A stretch of DNA of 37,004 nt from Clostridia bacterium. GTDB lineage: Bacteria > Bacillota > Clostridia > Oscillospirales > CAG-272. The notes beneath the pieces are model-generated. The model searched no databases and was not told where the DNA came from. It worked only from the letters and a program-made list of their open reading frames with translations. This document shows, piece after piece, positions 1-37,004 of the stretch. How positions within the stretch are numbered: the first letter of the stretch is position 1; every line of letters begins with the position of its first letter. Location: positions 284,255 through 321,258 of the forward strand of contig JAFVVP010000001.1 in NCBI GenBank assembly GCA_017502135.1, read 5' to 3'. Position numbers and translations under genes: made by a program.

Positions 1-1084
1 ATCCTTCCCCCGTTAGATCCTTGCCGCCGACGGCGAGAGTGGCAACGTTATAACATACACCCGGTGTGAAGAGGGCGGCGGCGGTCGCCTCTGCATCGGG
101 TACTTTATTATCTGCGGGTGAAAGCGCTTGGCGGAAAGCGAAGAATTCCGAGATCCCCGCCTCGCCGAACAGATCCGCGATCCGGCAAAGGACGTCCTGT
201 CGGGCAAGATCGTCATCCTTCATGGAGAGATACGCGGCGATCTTTTTCGCCTCGGCCGTGCCGAATCCGTAGCGGAGGAGAAGGGATTCAGCGTGTGCGG
301 GCGTGCAGTCGGACAAAAGGCAGGCAAGGCGCACGGCGGGGGAGATAGCATTCCCCAAAAGCGCACGCGCACGGTTTGTCACACATCCCGGAAGAATGAT
401 CTCGGCAATATCCGCGAAATCTTCAAAAATGCCCGCACAGTGGGGCGCTTTCAGAATACCGCGGAGTTCATCGCCGATTCGCTCGGGTGTAATTTCGAGA
501 AGAAGCTTTGCACATTCGTGCATAGCGACGGCGGTTTTTCCTTCGATCTTGAACCCGTATCGGGCGGCAAACCGCATGCCGCGGAGAATGCGGAGCGCAT
601 CCTCTGTCAAGCGTTTCTCGGGCACGCCTACACATCGAAGGATGCCTTCCCGAAGATCACCTCTGCCGCCGAAAGGATCAATGAGGGTAAAGGTGCCGTC
701 TTTCGTCGGGGATGCCGCCATAGCGTTTACGGTGAAGTCCCGCCGTGCGAGATCGTCTTCCACATTGGGAACGAACGTAACTGTGTCCGGTCGGCGGTGA
801 TCGCTGTACGCGCCCTCCGTGCGGAACGTGGTGATCTCCGATGCGTTCCCGTCAAGAATCACCGTAACGGTGCCGTGGCGGATTCCGTTATCTACGCGGA
901 CGGAGAACGGCGCTTTACCGAACACGCGGATCGTTTCTTCGGGCAAAGCCGAGGTCGTAATATCCCAGTCCGCCGGCTCACGGCCGAGGAGCGTGTCGCG
1001 CACGCATCCGCCCACGGTGTATGCCTTAAATCCTGCTTCGGTCAGTTTTTCGATCATTAAAAGGACGTATGACGGAAACTGCAT
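1..1084 (-). CDS. cca: CCA tRNA nucleotidyltransferase (3' end cut by window)
   Basis: The protein adds or repairs the 3'-terminal CCA of tRNAs from CTP and ATP. The N-terminus reads MQFPSYVLLMIEKL and is followed by the nucleotidyltransferase signature GGCVRDTLLG, then DWDIT with the metal-binding aspartates, then RRDFTVNAMA, a DPFGG segment, and the ERLTEDALRILRG-type stretch (here EKRLTEDALRILRGMRFAAR) of class II CCA enzymes. About 361 codons are present; the C-terminal part lies beyond base 1. The start at 1084 has an AAAGGAG site 8 nt upstream. It lies 36 bp downstream of the WYL regulator on the same strand and may be cotranscribed with it. It could be a poly(A) polymerase relative, but these cannot be told apart here. 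Family assignment is firm. Confidence 0.93.
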   Translation of the reverse strand, partial: MQFPSYVLLMIEKLTEAGFKAYTVGGCVRDTLLGREPADWDITTSALPEETIRVFGKAPFSVRVDNGIRHGTVTVILDGNASEITTFRTEGAYSDHRRPDTVTFVPNVEDDLARRDFTVNAMAASPTKDGTFTLIDPFGGRGDLREGILRCVGVPEKRLTEDALRILRGMRFAARYGFKIEGKTAVAMHECAKLLLEITPERIGDELRGILKAPHCAGIFEDFADIAEIILPGCVTNRARALLGNAISPAVRLACLLSDCTPAHAESLLLRYGFGTAEAKKIAAYLSMKDDDLARQDVLCRIADLFGEAGISEFFAFRQALSPADNKVPDAEATAAALFTPGVCYNVATLAVGGKDLTGEG

Positions 1085-1112
1085 CACCGCTTCTCCTTTC
1101 TCTGTTTGATTG

Positions 1113-1140
1113 ACCGCTTTTCAACAAAGCGGTATTTTTT
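1113..1140 (+). terminator. hairpin with T-tail at the 3' end of the WYL gene
   Basis: ACCGCTTT and AAAGCGGT form a perfect 8-bp stem around a 5-nt loop, followed by a run of T on the plus strand. The stem covers the stop codon of the minus-strand WYL gene. No plus-strand gene precedes it, so it may only be partly active on the minus strand, or it may block antisense transcription. Its role is inferred. Confidence 0.4.
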
Positions 1141-2098
1141 TCACTAAATCCCTGAGAGAGTCGCGCACACAATCGGGCGATTCGATGTAGATCTTATCCC
1201 CGAAGCCGGCGACCCACGAAAGAAACTGCGGACTTACGATCACGTTTACGGCTACGGTGAACACGCCGTCGCCCGGAATGAGACGCGTATCCGTGCCGAA
1301 GCGGTCGAGGATTACCCCGGCGAGAGATGCGTCGCAGCGAAGAACGGTCAGCATTTCCTCTCCTCCGAACATACCGAATACCTTGCGGGAAAATTCGCCC
1401 GTGTCAAATTCCGCAAAATACGATGCACCGTCGCGGGGCGTTTTTGTCACTTCGATTTTCAAAATCTTATCCACGCGAAAATGCTTGATCATGCCGCTTT
1501 CGGCTTCGTGGGCGAGGAGATAGTAGTTCTCGTCCTCCCAAGTGAGTGCCCACGGACTTACGGTGTACCGCTTTCCGTCGCGACGGAGAACGCGTTCTTT
1601 GTACATATTCCACTCAAAATACTGAAAGGAGATCTGCACGTTTTTCTGCATCGCTTCGTGGATATAGTCCACGGTGTAGTAGATGCTTTCGTTCATATTC
1701 TTCACGCGGTTGGCGACGTAAACCTGACGGGACAGACTGCGCGCCTCGTGCGTGCTCGTGAATCCTTCGAGTTTGCGGATCAGCTCCGCGCTTTTTTTAT
1801 GCGTGATAAATTTCGAGGATTGTACCGCATCCACGAGGAGCTTTAGTTCGGGCAGCTCCAGCGTGCGGGATGCCACGTAATAGCCGGGGATGCGCGCTTG
1901 CGTTTTTTCGATATCTACGCCGAAATCACGGAGGGAATCGAGATCGTCGTAAATGCTTTTTCGCTCTGCGGTGATGCCGTGTTCAGCGAGAGCTGTGAGA
2001 ATTTCTGCCATCGTCAAGGGATGTGCTTCGTCCGTCTGCTCTTCCAGAATTTTTTTGAGATAGAGAAGCTTTAGTTTTTGACGTTCGTTTTTCGGCAT
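1121..2098 (-). CDS. WYL-domain transcriptional regulator with N-terminal HTH
   Basis: This is a 325-residue DNA-binding regulator. The N-terminal ~70 residues form a winged helix of the HTH_11/DeoR-like kind (RKSIYDDLDSLRDFGVDIE). A linker is followed by a WYL domain at about 190-260 (RYTVSPWALTWEDENYYLLAH, then HFRVDKI) and a WCX-like C-terminal extension. WYL domains bind nucleic-acid or nucleotide ligands and are common in DNA-damage and defence regulators, but the target here is unknown. The start at 2098 has GGAGG 8 nt upstream. A longer open frame reaches 2455 without a better ribosome site, so it was not used. The gene is divergent from the small membrane protein at 2235 and upstream of the CCA enzyme. 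Confidence 0.88.
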   Translation of the reverse strand: MPKNERQKLKLLYLKKILEEQTDEAHPLTMAEILTALAEHGITAERKSIYDDLDSLRDFGVDIEKTQARIPGYYVASRTLELPELKLLVDAVQSSKFITHKKSAELIRKLEGFTSTHEARSLSRQVYVANRVKNMNESIYYTVDYIHEAMQKNVQISFQYFEWNMYKERVLRRDGKRYTVSPWALTWEDENYYLLAHEAESGMIKHFRVDKILKIEVTKTPRDGASYFAEFDTGEFSRKVFGMFGGEEMLTVLRCDASLAGVILDRFGTDTRLIPGDGVFTVAVNVIVSPQFLSWVAGFGDKIYIESPDCVRDSLRDLVKKIPLC

Positions 2099-2234
2099 AA
2101 CGAAAACCTCCGGCGAAAAATGTAAAATCAGAAGCGTGCCGACCGAGTCCCGTTTATCGGACAGCGGTCGTGGTATCCTGTATGTGTAAGAGAGAGGAAT
2201 CCCCAAATAATGAAACGAAGCAGGAGGATACAAA

Positions 2235-2432
2235 ATGAAAAAGATGAAAAGAAACGGCCGGGAAAACCGTGAGATCCGCTGGACGTACTGGGGGATGGCG
2301 GCAGGCCTTCTCGGGTATCTTTTATTCGTGTGTACCGTGAAAGGGAACGGATTTTCTATGGTGGGTATCGCCGCTTTGGCAGTACTCCTGGGTGCCGCCG
2401 TCACGGCTGTGGCAGAACGCCTGAGCGAATAA
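2235..2432 (+). CDS. small two-helix membrane protein
   Basis: This is a 65-residue protein with a basic N-terminus (MKKMKRNGRENREIR), two hydrophobic helices at about 17-34 and 40-58 (GMAAGLLGYLLFV; MVGIAALAVLLGAAVTAV), and a short acidic tail. An AGGAGG site lies 8 nt before the ATG, which makes it more credible than a chance frame. It diverges from the WYL regulator and is followed by a terminator at 2489. No family is recognised. No clear plus-strand promoter was found, and a possible leftward promoter at 2454-2482 would run antisense across it. Confidence 0.55.
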   Translation: MKKMKRNGRENREIRWTYWGMAAGLLGYLLFVCTVKGNGFSMVGIAALAVLLGAAVTAVAERLSE

Positions 2433-2453
2433 TTCTTATGCATCCGTATAATC

Positions 2454-2482
2454 ATTATAGCACAATTTTCCGTGTGCGTAAA
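2454..2482 (-). promoter_or_regulatory. possible extended -10 promoter, leftward
   Basis: On the minus strand, TGCTATAAT (extended -10) lies 17 bp after TTTACG, a weak -35. It would give the WYL gene a leader of about 350 nt that is antisense to the small gene at 2235-2432. No better promoter was found closer to the WYL start. Confidence 0.35.
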
Positions 2483-2488
2483 TGCTAA

Positions 2489-2524
2489 AAGAACGGTCTT
2501 TATGAAATAAGTCCGTTCTTTTTT
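2489..2524 (+). terminator. rho-independent terminator
   Basis: AAGAACGG and CCGTTCTT pair around a ~16-nt loop and are followed by TTTT. It ends the small-protein transcript before the arginine promoter. Confidence 0.7.
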
Positions 2525-2545
2525 GCGTGAAGGGGTGAATTTTTT

Positions 2546-2563
2546 ATTAAATATGCATTCTAT
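2546..2563. promoter_or_regulatory. ARG-box-like site upstream of the argC promoter
   Basis: The core TAAAT-ATGC-ATTC resembles the ArgR consensus (TGAAT-4 A/T-ATTCA) with mismatches at the second base and in the spacer. It lies just upstream of the -35 box and pairs with the better site at 2628. ArgR itself is not in this window. Confidence 0.5.
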
Positions 2564-2576
2564 TTATAGAAATCTC

Positions 2577-2605
2577 TTGACATTTACAGCTTTCTGATGT
2601 ATAAT
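2577..2605 (+). promoter_or_regulatory. consensus sigma-A promoter of the arginine operon
   Basis: TTGACA (2577-2582) and TATAAT (2600-2605) are separated by exactly 17 bp. Transcription should start near 2612. The in-frame ATG at 2605 overlaps the -10 box, so it cannot be the argC start. Confidence 0.92.
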
Positions 2606-2627
2606 TGTTGCATATTTGTTTGATTCT

Positions 2628-2645
2628 TTCGAATATTTATTCAAG
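2628..2645. promoter_or_regulatory. ARG box (ArgR operator)
   Basis: TTGAATAAATATTCGA (read on the minus strand) matches the ArgR/AhrC operator consensus closely. It lies about 16-33 nt after the predicted transcription start and overlaps the AAGGAG at 2643. Bound ArgR would therefore block early elongation or initiation when arginine is present. The regulator identity is inferred from the motif and the pathway. Confidence 0.8.
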
Positions 2646-2661
2646 GAGCTTTGCGTTTCCA

Positions 2662-3600
2662 ATGTCTAAAAAAACAGTTTTCATAGATGGACGGGAAGGG
2701 ACCACGGGCCTTCGCATTTTTGAACGCCTTTCGGCGAGAGACGATATTGAGATGATCGTGCTTCCCGATGACGTCAGAAAAGACCCCGCCGCCCGCAGAG
2801 AAGCACTTCACAAGGCGGATGCCGCGTTCCTTTGTCTGCCCGACGATGCGGCGCGTGAGTCTGCCGCTTTGGCAGAGGGGGCGGACGTCATTTTGATTGA
2901 TACCTCCACCGCACACCGCACGAGTCCCGCGTGGGCGTACGGTTTTCCGGAACTCTCTCCCGAGAGCGAGGCGAAAATCCGTGCATCCCGTCGGATCGCC
3001 GTGCCCGGATGCCACGCGTCCGGATTTATATCGCTCGTGTATCCGCTTGTGAAAGCGGGGGTGTTGCCGACGGATGCCGCGCTCACCTGCCATTCTATCA
3101 CGGGGTACAGCGGCGGCGGCAAAAAGATGATCGCACAGTACGAAGCGGACGGGCGTGATGCGGCGCTCGATTCGCCGAGACAGTATGCACTCGGACAGAC
3201 GCACAAGCATCTGCCGGAGATGACGGCGATCACGGGTCTTTCCCGTGCGCCGATCTTCTGCCCCATCGTTTCGGACTATTACGCAGGTATGACGGTGACG
3301 GTGCCGGTGTTTGCCGATCAGCTTCTAAAAGGTGCGACGGTTGATACGATCAAAGACGCATACCGCCGTACGTATACGGACGGCCTCGTTTCGTACGATG
3401 AATCCATTCTCGCGGGCGGCTTCGTAGCCGCCAATCCCTTGGCAGGTATTGACAGTATGAAGATCGCTGTCAGCGGCAACGAAGAACGGATTCTCCTTAT
3501 CTCCCATTTTGACAACCTCGGAAAAGGTGCATCCGGTGCCGCGGTCCAGTGTCTGAACCTTGTGTTCGGTCTGCCGATGGAAACCGGACTGAACGTATGA
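2662..3600 (+). CDS. argC: N-acetyl-gamma-glutamyl-phosphate reductase, type 2
   Basis: ArgC reduces N-acetylglutamyl phosphate to the semialdehyde with NADPH, the third step of the acetylated arginine route. The 312-residue length and the opening KKTVFIDGREGTTGL are those of the shorter type 2 subfamily. The catalytic cysteine is C117 in VPGCHASGF, and the histidine-containing SITGYSGGGKK segment follows. The ATG at 2662 is chosen because upstream in-frame ATG 2605 lies in the -10 box; AAGGAG is 13 nt upstream, a rather long spacing. It is the first gene of argCJBDF, under a consensus promoter and ARG boxes. Confidence 0.95.
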   Translation: MSKKTVFIDGREGTTGLRIFERLSARDDIEMIVLPDDVRKDPAARREALHKADAAFLCLPDDAARESAALAEGADVILIDTSTAHRTSPAWAYGFPELSPESEAKIRASRRIAVPGCHASGFISLVYPLVKAGVLPTDAALTCHSITGYSGGGKKMIAQYEADGRDAALDSPRQYALGQTHKHLPEMTAITGLSRAPIFCPIVSDYYAGMTVTVPVFADQLLKGATVDTIKDAYRRTYTDGLVSYDESILAGGFVAANPLAGIDSMKIAVSGNEERILLISHFDNLGKGASGAAVQCLNLVFGLPMETGLNV

Positions 3601-3689
3601 GCGTTCTCCGGCTGAAACGCGGGACGGTTACGCGGATGTCCCGCCGGGCGGAATCTGTGGTAGGAAAAGGAAAATATTGATAATTACAT

Positions 3690-3753
3690 CTTAGAATAAA
3701 AGTTTTTGGGAAAGGGTACGGGAAAAACCTTTTTGTAAAAAGGGGTTTTCCGT
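3690..3753. repeat. palindromic element between argC and argJ
   Basis: ACGGGAAAAACCTTTTT (3718-3734) pairs with AAAAAGGGGTTTTCCGT (3737-3753): 15 of 17 positions can pair, including one G-T. It is preceded by AAAGTTTTTGGGAAAGGG. The composition resembles intergenic palindromes dispersed in related Clostridia (from memory, not searched). It ends 11 nt before the argJ ATG, which has no good Shine-Dalgarno of its own. It might also act as an RNA processing or attenuation site. Confidence 0.6.
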
Positions 3754-3764
3754 GAAAAAAGATT

Positions 3765-4982
3765 ATGATTACTCAAATCAAAGGCGGCGTTTGCGCCGCA
3801 AAGGGATTTAAGGCGGGCGGTATCCACTGCGGCATCCGCAAGAACCGTACCAAGCGTGATCTCGCTCTGATCGTGAGCGAAGTGCCCGCGGCGGCGGCCG
3901 GCGTATATACGAAGAATCTCGTGAAGGGCGCACCGATTCTCGTTACACAGAAAAACATTGCAAACGGTAAAGCACGTGCGATCGTTTGCAACAGCGGCAA
4001 CGCCAACACCTGTAACGCAAACGGCATTGAGATTGCTGAGGCAATGTGCCGGGTTACCGGCGACGCGCTCGGAATCGCTCCCGATGACGTAGTCGTCGCT
4101 TCCACCGGTGTAATCGGTCAGCCGCTTTCCATTGATCCGATCGCCGAACACATCGGAGAACTTGCCGCGTCGGTTACATCGGACGGCAGTGCATATGCCG
4201 CCGAGGCGATCATGACGACCGACACGAAGAAAAAGGAGGTTGCTTACTCCTTCACCGCAGGCGGCAAAGAGTGCCGTATAGGCGGTATTGCCAAAGGTTC
4301 GGGTATGATCCATCCGAACATGGCAACGATGCTCGTGTTTGTTACGACCGACTGCGCGATCTCCGCCGAAATGCTTCAGAAAGCGCTCAGCGAGGACGTA
4401 AAAACCTCTTTCAATATGGTAAGCGTGGACGGGGATACCTCTACCAACGATACCGTTTGTGTTCTGGCAAACGGCATGGCGGGCAATCTTGAGATCGCCG
4501 ACGAGGGCGCGGACTTTGACGCGTTTGCCGAAGCACTCCACGCCGTAACGGTAGAACTTTGCAAGATGATCGCCGGTGACGGCGAGGGCGCGACGAAACT
4601 CCTCACCTGTGAACTCTCCGGTGCACCCAACGCGGAGACCGCACAGACGGTTGCAAAATCCGTCATCTGTTCGTCTCTTACGAAAGCCGCCATGTTCGGC
4701 GCGGACGCCAACTGGGGACGTATCCTTTGTGCGATCGGCTACAGCGGCGTCTTTGTAGACGTGAACAAGGTAGACGTTTCCTTCCGCTCGAAGGCGGGGG
4801 AGATCCTCGTGTGCAAGGGAGGCGCGGGCGTTGATTTCTCGGAGGAGACGGCGAAGACGATCCTCACCGAGAGCGAGATCGATATCGTGGTCGCGCTCAA
4901 CGACGGCGACGCATCCGCTACCGCATGGGGATGCGATCTGACGTACGATTACGTAAAAATTAACGGCGATTACCGCACCTGA
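3765..4982 (+). CDS. argJ: bifunctional glutamate N-acetyltransferase / ornithine acetyltransferase
   Basis: ArgJ moves the acetyl group from N-acetylornithine to glutamate, closing the acetyl cycle; the bifunctional form can also use acetyl-CoA. At 405 residues it has the usual length. The self-cleavage site is visible in [13 protein letters not shown]: the A187-T188 bond, with T188 becoming the N-terminal nucleophile of the beta chain. KGSGM before it and the C-terminal [14 protein letters not shown] are also family marks. The ribosome site before the ATG is weak, and a strong hairpin ends 11 nt upstream, so coupling or RNA folding may matter. No argE or argA is needed for this route. Confidence 0.96.
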
Positions 4983-4999
4983 TTTGTTAGGAGATAAAA

Positions 5000-5857
5000 A
5001 TGGATTTGGAAATGACGAATGCGCAGAGAGCGGAAGTTCTCATACACGCTCTGCCGTACATACAGAAATACTACAATAAGATCATCGTTGTGAAATACGG
5101 CGGTAACGCTATGATCAACGAAGAATTGAAAGAAGCCGTGATGGGCGATATCGTTCTTTTGTCGCTCATCGGTATCAAGGTTGTCTTGGTACACGGCGGC
5201 GGCCCCGAGATCAGCGATATGCTCAAAAAGATCGGCAAGGAGTCCCGTTTCGTGGACGGTCTCCGCGTGACGGATGGGGAGAGCATGGACATCGTGCAAA
5301 TGGTTCTCGCGGGCAAGATCAATAAGAATCTTGTGAATCTCCTTCAAAATAAAGGCGGCCGCGCGATCGGCCTTTGCGGCGTGGACGGACACATGATCGA
5401 GGCCGTACAGCTGAAAGAAGAACTCGGCTTTGTGGGTGAGATCACGAACGTGAATACACAGCCGATTCTGGACGTGCTTGAAAAAGGGTATATTCCTGTT
5501 ATCTCCACCGTCGGATGCGACAACGAAGGGCACACGTACAACATCAACGCCGATACGGCGGCTGCGCGTATTGCCGGCATGCTGAAAGCGGAATCGCTTA
5601 TTTCGATGACGGACATCGTCGGCATCCTTCGTGATAAGGACGATCCCTCAACGCTCATCTCGAAGATCAACGTGAGCGATGCCCCCGAGCTTATTCACGA
5701 GGGCATCATCTCCGGAGGTATGATCCCGAAGGTGGAATGCTGCATCGAGGCGATCCGCCGCGGCGTCAGCAAGGTCTTCATTATTGACGGCAGAGTACCG
5801 CACTCCATCCTCATAGAAACCTTGACGGATGAGGGTATCGGCACGATGCTCGTCTGA
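5000..5857 (+). CDS. argB: acetylglutamate kinase
   Basis: ArgB phosphorylates N-acetylglutamate with ATP, the step that is usually feedback-inhibited by arginine in cyclic pathways. The 285-residue protein has the amino-acid kinase fold: K32 in VVKYGGNAM, the glycine loop LVHGGGPEIS at 63-72, and the substrate-binding INADTAAARIAG near 180. An N-terminal helix of about 25 residues before the kinase core (AEVLIHALPYIQKY) is the part that mediates arginine-sensitive hexamers in this family, suggesting feedback control (inference). The start has AGGAG 8 nt upstream, 17 nt after argJ. Confidence 0.96.
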   Translation: MDLEMTNAQRAEVLIHALPYIQKYYNKIIVVKYGGNAMINEELKEAVMGDIVLLSLIGIKVVLVHGGGPEISDMLKKIGKESRFVDGLRVTDGESMDIVQMVLAGKINKNLVNLLQNKGGRAIGLCGVDGHMIEAVQLKEELGFVGEITNVNTQPILDVLEKGYIPVISTVGCDNEGHTYNINADTAAARIAGMLKAESLISMTDIVGILRDKDDPSTLISKINVSDAPELIHEGIISGGMIPKVECCIEAIRRGVSKVFIIDGRVPHSILIETLTDEGIGTMLV

Positions 5858-5886
5858 ACCAAAACGATTATAACCGAGGCAATACG

Positions 5887-7050
5887 ATGGATATAAAATC
5901 ACTCGATAACGAATACGTTGCGCATACCTATGCGCGTTTTCCCGTGGCGTTCGTGAAGGGAGAGGGTTCCCATCTCACCGACGATACGGGCAAGGAATAT
6001 ATAGATCTCGGTACGGGCATTGCGGTCAATACGTTCGGCATTTCTGATCCCATCTGGCAAAAGGCGGTGAGCGATCAGCTCGGAAAGCTCCAGCACGCAT
6101 CGAACCTTTATTACACGGGCCCGTGCGCTGAACTGGCAGAGATGCTCTGCAGCCGTACCGGCATGAAAAAAGTCTTTTTCTCCAACTCCGGTGCTGAGGC
6201 GAACGAATGCGCGATCAAAGCGGCGCGTCTCTATTCGTATGAAAAATACGGGGACGGACGCTCGACGGTCGTAACGCTTAAAAACAGCTTTCACGGACGC
6301 ACGCTGGCGACGCTCTCCGCGACCGGACAGGACGTGTTCCATACGAAGTTCGGTCCGTTCCCGGAAGGGTTTGTGTACGCTGATCCGACCGATGCCGAGG
6401 ATGTCATCCGTCTGGTCAAAGAAAACAACGCGTGCGCAGTCATGATGGAACTCGTGCAGGGCGAGGGCGGTGTCTATCCGCTTGAGGAGGACTACGTACG
6501 CACAATTTCCGATTTCGTGAAAGAAAGCGATGTTCTTCTCATCATCGACGAGGTGCAGACGGGCAACGGACGTACCGGCTCGCTTTACGCGTTCGAGCAG
6601 TACGGCATTCAGCCCGATATCGTATCGACCGCGAAGGGACTTGCGGGCGGCTTGCCGCTCGGCGCGACGATGCTCGGTGAGAAACTTGCAGATACCTACA
6701 AGCCGGGCACGCACGGTTCTACATTCGGCGGCAATCCGATTGCATCCGCGGGCGCTGTCAGTATCCTCTCCCGCATAGACGATGCGCTTCTCGCCGACGT
6801 GCGGGCAAAATCGGAATATATTTTCTCCGAACTGACGGGTGCGAAGGGTGTCGTGGGCGTGAGCGGGCTTGGGCTTATGATCGGTATTCAGACCGAAAAA
6901 TCGGCGAAGGATGTGATCGCCGGGTGCATGGAGCGCGGTGTCGTCGTTCTCTCTGCCAAGGAAAAAGTGCGGCTCTTGCCTGCCCTCAATATTCCCATGG
7001 AAGACCTCAAAAAAGCAATCGGGATCCTCAAAGAAGTAATTGCAGAATAA
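5887..7050 (+). CDS. argD: acetylornithine aminotransferase (PLP class III)
   Basis: ArgD converts N-acetylglutamate semialdehyde to N-acetylornithine with glutamate as amino donor. This 387-residue class III aminotransferase shows SNSGAEANECAIKAAR, the IIDEVQTG segment with the PLP-contacting aspartate, and the Schiff-base lysine K250 in STAKGLAGGLPLGA. HGSTFGGNP marks the phosphate-binding loop. The ribosome site is only GAGG. It lies 29 nt after argB and 13 nt before argF. A dual role with succinyldiaminopimelate is possible in the family, but the operon supports the arginine role. Confidence 0.95.
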   Translation: MDIKSLDNEYVAHTYARFPVAFVKGEGSHLTDDTGKEYIDLGTGIAVNTFGISDPIWQKAVSDQLGKLQHASNLYYTGPCAELAEMLCSRTGMKKVFFSNSGAEANECAIKAARLYSYEKYGDGRSTVVTLKNSFHGRTLATLSATGQDVFHTKFGPFPEGFVYADPTDAEDVIRLVKENNACAVMMELVQGEGGVYPLEEDYVRTISDFVKESDVLLIIDEVQTGNGRTGSLYAFEQYGIQPDIVSTAKGLAGGLPLGATMLGEKLADTYKPGTHGSTFGGNPIASAGAVSILSRIDDALLADVRAKSEYIFSELTGAKGVVGVSGLGLMIGIQTEKSAKDVIAGCMERGVVVLSAKEKVRLLPALNIPMEDLKKAIGILKEVIAE

Positions 7051-7063
7051 AGGAGATTTACAG

Positions 7064-7975
7064 ATGAAGCATCTTTTGAAACTGATGGATCTTTCCACCG
7101 AGGAGATCATTGATATACTGAATCTTGCAGATCAGCTGAAATACGAGAAGAAGAACGGCATCGAGCATCATATTCTCAAAGGAAAGACGCTCGGTATGAT
7201 CTTCCAGAAATCCTCTACCCGTACCCGCGTTTCGTTCGAGGTTGGTATGTACGATCTCGGCGGCCAGGCGCTGTTCCTCTCCTCGCGCGATCTGCAGATC
7301 GGACGCGGCGAGCCGGTGGAGGACACCGCACGCGTGCTTTCCCGTTATCTTGATGGCATTATGATCCGTACGTTCGAACAAAAAGAAGTCGAAACGCTTG
7401 CCCAGTACGGCTCGATCCCGATCATCAACGGCCTTACGGACTACTGCCACCCTTGTCAGGTTCTTGCCGATCTTATGACGATCCGTGAACACAAGGGGCA
7501 CATCAGCGGCAATAAACTCTGCTTTATCGGCGACGGCAACAATATGGCAAACTCCCTAATCGTCGGCGGCATCAAAACCGGTATGTCCGTCGCGATCGCC
7601 TGCCCGAAAGAGCACAAGCCCGATGCGGAGATTATGAAGTGGGCATCCGAGAACGGCAGTTTCCTCTGCACGGATAACGTGGAGGAGGCCGCCGACGGTG
7701 CGGACGTCCTTTATACGGACGTGTGGGCATCCATGGGTCAGGAGGAAGAAGCCGCCGCACGGAAACTGAAATTTGCCGGCTATCAGATCAACGAGAAGAT
7801 TCTCGGTGTCGCCAATCCCGGCTGTATGGTACAGCACTGTCTCCCCGCACACCGCGGCGAGGAGATCACCGCTGACGTATTCGAGGCGCACGCAAACGAG
7901 CTCTTTGACGAGGCAGAGAACCGCCTGCACGCGCAGAAGGCGGTTCTCGTCCGCTGTATGGCAGGCAATAAATAA
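7064..7975 (+). CDS. argF: ornithine carbamoyltransferase
   Basis: ArgF joins ornithine and carbamoyl phosphate to give citrulline. The 303-residue protein has the carbamoyl-phosphate loop STRTR (51-55), HPCQ (129-132), and the ornithine-binding MVQHCLPAHRGEE near the C-terminus. The start at 7064 follows AGGAG with an 8-nt gap; an earlier in-frame ATG at 7040 lies inside argD and lacks a ribosome site. It is the last gene of argCJBDF and is followed by a terminator. No argG or argH is seen in the window, so conversion of citrulline to arginine must be encoded elsewhere. Confidence 0.96.
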   Translation: MKHLLKLMDLSTEEIIDILNLADQLKYEKKNGIEHHILKGKTLGMIFQKSSTRTRVSFEVGMYDLGGQALFLSSRDLQIGRGEPVEDTARVLSRYLDGIMIRTFEQKEVETLAQYGSIPIINGLTDYCHPCQVLADLMTIREHKGHISGNKLCFIGDGNNMANSLIVGGIKTGMSVAIACPKEHKPDAEIMKWASENGSFLCTDNVEEAADGADVLYTDVWASMGQEEEAAARKLKFAGYQINEKILGVANPGCMVQHCLPAHRGEEITADVFEAHANELFDEAENRLHAQKAVLVRCMAGNK

Positions 7976-7985
7976 AAAAGAAGAA

Positions 7986-8020
7986 AAGGCTGTTGCATCT
8001 GATGCAGCAGCCTTAATTTT
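7986..8020. terminator. bidirectional terminator between argF and dacA
   Basis: AAGGCTGTTGCATC and GATGCAGCAGCCTT form a long stem with one G-T pair, then AATTTTT on the plus strand. The flanks are A-rich to the left, so it can also stop the convergent minus-strand gene. Confidence 0.85.
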
Positions 8021-9333
8021 TAGGGCAGAAATACGCGCTCACCCGTTTCTTTGTCAATGGCGTTCGTGTAGTCCGAATATACGTTTATCGCATCAAAGAC
8101 GGGACCAAATTTTTCGGTAGAGTCAATGGAAACAAAAACGTACGCATCACCCGTTACATCGTCCTCGGCGTAGCTCATGAGGCAGTGATGCGCCTCGTGC
8201 GTGTAGCCCGTTTTACCCGCAAGGATCGTAACGCCGTCCGGCTCATCGCCGTACATTCGCGAAAACATTGTGGATTCGAGAAGGAGCCCTTCCGGATGCT
8301 TCTCCGTCGGCGCAGTCGTGTGGCGGTACGTCGAGAGAATCATGGCGCAGTCCTCGTACTGCATAGCGTAGGTGAGGATCATCGCCATCTCTATGGCGGT
8401 CGAGTGGTGCTCTTTGTCGTGAAGCCCCGTCGCGTTCGTGAAATGGGTTTTGGTGAGACCCAACTCTGCGGCTTTTTCGTTCATGAGTGAAACGAAGGCG
8501 TCCTCGCTTCCGGCAACGTATTCGGCTAAGGCAACTGTAGCCTCCGCACCGGATGGGAGGATCATACCGTAGAGAAGATCGAGAAGCGTTACGGTTTCGC
8601 CCGGTGCGAATCCCGCAAGGGAGGCTTCTGCTTTGTACAAGGGATCAATAAGCGTGCTCGTAACGGTTACGGTGTCCGAAAGATTGCCGATGTGCTCGTA
8701 CGCGACGATCATCGACATTACCTTCGTGAGGGACGCAGGATGAATTTTGGCGTTTGCCGATTTCTCGGCTAAGATTCGATTGTCGGTGAGGGAGACGAGT
8801 ACGGCGTACGTGCTGTCAATCTCATCGGTTAGTGTAACCGTGGCGGCGCACGGCGTCGGGCGGATTACCGTCGGTATATCCGGTTCGGGATCGGCCGGCG
8901 GGAGGGTGGTCGTCTCGATGGACGGTATTTCCTCGACAAATGGCGTCGTTTCCGGAATGGATGCGGGGACGGACTTGTTGTTCACACAGGAGCGGAGTGA
9001 GAGGGCAAAAAGCATCAGAACAACGGCGCCCATGCATACCGTACAGATAAAACGTATTCTTTTTCGGCGACGTTCGGCGGCACGGCGTTCTGCTTGACGG
9101 CGTGCTTCGGCGCGTCGGCGAACCTCTGCTTCCTTTGAGCGCGGCGGCCTTCGGATTACGGGGACATTTTCCTTCGGCAGCGGAGCGGGAAGTGGGCGCA
9201 CGGGGGCAATCGTTCCTGCCGGCCTATGTTGCAGCGGTCTGTTCGGCAGAGCAGATGTTGGCCTGCGAGGGACTCCGTTCGGGGATTTGCTCGGCTGTGC
9301 CGTTCCCATGGGGCGACGCGGCGATTGATTCAT
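8020..9333 (-). CDS. D-alanyl-D-alanine carboxypeptidase (S11, PBP5-like) with long basic cytoplasmic tail
   Basis: This enzyme trims the terminal D-alanine from peptidoglycan stem peptides. The S11 motifs are in order: S201-L-T-K204 (nucleophile and base), S261-G-A263, and K374-T-G. The middle motif is SGA rather than the commoner SGN. The first ~93 residues are proline- and arginine-rich and then strongly charged (a run of EARRQAERRAAERRRKR), followed by one membrane helix at about 94-112. The catalytic domain is thus anchored outside by its N-terminus, unlike classic DacA with a cleaved signal and C-terminal amphipathic anchor. The C-terminal PBP5 domain appears short or absent. The ribosome site before the ATG at 9333 is poor. 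Confidence 0.88.
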   Translation of the reverse strand: MNQSPRRPMGTAQPSKSPNGVPRRPTSALPNRPLQHRPAGTIAPVRPLPAPLPKENVPVIRRPPRSKEAEVRRRAEARRQAERRAAERRRKRIRFICTVCMGAVVLMLFALSLRSCVNNKSVPASIPETTPFVEEIPSIETTTLPPADPEPDIPTVIRPTPCAATVTLTDEIDSTYAVLVSLTDNRILAEKSANAKIHPASLTKVMSMIVAYEHIGNLSDTVTVTSTLIDPLYKAEASLAGFAPGETVTLLDLLYGMILPSGAEATVALAEYVAGSEDAFVSLMNEKAAELGLTKTHFTNATGLHDKEHHSTAIEMAMILTYAMQYEDCAMILSTYRHTTAPTEKHPEGLLLESTMFSRMYGDEPDGVTILAGKTGYTHEAHHCLMSYAEDDVTGDAYVFVSIDSTEKFGPVFDAINVYSDYTNAIDKETGERVFLP

Positions 9334-9362
9334 ATGATACCGTCCGTTACTGTAAATTTAAG

Positions 9363-9393
9363 ATAAGGGGGATCCTTGCGGTATCCCCCTTAT
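9363..9393. terminator. hairpin between two minus-strand genes
   Basis: ATAAGGGGGAT and ATCCCCCTTAT form a perfect 11-bp stem with a 9-nt loop. The T-rich tail (TTGTTTTTT) is on the plus strand; on the minus strand the tail is CTTAAATTT. It most likely ends the gene at 9416-10411, though weakly. Confidence 0.65.
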
Positions 9394-9415
9394 TTGTTTT
9401 TTAGGATCCCGTCGT

Positions 9416-10411
9416 TTATTTGCGGCTTTGCTTTTCGGCTGTCCGCTTCGCTTCTGCCGCTGCCTGTTCTTCGGCTGCTTTGGCGAGCGCACGTTTTGTT
9501 TTCTTCTGGTTGAGAACGAACGGGATCGCGATGCCGGCTGTGAAAAGTGCGAGGAGTACGACGAGAACGATATGGTCAACGGTGCGCGGTACGCTCTCAC
9601 CGAAGAAGATACTGGTGCGCGTGTCCTTGCGGATGGATTTCATCTTCACGCAGTTTTCACCGCTGTACTCGGAGAGTTCTTCCAAGGAATCCGCGTGCGA
9701 TCCTGCGAGAATCTCCACGTCGGCAATCGTGAGATTTTTATCGGACGTAAGTGCCGGTTTCTCGGCGGCGACGGACAAGGAAAGCGCCTGAATATCGAGA
9801 TGTAGCGTCGCGTGTACGGCGTTGTCCATCGTCATCTTGCCGCCGTACAGTTTGAGGACGCGGCCGTTTATGGCAAAATTCTCGGGGGTTGACGCCTGAA
9901 TCTTCCAATCTCCGTCAATAAACGAAACCGTGGAGTGCGTACTGTAAATACCGTCTCCGCCGGCTTTGATATCGTACTTGCCCGACATAAAGCGGACGGT
10001 CGTGGAGTCGTCGGTGGAATAGCAGTAGATGCCCATATCATCGGAGACGAGGGTCAAGGTGCCGCTCCCCTTGAACGTAACCGTTCCTGCCAGAGCGAGC
10101 GCGGCGCGGGATGCCTTTATGTAGTTTTGTCCCTTAAGAATGACGGTTGCACCGGAAGTGATCTTGAGACCGTAGTCGTCTTTTGTGTCTATATACAGCC
10201 CGTCGAGCGTGAGCGTTGCGTTTCTGTTGTCCCACGTGTAGCCGTGATCGGTTATATCGCGGCGGGGGAGGGAGAGGTTTACCGTTTTCGTAAGCTTTGC
10301 GGCGGCGGACGCCGTCGGCACGAGAACGGCGGTAAAAGAGAAAAGCATGGAAAGCGCCAAGGCGGCGGTTACGATGCGTGTAAAGGTACGGTGCTTCATA
10401 CGGTTGTCCAT
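9416..10411 (-). CDS. secreted, membrane-anchored beta-helix-like protein
   Basis: A 331-residue extracytoplasmic protein. It has a basic start and a signal peptide (about 12-37, ending ASA-AA), then repeated short strands of the right-handed beta-helix / carbohydrate-binding kind (NATLTLDGLYI, GATVILKGQNYI, GTVTFKGSGTLTLVS, STVSFIDGDWKI). Near the C-terminus there is one membrane helix at about 278-298 and a charged, alanine-rich tail. No catalytic motif is visible, so it is more likely a binding or surface protein. The start is uncertain: ATG 10411, TTG 10417 and ATG 10393 (MKHRTF) are in frame, but the only good AAAGGAG lies about 26 nt upstream of 10411. Confidence 0.75.
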   Translation of the reverse strand: MDNRMKHRTFTRIVTAALALSMLFSFTAVLVPTASAAAKLTKTVNLSLPRRDITDHGYTWDNRNATLTLDGLYIDTKDDYGLKITSGATVILKGQNYIKASRAALALAGTVTFKGSGTLTLVSDDMGIYCYSTDDSTTVRFMSGKYDIKAGGDGIYSTHSTVSFIDGDWKIQASTPENFAINGRVLKLYGGKMTMDNAVHATLHLDIQALSLSVAAEKPALTSDKNLTIADVEILAGSHADSLEELSEYSGENCVKMKSIRKDTRTSIFFGESVPRTVDHIVLVVLLALFTAGIAIPFVLNQKKTKRALAKAAEEQAAAEAKRTAEKQSRK

Positions 10412-10485
10412 TCCCAAAACGCCAGGTGAGGGAATGACTCCTTTCTGTTGCGTTATGTGCGATTTTTTCGAAACTGTCTTTTATA

Positions 10486-10514
10486 ATAATACCATATTTT
10501 TATATCAAAAACAA
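10486..10514 (-). promoter_or_regulatory. promoter of the beta-helix protein gene
   Basis: TTGTTT, 17 bp, then TATTAT preceded by TGG (extended -10), read on the minus strand. The leader would be about 70 nt. Confidence 0.6.
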
Positions 10515-10575
10515 TAGGCAGTGTGAGGTTTTCGCATTTTTACATCCTGTTCAAAAAAGGATTTCAGAAATGCCC

Positions 10576-10604
10576 TTGCAAGCGAAATGTGAATATGCTA
10601 CAAT
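10576..10604 (+). promoter_or_regulatory. murI promoter
   Basis: TTGCAA, 17 bp, TACAAT with an extended TGC in front. It overlaps the in-frame ATG at 10570, which is therefore not the murI start. Confidence 0.8.
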
Positions 10605-10638
10605 ACTGATATATGAGTTTGAAAGGAGCGCTGACAAT

Positions 10639-11460
10639 ATGCCCATGACCGATACATACGACAACCGCCCGATTGCCGTGTTCGATTCCGGAGTCGGCGG
10701 GATCAGCACTCTTTCTGAACTCACCACGCTTATGCCGAACGAATCCTATCTCTATTTCGGTGATTCTCTCCATGCACCGTACGGCTCCAGAACAGAGGAG
10801 GAGGTGCGCGCGTTTACCGACGAGCACATCGGTCGGCTTATCGAAAAGGGAGCAAAGGCGGTCGTTATTGCCTGCAATACGGCAACGGGCGCGGCGGTCT
10901 CGTATCTCCGCGAAAAGTACGCGGGTATTCCCATTATCGGGATGGAGCCTGCTATCAAGCCGGCCGTGGAAGCGTATCCGGGCGGGCGCGTGCTCGTTAT
11001 GGCCACGCCTGTAACTTTGGCATCCGGCAAATTCCGAGCGCTTATGGGAACGTATGAAAAGAACGCAGAGGTGATCCCTCTTCCTTGCCCGAATCTTGCG
11101 CAGATGGTGGAAGCGGGCGTGCTGGAGGGCGAGGCGCTCGATGCGTATCTCGCCGAGCTGTTTTTGCCGTTCCGCGATCGTCCTGCCGATGCCGTTGTTC
11201 TCGGATGCACGCACTATCCGTTTGTTCGCGAGGCGATCGAAAAGGCGGCAGGGAAAGCCGAAATCTTTGACGGCGGTTCCGGCACCGCAAGAGAGGTACA
11301 GCATCAACTGCGCCTGCACGGCTCCCTTACGGATCGCACGACGGCGGGCGAGGTTATTATTGATAACAGCGATCCTACCGAGGAAAGGCTGCGTTTCTCC
11401 GAAAAACTACTCGAGGTCGGTCGGGAAAAATGTAAGGCGAGGATGTCCGAATCATCTTAA
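10639..11460 (+). CDS. murI: glutamate racemase
   Basis: MurI interconverts L- and D-glutamate to supply D-glutamate for peptidoglycan. The 273-residue protein has the two catalytic cysteines in their motifs: C79 in VIACNTATGAA and C190 in VVLGCTHYPF. It also has AVFDSGVGGIS near the N-terminus and YFGDSLHAPYG at 39-49. The ATG at 10639 has AAAGGAG 10 nt upstream and lies after the promoter at 10576-10604. The next gene, an M20 peptidase, follows 89 nt later and may be cotranscribed. Confidence 0.95.
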   Translation: MPMTDTYDNRPIAVFDSGVGGISTLSELTTLMPNESYLYFGDSLHAPYGSRTEEEVRAFTDEHIGRLIEKGAKAVVIACNTATGAAVSYLREKYAGIPIIGMEPAIKPAVEAYPGGRVLVMATPVTLASGKFRALMGTYEKNAEVIPLPCPNLAQMVEAGVLEGEALDAYLAELFLPFRDRPADAVVLGCTHYPFVREAIEKAAGKAEIFDGGSGTAREVQHQLRLHGSLTDRTTAGEVIIDNSDPTEERLRFSEKLLEVGREKCKARMSESS

Positions 11461-11549
11461 ACCTACAAAAGGGCTATTACCGTCGATGAAAAGAATTTGG
11501 CACGGTTAAGCGAAAAGAATAAGAAATCAACTATATGGAGGATAAAACG

Positions 11550-12716
11550 ATGATGGAACAAGTATTTGCCAATGTAGAGGCGCGGGCAGATCAATTCAAA
11601 CAGCTTTTGAAGGATATTGTTTGTATGGAAAGCTATACACCCGACAAGGAGGCTGTGGATGCGGTTGGTGCGTATCTGGCTGCCTTTGCGGAACAAGAAG
11701 GTTTCCATGCGCAAACAATCCCGTTTGAGAAAGCCGGCAACGGTCTGCTCATTACCTGGAACGAGGATGCTCCTCTTCCCCCCGTGGCATTTACCGGACA
11801 TCTGGATACAGTGTTTCCGGTCGGGACTTTCGAAGAGCCTTTGTTCCGCGAGGAGGACGGAAAGTTTTTTGGCCCGGGCGTGGTTGATATGAAAGGCGGA
11901 CTTGCAGTTGGGCTTTTGGCTATGTGTGCTCTCAAGGATGCCGGCTACAAAGACAGACCCATCAAGTTTATTATGATCAGCGATGAAGAACTGAGTGAAG
12001 GCTTGTCGGGGGAAGCAGGCAAGGATTTCATCCGCGATAATGCCCGCGGATGCGCTGCCGCTATCACCCTGGAAGGCGGATTTGAGGACAAGGTTACCGT
12101 GGGACGAAAGGGCTCTATTCGGTACAAGGTTTACGTAAAAGGGTATGCAACCCATGCGGGCGCACACTATGCCTCGGGTATCAGTGCCATTAAAGAGGCT
12201 GCGCACAAGATTCTGGCTATCGAGGCTCCCAGCGATCAAGAGCAGATTACCTATAACTGCGGAATGATCAGCGGCGGTACCGCCCCCAACACCGTTCCGG
12301 GTGAGGCGATGTTTACACTGTATAACCGTTATTGGGAAATGAAGCAGCGTCAGGAGATTCGGGATCACGTAGAGGGTATTATTGAAAAATCGTATATTCC
12401 CGGTACCGTGTCCACCTTTGAAGTGGTGGGTGAACGACTTCCCATGGAGGCTACGCCGGGAAACTACGCATTGGCAGCTCACGCCAACGAAGTATCAGTG
12501 AAGTATGGATTTGGGGCGTTGGAGCCCTACAAAAAATCCAGCGGGTCCGATGCCTCGTATACAACCATGGCAGGCACTCCCAGCATTTGTTCTATGGGCC
12601 CCCTTGGCGGGCGTGCCCATTCTACGGATGAATTCATGATAGCGGAGTCTTTGGTCAGCCGTGCAAAAATGCTGGCTGCTATTATTGCGGAACTGCCTGA
12701 AAATTTCGGCAGATGA
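11550..12716 (+). CDS. M20 family metallopeptidase / deacylase
   Basis: A 388-residue zinc-dependent amidohydrolase of the ArgE/DapE/PepT/carboxypeptidase G2 group. Metal ligands and catalytic residues are visible: H84 and D86 in TGHLDTVFPVG, bridging D113 in GPGVVDMKGG, E146-E147 in SDEELSEG, and a late histidine in GGRAHSTDEF. The dimerisation domain with KGYATHAGAHY lies between. Start 11550 has GGAGG 8 nt upstream; the ATG at 11535 overlaps that site and is rejected. The ArgJ-cycle operon makes an ArgE role unlikely. Substrate cannot be told; dipeptides or N-acyl amino acids are possible. Confidence 0.88.
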   Translation: MMEQVFANVEARADQFKQLLKDIVCMESYTPDKEAVDAVGAYLAAFAEQEGFHAQTIPFEKAGNGLLITWNEDAPLPPVAFTGHLDTVFPVGTFEEPLFREEDGKFFGPGVVDMKGGLAVGLLAMCALKDAGYKDRPIKFIMISDEELSEGLSGEAGKDFIRDNARGCAAAITLEGGFEDKVTVGRKGSIRYKVYVKGYATHAGAHYASGISAIKEAAHKILAIEAPSDQEQITYNCGMISGGTAPNTVPGEAMFTLYNRYWEMKQRQEIRDHVEGIIEKSYIPGTVSTFEVVGERLPMEATPGNYALAAHANEVSVKYGFGALEPYKKSSGSDASYTTMAGTPSICSMGPLGGRAHSTDEFMIAESLVSRAKMLAAIIAELPENFGR

Positions 12717-12790
12717 GAAAACAGTCATTTTCATAACGGTGTTTTTTACACAATCCGACACACTTGAATTTGACAGAGGAGTGCGCCTGT

Positions 12791-13033
12791 ATGAAAACAA
12801 GAAGAACGCTGAGGCTAATTAGTCTTTGTATGCTGATTGTGGCAGTAGTCTTTGTTTTCTGCGCTCTGTCTGTGCCTACACTTGGAAAGACAATCTATAT
12901 CGGAAGCTTCGTGTTTGGCGCAGAACAGTGGCGGATCTGCTATATGATTTACGTTATCGTTATGGCGGGGTTGTTTATCGCTTCGTTTTTTGTGAAGAAG
13001 TCCGGTGGGAAGGGGCGGAGCGAAGGAGAATGA
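12791..13033 (+). CDS. small two-helix membrane protein
   Basis: An 80-residue protein with a basic start (MKTRRTLRL), a hydrophobic helix at about 9-29, a short outer loop (GKTIYIGSFVFGAEQWR), a second helix at about 44-66, and a basic, glycine-rich tail. AGAGGAG lies 9 nt before the ATG at 12791; the longer frame to 12764 has no ribosome site. It is followed after 4 nt by the next small membrane gene. The family is not recognised. Confidence 0.75.
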   Translation: MKTRRTLRLISLCMLIVAVVFVFCALSVPTLGKTIYIGSFVFGAEQWRICYMIYVIVMAGLFIASFFVKKSGGKGRSEGE

Positions 13034-13037
13034 TTGT

Positions 13038-13289
13038 ATGAAGACGATAGCAAAATGGTTAGCAGTAATTTCTATTATTGTCTTTGTGGTCGCTTGGGGT
13101 ATTATGGGGTTGAAAATACTTGATAATAACTACTTCATTACAACAGAAGCATACATAGGATTGATTTCGCTTGTGGTCTTTTTCGTTTGTGTCATGTATG
13201 TGAAACTCACAAATCGTTGTCCCCATTGTGGAAAGGAAAAGCAATCCTTTGGGAAATACTGTCCTTACTGTGGTAATGAAATCAAGTGA
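13038..13289 (+). CDS. membrane protein with C-terminal zinc ribbon
   Basis: An 83-residue protein with two helices (about 7-27 and 38-56) and a C-terminal zinc ribbon with paired CPxCG knuckles: C61/C64 (CPHCG) and C75/C78 (CPYCG). AAGGAG lies 9 nt before the ATG at 13038. It is the middle gene of three small membrane genes. This fold combination is common in uncharacterised Clostridial proteins; the function is unknown. Confidence 0.8.
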   Translation: MKTIAKWLAVISIIVFVVAWGIMGLKILDNNYFITTEAYIGLISLVVFFVCVMYVKLTNRCPHCGKEKQSFGKYCPYCGNEIK

Positions 13290-13320
13290 CCAATCCCAAT
13301 TTGACGAAGGAGTTTAATTA

Positions 13321-13629
13321 GTGAAAAAGAAAATGTGGCTGGTTCCCGTGGCGGTAATTGCCATAATCGCAGTGTTTTGGATTACAGGACTTATCCCAAA
13401 GCAAATTGCGAGAGTGGCGGGAACAAATTATGTGAAAGAGCATTTCCCACAAATGCAGTTGGAATGTACTGGCGTAGAGTGGGCAGATGTGTACGGAGAT
13501 TATTTAATTTCATTCAAAGATAAAGATGGAAACACGTATAGCTGTGTAGTTGGACCATCTGTTTTTCCGATTTCTTTGGGGCAAGGTCTTTTCGGCATAG
13601 AAGAGTATTACGCAGAGAATTACAAATAA
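13321..13629 (+). CDS. membrane-anchored small protein, DUF3139-like
   Basis: A 102-residue protein with an N-terminal membrane anchor (about 4-24) and an outer domain holding NYVKEHFPQM, a Val/Trp-rich strand, YLISFKDKDGNTYSC, and a tail with EEYYAENYK. The pattern resembles small extracytoplasmic DUF3139-type domains in Firmicutes, a guess by eye. The start is GTG at 13321, supported by AAGGAG 8 nt upstream. It is the last gene before a shared terminator. Confidence 0.7.
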   Translation: MKKKMWLVPVAVIAIIAVFWITGLIPKQIARVAGTNYVKEHFPQMQLECTGVEWADVYGDYLISFKDKDGNTYSCVVGPSVFPISLGQGLFGIEEYYAENYK

Positions 13630-13642
13630 CATCGAAAATTCA

Positions 13643-13677
13643 AAAAAGAGCGGTTCCCGTATGGGAACCGCTCTTTT
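13643..13677. terminator. bidirectional terminator shared with tRNA-Thr
   Basis: AAAAGAGCGGTTCCC and GGGAACCGCTCTTTT form a perfect 15-bp stem with a GTAT loop. On the minus strand it directly follows the tRNA-Thr CCA end and has a TTTTTT tail. Confidence 0.92.
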
Positions 13678-13752
13678 GGAGCTACTGGCCGGACTCGAAC
13701 CGGCGACCTGCTGATTACGAATCAGCTGCTCTACCAACTGAGCCACAGTAGC
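13677..13752 (-). tRNA. tRNA-Thr (anticodon CGT)
   Basis: A 76-nt gene with encoded CCA. The acceptor GCTACTG pairs with CAGTAGC, the discriminator is T, the anticodon stem GCTGA/TCAGC encloses TTCGTAA with anticodon CGT, and the T-arm contains GGTTCGAGTCC. A consensus promoter precedes it and a terminator follows. Confidence 0.97.
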
Positions 13753-13776
13753 ATGCTCGCTCAACGCCGCCTAAAT

Positions 13777-13805
13777 ATTATACTATACCGAAAGCGCGAT
13801 GTCAA
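13777..13805 (-). promoter_or_regulatory. tRNA-Thr promoter
   Basis: TTGACA, 17 bp, TATAAT on the minus strand: a full consensus, as expected for a stable RNA gene. Confidence 0.92.
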
Positions 13806-13908
13806 GAGTCAAATGACAATTTTGCTCGTTCTTTTGTAGAGAAAAATGCTATTTTCGGCTCGGCATGCAAATTATCGGCGCGATTTCACGGAAAAATGCA
13901 AAAAATAC

Positions 13909-13937
13909 TTGCGATTTTCTCAAAGCGGCGGTATAAT
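13909..13937 (+). promoter_or_regulatory. mscL promoter
   Basis: TTGCGA, 17 bp, TATAAT, ending 34 nt before the mscL ATG. Confidence 0.8.
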
Positions 13938-13971
13938 AATGGTAACAAAAATACACGTAAGGAGTATTCGA

Positions 13972-14487
13972 ATGAAAAGCACATTTTGGTCTGATTTCAA
14001 GAAATTTATCACCAAAGGAAATATCATTGACTTGTCCGTCGGCGTTGTGATTGGCGGCGCGTTCGGTAAGATCACCTCGAGTCTTGTCAATGACATTATC
14101 ATGCCGCTCATCAGCCTTGTGGTTGGCGGTCTTGACGTTACCGATTGGAAGTTCGTTCTGAAAGAAGCCGTTCTCGACGCGGAAGGCGCGGTACAGACCG
14201 CAGAGGTTGCCGTTCGCTACGGTAACTTCATTCAGATGATTCTCGACTTCCTCGTAATTGCGTTCAGCATTTTCGTAGTGCTTCGCGTGATCATGAAGGC
14301 AAAGGCGCGGATGCATGCTGAAGAAGAGAAGAAAGCCGCCGAAGCAAAAGCACAGGCAGACGCCGATGCGAAGGCTGCTGCTGATGCTGCCGCCGCCGCT
14401 GCAGCAGAGGCTGCAAAGAAGATCGCCGACGAGCGCGCCGAGGAGCTCTCTCTTCTCCGCGAGATCCGCGATTCCCTCAAGAAATAA
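13972..14487 (+). CDS. mscL: large-conductance mechanosensitive channel MscL, long C-terminal form
   Basis: MscL opens under membrane tension to release solutes on osmotic downshock. The start MKSTFWSDFKKFITKGNIIDL and the pore-lining helix LSVGVVIGGAFGKI are diagnostic; TM2 is at about 85-107. At 171 residues it is longer than the E. coli protein (136). The extra length is a charged, alanine-rich segment at about 110-158 that would lengthen the cytoplasmic helical bundle, ending in the usual LLREIRDSLKK. AAGGAG lies 7 nt before the ATG at 13972. It is monocistronic, with its own promoter and terminator. Confidence 0.96.
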   Translation: MKSTFWSDFKKFITKGNIIDLSVGVVIGGAFGKITSSLVNDIIMPLISLVVGGLDVTDWKFVLKEAVLDAEGAVQTAEVAVRYGNFIQMILDFLVIAFSIFVVLRVIMKAKARMHAEEEKKAAEAKAQADADAKAAADAAAAAAAEAAKKIADERAEELSLLREIRDSLKK

Positions 14488-14501
14488 TCTCTCGCAAATG
14501 C

Positions 14502-14536
14502 AAGAGGCTGTTGCGTAAAGCAACAGCCTCTTTGTT
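14502..14536. terminator. mscL terminator, shared with convergent gene
   Basis: AAGAGGCTGTTGC and GCAACAGCCTCTT form a 13-bp stem with a GTAAA loop, followed by TGTTTGT on the plus strand. The convergent phosphatase gene ends 7 nt away. Confidence 0.88.
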
Positions 14537-14538
14537 TG

Positions 14539-15291
14539 TCAGTCGTCGTCTCGCGGGTAACCGACCTGCGTGCGCGCATTCTCTCCGGCAAAAAATTCCG
14601 GGAACAATCCCGAAGGGGAGATGGACTCCCCGCCGGCATACAGATGCGAGGTGTCGCCGAGTTGGAGACACTTGAACACGACCTCGCCTTTCACCCGTTC
14701 TTCCGTGAGAAATTCCGTAACAGAGGACGGCGGCAGAAACATAGACTGCCACAAAAGGACGGGGGAGATGCCGGTGAGATGCGACGTGAGTGCCATCCCT
14801 AAAGCAAAGTGGCAGAAGAGTGCGATCGTGTAATCGGTGTTCTCCCGGCAGGTGTAGATCACGTTATCTCTATGGTAGCCGTGCTCGGCTAACAGTTTGT
14901 CGAACTTACTCGTGACGAGATCATACTGCTGTTTCGTCGTGCCGGTATCGTACATCTTGCCGGTTGTAAAGCGATGTACGTCGAAGGCTTCGGGAACGCT
15001 CGTCCACTCGCGCGGACGGATGTCCCAGGATATGTGATCTTCGCCGCTCATATCGGTAAGTCTGCCGCGGAATTCCTCAAGCCAATCGTAGGTAACGATG
15101 GATCGGCCGAGTTTTTTTGCGGTCGGCTCGGCGGTCATGACCGCACGGGGCAGGGGGGAGGAATAAATGTGGGTGATATCCCGCCGCTTACCGAGTCGCT
15201 CGGAGAGGAGCGCGGCCTCGCGGAATCCTTTTTCGGTCAGCGTATTGTTCGGGTAATCCGGTTCCGCATGGCGGATGATCAGAATTCTCAT
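14539..15291 (-). CDS. histidine phosphatase family protein
   Basis: A 250-residue member of the phosphoglycerate-mutase-like superfamily. The catalytic histidine is H8 in the RHAEP motif at 7-11, followed by a typical TEKGFREAALLSERLG and SSPLPRAVMTAE. A second histidine in ALFCHFALGM fits the late catalytic site. Substrate is unknown; family members act on sugar phosphates, phosphoproteins or nucleotides. AAGGGA is 6 nt before the ATG at 15291. It lies 9 nt after the upstream TM-protein gene, so the two form an operon. Confidence 0.85.
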   Translation of the reverse strand: MRILIIRHAEPDYPNNTLTEKGFREAALLSERLGKRRDITHIYSSPLPRAVMTAEPTAKKLGRSIVTYDWLEEFRGRLTDMSGEDHISWDIRPREWTSVPEAFDVHRFTTGKMYDTGTTKQQYDLVTSKFDKLLAEHGYHRDNVIYTCRENTDYTIALFCHFALGMALTSHLTGISPVLLWQSMFLPPSSVTEFLTEERVKGEVVFKCLQLGDTSHLYAGGESISPSGLFPEFFAGENARTQVGYPRDDD

Positions 15292-15300
15292 GTCGTTCCC

Positions 15301-16110
15301 TTACTGTTCTGTCGTTTCGAGTTCAAAAGCGAGAATTTGGCGAAAGAGATCCGTATGCCACGCCTGTTTCTCCTCGGCGCGTTTTTGCCCCTTGAAGAAG
15401 GACATCGTGGAGGTTTGACGGATGCAGAGGACGGTATCCTCGGGCAGATAACTGAAGACGGACACGGCTTTAGCGAAATCCGTATCGGCAAAACGGATGC
15501 CGTATTCGTCAATCGCAGTGTTGGGGAGTTCATCAAAGATCTCGGCGAGTTCGACCAGACCGCCTGCTGCCTTTACACTTTCGTACAGCTCAGGCGTGAG
15601 CAGGTAGATGACCGATTCTCCGGCGACGACTTCCATTTCAAACCGCTCGAGGGCGGACGTGTTCTGGGTATAATCGAACGCGAATTCAAGGCCTTCCGCC
15701 TCTACCGCGGCTTTTCTCTCAGCGATCTCGTCGGGATTCAGATAGTTATAGACGGAGAGCATGACGCCGCGTGTGCCGTCCTCGTTATAGTCGGGCATGA
15801 TCTGCTTTATAGCATCCTGTGCGGTGCGCGTCTCGTTCACGGTGAGATATCCCGGCCCTGCGTACATAAGATACACGTCGTACGAGTTTTGTGTGCACAT
15901 CTGGAGCGTGCAGATGAGAAGCAAAAAGAGAGACGCGGTAATTATGATCGTTTTCCACTTGTGGTGGTACCAGAAATTCTCAAGAAAATTCCCCTTTACA
16001 ACAGCGGTATCGCCTTCTGTGGGGGTGTCGCCGCCAAGCGCTTTCAGACGCCGTGCCGCGACGGACTCTGGAATATCGTTCACTTCTTCGGTTTTCTTTT
16101 CGTCAGCCAT
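15301..16110 (-). CDS. single-pass membrane protein of unknown function
   Basis: A 269-residue protein: an acidic cytoplasmic N-terminus of about 50 residues, one membrane helix at 52-71 (WKTIIITASLFLLLICTLQM), and an outer domain of about 195 residues. The outer domain begins NSYDVYLMYAGPGYL and contains predicted alpha/beta segments (VIYLLTPELYESVK, YGIRFADTDFAKAV). It resembles extracytoplasmic sensor or binding domains seen in Clostridia, but no family is named. The ATG at 16110 has GGAGG only 5 nt upstream. The 5' leader carries a terminator-like hairpin. Confidence 0.75.
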   Translation of the reverse strand: MADEKKTEEVNDIPESVAARRLKALGGDTPTEGDTAVVKGNFLENFWYHHKWKTIIITASLFLLLICTLQMCTQNSYDVYLMYAGPGYLTVNETRTAQDAIKQIMPDYNEDGTRGVMLSVYNYLNPDEIAERKAAVEAEGLEFAFDYTQNTSALERFEMEVVAGESVIYLLTPELYESVKAAGGLVELAEIFDELPNTAIDEYGIRFADTDFAKAVSVFSYLPEDTVLCIRQTSTMSFFKGQKRAEEKQAWHTDLFRQILAFELETTEQ

Positions 16111-16136
16111 TGTATCCTCCAAAAAGATAAAACAAA

Positions 16137-16160
16137 ACCGCACCGTAAAAGTAGTGCGGT
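16137..16160 (-). terminator. terminator-like hairpin in the leader of the TM-protein gene
   Basis: On the minus strand ACCGCAC pairs with GTGCGGT, followed by TTTGTTTT. A register-shifted alternative, GCACCG with CGGTGC, uses overlapping arms. It lies after the FAD gene and also after the predicted start site of the TM-protein transcript, so it can be the FAD-gene terminator, an attenuator, or both. Confidence 0.7.
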
Positions 16161-16169
16161 GCTGTTTTT

Positions 16170-16198
16170 ATTGTATCACTCACCTGGGGAAATAGCAA
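16170..16198 (-). promoter_or_regulatory. promoter of the TM protein-phosphatase pair
   Basis: TTGCTA, 17 bp, TACAAT on the minus strand. It lies upstream of the hairpin at 16137-16160, so the transcript would begin with that hairpin. Confidence 0.6.
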
Positions 16199-16242
16199 GG
16201 GAAATAGGTCGAAATTTACAAATGGTTCGTATTCTCAGGGGA

Positions 16243-17457
16243 TCAGTCAACGAACAAAACGCCGTTTGCCGAAAGCGTTGATTGGAGTTTTTCGATGTCA
16301 ATCTCACACACAGCCTTGTTTTCGCACGCGGCGATGGCGGCAGCCGTGCCGGCGGCTTCGCCTGTGAGAGCGGCAACCGGAATGACGCGGGTGATCTCCC
16401 ATCCCTCGCGGTCGCAACAGACGATGCGTCCCGCGGCGAGAAGATTCCCAAAGCCTTTGTTATACATACAGGAGTAAGGAATGTGGTAATGCTTGCCTTT
16501 TTTGCGGAAGTCGCCGCAGCTGCCAACCGTATCTTTGAAGCGTACGTTTTCGTCATTGCCGGAAAATTCGTATTCACCGATGATATGGCGGATCGTACGG
16601 AACGTCGGCATCATGGGAAGGCGCGAGATATCACGTTCGTTTCTGTCGGTGTCTTTGATCTTTTCAAAGGTGGCGCGCCTTGTTTTGAGAAGGAATTCCG
16701 TTACCTCTTCGGCATCGTCGCCGCGGTACATCTTGTGCCCCTGTTGCCCGACGCCGTTCATGTTGCTGCCTGCCTTCATCCAGATGCTCATGGTATTCGC
16801 GTCTTTCTTTTCCACATACTTTTTCGCAGCTTCGTACGTGAATCCTTGCGCCATCGAGGAGAAATAGTTTTCACCAACCACGCACGGAACGCCCGCACGG
16901 TGCATGACGGAGGCATCGCCTGTGGCATCAATGACCACTTTTGCGCCGAAGAATTCGCGGCCGCTCACGCTTTCCACAACGACACCGCGGCAGACGGTGT
17001 CTTCCATCACGGGAAAGGTTGCCAAGGTGTCCACACGGATAGAAACGCCGTTGCCTTCGAGATATTCGTCAAGTGCCATCATAAAGATGGACGGACTGTA
17101 AAACGTAGCGTACTTGCAGTTTTTGCCGAGTTCGGGCCTCTTGCCGTTTTTCCAATCGTCTGCGAGGGTGTCAAAGCCGTAGGCGATAGACAACTTCAGA
17201 AGCTCCTCGGGAATGCCCGCAGTCATCTGCGTGCCGAGATGATCGCAGAGCGGCTCATACCACGAAATGAGTCCGATAGTGGCAAGTCCACCGAACGCCA
17301 CTGTCTTTTCGATGATGATCGTGTTGGCGCCGCCGCGTGCTGCCGCAACTGCCGCTGCAACCCCCGCAATACCGCCGCCTACGACGACAACGTCATACTC
17401 GCCGCGGTTTGTGATTCCCCTTGTGTCTTTGATTCCCCTTGTGTCTTTGATATCCAT
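16243..17457 (-). CDS. FAD-dependent oxidoreductase (FAD_oxidored type)
   Basis: A 404-residue flavoprotein. The dinucleotide-binding loop G27-x-G29-x-x-G32 lies in YDVVVVGGGIAGVAAA, followed by an acidic strand end (IIIEKTVAFGGLAT). VVIDATGDASVMHRAG is the second FAD-contact segment, and NLLAAGRIVCCDREG with ALTGEAAGTAAAIA the C-terminal one. This matches the FAD_oxidored (PF12831) group, whose substrates are mostly unknown. The N-terminal 15 residues contain an exact tandem repeat KDTRGI-KDTRGI from an 18-bp duplication. GAGG is about 10 nt before the ATG at 17457. It has its own promoter and terminator. Confidence 0.85.
   Translation of the reverse strand: MDIKDTRGIKDTRGITNRGEYDVVVVGGGIAGVAAAVAAARGGANTIIIEKTVAFGGLATIGLISWYEPLCDHLGTQMTAGIPEELLKLSIAYGFDTLADDWKNGKRPELGKNCKYATFYSPSIFMMALDEYLEGNGVSIRVDTLATFPVMEDTVCRGVVVESVSGREFFGAKVVIDATGDASVMHRAGVPCVVGENYFSSMAQGFTYEAAKKYVEKKDANTMSIWMKAGSNMNGVGQQGHKMYRGDDAEEVTEFLLKTRRATFEKIKDTDRNERDISRLPMMPTFRTIRHIIGEYEFSGNDENVRFKDTVGSCGDFRKKGKHYHIPYSCMYNKGFGNLLAAGRIVCCDREGWEITRVIPVAALTGEAAGTAAAIAACENKAVCEIDIEKLQSTLSANGVLFVD
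17413..17448 (-). repeat. 18-bp tandem duplication in the FAD gene start
   Basis: Two exact, adjacent 18-bp copies (17413-17430 and 17431-17448) encode KDTRGI twice, before the flavin-binding core. The reading frame is kept, so the gene stays intact. Confidence 0.95.
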
Positions 17458-17495
17458 GCGATCATTACCTCGTTTGTTGGGAATAGGTTTAACTC

Positions 17496-17524
17496 ATTAT
17501 ATCACACGGGGACTTCTTTTGCAA
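17496..17524 (-). promoter_or_regulatory. promoter of the FAD oxidoreductase gene
   Basis: TTGCAA, 17 bp, TATAAT on the minus strand, ending about 39 nt before the start codon. Confidence 0.8.
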
Positions 17525-17628
17525 TAAAAAAGAATTTCTGTGCAAAGCACCGGATTTTCTGATGCATATAACTTTTTCTGTAAGAACACTCGCATTTGAC
17601 ATTGTAATTCCTGCCGTTTTGTGATAAA

Positions 17629-17733
17629 ATGGAGGTGGAATTTGAAAAGGATCCGGTGTGTACGGAAGAGTATTTCGAGTATTATTTGGGATCGGACGAG
17701 CCGCGTCTAAGGTACACCCGATCATTATTGTAA
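17629..17733 (+). CDS. possible 34-residue peptide upstream of copA
   Basis: An open frame MEVEFEKDPVCTEEYFEYYLG... of 34 codons ends in TAA at 17731-17733. Its composition (many Glu, Tyr, no rare-codon runs) looks coding, but there is no clear ribosome site. A TTGACA at 17596 lacks a convincing -10. It may be a gene remnant. The rest of the 340-bp gap before copA holds only A/T-rich leader sequence in which no metal-regulator box was recognised. Confidence 0.25.
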   Translation: MEVEFEKDPVCTEEYFEYYLGSDEPRLRYTRSLL

Positions 17734-17797
17734 ATGTACGGCCTAAAAACGATAGGCAATATATTTATTGACAAAATATAAAAAAGGAGACTTCGTC

Positions 17798-20290
17798 ATG
17801 AAGAAGGAATATTTTGATATTGAGGGCATGACCTGCTCGGCTTGCTCGGCGAGAGTAGAGAAATGCGTATCGGCGATAGACGGCGTCTCGGATATTTCGG
17901 TCAATCTTCTCAAAAACAGTATGACGCTATTGCTTGACGAGGGCACCGTAAGCGTCGATACGGTCATTGAGGCGGTCAGGAAGGCCGGCTACGGTGCGGT
18001 TCATAAAAACGGAAAAGTCACGGAGAAGAAACCGGCGGCGGGTAATCCGGATACGGAATACGAGTCTCTCAAAAAGCGCCTAATATTATCGGCCGTTTTT
18101 GCCGTTCCGCTTTTCTACCTCGCGATGGGGCATATGATGGGATGGCCGCTTCCCCGTATATTCTTGGGGGCGGAAAATGCAATGATCTTCGCTCTCACGC
18201 AGTTTTTACTCCTTTTGCCTATCGTCATAGCCGAATACAGATATTTCAAGGTCGGTTTCAAAAACCTCATCCACGGCTCACCCAATATGGATTCCCTCAT
18301 TGCGGTCGGCTCGGGCGCCGCCATTCTCTACGGTCTCTATGCGATGTATAAGATCGCGTTTGCCCTCGGTCACGGCAATACAGACGTGGCACATATCTTT
18401 ATGATGGATATGTATTTTGAGTCAGCGGGTATGATTCTGACCCTCATCACACTCGGCAAGACCTTAGAGGCACGGGCGAAGCGGAAGACCTCAGAGGCGA
18501 TAACAAGACTTTTAGATCTTTCTCCAAAATCCGCGACCGTTCTGCGCGGCAGTGAGGAATACGTAATTCCGATAGAACAAGTGCTTCTCGGAGATATTCT
18601 TATCGTAAGAGCGGGCGAGTCCGTTCCCGTTGACGGCGAGGTAACCGAAGGGTACGCCTCGGTGGACGAGTCGGCTTTGACGGGCGAGAGCATTCCCGTA
18701 GACAAGCGGATCGGCGACAAGGTGATCGGCGGCACGCTCAGCAGATCGGGATATTTTAAGATGCGCGCCGAGAAGATCGGCGAGGATACCGCGCTTTCGG
18801 GCATCATACGTCTCGTGGACGAGGCAACTGCCTCAAAAGCACCGATTGCGAAGCTGGCGGATAAGGTCAGCGGCATTTTCGTGCCCGTTGTGATCGGAAT
18901 ATCCGTCTTTTCGATGCTCATCTGGATGATAGCCGGCCGTGGTTTTGAGTTTGCGCTCTCAATCGGTATTTCGGTACTCGTCATCTCTTGCCCGTGCGCT
19001 TTGGGACTCGCTACGCCGACGGCTATTATGGTCGGCACGGGTAAAGGTGCCCAAAACGGCATTTTAGTGAAATCCGCAGAGGCCCTGGAGATCACGCATA
19101 AGGTCAACACGGTGGTGCTTGACAAAACGGGGACGATTACCGAGGGCAAGCCGGCAGTAACGGATATCACTTCACTCGATGACGAAGCAGAATTTCTTCG
19201 CATAGCCGCATCCGTGGAAACGCTCTCCGAACATCCGCTGGCAATCGCTATAACAGAAGAGGCAAAACGCCGTGGGCTTTCTCTGTGTCCCGCCGAGGAC
19301 TTTTCCCAAATACCGGGCGGCGGAATAAAAGGTGTCGTAAACGGACGGGTGTGCCTCGCAGGCAACGAAAGACTTATGACGGAAAACGGCCTCCAAAGCG
19401 AATTGTTTAAAGAGGGGCGCGCCTTGGCGGACGATGGCAAAACACCTCTGTATTTCGCCTATGACGGCAAAGTGATCGGCCTTGTTGCCTTGGCGGATAC
19501 GATCAAGGAGAGCAGCAAGGCAGCCGTCAGTGAACTTCGCCGGATGGGGCTTGACGTCATCATGCTGACGGGTGACAACGAAAAGACCGCCTTGGCGATC
19601 GGAAGACAGATCGGGGAAATCGAAGTGGTCGCCGATGTCTATCCCGAGGACAAGGAGAGGAAGATCCGTACGCTCCGAGAGAGCGGAAGGGTCGTTGCCA
19701 TGGTCGGCGACGGTATCAACGACGCGCCGGCTCTTGCGCGTGCGGACGTTGGTATTGCGATTGGCGCGGGCACGGATATTGCTATGGAATCGGCGGATAT
19801 CGTGCTTATGAAGAGCGATCTTTCCGACGTGCCGAGCGCTATACGCCTGAGCCGTGCCACGATGCGCAACGTAAAGCAGAATCTGTTCTGGGCGTTTATT
19901 TATAATATCATCGGTATTCCCGTCGCGGCAGGCGTTTTGTATATTCCGCTGTCCCTCAAACTTTCCCCGATGATAGCGGCACTTGCGATGAGCTTAAGCT
20001 CGGTGTTCGTAGTTACGAACGCTTTGCGGTTAAAACTGTTCGAGCCGAGCAGAAAAAAGAAAGAAAAAGGAGATTTTACTATGAAGAAAACGATCATCAT
20101 TGAAGGAATGGCGTGCGAGCATTGTGCAGGACGAGTCAGAGAGGCGCTTTTGAAACTTGACGGCATCGCCGACGTGCGTATTGATCTCGGTGCAAAAAAG
20201 GCAGAGATTATGCTTACGAAGGAGATTGACGCAGCTCTTCTCAAAAGTACGGTGGAGGCAGCGGGCTATACCGCTTTGTCTATCGGGTAA
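17798..20290 (+). CDS. copA: copper-translocating P1B-type ATPase with N-terminal and C-terminal HMA domains
   Basis: CopA exports Cu(I) across the membrane using ATP. The 830-residue protein has an N-terminal HMA domain with C13/C16 in GMTCSACS, eight expected membrane helices, the copper-site C398-P-C400 in SCPCALGLATPT, phosphorylated D442 in DKTGTIT, an HP motif (SEHPLA), TGDNEKTA and GDGINDAPALA. After the last helices a second HMA domain follows in frame from residue 762, with C773/C776 in EGMACEHC. A C-terminal HMA is unusual and looks like a fused CopZ chaperone. AAGGAG is 8 nt before the ATG at 17798. No CsoR or CopY gene is adjacent. Confidence 0.93.
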   Translation: MKKEYFDIEGMTCSACSARVEKCVSAIDGVSDISVNLLKNSMTLLLDEGTVSVDTVIEAVRKAGYGAVHKNGKVTEKKPAAGNPDTEYESLKKRLILSAVFAVPLFYLAMGHMMGWPLPRIFLGAENAMIFALTQFLLLLPIVIAEYRYFKVGFKNLIHGSPNMDSLIAVGSGAAILYGLYAMYKIAFALGHGNTDVAHIFMMDMYFESAGMILTLITLGKTLEARAKRKTSEAITRLLDLSPKSATVLRGSEEYVIPIEQVLLGDILIVRAGESVPVDGEVTEGYASVDESALTGESIPVDKRIGDKVIGGTLSRSGYFKMRAEKIGEDTALSGIIRLVDEATASKAPIAKLADKVSGIFVPVVIGISVFSMLIWMIAGRGFEFALSIGISVLVISCPCALGLATPTAIMVGTGKGAQNGILVKSAEALEITHKVNTVVLDKTGTITEGKPAVTDITSLDDEAEFLRIAASVETLSEHPLAIAITEEAKRRGLSLCPAEDFSQIPGGGIKGVVNGRVCLAGNERLMTENGLQSELFKEGRALADDGKTPLYFAYDGKVIGLVALADTIKESSKAAVSELRRMGLDVIMLTGDNEKTALAIGRQIGEIEVVADVYPEDKERKIRTLRESGRVVAMVGDGINDAPALARADVGIAIGAGTDIAMESADIVLMKSDLSDVPSAIRLSRATMRNVKQNLFWAFIYNIIGIPVAAGVLYIPLSLKLSPMIAALAMSLSSVFVVTNALRLKLFEPSRKKKEKGDFTMKKTIIIEGMACEHCAGRVREALLKLDGIADVRIDLGAKKAEIMLTKEIDAALLKSTVEAAGYTALSIG
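20081..20290 (+). CDS. possible internal translation start giving a free CopZ-like chaperone
   Basis: Inside the copA frame, AAAAAGGAGA then 7 nt then ATGAAGAA precedes the C-terminal HMA domain, with 8 nt between AAGGAG and the ATG. Initiation here would give a 69-residue stand-alone copper chaperone (MKKTIIIEGMACEHC...), as well as the fused form. The same arrangement, AAAAAGGAGA-7 nt-ATGAAGAA, stands before the main copA start, and the flanking codons read KGDFxMKK in both places. Whether it is used is not known from sequence. Confidence 0.45.
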   Translation: MKKTIIIEGMACEHCAGRVREALLKLDGIADVRIDLGAKKAEIMLTKEIDAALLKSTVEAAGYTALSIG

Positions 20291-20292
20291 AC

Positions 20293-20327
20293 AAAATCCC
20301 ACATCCAAAACGGATGTGGGATTTTTT
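20293..20327 (+). terminator. copA terminator
   Basis: AAAATCCCACATCC and GGATGTGGGATTTT form a 14-bp stem with a short loop, followed by TT and TGTG. Confidence 0.92.
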
Positions 20328-20390
20328 GTGGGAGGGGGACTTTTAAGAGCGACACCATGGTTGTAAACGAGGTTTATGTATCAAAATTTT

Positions 20391-20789
20391 TTATCGCAAG
20401 CATTTGGGTTGTACGCGGATTTGCGGCGGAAGCCCGATGGAAAGCGAGGACTGAGGATCAATAACTACACCCCAAGTTTTGATTAAAGGGTGAGAGTCCA
20501 AAGAATACAAGACGCTCTTTAAATCCCCCTTTATAATGATGAAGTCTACGCATTCTATCGATGCCATGTGCTTTTTCAATCCTGAAATTGTTGTGAACGC
20601 GGGAAAATACAAAATATCAGAATCATTGGTTTGTAATATATTTAGCGATTGCCCATCCTTTTGAGAGAAAAACGGGGTTGAATAATATAGTTTTTTTCTT
20701 TCATTTGCGTTGACAAAATCTTGAACAGAAATTTCATTGTTTTGCAGTTTTTTTATGGTTGATTCCCACTTGTTTTGTTTTCCTAACAA
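20391..20789 (-). CDS. SseB-like small protein
   Basis: A 132-residue soluble protein. The segment ILYFPAFTTISGLKKHM followed by LKSVLYSLDSHPLIKTWGVVIDP resembles the SseB N-terminal domain pattern (lPaFTs..., then viNP), a family often found beside toxin or secretion genes and of unclear function. The start is TTG at 20789, supported by GAGGAAGGA 7 nt upstream. Base composition is clearly more A/T-rich than the core genes, suggesting transfer. Its promoter is almost identical to that of the other accessory gene at 21172-21651. Confidence 0.6.
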   Translation of the reverse strand: MLGKQNKWESTIKKLQNNEISVQDFVNANERKKLYYSTPFFSQKDGQSLNILQTNDSDILYFPAFTTISGLKKHMASIECVDFIIIKGDLKSVLYSLDSHPLIKTWGVVIDPQSSLSIGLPPQIRVQPKCLR

Positions 20790-20825
20790 CAGAATATCCT
20801 TCCTCTTCTTTTTGATTTTTGATTT

Positions 20826-20854
20826 ATTTTACCACAACTTTGTAAATGTTTCAA
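20826..20854 (-). promoter_or_regulatory. promoter of the SseB-like gene (shared module)
   Basis: TTGAAA, 17 bp, TAAAAT with TGG before the -10. The whole 30-bp block differs at about four positions from the block at 21675-21703. Confidence 0.75.
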
Positions 20855-20864
20855 TCTTTTCCGT

Positions 20865-21022
20865 GATAGCCAGGACTCAGAACCTCGGCTTTCGCCTGCG
20901 CGTTTCAAACCGCCGGTACACCTTTGCGAAAACCTTATCCGATGCTTACGCATCGGAGTGGTTCTTCGTCATTATCAAAACGAAAGAAAGCCATACGGCA
21001 GATGCCGTATGGCTTTCTTTGG
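20865..21022. repeat. 158-bp direct repeat, copy A
   Basis: It begins with a degenerate tRNA-Gln 3'-end fragment and continues through three hairpins: a GCGTTT/AAACCGC-type inner palindrome, CCGATGC-TTAC-GCATCGG, and a terminator-like stem AAAGAAAGCCATACGGCA...TTT at 20983-21020. The last ~119 bp are identical to copy B at 21980-22136. It sits 11 bp upstream of the -35 of the SseB-like gene. Confidence 0.92.
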
Positions 21023-21171
21023 GACGTAACGCCGATTTAGATGCAAAAGCGGTTAGTGGCTGATTTAGATGCGCGCCGATTTTGCAGAGGGTACACTGAC
21101 TCCTTGGCGATGATGGGAGTTGCACTTGACCGCTATCTTTCGGGGGGCAACGCCATGCTTGCAAACGAAAT
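21023..21171. other. possible gene remnant between copy A and the next gene
   Basis: This stretch reads as a protein-like plus-strand frame (LVADLDARRFCRGYTDSLAMMG...ALDRYLSGGNAML) without a start site, a stop-free family match, or a promoter. GATTTAGATGC occurs twice within 33 bp. It may be a remnant of a mobile or phage gene. Nothing functional can be claimed. Confidence 0.3.
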
Positions 21172-21651
21172 CTATGTATTATTGATTTTTATAGTTGTTT
21201 TACCGCAGGCATCAACATCAAATACAGCATCAAAATTGGCATCAGGCTTCCATCCTCGCACTTTGAACGAATCTGCTATATCCTTTAATTTGCCAAATGG
21301 AAAATCACTGAAAAAGTTTTCCAAGGTTTCATACGATAAGTCCTGCAATTCTTTCGCTTCAATGTCTCCACCAAAACACCGCCTACCACATTTAAAAAAT
21401 TCAATAGATAACAATTTGCCATTGATGATGTCGTATATATGTTCGATGATATCTTCCTCGTCATTCATATGCCAATGTTGAAACGAAAAATATAGAATAT
21501 AGGGAGTCCATTCGTCTTCGGGCACATATTCTAACTTGATGTTTTCGTTACCAAATGGATTCCGTATTTCCAAGGAATTTTTATCATCAAAAAGATGCGT
21601 TGCGTAATCAGAGAATTGTGAAGCTATAGCTACAAGGTTGTTTTGAAACAT
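21172..21651 (-). CDS. hypothetical acidic protein, accessory
   Basis: A 159-residue soluble protein with many Asp, Glu and aromatic residues (VPEDEWTPYILYFSFQHWHMNDEEDIIEHIYDIINGK) and three cysteines in CGRRCFGG and near the C-terminus. No signal peptide or membrane helix. No family is recognised; the size, acidity and setting recall immunity-type proteins, which is only a suggestion. GAGGGTG is 6 nt before the ATG at 21651. The A/T-rich composition differs from core genes. It lies between two copies of a direct repeat. Confidence 0.7.
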   Translation of the reverse strand: MFQNNLVAIASQFSDYATHLFDDKNSLEIRNPFGNENIKLEYVPEDEWTPYILYFSFQHWHMNDEEDIIEHIYDIINGKLLSIEFFKCGRRCFGGDIEAKELQDLSYETLENFFSDFPFGKLKDIADSFKVRGWKPDANFDAVFDVDACGKTTIKINNT

Positions 21652-21674
21652 AAATTCACCCTCTTTCTTTTTGT

Positions 21675-21703
21675 ATTATACCACAATTTTGTAAACATTT
21701 CAA
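21675..21703 (-). promoter_or_regulatory. promoter of the hypothetical gene (shared module)
   Basis: TTGAAA, 17 bp, TATAAT with TGG before the -10. It is nearly the same sequence as the promoter at 20826-20854, including the spacer core TTTACAAA.TTGTGG. Confidence 0.85.
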
Positions 21704-21741
21704 CCGTTTCGCAAGTTCGAATCTGTCTACAGACCCGAAGA

Positions 21742-21938
21742 AAATGAAATCGTGCTGCGCACGATGAAATCCTCACTTCGTTCGGGTGAAATCTTCGGCG
21801 TGCCGCCTCAGATGAAATCGAAGCCTTGCGGCTTCGGATGAACGAAATCCGCTCTCCTCTCCCCGCGAAGCGGGATTTCATCGCGAAGCGATTTCATCCA
21901 CCGCAGGTGGATTTCTTCCGCCAACGGCGGATTTCGTT
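21742..21938. repeat. array of eight short hairpins with GAAATC/GATTTC spacers
   Basis: Hairpins: CGTGC-TGC-GCACG (21751-21763), a weaker one at 21773-21789, CGGC-GT-GCCG (21796-21805), CGAAGCC-TTGC-GGCTTCG (21819-21836), CCCGC-GAA-GCGGG (21862-21874), ATCGC-GAA-GCGAT (21880-21892), CCACC-GCA-GGTGG (21898-21910) and CCGCC-AAC-GGCGG (21918-21930). The stems differ, but the spacers are constant: ATGAAATC in the left half and its complement GATTTCAT in the right half, so the array is itself inverted about ~21850. It has no coding content. Confidence 0.9.
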
Positions 21939-21939
21939 G

Positions 21940-21971
21940 AAAAAAGCACTTGCTTGCGCAAGTGCTTTTTT
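21940..21971. terminator. strong hairpin with T-tail at the end of the array
   Basis: AAAAAGCACTTGC and GCAAGTGCTTTTT form a 13-bp stem with a TTGC loop, able to terminate in both directions. On the minus strand it follows a copy of the tRNA-Gln 3' end. Confidence 0.9.
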
Positions 21972-21972
21972 C

Positions 21973-21992
21973 TGGCTGGGATAGCTGGACTC
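21973..21992 (-). repeat. 20-bp duplicate of the tRNA-Gln 3' end
   Basis: This sequence equals the last 20 nt of tRNA-Gln (22134-22153), including CCA, exactly 161 bp away. Beyond it, the T-loop copy carries one extra base (CAGAACC for CGAACC). It marks either a tRNA remnant or an attachment-site-like duplication. Confidence 0.9.
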
Positions 21993-22136
21993 AGAACCTC
22001 GGTTTTCGCCTGTGCGGTTCAAACCGCCGGTACACCTTTGCGAAAACCTTATCCGATGCTTACGCATCGGAGTGGTTCTTCGTCATTATCAAAACGAAAG
22101 AAAGCCATACGGCAGATGCCGTATGGCTTTCTTTGG
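21980..22136. repeat. 157-bp direct repeat, copy B
   Basis: Nearly identical to copy A at 20865-21022. Differences are confined to the first ~40 bp. Its terminator-like stem (22097-22134) runs into the tRNA-Gln CCA end and serves as that gene's terminator on the minus strand. Confidence 0.93.
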
Positions 22137-22209
22137 CTGGGATAGCTGGACTCGAACCAGCGAATGCAGGAGTCAAAGTCCTGTGCCTTACCGACTTGGC
22201 GATATCCCA
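22134..22209 (-). tRNA. tRNA-Gln (anticodon TTG)
   Basis: A 76-nt gene with encoded CCA. The acceptor TGGGATA pairs with TATCCCA, the discriminator is G, and the anticodon stem CAGGA/TCCTG encloses CTTTGAC with anticodon TTG. The T-arm is GGTTCGAGTCC. Confidence 0.96.
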
Positions 22210-22220
22210 CCGCAATCGAT

Positions 22221-22250
22221 ATTATACCATATTATTGCCCGTGATGTCAA
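22221..22250 (-). promoter_or_regulatory. tRNA-Gln promoter
   Basis: TTGACA, 18 bp, TATAAT with TGG before the -10, on the minus strand, between trhA and the tRNA. Confidence 0.85.
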
Positions 22251-22270
22251 TCTTTACGAGCAGATTTTTC

Positions 22271-22945
22271 TCAGATACAGTAAAAAAGGATCGTGAAAAA
22301 GTGCAGAATGCTTCCCGCCAGAACGAACAGGTGGAAAATGGAGTGCGCGTATTTCCTTTTCTTGAAGAAATAATAGATCAGAGCGCCGACCGTGTAGCAT
22401 ACGCCGCCGGCAAGGAGCAGAAAGATCGCATTTTTGTGGAGTGCGGCGACGGTGGCGTTCCAGGCGAAGACCACACACCATCCCATGAGGATATAGCATA
22501 CGGCGGAAAATTTGCGGTATGCTTTGATATCGATCGCGTTGAATACGATGCCGACCGCGGCGGCGCTCCACACTACACCGAAAATCGTCCAGCCTAAAAA
22601 GGGGTTGTATTCGCGCAGACGGCTGAGGCTGATAGGCGTGTACGTTCCGGCGATGAGGAGGAAAATCGAGCAGTGGTCAAGTACCTGAAAGACTTTCTTT
22701 GCGGTTTTGTCCGCAGGCAGTCCGTGGTACAGGCTGGACATGGTATACAGGACGATGAGGGAAGCACCGTAGATCGCGCTTCCTACCACGCCGTATACGT
22801 TCCGGTGCAAGGCGGCAAAGATCACGCACAGCGTCAGTGCGGTTACCCCTAAAGCACCGCCCACAATATGGGAGACCATATTAAAGATTTCTTCCCCCTT
22901 GGTGTACGTGGGGAGTTTTCTGTCCTTTAGTTTTTCACGAGCCAT
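22271..22945 (-). CDS. trhA: hemolysin III family membrane protein (TrhA / PAQR superfamily)
   Basis: A 224-residue protein with seven expected membrane helices. PAQR-family marks are the N-terminal TYTKGEEIFNMVSHIVGGALG, SSLYHGLPADKTAKKVFQVLDHCSIFLLIAGTYTP (histidines and aspartate of the putative metal site), and the C-terminal HSIFHLFVLAGSILHFF. Bacterial members have been linked to membrane fluidity control, and the older haemolysin label is weakly supported. AGAGGT lies 7 nt before the ATG at 22945. It has its own promoter, and its 3' end is close to the tRNA-Gln promoter. Confidence 0.93.
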   Translation of the reverse strand: MAREKLKDRKLPTYTKGEEIFNMVSHIVGGALGVTALTLCVIFAALHRNVYGVVGSAIYGASLIVLYTMSSLYHGLPADKTAKKVFQVLDHCSIFLLIAGTYTPISLSRLREYNPFLGWTIFGVVWSAAAVGIVFNAIDIKAYRKFSAVCYILMGWCVVFAWNATVAALHKNAIFLLLAGGVCYTVGALIYYFFKKRKYAHSIFHLFVLAGSILHFFTILFYCI

Positions 22946-22987
22946 TTTTCGACCTCTTTTCCGAGTGCTGTATTTTGTAACGGTGAA

Positions 22988-23016
22988 ATTTTACCACAAA
23001 ATCAGAGATATAGCAA
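22988..23016 (-). promoter_or_regulatory. trhA promoter
   Basis: TTGCTA, 17 bp, TAAAAT with TGG before the -10, on the minus strand, just after the end of the his operon. Confidence 0.7.
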
Positions 23017-23073
23017 GGGAAAAGTTGCGTCTAAACCGTGAATTTAGGGTTAGCAGGTGCTTTTTTGGATTGC

Positions 23074-23724
23074 TTATTTCGTCATTTTTTCCTGTTTTAC
23101 TTTATGGTCGATCACGTGCCTTGAGGCAAGCTCGGAAAGAATTTCTTCATTGGAGATGCCCATTTCCACCATTAGCACCATCACGTGGTAGAGAAGATCG
23201 GAAATCTCATAGATCGTCTCCGCGCGGTCATCCGCCTTGCCGGCGATAATGACCTCAGTTGCTTCCTCGCCTACTTTTTTGAGGATCTTATCAATGCCCT
23301 TTTCGAAAAGATAGGTGGTATAGGATCCTTCTTTCTTATGGGTTTTGCGTCCGCGGATCAGCTCGTAAAGTGCGTCGAGGGAGAATTCTTTTTCCGTTTC
23401 GCTCACGAACACGTCTTCGTTGAAGCAAGAATCCGCACCGGTGTGACACGCGGGGCCTTCCTTGCGTACGAGCACAGTCAGGGCATCGTAGTCGCAGTCT
23501 GCCGTAATTTTGACGACGTGCTGTACGTTGCCGGAGGTTTCGCCCTTGCGCCAAAGCTCCTGTCGGGAGCGAGACCAAAAGCACGTGCGGCCTTCCTTCA
23601 TAGTGATCTCAAGACTCTCGCGGTTCATATAGGCAAGCGTCAGTACCTTGCCGGACTCAGCGTCCGTTACGATGGCGGGAATGAGGCCTTTTTCGTCAAA
23701 TTTCAGTTTATCAATAGAAAGCAT
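23074..23724 (-). CDS. hisI: bifunctional phosphoribosyl-AMP cyclohydrolase / phosphoribosyl-ATP pyrophosphatase
   Basis: HisIE carries out steps 2 and 3 of histidine synthesis. The N-terminal HisI half (1-~105) shows [19 protein letters not shown] and the zinc cysteines in [10 protein letters not shown] and [12 protein letters not shown]. The C-terminal HisE half (~115-205) has [23 protein letters not shown] with its acidic metal ligands, and [12 protein letters not shown]. The 216-residue length is right for the fusion. The ATG at 23724 has GAAGGAG 6 nt upstream; a start at 23739 would overlap that site. It is the last gene of the his operon, 19 nt after hisF. Confidence 0.96.
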
Positions 23725-23743
23725 AAATTTCTCCTTCATTTCG

Positions 23744-24502
23744 TCAAATTCTCACGGGTATGCCGTTTTTGTGAAGCTGCTTTTTGAGATCGGGGATTTT
23801 CACCTCACCGAAGTGGAAGATCGAAGCGGCAAGCCCCGCATCCACTTTGGGGAGCGTATTGAAAAGCGTTGTGAAATTCTCGGCGCATCCAGCACCGCCC
23901 GAGGCGATCACGGGAACGGATACGATATTGCACACCGCATCGAGCATTTCAAGATCAAAGCCGCCTTTCACACCGTCGGTGTCAATGCTGTTGAGCACGA
24001 TCTCGCCTGCTCCCGCATCCGCGCCGCGGCGGATCCATTCGAGAGCATCTATGTCGGTGTTCTCGCGGCCTCCCTTCGCGAAGACGGTGAATTTTCCGTC
24101 CACGCGCTTGACGTCTACGGAGAGAACGACACACTGATCGCCGTATTTTTTTGCCGCCTCACCGATAAGCGCGGGATTTTTGATCGCACCGGAGTTTACG
24201 CTTACCTTATCTGCGCCGCATTTCAGAACGCGGTCGAAATCGTCGACCGTATTGATGCCGCCACCCACTGTGAGAGGAATGAAGATCGTGGAAGCCACCT
24301 CGCGGAGGATATCCGTGAATAAGGCGCGTCCCTCGGCGGAGGCGGTGATGTCGTAAAAGACAAGCTCGTCAGCACCGTTATCGCTGTAATATTTCGCTAA
24401 AGAGACAGGAGAGGAGACGTCGTGCAGATCGAGAAAATTCGTTCCCTTGACGACGCGTCCGTCCCGCACGTCAAGGCAGGGGATGATTCGTTTCGTTACC
24501 AT
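23744..24502 (-). CDS. hisF: imidazole glycerol phosphate synthase, cyclase subunit
   Basis: HisF, with HisH, turns PRFAR and ammonia into IGP and AICAR. The 252-residue TIM barrel starts [20 protein letters not shown] with catalytic D11; the second catalytic aspartate is in [12 protein letters not shown]. The phosphate-binding VGGGI and the C-terminal IASGGAG loops are present. It starts 2 nt after the hisA stop, indicating coupled translation, with AAAGGGGA upstream. HisH lies two genes upstream in the same transcript. Confidence 0.97.
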
Positions 24503-24504
24503 AG

Positions 24505-25227
24505 TTATCCCCTTTCGCGTGCAACGGCGAGTGCATCGGTGAGATTCATAGCGCCGGTATAGAGTACCCGTCCGACGATCGCGCCGTACACGCCGAGATC
24601 ACGCACAGCGGCGAGATCGTCGAGCGTGGAGATGCCGCCGGAGGCTATGATGTTCATGGAGAGCTCGTCTCTGAGACGCGCGTACAGATCGCGGTTCGTG
24701 CCGCTTTCCATGCCGTCTTTTGAGATATCCGTGCTGATCACCGTTTTGATGCCGATGGACTCAAGTTCGCGGCAGAAGTCGAAGCATTCGCGACCCGATA
24801 CCTCCGTCCAGCCGCGGACGGCAACGAAGCCGTCTTTCACATCCACGCCCACGGCGATATGGTCGCCGTATTCACAGGCGGCGGCTCTGAGAAATGCGGG
24901 ATCTTCGATGGCGGCTGTGCCGAGAATCACGCGCTCGGCACCTGCGGAGATGTACTTTTCCACGGTGTCGAGCGAGCGGATGCCGCCGCCGATCTCCGCT
25001 TTCAGGGGAGTGGCTTTGAGGATTTCGGCGATCATAGCATAATTGGCGGTACTGCCGTCCTTTGCGCCCTCAAGATCCACGATGTGGAGCTTTTCGGCGC
25101 CGGCTTTGCAGAACCTTTTTGCTACGCCGACAGGATCGTTATCGTATACGGTCATTTGGCTATAATCGCCGCGGGTCAGGCGTACCGCCTGCCCCCCGTA
25201 CAAATCAATCGCGGGGTATATATACAT
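24505..25227 (-). CDS. hisA: phosphoribosylformimino-AICAR isomerase
   Basis: HisA isomerises ProFAR to PRFAR. The 240-residue TIM barrel has D8 in YPAIDLYGGQAVRL, the duplicated phosphate loops EIGGGIRS and IASGGIST, and the second catalytic aspartate in VISTDISKDG. It shares the half-barrel ancestry and fold with HisF. GAGGA lies 7 nt before the ATG at 25227, 9 nt after hisH. Confidence 0.97.
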   Translation of the reverse strand: MYIYPAIDLYGGQAVRLTRGDYSQMTVYDNDPVGVAKRFCKAGAEKLHIVDLEGAKDGSTANYAMIAEILKATPLKAEIGGGIRSLDTVEKYISAGAERVILGTAAIEDPAFLRAAACEYGDHIAVGVDVKDGFVAVRGWTEVSGRECFDFCRELESIGIKTVISTDISKDGMESGTNRDLYARLRDELSMNIIASGGISTLDDLAAVRDLGVYGAIVGRVLYTGAMNLTDALAVARERG

Positions 25228-25236
25228 GGGATTTCC

Positions 25237-25875
25237 TCACATTTCGTAATTCGTGGGATCGGTATCACAGAACGCGGCAAGAATTCTAAGACCGACTTTG
25301 CCGCTTTTCTCCGGATGGAACTGCATACCGCATACGTTGCCGTTTGCCACGGCCGCCGTGATCGGTACGCCGTAATCCGTGTCGGCGATGAGCGAGGCGT
25401 CGCAGTCCACACCGCAGAAGGAGTGAACGAAATACACGAAGTCGCCCTCGTTAATATAGCGGAAAACGGGGTGCTTTGCACGTCCCTTGGGGAAGCGGAG
25501 CACGTTCCAACCGATATGCGGGATTTTTACCGTGCCGTCCGTTAAGTCGTCGATCGGGCGGACTGAGCCCGGGATGAGGCCGAGCCCTTCGTGCTCGCCG
25601 TATTCGTAACTTTTTTCGAACAGCATCTGCATGCCGAGGCAGATGCCCATAAGCGGCTTTCCCTTGCTCGCTTCTTCGATGAGGACAGTATCAAGCCCCG
25701 TATCCCGCAGTTTTTTTGCGGCATCCCCGAACGCACCAACGCCGGGGAGAATGATCTTATCCGCGCACCGGAGCACTTCTGCGTCGCCGGTAACGATCGC
25801 CTTTGCACCTATGGCAGAGAGGGAACTTTTGAGGGAAAACAGATTACCTACGCCGTAATCAACAATGGCAATCAT
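25237..25875 (-). CDS. hisH: imidazole glycerol phosphate synthase, glutaminase subunit
   Basis: HisH hydrolyses glutamine and channels ammonia to HisF. The 212-residue class I amidotransferase has the nucleophile C79 in GICLGMQ, the oxyanion strand PGVGAFG, and the His-Glu pair of the triad in MQFHPEKS. The ATG at 25875 overlaps the hisB stop by one base (TGATG), so translation is coupled. Confidence 0.97.
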   Translation of the reverse strand: MIAIVDYGVGNLFSLKSSLSAIGAKAIVTGDAEVLRCADKIILPGVGAFGDAAKKLRDTGLDTVLIEEASKGKPLMGICLGMQMLFEKSYEYGEHEGLGLIPGSVRPIDDLTDGTVKIPHIGWNVLRFPKGRAKHPVFRYINEGDFVYFVHSFCGVDCDASLIADTDYGVPITAAVANGNVCGMQFHPEKSGKVGLRILAAFCDTDPTNYEM

Positions 25876-26471
25876 CAGAGAACTCCTTTGGAGGAAGGAA
25901 TCGTATCGGCGGCGTCCGCGTCATTTTTCACAGCGGCGCGGAGCGCACGTGCAAACGCTTTGAAAGCACCTTCCAGAATGTGGTGTGAATTTCTGCCCGC
26001 GAGCTGTTGCAGGTGAAGCGTCATCTGTGCTTTGCGGGTGAGGGCGAGGAAGAACTCCTTTCCGAGCTCCGTGTCAAACGTGCCGACCTTGCGGGCGGGG
26101 ATCGTGAGATCATAGGAAAGATACGAGCGTCCGGAGAGATCGAGCGCCGCGAGAATGAGTGCCTCGTCCATCGGCAGGATGATACTGCCGTAACGGATGA
26201 TGCCGCGCTTATCACCGAGTGCACGGGCGATCGCATCGCCGAGCGCGATACCGATATCCTCGACGGAGTGGTGATCGTCTACCTCGGTGTCTCCCTTGCA
26301 TCGGAGAGTCAGATCGAAACGGCCGTGGCTTGCGAAAAGCGTCAGCATATGATCGAGGAAGGGAACGCCCGAATCAATATCGGACATGCCCGTTCCATCG
26401 AGATTTAAGGTGAGGGTAATATCCGTTTCTGCCGTCTTACGGGCGACGGATGCGGTTCTTTGGGTGTTCAT
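25875..26471 (-). CDS. hisB: imidazoleglycerol-phosphate dehydratase
   Basis: HisB dehydrates IGP to imidazole acetol phosphate. This is the 198-residue monofunctional form, without the phosphatase domain found in enteric HisB. The manganese-binding histidine clusters are FLDHML, ASHGRFDL, DDHHSVEDIG and NSHHILEGAFKAFARAL. The ATG at 26471 overlaps the hisC stop by 4 nt. A separate histidinol-phosphate phosphatase is required and is not seen nearby. Confidence 0.97.
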   Translation of the reverse strand: MNTQRTASVARKTAETDITLTLNLDGTGMSDIDSGVPFLDHMLTLFASHGRFDLTLRCKGDTEVDDHHSVEDIGIALGDAIARALGDKRGIIRYGSIILPMDEALILAALDLSGRSYLSYDLTIPARKVGTFDTELGKEFFLALTRKAQMTLHLQQLAGRNSHHILEGAFKAFARALRAAVKNDADAADTIPSSKGVL

Positions 26472-27541
26472 ACAGAACCTCCGTTTGAAAGAATTTCGGT
26501 GAGGGCACAGATCAAAGTTTCCATTTCCGCCATCGTACCGATCGTGATGCGGAGATAGGGCGAGATGCGCGGCGCATCAAAATGGCGAACGAGAATGCCT
26601 TTCTCTTTCAGAAGGCGATACAGATCGCTTCCGTCCATTTTGTCCGATTTGGCAAAAAGGAAATTGGCAGAGGAATCGGTCATGGTAAAGCCGAGCTTTG
26701 AGAGTTTTTCTGCCGTCCACCGGCGGGTTTCTATGATTTTTTTGCAGTTGTCGTTATAATAGCTCGGCTCTGACAGCGTGGCTTCACCTGCCGCCGCCGT
26801 CAGTCGATTGATGTTATAGGGATTGGTTGAAAATTTGATCTTATTAAGATCGGCGATGAGCGCCTTGCTGCCGATCGCAAAGCCGAGCCGTGCGCCCGCC
26901 ATGGAGCGGGATTTCGAGAACGTCTGCACGACGAGCAGATTGTCGTACTTCTTCGTCAACGGTACGACGGACTCCCCGCCGAAATCGACGTACGCCTCGT
27001 CGATAACCACGACGTTGTCGGGATTCTTTTGAATGATTTCTTCGATTTGCGCGGGCTTGAGCGCGATGCCCGTCGGTGCGTTCGGATTGGCGATCACTAC
27101 GGTTTTGCCTCTACCGAAATAATCGGCGGGATCAATGGTGAGATCCTCTTTCAGGGGAATCATCTCGTAGTCGATTCCGTACAGCTGTGCGTAGACCTTG
27201 TAGAATCCGTAGGAGATATCGGGGAACACCGCGCCCGTATCTTTGTCCGAGAACGCCATAAAGGCAAACGAGAGAGATTCATCCGATCCGTTCGAGACGA
27301 ACACGTTTTCCATACCGACGCCGTACTGTAGAGCCAGCATCTCGCGAAGAACGCGGCAATCGGGATCGGAGTACAGCTTGAGGTTTTCTACCTCCGCTTT
27401 GTTTATGCGATCTATGACGGCAGGGGCGGGCGGATAGGGGGATTCGTTCGTGTTCAGTTTTACGTATTTCTGATCCTGCGGCTGTTCGCCCGGAACGTAC
27501 TGTTTGAGTGCGTCAAAGCGGCGGCTGATAAAGCGGCTCAT
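26468..27541 (-). CDS. hisC: histidinol-phosphate aminotransferase
   Basis: HisC transaminates imidazole acetol phosphate to histidinol phosphate. The 357-residue class I/II aminotransferase shows TNESPYPP near the N-terminus, NPNAPTG, the PLP-contacting DEAYVDF, and the Schiff-base lysine K210 in TFSKSRSMAGARLG. It overlaps hisD by 4 nt at its start and hisB by 4 nt at its end. Confidence 0.96.
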   Translation of the reverse strand: MSRFISRRFDALKQYVPGEQPQDQKYVKLNTNESPYPPAPAVIDRINKAEVENLKLYSDPDCRVLREMLALQYGVGMENVFVSNGSDESLSFAFMAFSDKDTGAVFPDISYGFYKVYAQLYGIDYEMIPLKEDLTIDPADYFGRGKTVVIANPNAPTGIALKPAQIEEIIQKNPDNVVVIDEAYVDFGGESVVPLTKKYDNLLVVQTFSKSRSMAGARLGFAIGSKALIADLNKIKFSTNPYNINRLTAAAGEATLSEPSYYNDNCKKIIETRRWTAEKLSKLGFTMTDSSANFLFAKSDKMDGSDLYRLLKEKGILVRHFDAPRISPYLRITIGTMAEMETLICALTEILSNGGSV

Positions 27542-28833
27542 CGGTTAGCCTCCGATGTCTGCGGCTTGCGTGAAATCGCACTGCGCCCGTGGGCGGACAG
27601 CCCTTCCGCCTCGGCGAAATAGGCAATATCGTCCGCTACCTCTGCGAGTGCGTCGGCGGTATAGTAACTGAACGCGGATTTCTTCACGAAATCGTCCACG
27701 GAAAGGGGGCTTGAGAAGCGTGCCGTGCCGCTCGTGGGGAGTGTGTGATTGGGACCCGCGAAATAATCGCCGAGCGCTTCGGGGCAATTTTTTCCGAGGA
27801 AAATGGATCCCGCGTTCGTGATCGCGTCGAGGTAGTCGAAGGGATTGTCCACCGAGAGTTCGAGGTGCTCGGGCGCGATACGGTTCGCGATCGCGATCGC
27901 TTCGTCGATCGACGCGCACAGAATGATCTTGCCGTTTTGGTCAATGGAAACGCGGGCGATCTCGCGGCGGGGCAAGGCGTCGATCTGCACTTCGAGTTCA
28001 GCCTGAACGGCATTTGCCAAAGATTCGCTGTCCGTTACCAAAACCGCGCTTGCGAGCTTGTCGTGCTCTGCCTGCGAGAGCAGATCTGCCGCGACGACGC
28101 GGGGGTCCGAGGTCCCGTCCGCAATTACGAGGATCTCGCTCGGGCCTGCGATCATATCAATGCCGACCTTGCCGAATACCTGCTTTTTGGCTTCTGCAAC
28201 GAAGGCGTTTCCGGGACCGACGATCTTATCGACGGCGGGGATCGTCTCTGTACCGTATGCCAAAGCGGCGACTGCCTGTGCACCGCCCACTTTAAAAATC
28301 CGTCCCACGCCGGCGATTTTTGCCGCTGCCAGAATCACCGGATTTATCTTGCCGCCCTCATACGTCGGCGGGGAAACCATGACGATCTCACCGACACCGG
28401 CAATTTTCGCCGGCAGGCAGTTCATGAGAACCGAGGAGGGGTAGCTTGCCGTGCCGCCGGGTACGTACAATCCCACTTTGGAGAGGGGAATCACCTTCTG
28501 TCCCAGAACGATGCCCGGCTTTTCGCTGATAACGAAGCTAGCGCGCTTCTGATGCTCGTGAAAAGCCGTAATGTTTTCTGCCGCTTTTTGCATAATGGAG
28601 AGGAGCTTCGGATCGGTCTTTTCGAATGCCTCTTCGATCTCCGCGTCCGTTACTTCGATCGCGGTGAGTGTTGCGCGGTCGAATTTCTCCGAATACATAC
28701 GGAGTGCCGCATCACCGTTTTGCCGTACCGTTTCGATAATTTCCGAAACAGCCGCGGATACGTCGGCGTGACTTGTATCTCTTCCAAAGATTTCCGCATC
28801 GGATACGGTGCCGCGTTTGAAAATCTGTATCAT
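27538..28833 (-). CDS. hisD: histidinol dehydrogenase
   Basis: HisD oxidises histidinol to histidine in two NAD-dependent steps. The 431-residue protein has VPGGTASYPSSVLMN, the KVGGAQAVAALAYG segment, SQAEHD with zinc ligands, the catalytic RIAPEHLEL, and the C-terminal SGTARFSSPLSVDDFVK. The ATG at 28833 has GGAGG 7 nt upstream; a longer frame to 28926 runs into hisG and is rejected. It lies 22 nt after hisG. Confidence 0.96.
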   Translation of the reverse strand: MIQIFKRGTVSDAEIFGRDTSHADVSAAVSEIIETVRQNGDAALRMYSEKFDRATLTAIEVTDAEIEEAFEKTDPKLLSIMQKAAENITAFHEHQKRASFVISEKPGIVLGQKVIPLSKVGLYVPGGTASYPSSVLMNCLPAKIAGVGEIVMVSPPTYEGGKINPVILAAAKIAGVGRIFKVGGAQAVAALAYGTETIPAVDKIVGPGNAFVAEAKKQVFGKVGIDMIAGPSEILVIADGTSDPRVVAADLLSQAEHDKLASAVLVTDSESLANAVQAELEVQIDALPRREIARVSIDQNGKIILCASIDEAIAIANRIAPEHLELSVDNPFDYLDAITNAGSIFLGKNCPEALGDYFAGPNHTLPTSGTARFSSPLSVDDFVKKSAFSYYTADALAEVADDIAYFAEAEGLSAHGRSAISRKPQTSEANR

Positions 28834-28855
28834 AGGTAATCCTCCGATCGGTTCG

Positions 28856-29497
28856 TTATTTCGTCTCTTGTGCCCGCTGTGCGGTAAGCGCCGCAATTTT
28901 TTCGGACAGCTTTGTGATGGCATCATACTGGAATTTGTAGCTGACCTTGTTTGCGATCAGTCTTGCGCTGATCGGCACGATCGTTTCAATGACGGACAGA
29001 TCGTTTTCTTTCAGCGTTGTTCCCGTTTCCACGATGTCCACGATCACGTCGGAGAGCCCGAGGATTGGGGCAAGTTCAATGGATCCGTTCAGTTTGATGA
29101 TGTCGATATCGCGGCTTTGTTCATTATAGAACGTGCGGGCGATATTTACGAATTTCGTTGCAACGCGGAGGGTCTTTGCGCCGTCGTAGCGGAATCCGTT
29201 TTTTGCGGCGACCGCCATGCGGCATTTTCCCACGCCCAAATCCAGCAGCTCGTATACGTCGGGAGTATATTCAAGGAGAATATCCTTGCCGGCAACGCCG
29301 ATATCAGCGGCACCGCGTTCGACGTAGATTGCCACGTCCGAGGGTTTTACCCAAAAGTATCTGACGCACGTCTCCTCCGATTCGAAAATGAGGCGCCGTC
29401 CGCCCTCACGGAGGGCAGGACAGCCGTAGCCGGCTTTTTCAAACGTTTCGTATACCGACTCGCCGAGGCGCCCCTTGGGCAGTGCAATATTAATCAT
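28856..29497 (-). CDS. hisG: ATP phosphoribosyltransferase, short form (catalytic subunit)
   Basis: HisG condenses ATP and PRPP, the first committed step. At about 213 residues it lacks the C-terminal regulatory ACT-like domain, so it belongs to the short form that needs HisZ. INIALPKGRLGE is the N-terminal signature, AADIGVAGKDIL and the PRPP loop ILGLSDVIVDIVETGTTLKEN follow. The start is either ATG 29497, overlapping the hisZ end by 8 nt without its own ribosome site, or TTG 29506 with GGAGG 11 nt upstream. HisG and HisZ are adjacent and presumably made in step. Confidence 0.95.
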   Translation of the reverse strand: MINIALPKGRLGESVYETFEKAGYGCPALREGGRRLIFESEETCVRYFWVKPSDVAIYVERGAADIGVAGKDILLEYTPDVYELLDLGVGKCRMAVAAKNGFRYDGAKTLRVATKFVNIARTFYNEQSRDIDIIKLNGSIELAPILGLSDVIVDIVETGTTLKENDLSVIETIVPISARLIANKVSYKFQYDAITKLSEKIAALTAQRAQETK

Positions 29498-30611
29498 TGG
29501 TTTCAAGGATGTGAAGTCCTCCCTCTTTCATGGTAAGAAGCTGATGGCAGCGGAATCCCTCGGGGATGCTCCGCTGTACGCGCACGGTCTTTCCGCTTTC
29601 TGAGAGCATTTTGACCGCTTTGGTGAGTTCTGCGGCGTCGGTGGATTCATCATACAGCAGAAGAATATCCGCGTCAAAGCCGCGCTCGGCGGTGTTGTAC
29701 CGTTCCAGAAGATCGAGATACACCGCAAAGCCGACCGCACCGCCCGTTTTGCCCATCTTGTGAAGAAGATTGTCGTAGCGTCCGCCGGCAAGCACGGCAT
29801 TGGGGATTCCCTCGATAAAGCCGCTTAAGATGATGCCGTTATAATAAGACATATCGTTAACCGTGGAGAAATCAAGGTTCACGCGGTCAGCGCATCCTGC
29901 CGCGTCGAGAACGGTGTGAATGGCTTCGAGCTCATCGAGTGCGGCGGCCTCAGCCGCGCCCACACTGATTGCACGCAGGCGTCCGATCGCATCCGCAAAC
30001 GGACCGTAGATTGTGGCGGCTGTCGTCAGCCGCGACGCAGCCTCGCCCTTGATGCCCGCATCCTTGGCGATAGCGGCGATGCCGTGCGCGTTTTTCTCAC
30101 GAATGCATCCGATGAGTGCATCGCGCACGTCGCCCTCCGCGCCGATCTCGTCGAGAAGGGCAGAGAGAAATCCCATATGGGAAATATCGAGAATGTAGTT
30201 TTCTCCGAGTGCGGCGAGACTCTGTACCGCCAGAAGGATCACTTCACCCGTTTGATACAGATCAATCTCGCCGATGCACTCAAGGCCCACCTGCATGATC
30301 TCGGAAATCTCGTCCTTGTCTTTCGATTCACGGTACACGTTTTCCGTGTAGTACACCTTCTCGGAAGGCGCGCCGCTGCGGGCGTTTTTTACGATCGAAA
30401 GCGTCACGTCCGGGCGGAGCGCCATAAGGCGATTCCCGCTCCCCGTAAAGGTAATGATGCTGTCGCCGCGGAGAAAATTCTTGTTTCTCGCGTACAGATC
30501 GTATTCCTCGAATTTGCTCATTTTGAAGCGGGCGTAACCGTACCGGCTGTACAGTTCACTTAGGGCGGAGACTGCGCGTTCGCTGCCCACGGCTTCGTAT
30601 TTTCTATCCAT
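29490..30611 (-). CDS. hisZ: ATP phosphoribosyltransferase regulatory subunit
   Basis: HisZ is a catalytically inactive relative of histidyl-tRNA synthetase that activates short HisG and gives histidine feedback. The 373-residue protein keeps class II synthetase features: ALRPDVTLSIVKNA near 65-80, YYTENVYRES, and a glycine-rich AVLAGGRYDNLL near 280. It lacks the anticodon domain. GAGGGTT is about 6 nt before the ATG at 30611. It is the first gene of hisZGDCBHAF-IE, just after a promoter with an inverted-repeat operator. Confidence 0.95.
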   Translation of the reverse strand: MDRKYEAVGSERAVSALSELYSRYGYARFKMSKFEEYDLYARNKNFLRGDSIITFTGSGNRLMALRPDVTLSIVKNARSGAPSEKVYYTENVYRESKDKDEISEIMQVGLECIGEIDLYQTGEVILLAVQSLAALGENYILDISHMGFLSALLDEIGAEGDVRDALIGCIREKNAHGIAAIAKDAGIKGEAASRLTTAATIYGPFADAIGRLRAISVGAAEAAALDELEAIHTVLDAAGCADRVNLDFSTVNDMSYYNGIILSGFIEGIPNAVLAGGRYDNLLHKMGKTGGAVGFAVYLDLLERYNTAERGFDADILLLYDESTDAAELTKAVKMLSESGKTVRVQRSIPEGFRCHQLLTMKEGGLHILETND

Positions 30612-30653
30612 GTTTCAACCCTCGGTTCATATGGCTTTTTGATTTACTGTAAC

Positions 30654-30682
30654 AGTATAGCACACTTTAACGCTTTAGTCAA
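30654..30682 (-). promoter_or_regulatory. his operon promoter
   Basis: TTGACT, 17 bp, TATACT on the minus strand. Transcription would start about 36 nt before the hisZ ATG, leaving no room for a T-box or attenuator leader. Confidence 0.85.
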
Positions 30683-30697
30683 GTAAAGCGATAAAGT
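30664..30697. promoter_or_regulatory. 34-bp inverted-repeat operator over the his -35 box
   Basis: ACTTTATCGCTTTA and TAAAGCGTTAAAGT flank a 6-bp centre that holds most of the -35 box; 13 of 14 positions match. Each arm holds two CTTTA half-sites. This suits a repressor binding as two dimers, and a TrpR-like YerC/HisR protein is the likely class (inference; no such gene is in the window). Confidence 0.75.
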
Positions 30698-30731
30698 TTT
30701 TGAAAAAATTTTACAAACAACGGGCGTTTTT

Positions 30732-31280
30732 TCAAACGATGCCTGTCAGTTTTACGATGCGCGGCATGTGGTGCACGGCAGGCAGGAATTTTGTAAGAAT
30801 ATCCTCCTTCGCAATCTTAAGGCTGCTCGTGTTCATGCACGGATGACAGCAGATGAACGCTTCGTACAGGATGTCTTCGTCGATGAGAAGATCCACTTTG
30901 TTTTCCGTGTCGAAGGCAAGGCTCAGAACGGTAACCGATCCCGGGGAGACGCCGAGATGCGTCTGCATCAGGACCTCGTCGCCAAAGGAGAGTCGGGTGG
31001 AGCCGATCTGTTTCGATAATTCCTTCGTTTTGAACGGTTTTTCCCCCGGCATAAGAAGGAGATAGAGCTGAGAACCGTTACTGTTTCTAAGAAACAGGTT
31101 TTTGCACATAGGCGTGCCGAACGCCGCATCAATGGCGGCACAGGCCTCAATGGTGAACGCCGGTTCGTGGTCGATCCGCTCGTAGGGGATCTCCAGCGAA
31201 TCGAGCAATTCGTACGTTTTTTGCTCTGCCTTCGAACGGGATGGATCGTTTGGATTTCCGCTATATATTTCGTACGCCAT
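30732..31280 (-). CDS. YbaK/ProX-type aminoacyl-tRNA deacylase
   Basis: A 182-residue trans-editing protein of the prolyl-tRNA-synthetase-associated (YbaK/EbsC, ProX/PrdX) family, which hydrolyses mischarged tRNA such as Ala-tRNA(Pro). Marks are YERIDHEPAFTIEACAAID, CKNLFLRN, and the substrate loop STRLSFGDEVLMQTHLGVSPGSVTVLSL with the near-invariant G-x-x-PG. The ATG at 31280 has AGGAG 6 nt upstream; an upstream frame to 31355 overlaps the promoter. It lies upstream of the his operon but has its own promoter. Confidence 0.92.
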   Translation of the reverse strand: MAYEIYSGNPNDPSRSKAEQKTYELLDSLEIPYERIDHEPAFTIEACAAIDAAFGTPMCKNLFLRNSNGSQLYLLLMPGEKPFKTKELSKQIGSTRLSFGDEVLMQTHLGVSPGSVTVLSLAFDTENKVDLLIDEDILYEAFICCHPCMNTSSLKIAKEDILTKFLPAVHHMPRIVKLTGIV

Positions 31281-31326
31281 ATCATTCTCCTGCTCTGCGC
31301 GTTTTTTGTCAAATAGAATCGGTATT

Positions 31327-31355
31327 ATTGTATCACAAAGGCGGGAAAATTGCAA
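31327..31355 (-). promoter_or_regulatory. promoter of the YbaK-type gene
   Basis: TTGCAA, 17 bp, TACAAT on the minus strand. Confidence 0.8.
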
Positions 31356-31479
31356 GAACGGAGGCAGGCTTATAAGAGGATTCGGAAAAGTTTACAAGTC
31401 GTCTTGTCTTTGTTCATCCGTTGTTTTCCAAAAGGTGATATACTTATATCGTATTTAGGAGAGGAAGGGAATAAAAACG

Positions 31480-31890
31480 ATGCAGAACTGGAAATACAAA
31501 CTTGCCGCCTTTATGTACGGGCGTTACGGTACCGATGCGCTTTATTATGCGCTCTTTGCGGTGTGGTTCCTTTTGCACGTGCTCTTTGCCTTTACCGGAG
31601 AATGGATTTTCACAGCATTATCCTTTTCCGTTCTCCTTTTTATGACGTACCGTGTGTTTTCTAAAAATACGTCCCGCCGCCGAAAAGAGAACGAGGCTTT
31701 CTTAAAACTGTGGCGGCCGATTGCTGCATGGTGGAAACTCGGTTTGTGCCGTATAAGGGATGCACGTACGGCTGTGTATCGGAAATGTCCCCAATGTAAA
31801 GCCGTTCTGAAACTGCCGCGCCGTCGCGGGAGGCACACGACCAACTGTCCTCGCTGTGCGCATCGCTTTGATGTGCAGGTGCTTTTCTGA
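31480..31890 (+). CDS. membrane protein with C-terminal zinc ribbon
   Basis: A 136-residue protein: two membrane helices at about 20-38 and 42-59, a basic linker (SRRRKENEAF) with aromatic residues, then a zinc ribbon with C103/C106 (CPQC) and C123/C126 (CPRC) separated by a basic loop (LPRRRGRHTTN). The ribbon resembles the hydrophilic, nucleic-acid-like ribbon of other short Clostridial proteins. A GGAAGGG site lies about 10 nt before the ATG at 31480. It is monocistronic with a terminator at 31901. Function unknown. Confidence 0.82.
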   Translation: MQNWKYKLAAFMYGRYGTDALYYALFAVWFLLHVLFAFTGEWIFTALSFSVLLFMTYRVFSKNTSRRRKENEAFLKLWRPIAAWWKLGLCRIRDARTAVYRKCPQCKAVLKLPRRRGRHTTNCPRCAHRFDVQVLF

Positions 31891-31900
31891 AAATGCATTG

Positions 31901-31935
31901 CTGCGCCGAACAAAAGTCGGCGCAGTTTTTATTTT
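31901..31935 (+). terminator. rho-independent terminator
   Basis: CTGCGCCGA and TCGGCGCAG form a 9-bp stem with an ACAAAAG loop, followed by TTTTTATTTT. Confidence 0.92.
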
Positions 31936-31980
31936 GATAAAAAAGTATCATAAAAAATTACAAAAAATGTTCACGGTTTG

Positions 31981-32009
31981 TTGACAAATGCGCTCGGCTT
32001 TGGTATAAT
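31981..32009 (+). promoter_or_regulatory. consensus promoter of the 49-residue protein
   Basis: TTGACA, 17 bp, TATAAT, with TGG before the -10. A 12-bp palindrome CCGCAATTGCGG lies in the 5' leader at about 32027-32038. Confidence 0.92.
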
Positions 32010-32060
32010 AAAGACAGAGAAATTTCCGCAATTGCGGTACGAGAGGGAGGCTTTACGTAT

Positions 32061-32210
32061 ATGAATTCGCTACAGTTTCTTTATAGATATCTTGCTGTGT
32101 CGCTGGCACCCCAGACCGGCGACATCAACGTGATGATCGTCGTTGCCGTGATCCTTATTTCCGCGTTTATGATCTTCGTGCTTTTGAAGAGCAGACGGCC
32201 GAGAGACTGA
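32061..32210 (+). CDS. 49-residue membrane protein resembling an isolated sorting-signal tail
   Basis: The protein begins MNSLQFLYRYLAVSLAPQTGD, continues with one strong membrane helix (NVMIVVAVILISAFMIFVLL) and ends with the basic KSRRPRD. APQTGD-helix-basic tail is the layout of a sortase signal (LPxTG-like), but almost no passenger domain is present. GGGAGG lies about 10 nt upstream of the ATG. A full-consensus promoter and a terminator frame it, so it is expected to be well expressed. Anchoring by a sortase is an inference; it could simply be a small membrane protein. Confidence 0.7.
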   Translation: MNSLQFLYRYLAVSLAPQTGDINVMIVVAVILISAFMIFVLLKSRRPRD

Positions 32211-32217
32211 TTCCGAG

Positions 32218-32245
32218 GACTGCCGCAAACGCGGCGGTCTTTTTA
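32218..32245 (+). terminator. terminator of the 49-residue gene
   Basis: GACTGCCGC and GCGGCGGTC pair (one G-T) around AAAC, followed by TTTTT. Confidence 0.85.
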
Positions 32246-32303
32246 ACGAAGAAATAAGGGGAGCGGGAAAATGTAACCCATTTGCCATCCTTTGAAAAAG
32301 TAC

Positions 32304-32332
32304 TTGCGGCTTTTTTTGTTTTATGATATAAT
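32304..32332 (+). promoter_or_regulatory. promoter of the small lipoprotein gene
   Basis: TTGCGG, 17 bp, TATAAT. The leader is about 47 nt. Confidence 0.8.
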
Positions 32333-32385
32333 GCTTACAGAGGAACTCCTCGGAGATACCAAAACTACGATTGGAGAAGATGAAA

Positions 32386-32721
32386 ATGATGAAGAGATTT
32401 TTGGCGATCATCCTTGTCACGTCGATGCTGGTGCTTACGCTCGCTTCGTGCGGCGCAAAATTAAGCGGCACATATGAGGCGGACGCATTCGGTACCGGTA
32501 CGAAATACACGTTCAACGGTGATAAGGTAAAGATAACCGTTACGGTTGTCGGTATGGTAGCGGCTGAACTCGAAGGAACGTATGAGCTCGGAGACGGGAC
32601 GATTACGTTGACGTTCAGCGGTGAAAACGCGGAACAGTACAGCGGCACGTTTGAATTCTCTATGGATGAAGAAGGCGAATCCATCATGATCGGCCTTTTC
32701 GAATACAAAAAAGCAGACTGA
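32386..32721 (+). CDS. small lipoprotein
   Basis: A 111-residue secreted lipoprotein. The signal peptide MMKRFLAIILVTSMLVLTLAS ends in the lipobox LASC with C22 as the lipidated residue. The mature part is beta-rich with repeated Gly-Thr-Tyr strands (LSGTYEADAFG, EGTYELGDGTITLTF, YSGTFEFSMDEE), as in small lipocalin-like or DUF-type Clostridial lipoproteins. The start is chosen at 32386 because GGAGA then lies 8-9 nt upstream; ATG 32380 and TTG 32371 are in frame. Own promoter and terminator. Confidence 0.78.
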   Translation: MMKRFLAIILVTSMLVLTLASCGAKLSGTYEADAFGTGTKYTFNGDKVKITVTVVGMVAAELEGTYELGDGTITLTFSGENAEQYSGTFEFSMDEEGESIMIGLFEYKKAD

Positions 32722-32730
32722 ACATAAACA

Positions 32731-32758
32731 AAAAACTGCCGCTTGTGCGGCAGTTTTT
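32731..32758. terminator. bidirectional terminator between lipoprotein and rsmA
   Basis: AAAAACTGCCGC and GCGGCAGTTTTT form a 12-bp stem with a TTGT loop. It serves both convergent genes. Confidence 0.92.
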
Positions 32759-33681
32759 CATTTTGTCGTAAGAAGTGCGGTGAGACGGCAGAAATCCTCG
32801 GGGGACAGTTTTTCTCCGCGCACGTCGGTGCGGATGCCCATCTTCGTGAGCGCATTTTCCGTATCCGCTTTGGAAAAGAGGGGAGAAAGCGCGTTTGGAA
32901 GCGCTTTTCTTCTTTGTAAGAACGAGGCGTCGATCACTTTCGTGAGTTTTTGGAAATACGGAGGGAAATCCTCACCGCGGGGGGCGTCCGGCCAGAGATC
33001 CCAAAGGCCGTTCGGATACGGCTCAATGGAGAGAACGGCGGAGGACACCTTTGGCACGGGATAGAAATTGCCCGCGGATACCGAGAACATCCGTCTTGCC
33101 CGACCGTGAAGCGCTGTGAGAACGGATGTGGCGCTATAATCCTTGTCTTCTGCTGTGGCACAGACGCGATCTGCAAATTCGCTTTGGACGAGCAGTGTGA
33201 TTCTGCGAAGAGGGGACGTGCCATCGGGGAGAAATGTGTCAAGGAGTTTTTGGAGGATCGGCGTGGTAACGTAATAGGGAAGATTTGCGCAGATGTGTAC
33301 CGGCACGCCGCCGGAGAGTTCTTCTATAAGCGTCCCTGTGTCCGTCTTCAAAAAGTCGCTATGGATGACACGGACGTTTTCAAGATCAGCGAGCGTTTCA
33401 GCAAGAACGGGGATCAGTCCGTCGTCGATTTCGACGGCGGTAACGGCGGGATAGCGGGCGGCAAGTTCACGCGTAAGTGCACCGATACCGGGGCCGATTT
33501 CCAGAACATGCGCGTTGTCCGATTCGTTTTCGGGGAATAAAAACGGCGCGTACGCCGACGTGTCGGCGATCTCTTCGGGGATGGCGGAATTCACGAGAAA
33601 ATTCTGTCCGTACGATTTGCGCGGTGCGATGCCGTGCTTTTCGAGAAGTGTGCGCACTTCGCCGAGATTACATAGATTCAT
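32758..33681 (-). CDS. rsmA: 16S rRNA (A1518/A1519-N6) dimethyltransferase
   Basis: RsmA (KsgA) dimethylates two adjacent adenines at the 3' end of 16S rRNA during small-subunit assembly. The 307-residue protein has the N-terminal SYGQNFLVNSAIPEEI, the SAM-binding G63-x-G65-x-G67 in VLEIGPGIGAL, and the catalytic N133-LPY in ANLPYYVTTPIL. The C-terminal domain ends with the usual LSPEDFCRLT. GGAAG lies about 8 nt before the ATG at 33681. It is downstream of glyQS with a terminator hairpin between, and no promoter was found for it, so partial read-through is likely. Confidence 0.96.
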   Translation of the reverse strand: MNLCNLGEVRTLLEKHGIAPRKSYGQNFLVNSAIPEEIADTSAYAPFLFPENESDNAHVLEIGPGIGALTRELAARYPAVTAVEIDDGLIPVLAETLADLENVRVIHSDFLKTDTGTLIEELSGGVPVHICANLPYYVTTPILQKLLDTFLPDGTSPLRRITLLVQSEFADRVCATAEDKDYSATSVLTALHGRARRMFSVSAGNFYPVPKVSSAVLSIEPYPNGLWDLWPDAPRGEDFPPYFQKLTKVIDASFLQRRKALPNALSPLFSKADTENALTKMGIRTDVRGEKLSPEDFCRLTALLTTK

Positions 33682-33713
33682 AATTCATCTTCCGTAAAAT
33701 GGATTTGAAAAGG

Positions 33714-33742
33714 CAGGGGCGCTTTACAAAAGCGCCCCTGCA
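33714..33742 (-). terminator. hairpin between glyQS and rsmA
   Basis: GCAGGGGCGCTTT and AAGCGCCCCTGC form a 12-bp stem. On the minus strand CTTTTC follows, a short U-tract, so termination may be partial. Confidence 0.8.
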
Positions 33743-33747
33743 ATAAG

Positions 33748-35157
33748 TTAAAACGCGATTTTTTCAGCGATATATTTCTCCAGATCAGCGATCGGGATAC
33801 GTACCTGCTCCATCGTGTCGCGGTCGCGGACGGTTACGCAGTTGTCCTCTTTGGATTCAAAGTCGTAGGTGATGCAAAGAGGCGTACCGATCTCATCCTC
33901 GCGGCGGTAACGCTTACCGATCGAGCCTGCATCGTCGAAATCGACCATGAAGGATTTGGAGAGGCGCGCGTAGATCTCAAGGGCTTCCTCGGAAAGCTTC
34001 TTCGAAAGCGGGAGGACGGCTGCCTTGAACGGTGCCAGGGCCGGATGGAAGTGCATAACGACGCGTACGTCGTTCTTTTCAGCGTCGATCACTTCTTCGT
34101 CGTATGCTTCCACGAGGAAGGCGAGCGTTACGCGGTCAGCACCGAGCGACGGCTCAACGACGTAGGGAACGTATTTCTCGTTCGTTTCGGGATCGAAATA
34201 TTCCATAGGCTCGCCGGAGTGGTTCTGATGCTGTGTGAGGTCGTAGTCCGTGCGGTCAGCGATGCCCCAGAGCTCGCCCCAACCGAAGGGGAACATGAAC
34301 TCAAAGTCGGTCGTTGCCTTGGAGTAGAAGCAAAGCTCCTCCGGATCGTGATCACGCAGGCGGAGATTATCTTTTGCGATACCGAGATCGTAAAGGAAGT
34401 TGGCGCAGTATCCTCTCCAGTAGGTAAACCACTCCAGATCTGTGCCGGGCTTGCAGAAAAATTCCAGCTCCATCTGCTCGAATTCACGGGTGCGGAACGT
34501 AAAGTTACCGGGGGTGATCTCGTTACGGAACGACTTACCGATCTGTGCTACACCGAAGGGAACTTTTTTGCGGGAGGTGCGGGCGATGTTTTTGAAGTTG
34601 ACGAAGATGCCCTGCGCCGTCTCGGGACGGAGGTAGAGCGTGCTGGTGCTGTCCTCGGTTACGCCCTGGAACGTTTTGAACATCAGGTTGAACTTACGGA
34701 TGTCGGTGAAATCCTTCGAGCCGCAGGACGGGCAGGGGATATCGTGCTCTTTGATGTACGTTGCCAACTGCTCGTTGGACCAGCCGCCGGGGTTGTCGTT
34801 AAGGCCGTTTTCTGCGGCGTAATCCTCAATCAGCTTGTCCGCGCGGTGGCGGGTCTTGCACGCCTTACAGTCCATAAGAGGATCGGAGAAGCCGCCCAGG
34901 TGACCGGAGGCAACCCACGTTTCGGGATTCATAAGGATGGCAGAATCAAGGCCCACGTTGTAGGGACTCTCCTGCACGAATTTCTTCCACCAGGCACGTT
35001 TTACGTTGTTTTTCAGCTCTACGCCGAGAGGACCGTAGTCCCAGGAGTTGGCAAGTCCGCCGTAAATTTCGGAGCCGGCATAAACAAAACCTCTGTTTTT
35101 GCAGAGTGCAACGACTTTCTCCATCGTTTTTTCTGTGTTGGGCATGCGATTACTCAT
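33748..35157 (-). CDS. glyQS: glycyl-tRNA synthetase (alpha2 class II type)
   Basis: This charges tRNA-Gly. The 469-residue single-chain dimeric form is shown by the N-terminal [23 protein letters not shown], CxxC pairs around the insertion ([21 protein letters not shown]), the motif 2 region [39 protein letters not shown], and motif 3 with [10 protein letters not shown]. The anticodon-binding domain follows. It is separated from the upstream LCP-like gene by 47 nt on the same strand and no T-box fits in that gap. AAAGGA is about 11 nt before the ATG. Confidence 0.96.
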
Positions 35158-35204
35158 AATGCGAAAGATCCTTTCGAGAGAGATATATGATATGTTATTG
35201 TGAA

Positions 35205-36341
35205 TCAGGAATTGTCTTCGACGATTTTTCGGTAGTTTTTGAACAGCGTGATCGCGGAGCCGGTGCTGGGAGCGAAATAGGCATCCGCAGTCTCCGTGGC
35301 GGCAATGAAACGGCCGGGATAGTCAAGCGTTTTTTTGATGAAAGACTCGTCTTTTATTTTGTAGATCAATTCAATCTGTGCGACGAGATCTTTTGGGGTG
35401 AAGGTTGTCTCTACCCAGCCCTCCGTGCATATTCTGTCGTAGAGAGCGGTGAATTCCGCCTCGGGCAGAGAGGTGAGCTTTTCAAGGATAGCCGAAAGAG
35501 TGTTCACGAGAAGTGTATTTCTCTCCGTGTGTGTTGCGGCGGAGGTGGTGTCATCCCACATCATCAGTGCAATCACGCCGGAGCCGTCAACGGTATTTTT
35601 GCCAATATCGTACAAAAGGGGAAGATTGTTTGCCGTTTCCGGCGAAGGCTTTTCCGAGGTGGCCACGAATCCGTTGTAATAAAGCTCCTTCGTAAAGTAC
35701 AAGGGGAAGCCGCCCATAGCATTTACGATCTCATAGAGTTCCGTTACGTTGACCGCCAGGTGGTAGTCAACGGTAAGACCGCTTATGCCGGATACGGTGT
35801 TTATAATAAAGTCAAGCCCGTAGAGCTCGTAAAGATCGCCCAGTGTATGATCTCCGGAGGAGGTGGTTATGCGAGTAGCGGCGGGGAAGACAGTGTAGGT
35901 GAACTCTCGACGTTCCTTATCCGCACGCAGAAGAACGACGGATACGGCGCGCGTTTTGCGGAAAGGCGCACTGAGAACGCCGAAGTGGTCGGCGGCGGAT
36001 TCATTTTGCATTTGTCCCAACGTTTCGGCGTCCGGACGGTAATCGGTGAACATATCCGGTTGGTAATCGGTTACGACGAAGAGCATATTGAACGATTCAC
36101 CGGTGATTTCCTCTTCCGGATCGGTAACGGGCCTGTCATCCGTGCCCGGCGTATTCGTGTTGTCTGGTGACTCTGTATTGCTCGGCGTCGGATTCAGAAT
36201 AGAATCGAGTTCATTGGATTCCGAATCGAAGATCCCGGAGATGGTTTCGGTGAGAAACTGTGTGGCAAAGTACGCAATAGCGCCGAAAATGAGGGCTGCC
36301 ACCAGAAAGGTTATGAAAAAATTCTTGAATGCTGACAGCAT
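35205..36341 (-). CDS. LytR-CpsA-Psr (LCP)-like membrane protein
   Basis: LCP proteins attach anionic polymers to peptidoglycan or the membrane outside the cell. This 378-residue protein has one N-terminal membrane helix (about 10-30), a Ser/Thr/Pro-rich linker with many Asp and Glu, and an LCP-like domain: [12 protein letters not shown], ...[27 protein letters not shown], and [33 protein letters not shown] with [13 protein letters not shown]. The usual catalytic arginines are less clear, so activity is unsure. The ATG at 36341 is preferred because AAAGGA then lies 8 nt upstream; ATG 36350 would overlap it. It precedes glyQS. Confidence 0.8.
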
Positions 36342-36370
36342 AAGCACCATCCTTTCTCATCATACCATTC

Positions 36371-36399
36371 ATTATATAATATTTCGTAGAAAATTGCAA
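36371..36399 (-). promoter_or_regulatory. promoter of the LCP-like gene
   Basis: TTGCAA, 17 bp, TATAAT on the minus strand, ending 29 nt before the start codon. It probably also serves glyQS. Confidence 0.82.
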
Positions 36400-36481
36400 G
36401 AGTTAAATGTGCTGAAACGGTTGGTTTACCTGATTTTTCAGCTGAAAAAAAGCGGAGGCGTGAACATCGCATCAAATCCTC

Positions 36482-36510
36482 TTGACAAACGGGTGTCGGG
36501 AAGGTATAAT
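36482..36510 (+). promoter_or_regulatory. consensus promoter of the HPr-like gene
   Basis: TTGACA, 17 bp, TATAAT: a full match. Confidence 0.92.
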
Positions 36511-36569
36511 TATGGCAGTAAAATGTTCGGGAAACCGAGGCAAACTCAATATTTAAGGAGAGATTCATT

Positions 36570-36812
36570 ATGAAAAATGTAAAGATTCGTCTGTCGTCTA
36601 TTCAGGATGTCCGCAACTTCGTGGATATCGTAACCAAGCATAATATTGATGTAGATCTGTCCTCCGGCAGATACGTTGTGGATGCAAAATCCATTATGGG
36701 TATTTTCAGCCTGGATCTTCTGAGCCCCATCACTCTTTCCGCACAGACCGAGAACGAGACTGAGGCTGCCGCACTTCTCGCCGAGTTGAAAGACTTTATC
36801 GTGGAAGAATAA
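36570..36812 (+). CDS. HPr-like protein lacking the active-site histidine
   Basis: An 80-residue protein with the HPr fold. The region equivalent to the Ser46 loop, VVDAKSIMGIFSLDL, is well kept, but the place of His15 (normally GLHxRP) reads SSIQDVRNFVD, with no histidine. PTS phosphotransfer is therefore not expected. Such HPr homologues are known in Clostridia; roles through the Ser46 side, like Crh, are possible. AAGGAG is 9 nt before the ATG. It is monocistronic with a terminator at 36825. Confidence 0.85.
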   Translation: MKNVKIRLSSIQDVRNFVDIVTKHNIDVDLSSGRYVVDAKSIMGIFSLDLLSPITLSAQTENETEAAALLAELKDFIVEE

Positions 36813-36824
36813 GACAAAAAAATG

Positions 36825-36856
36825 AAAAGGACGGTTTTAAACCGTCCTTTTTTTAT
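36825..36856 (+). terminator. terminator of the HPr-like gene
   Basis: AAAAGGACGGTTT and AAACCGTCCTTTT pair around TA and run into TTTTT. Confidence 0.9.
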
Positions 36857-36867
36857 TGTATTATGAA

Positions 36868-36890
36868 AACCCCGCCATAGTGGCGGGGTT
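36868..36890. terminator. GC-rich hairpin before the element boundary
   Basis: AACCCCGCC and GGCGGGGTT form a 9-bp stem with an ATAGT loop. Its T-tail (TTTTCAT) is on the minus strand, so it would stop transcripts leaving the element to the right. Confidence 0.7.
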
Positions 36891-36927
36891 GAAAAGAGGC
36901 TATTGCCGGTGAGTATAGACAGAAAAA

Positions 36928-36985
36928 CTCCGATTGTGTAAAATAAGGATGACCTGTCAGTCAAAACCAAACAACACAATCGGAG
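36928..36985 (+). promoter_or_regulatory. 12-bp inverted repeat that covers the Shine-Dalgarno site
   Basis: CTCCGATTGTGT (36928-36939) is complementary to ACACAATCGGAG (36974-36985), which contains most of the GGAGG of the next gene. A transcript that reads in from outside can fold and hide this site; one starting at the internal promoter (near 36951) lacks the first arm. Confidence 0.7.
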
Positions 36986-36994
36986 GACATTAAA

Positions 36995-37004
36995 ATGCTG
37001 AAGA
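36995..37004 (+). CDS. start of an open reading frame, probably a transposase (cut by window)
   Basis: ATG CTG AAG ... begins 8 nt after GGAGG and runs off the right edge after three codons. The product cannot be named; a transposase is inferred from the upstream layout only. Confidence 0.5.

Follow-up and report, generated by a model that had tools for sequence, protein, structure and literature searches.

The window, a stretch of 37,004 nt from a genome of an uncultured Clostridia bacterium (contig JAFVVP010000001.1), carries two small genes behind a tRNA-Gln gene, each with a promoter in front and a conserved hairpin element, the post, after its stop codon. The parts of this locus, in the direction of the tRNA, are the following:

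22134-22209 (-): tRNA-Gln(ttg), array anchor (ARAGORN; Rfam RF00005)
21973-22133 (-): repeat copy B, formed by the tRNA terminator hairpin and about 100 bp, then a 20-nt copy of the tRNA 3' end
21973-21992 (-): the 20-nt copy of the tRNA 3' end, inside repeat copy B
21742-21972 (-): inter-cassette leader, a terminator hairpin and a hairpin array
21870-21939 (-): Gut-1 match (Rfam) in the hairpin array, 51 bits for a cut-off of 50
21675-21703 (-): ORF2 cassette promoter, TTGAAA-17-TATAAT, read from the sequence
21172-21651 (-): ORF2, cassette gene, 159 aa
21069-21183 (-): conserved post element (hairpin) after ORF2, model R1, 121.9 bits, E 1.2e-28
21021-21078 (-): right end of the ORF2 unit, GCATCTAAATC-type site twice, with the variant end ..CGGCGTTACGTCCC(A)
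20861-21020 (-): repeat copy A, 98% identical to copy B over 150 nt
20826-20854 (-): ORF1 cassette promoter, TTGAAA-17-TAAAAT, read from the sequence
20391-20789 (-): ORF1, cassette gene, 132 aa, TTG start
20314-20385 (-): truncated post after ORF1, end of the array, model R1, 33.8 bits, E 4.4e-6

As the initial annotation had noticed, both genes are A/T-rich (35% GC in ORF2 and 37% in ORF1, against 53% elsewhere), their sigma-A-type promoters are nearly identical, and no recombinase was seen in the interval from the tRNA to ORF1. ORF2 had no match in Pfam, PADLOC or NCBIfam, and ORF1 showed a weak similarity to SseB (E 0.026, under the cut-off). Each gene is present in only 3 of 59 genomes, its own included; the flanks recur widely. 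Relatives of ORF2 sit in cassettes of two genomes, as a contig-end fragment (G016) and as the C-terminal part of a longer protein (G030). In the 2 other genomes with ORF1 relatives, neither a post nor a cassette promoter was seen in the flanks read (both sides in L060, the downstream side in L061), which counts against the cassette reading.

The two repeat copies align over 20873-21022 and 21987-22136, and the pair can be extended by eye to about 160 bp (20861-21020 and 21973-22133). They had been described as beginning with a copy of the tRNA end; such a copy exists, but in the tRNA's direction copy B ends with its 20-nt version, and that of the far copy A is present but degraded. No further copy of the repeat was found in its 1.14-Mb, 65% complete genome. 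The proposal that this repeat of about 157 bp defines a mobile unit had to be abandoned: it is lineage-local, with other sequences at this place in other genomes, and is a local duplication of the region downstream of the tRNA. What units share instead is the promoter block, the unit ends and the post that follows the stop codon. The "possible gene remnant" annotated at 20946-21164 is no gene, as it overlaps the ORF2 post (model match E 1e-28), the right end of the ORF2 unit and the repeat.

We then compared the locus with its relatives in the genus. In G004 (locus L036), the framework of tRNA, repeat, tRNA-end copy, hairpin array and promoter is 81% identical to window positions 21656-22212, while the same slot holds different small genes, encoding a DUF4304 protein (E 6.5e-11) and an HTH protein (E 1.6e-13), the kind of difference that had been put forward as a check of the cassette idea. 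This gene comparison within the genus rests on G004, the contigs of the other three same-genus genomes being broken here. The leader region of the window is 81% identical in G004 and 86% in G046.

The claim of a modular cassette region behind a tRNA gene held, and extends to a larger family of such arrays, which run in the tRNA's orientation behind tRNA-Gln or tRNA-Trp in many uncultured gut Clostridia. Among the 40 arrays having at least 2.5 kb of upstream DNA, 33 had a same-strand tRNA within 2.5 kb upstream: Gln(ttg) in 22, Trp(cca) in 10 and Gln(ctg) in 1. The 7 arrays without an anchor in this range are L040, L044, L065, L076, L096, L119 and L126+ (a false post), and in three of them a tRNA-Gln lies farther up, at 2.7 kb (L065), 3.4 kb (L119) and 9.2 kb (L040). 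The tails following the posts carry tags that depend on the tRNA: behind Gln(ttg) 28 of 32 posts had a Gln-type tag, none a Trp-type, 1 both and 3 neither, and behind Trp all 12 were Trp-type, a count that leaves out 2 posts behind other tRNAs and 74 for which no tRNA was in reach. Observed arrays are short, with 1-5 posts per locus, and are often truncated where the contig stops; most of the genomes are fragmented MAGs in which contigs frequently break off at an array.

A unit is organised as left end, terminator/hairpin leader, promoter, ORF, post and right end. The cassette promoter had 72 matches, with a post within 2 kb for 51 of them, and an ORF ends just before the post in 105 of 124 posts. 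The two small genes of the window are two worn units of such an array, in which an intact left end is missing and the right end is degenerate. Cargo is diverse, the 105 cassette proteins falling into 74 clusters, 54 of them singletons. The suggestion that the small genes are immunity-like remains plausible for some cassettes (Imm26, WapI-like, DUF4304) but does not cover the HTH, methyltransferase, ADP-ribosylglycohydrolase and membrane genes also found.

We looked at the junctions of the units. CA directly precedes all 15 distinct left ends, although CA was outside the search pattern, and it is mostly that of the tRNA's CCA or of the preceding unit's CACA. No base separates the left end from the CCA of tRNA-Gln in 11 loci and from a right end in 6; in 5 left-end contexts (L044, L118 twice, L132, L286) the CA belongs to neither. 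Of the distinct right ends, 71/75 finish in CA, but CACA was part of the search pattern for right ends, so this is not independent evidence. Fewer distinct left ends (15) than right ends (75) were found with patterns of similar strictness, indicating that many units are worn. The arms GCATCTAAATCGGACAC and GTGTCTGATTTAGATGC flank 14 nt, and the unit ends together would form a dyad resembling a recombinase site, each end being a putative half-site. With up to 2 mismatches, this end site occurs in 83/295 family genomes, compared with 10/295 for the pattern read backwards. No empty/filled strain pair and no circular form were seen among these mostly fragmented MAGs.

The units also possess inverted repeats at their termini, and each end has a second, internal site. 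Together with the tRNA targeting, this could be explained considering them as non-autonomous MITE-like transposons (ends TGT/TGA..ACA), moved in a Tn7-like manner by a DDE transposase with tRNA preference. Zero bases, however, separate right and left end in all 6 unit-unit junctions (L289, L300, L301, L302, L307 and L158), that is, no target-site duplication was found there, and we regard this origin as very unlikely.

The post is probably folded. With the pairing set by hand, 91.3% of stem positions paired, versus 82.6% in shuffled sequences (maximum 84.3%), over 89 distinct rows from which those with an inner length other than 34 or 35 were left out, and both sides had changed in 31-32 rows at three pairs. 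Swapping arms gave the same tendency (6.1 of 7 paired versus 5.0, 104 sequences); both the shuffle and the arm-swap controls ignore kinship among sequences. RNAalifold on a MAFFT alignment of the posts failed to give a structure (7 pairs, -1.6 kcal/mol), which we put down to misalignment of the stem types, and folding four sequences singly gave mixed results (z -0.73, -2.78, +0.74 and +0.36).

Co-oriented single-ORF cassettes with a probably folded element behind each stop codon recall a degenerate or highly divergent integron, in which the post would be an attC relic acted on by a host Xer-like recombinase. A Xer-like tyrosine recombinase of about 345 aa is indeed encoded in 13/13 array-bearing genomes, the proteins of the other 12 being 47-60% identical to that of the window's genome. 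Against this, the attC motif RYYYAAC..GTTRRRY was found in 0/108 posts, whichever strand was read (after shuffling, mean 1.1 and maximum 5), each of the 9 recombinases tested from array-bearing genomes fell far below the integron-integrase cut-off, and the CA junctions lie at the unit ends, outside the hairpin. A relic integron is thus very unlikely.

The Gut-1 RNA model of Rfam (RF01706) covers part of the inter-cassette hairpin array. Gut-1 reached the cut-off in 6/16 array loci with 11 matches, and also in L040 and the window; in L040 and L073 copies face each other. PMC2864571 describes Gut-1 as a noncoding RNA known only from environmental sequences of the human gut, whereas here it is a repeat in cassette leaders.

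We asked whether genes and the hairpins behind them travel together. In 25 same-gene pairs, not all of them independent, hairpin identity was 0.698 versus 0.685 for random pairs (p 0.68), with 14 pairs at 0.61 or less, 3 between and 8 at 0.85 or more; in those 14 the hairpin differs outright with the gene at least 85% identical. Hairpins were not clearly homogenised within loci (0.724 versus 0.682, p 0.09), where the type differs in 17/48 pairs. Tails were more alike in same-gene than in random pairs (0.685 versus 0.615, p 0.008), an excess that vanishes inside one tail class (0.744 versus 0.729, p 0.54, 14 pairs). The 5' breakpoints are fuzzy, as in 12 same-gene pairs the leader (0.675 versus 0.522 for random) and the promoter (0.92 versus 0.85) are also more alike; this and the 8/25 pairs with similar hairpins count against the cassette model.

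These last observations would also fit a reading in which, without a dedicated recombinase, ordinary homologous recombination or unequal crossing-over between conserved flanks (promoter block, post, tails) shuffles ORFs and grows arrays. ORF-only swaps occur between similar flanks, leaders and promoters are mosaic, most arrays lack a recombinase, and the window, L036, L073 and L118 have duplicated terminator and repeat behind the tRNA and behind posts. Still, the outright hairpin differences exceed what would be expected of crossovers scattered over a 150-bp flank, junctions of the CA|TGATGAG type are precise at both tRNA and units, and tails are tRNA-specific, which makes crossing-over alone unlikely. 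Comparison of the loci shows the tRNA anchoring, polarity, unit anatomy, gene variability, gene-hairpin decoupling and junction catalogue described here.

We also searched for an enzyme. Across 116 array loci (987 kb, with some overlap between loci) no ORF for a tyrosine recombinase turned up, the control of the HMM being its own training set. Large-serine-recombinase-like ORFs numbered 5 in the same loci, 3 of them genes at or next to the array (L040, L042, L076) and 2 fragments, and none lay inside a unit. Serine recombinases, common in Clostridia, were present in 15/16 genomes tested and absent from G262, which has arrays and is 97% complete; those beside arrays may belong to unrelated islands. 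TniQ was found in 0/16 genomes, control genomes being equally silent. No recombinase could be tied to the array system among the loci and genomes searched.

Other candidates were rejected. A tyrosine recombinase of about 280 aa (L245 family) has inverted ACCACATAAT..ATTATGTGGT repeats of its own behind it in most of 20 regions, with the array arm in 0/20, and was taken as a separate system. The end site is present in 13/20 genomes with a close homologue of this family versus 70/275 others (Fisher p 4e-4), the 20 having been hand-picked from the top of the match list after seeing it; G021, G030 and G031, with arrays or end sites, lack the family at E <= 1e-40. Reverse transcriptase as ORF carrier was present in 4/13 array-bearing genomes. 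Concerning phages, none of 15 viral stretches retrieved with the post core was counted as a post (11 give weak matches to the post model, ten of them partial and one spanning it fully at E 0.008), unit ends and promoter had 0 exact matches in viral_contigs, and one post sequence searched in plasmid and phage records gave nothing.

Taken together, we consider it probable that the locus is the remnant of a tRNA-anchored, integron-like gene-cassette array, with the tRNA 3' end as landing site and a recombinase acting in trans. Single-gene, self-promoted units would insert successively at the 3' end of tRNA-Gln, or of tRNA-Trp in other genomes, by site-specific recombination at the CA of the tRNA's CCA or of the ..CACA end of a resident unit. 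Their ends would be inverted half-sites, jointly forming a dyad as on an excised circle, and the recombinase would be encoded outside the array. A large serine recombinase is our preferred class, given the small shared core, only about 2 bp, and the length of the dyad arms. Moreover, the ORF may be swapped inside units independently of the hairpin behind it, and the break often falls on the conserved TACATAG..CATGG segment at the stop codon or immediately ahead of it. The circular intermediate, the direction of growth, the recombinase class and a benefit from the cargo are what we infer. More tentatively, the arrays might represent an undescribed cassette class in gut Clostridia, with tRNA-Gln and tRNA-Trp 3' ends as attI, a CA-cutting trans recombinase adding and removing cassettes, and structure-based exchange of ORFs at the stop codon, independent of the hairpins.

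Like integrons and CALINs, these are tandem, co-oriented single-ORF cassettes whose cargo is very diverse, with a single landing site where the array begins and an element after each stop codon. PMC8618304 describes CALINs as integron cassette arrays without recombinase and notes that some integron cassettes also have their own promoter. Unlike integrons, the clostridial arrays lack the attC motif and have no IntI within the array, many units have a promoter in front, units land at the 3' end of a tRNA gene, and the half-sites at which recombination would take place are located at the ends of the units, separate from the hairpin. Recombinase-associated acquired interbacterial defence (rAID) arrays of gut Bacteroidales, another phylum, share short co-oriented genes with conserved intergenic motifs, but the clostridial arrays have no tyrosine recombinase at the array, are tRNA-anchored and carry cargo that does not appear to be mainly immunity genes. 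The 3' ends of tRNAs are integration hot spots for tycheposons and other tRNA-targeting integrative elements, each of which brings along a tyrosine recombinase together with many genes; the clostridial units mostly have one gene and no recombinase.

Integrons are the best-known machines for capturing and lining up single genes, and rAID arrays are a second case. The post, with covarying stems and no Rfam match at curated cut-offs, is a candidate new element in itself. If the proposed scheme is true, a third, tRNA-anchored system would point to more than one origin of cassette capture, the orphan Gut-1 RNA would gain hosts and a context, and gut Clostridia would hold a large reservoir of small mobile genes (immunity-like, regulatory and of unknown function) that can be searched directly.

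The two small genes of the window, ORF2 and ORF1, lie in two worn units of a tRNA-anchored cassette array, laid out as follows.

22209-22134, minus strand: tRNA-Gln(ttg), start of the array in the window
After the tRNA, minus strand: ~160-bp repeat, with the tRNA terminator at its start and a 20-nt copy of the tRNA 3' end at its end
After the repeat, minus strand: hairpin array with a match to the Gut-1 RNA (Rfam)
Between hairpin array and ORF2, minus strand: promoter TTGAAA-17-TATAAT
21172-21651, minus strand: ORF2, 159 aa
3' of the ORF2 stop codon, minus strand: conserved block, called post
Between the ORF2 post and the ORF1 promoter, minus strand: second repeat copy, 98% identity
Minus strand: ORF1 promoter, near-identical to that of ORF2
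20391-20789, minus strand: ORF1, 132 aa, then a truncated copy of ORF2's post block

Both genes have a GC content of 35-37% against a background of 53%, domain searches revealed no convincing domain in either, and each is present in 3 of 59 genomes, its own included; the flanking sequence read around the two ORF1 relatives held no cassette. A genome of the same genus retains the framework of the window, with a DUF4304 gene and an HTH gene as its genes. As only a degenerate right end remains of the unit ends, the window copy is probably no longer mobile. We also observed duplication of the tRNA terminator region 3' of the tRNA and again 3' of the post, both in the window (21973-22133 and 20861-21020) and at array loci L036, L073 and L118. 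In the window, L036 and L073 it comes with a spare tRNA 3'-end copy; such a duplicate with its tRNA-end copy is possibly a decoy landing site shielding the real tRNA.

Compared with 59 relatives (own genome included), the window locus gave matches in 57, many through the tRNA alone, and the hairpin array, the promoter and the block after ORF2 recurred separately, without the genes, many times in some genomes. An exact 18-mer of the post (CTCCCATCATCGCCAAGG) was found in at least 117 stretches of the genome collection. By title, 62 of the 80 matches listed were Clostridia or other Bacillota, all MAGs, and among the other 18 listed only L083 matched a looser two-part pattern, evidently falsely. 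Both halves of the block were present in 110 of 148 distinct seed matches. The post reads TACATAG..TCGTTTGCAAGCATGGCG-stem-CTCCCATCATCGCCAAGGG and starts at the stop codon or a short way past it; in several cassettes TACATAG itself provides the stop. Its inner stem is of several sequence types with pairing mostly preserved; energy-based folding gave mixed results. A post model identified the element in 25 of 295 genomes from the order, spread over seven families; under the strict filters applied, this count is a minimum. In the stretches searched, the post had no Rfam match at curated cut-offs. Gut-1, a noncoding RNA described in PMC2864571 as known solely from human gut sequences, is part of the hairpin array: the cut-off was reached in 6 of 16 array loci (11 matches), and additionally in L040 and the window. 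Among IMG/VR contigs (L179-L193), 11 of 15 viral stretches with the 18-mer matched the post model weakly (21-26 bits), ten of them partially and at identical model positions, perhaps reflecting a conserved viral coding stretch.

Most of the genomes are fragmented MAGs in which contigs often break off inside arrays, and the loci include several that are overlapping or near-identical (L133, L158, L305). An ORF ends just before the post in 105 of 124 cases, a few of the 124 being chance matches, and the 105 proteins form 74 clusters, 54 of them singletons. Pfam, run on 63 post-associated proteins and the window's two (65), returned 47 families, the 25 listed including HTH (4), DUF2310 (2), DUF4304 (2), TPR (2), ADP-ribosylglycohydrolase, Imm26, WapI-like immunity, methyltransferases, DUF3267, RDD and others. 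Many cassettes share a promoter block: of its 72 matches, 51 have a post no more than 2 kb away. Directly 5' of many cassette promoters stands a second leader repeat, CTCCCTCAGTCGCC..GGCGCCAGCTCCCTCC.GGAGGGAGCC (leaders of L062, L109, L124, L133 and others). Where enough upstream sequence was available, a tRNA preceded the array in 33 of 40 cases, always on the same strand: tRNA-Gln(ttg) in 22, tRNA-Trp(cca) in 10 and tRNA-Gln(ctg) in one. Behind tRNA-Gln(ttg), 28 of 32 posts had a tail (the sequence after the post) of the matching type, and behind tRNA-Trp all 12 did; no post behind either carried a tail of the other type alone. By sequence comparison, the tail is tRNA-specific.

Comparison of sequences further indicates that genes move INDEPENDENTLY of the hairpin. 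We compared 25 cassette pairs whose members lie at different loci and have genes of at least 85% identity, leaving out the near-identical L133/L158; the pairs are not all independent. Their inner hairpin identity averaged 0.698 versus 0.685 for random pairs (p 0.68), spread as 14 pairs at or below 0.61, 3 between and 8 at or above 0.85. Tail identity was 0.685 versus 0.615 (p 0.008), and 0.744 versus 0.729 within one tail class (14 pairs, p 0.54). The clearest case is L077/L085/L116, whose proteins are 98-100% identical and whose DNA is the same up to TACATAGGTCTCGTTT, beyond which three different hairpins and tails follow. Homogenisation within arrays explains this decoupling poorly, because sharing a locus hardly raises hairpin similarity over that seen between loci (p 0.09), and hairpin type differs in 17 of the 48 within-locus pairs. 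The 5' break is fuzzy: the 5' UTR travels with the gene (0.87 versus 0.52, 12 pairs) and the leader follows only in part (0.675 versus 0.522, 12 pairs). Since Gln- and Trp-type loci share gene families (the MSNISEK gene of L051, L074 and L167; L064/L134; L043/L143), the data suggest exchange between loci.

The unit ends are defined by a right end, TTTTGCATCTAAATCGGACACAC(A/G)TCACA, often preceded by a second site copy, and a left end, TGATGAGTGTCTGATTTAGATGCAGGCACG, its inverted partner. With zero bases between, left ends abut the tRNA-Gln CCA at 11 loci (L041, L049, L271, L272, L274, L277, L278, L303, L307, L308, L313) and a right end at 6 (L289, L300, L301, L302, L307, L158); five further contexts follow some other CA (L044, L118 twice, L132, L286). 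CA precedes all 15 distinct left ends found with the longer pattern and terminates 71 of 75 distinct right ends, CACA being already in that search pattern. With at most 2 mismatches allowed, 83 of the 295 family genomes contain the end site, some of them by chance; the reversed pattern turns up in 10 of 295. Trp-type ends are analogous (..GTGTGCCA|AGTCTTTAG in L123, ..CCCCTGCCA|AGTCTTTAG in L121). A one-unit circle would bear the dyad site GCATCTAAATCGGACAC-14 nt-GTGTCTGATTTAGATGC.

Which enzyme might act on these ends was considered. Across the 116 array loci searched (987 kb in all, with some overlap) there were no tyrosine recombinase ORFs and five large-serine-recombinase-like ORFs, two of them fragments. 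One lies just beyond the last right end of L042, one just upstream of a cassette in L076; at L040, the array is separated from the tRNA-Gln CCA by an island that has inverted arms of its own and whose recombinase carries resolvase, recombinase and zinc-ribbon Pfam domains. These serine-recombinase neighbours are telling. The island (L040:4860-13040), exactly at the CCA, also encodes a C5/N6 DNA methylase protein and an HNH protein, and its arms are TAATTTGAACC / GGTTCAAATTA. No serine recombinase match was found in G262, an array-bearing genome 97% complete. Tyrosine recombinases occur in 13 of 13 array-bearing genomes, each with an Xer-like protein, those of the other 12 being 47-60% identical to that of the window genome. 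The latter (349 aa; G000:C6:283504-284028, just upstream of window position 1) scores below the XerC/XerD and integron-integrase cut-offs. A promising tyrosine recombinase of ~280 aa was rejected as the cassette enzyme, as it adjoins its own inverted repeats. This family (L323-L342, e.g. L326:6610-7428) is present in 87 of 295 family genomes (E <= 1e-40), and ACCACATAAT..ATTATGTGGT inverted repeats lie behind it in most of 20 regions read, possibly forming a self-inverting switch. Within the proposed cassette model we prefer, with low confidence, a serine recombinase acting in trans as the cassette mover.

The rAID arrays described in PMC12247911 have a similar layout, but their recombinase is missing here, and the literature searched gave no description of tRNA-anchored cassette arrays. 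By analogy the arrays would work like an integron, but judged by the two defining features tested they are not integrons; cassette mobility is proposed from comparison of sequences. We place them among gene-cassette arrays, in a form new to the literature searched.
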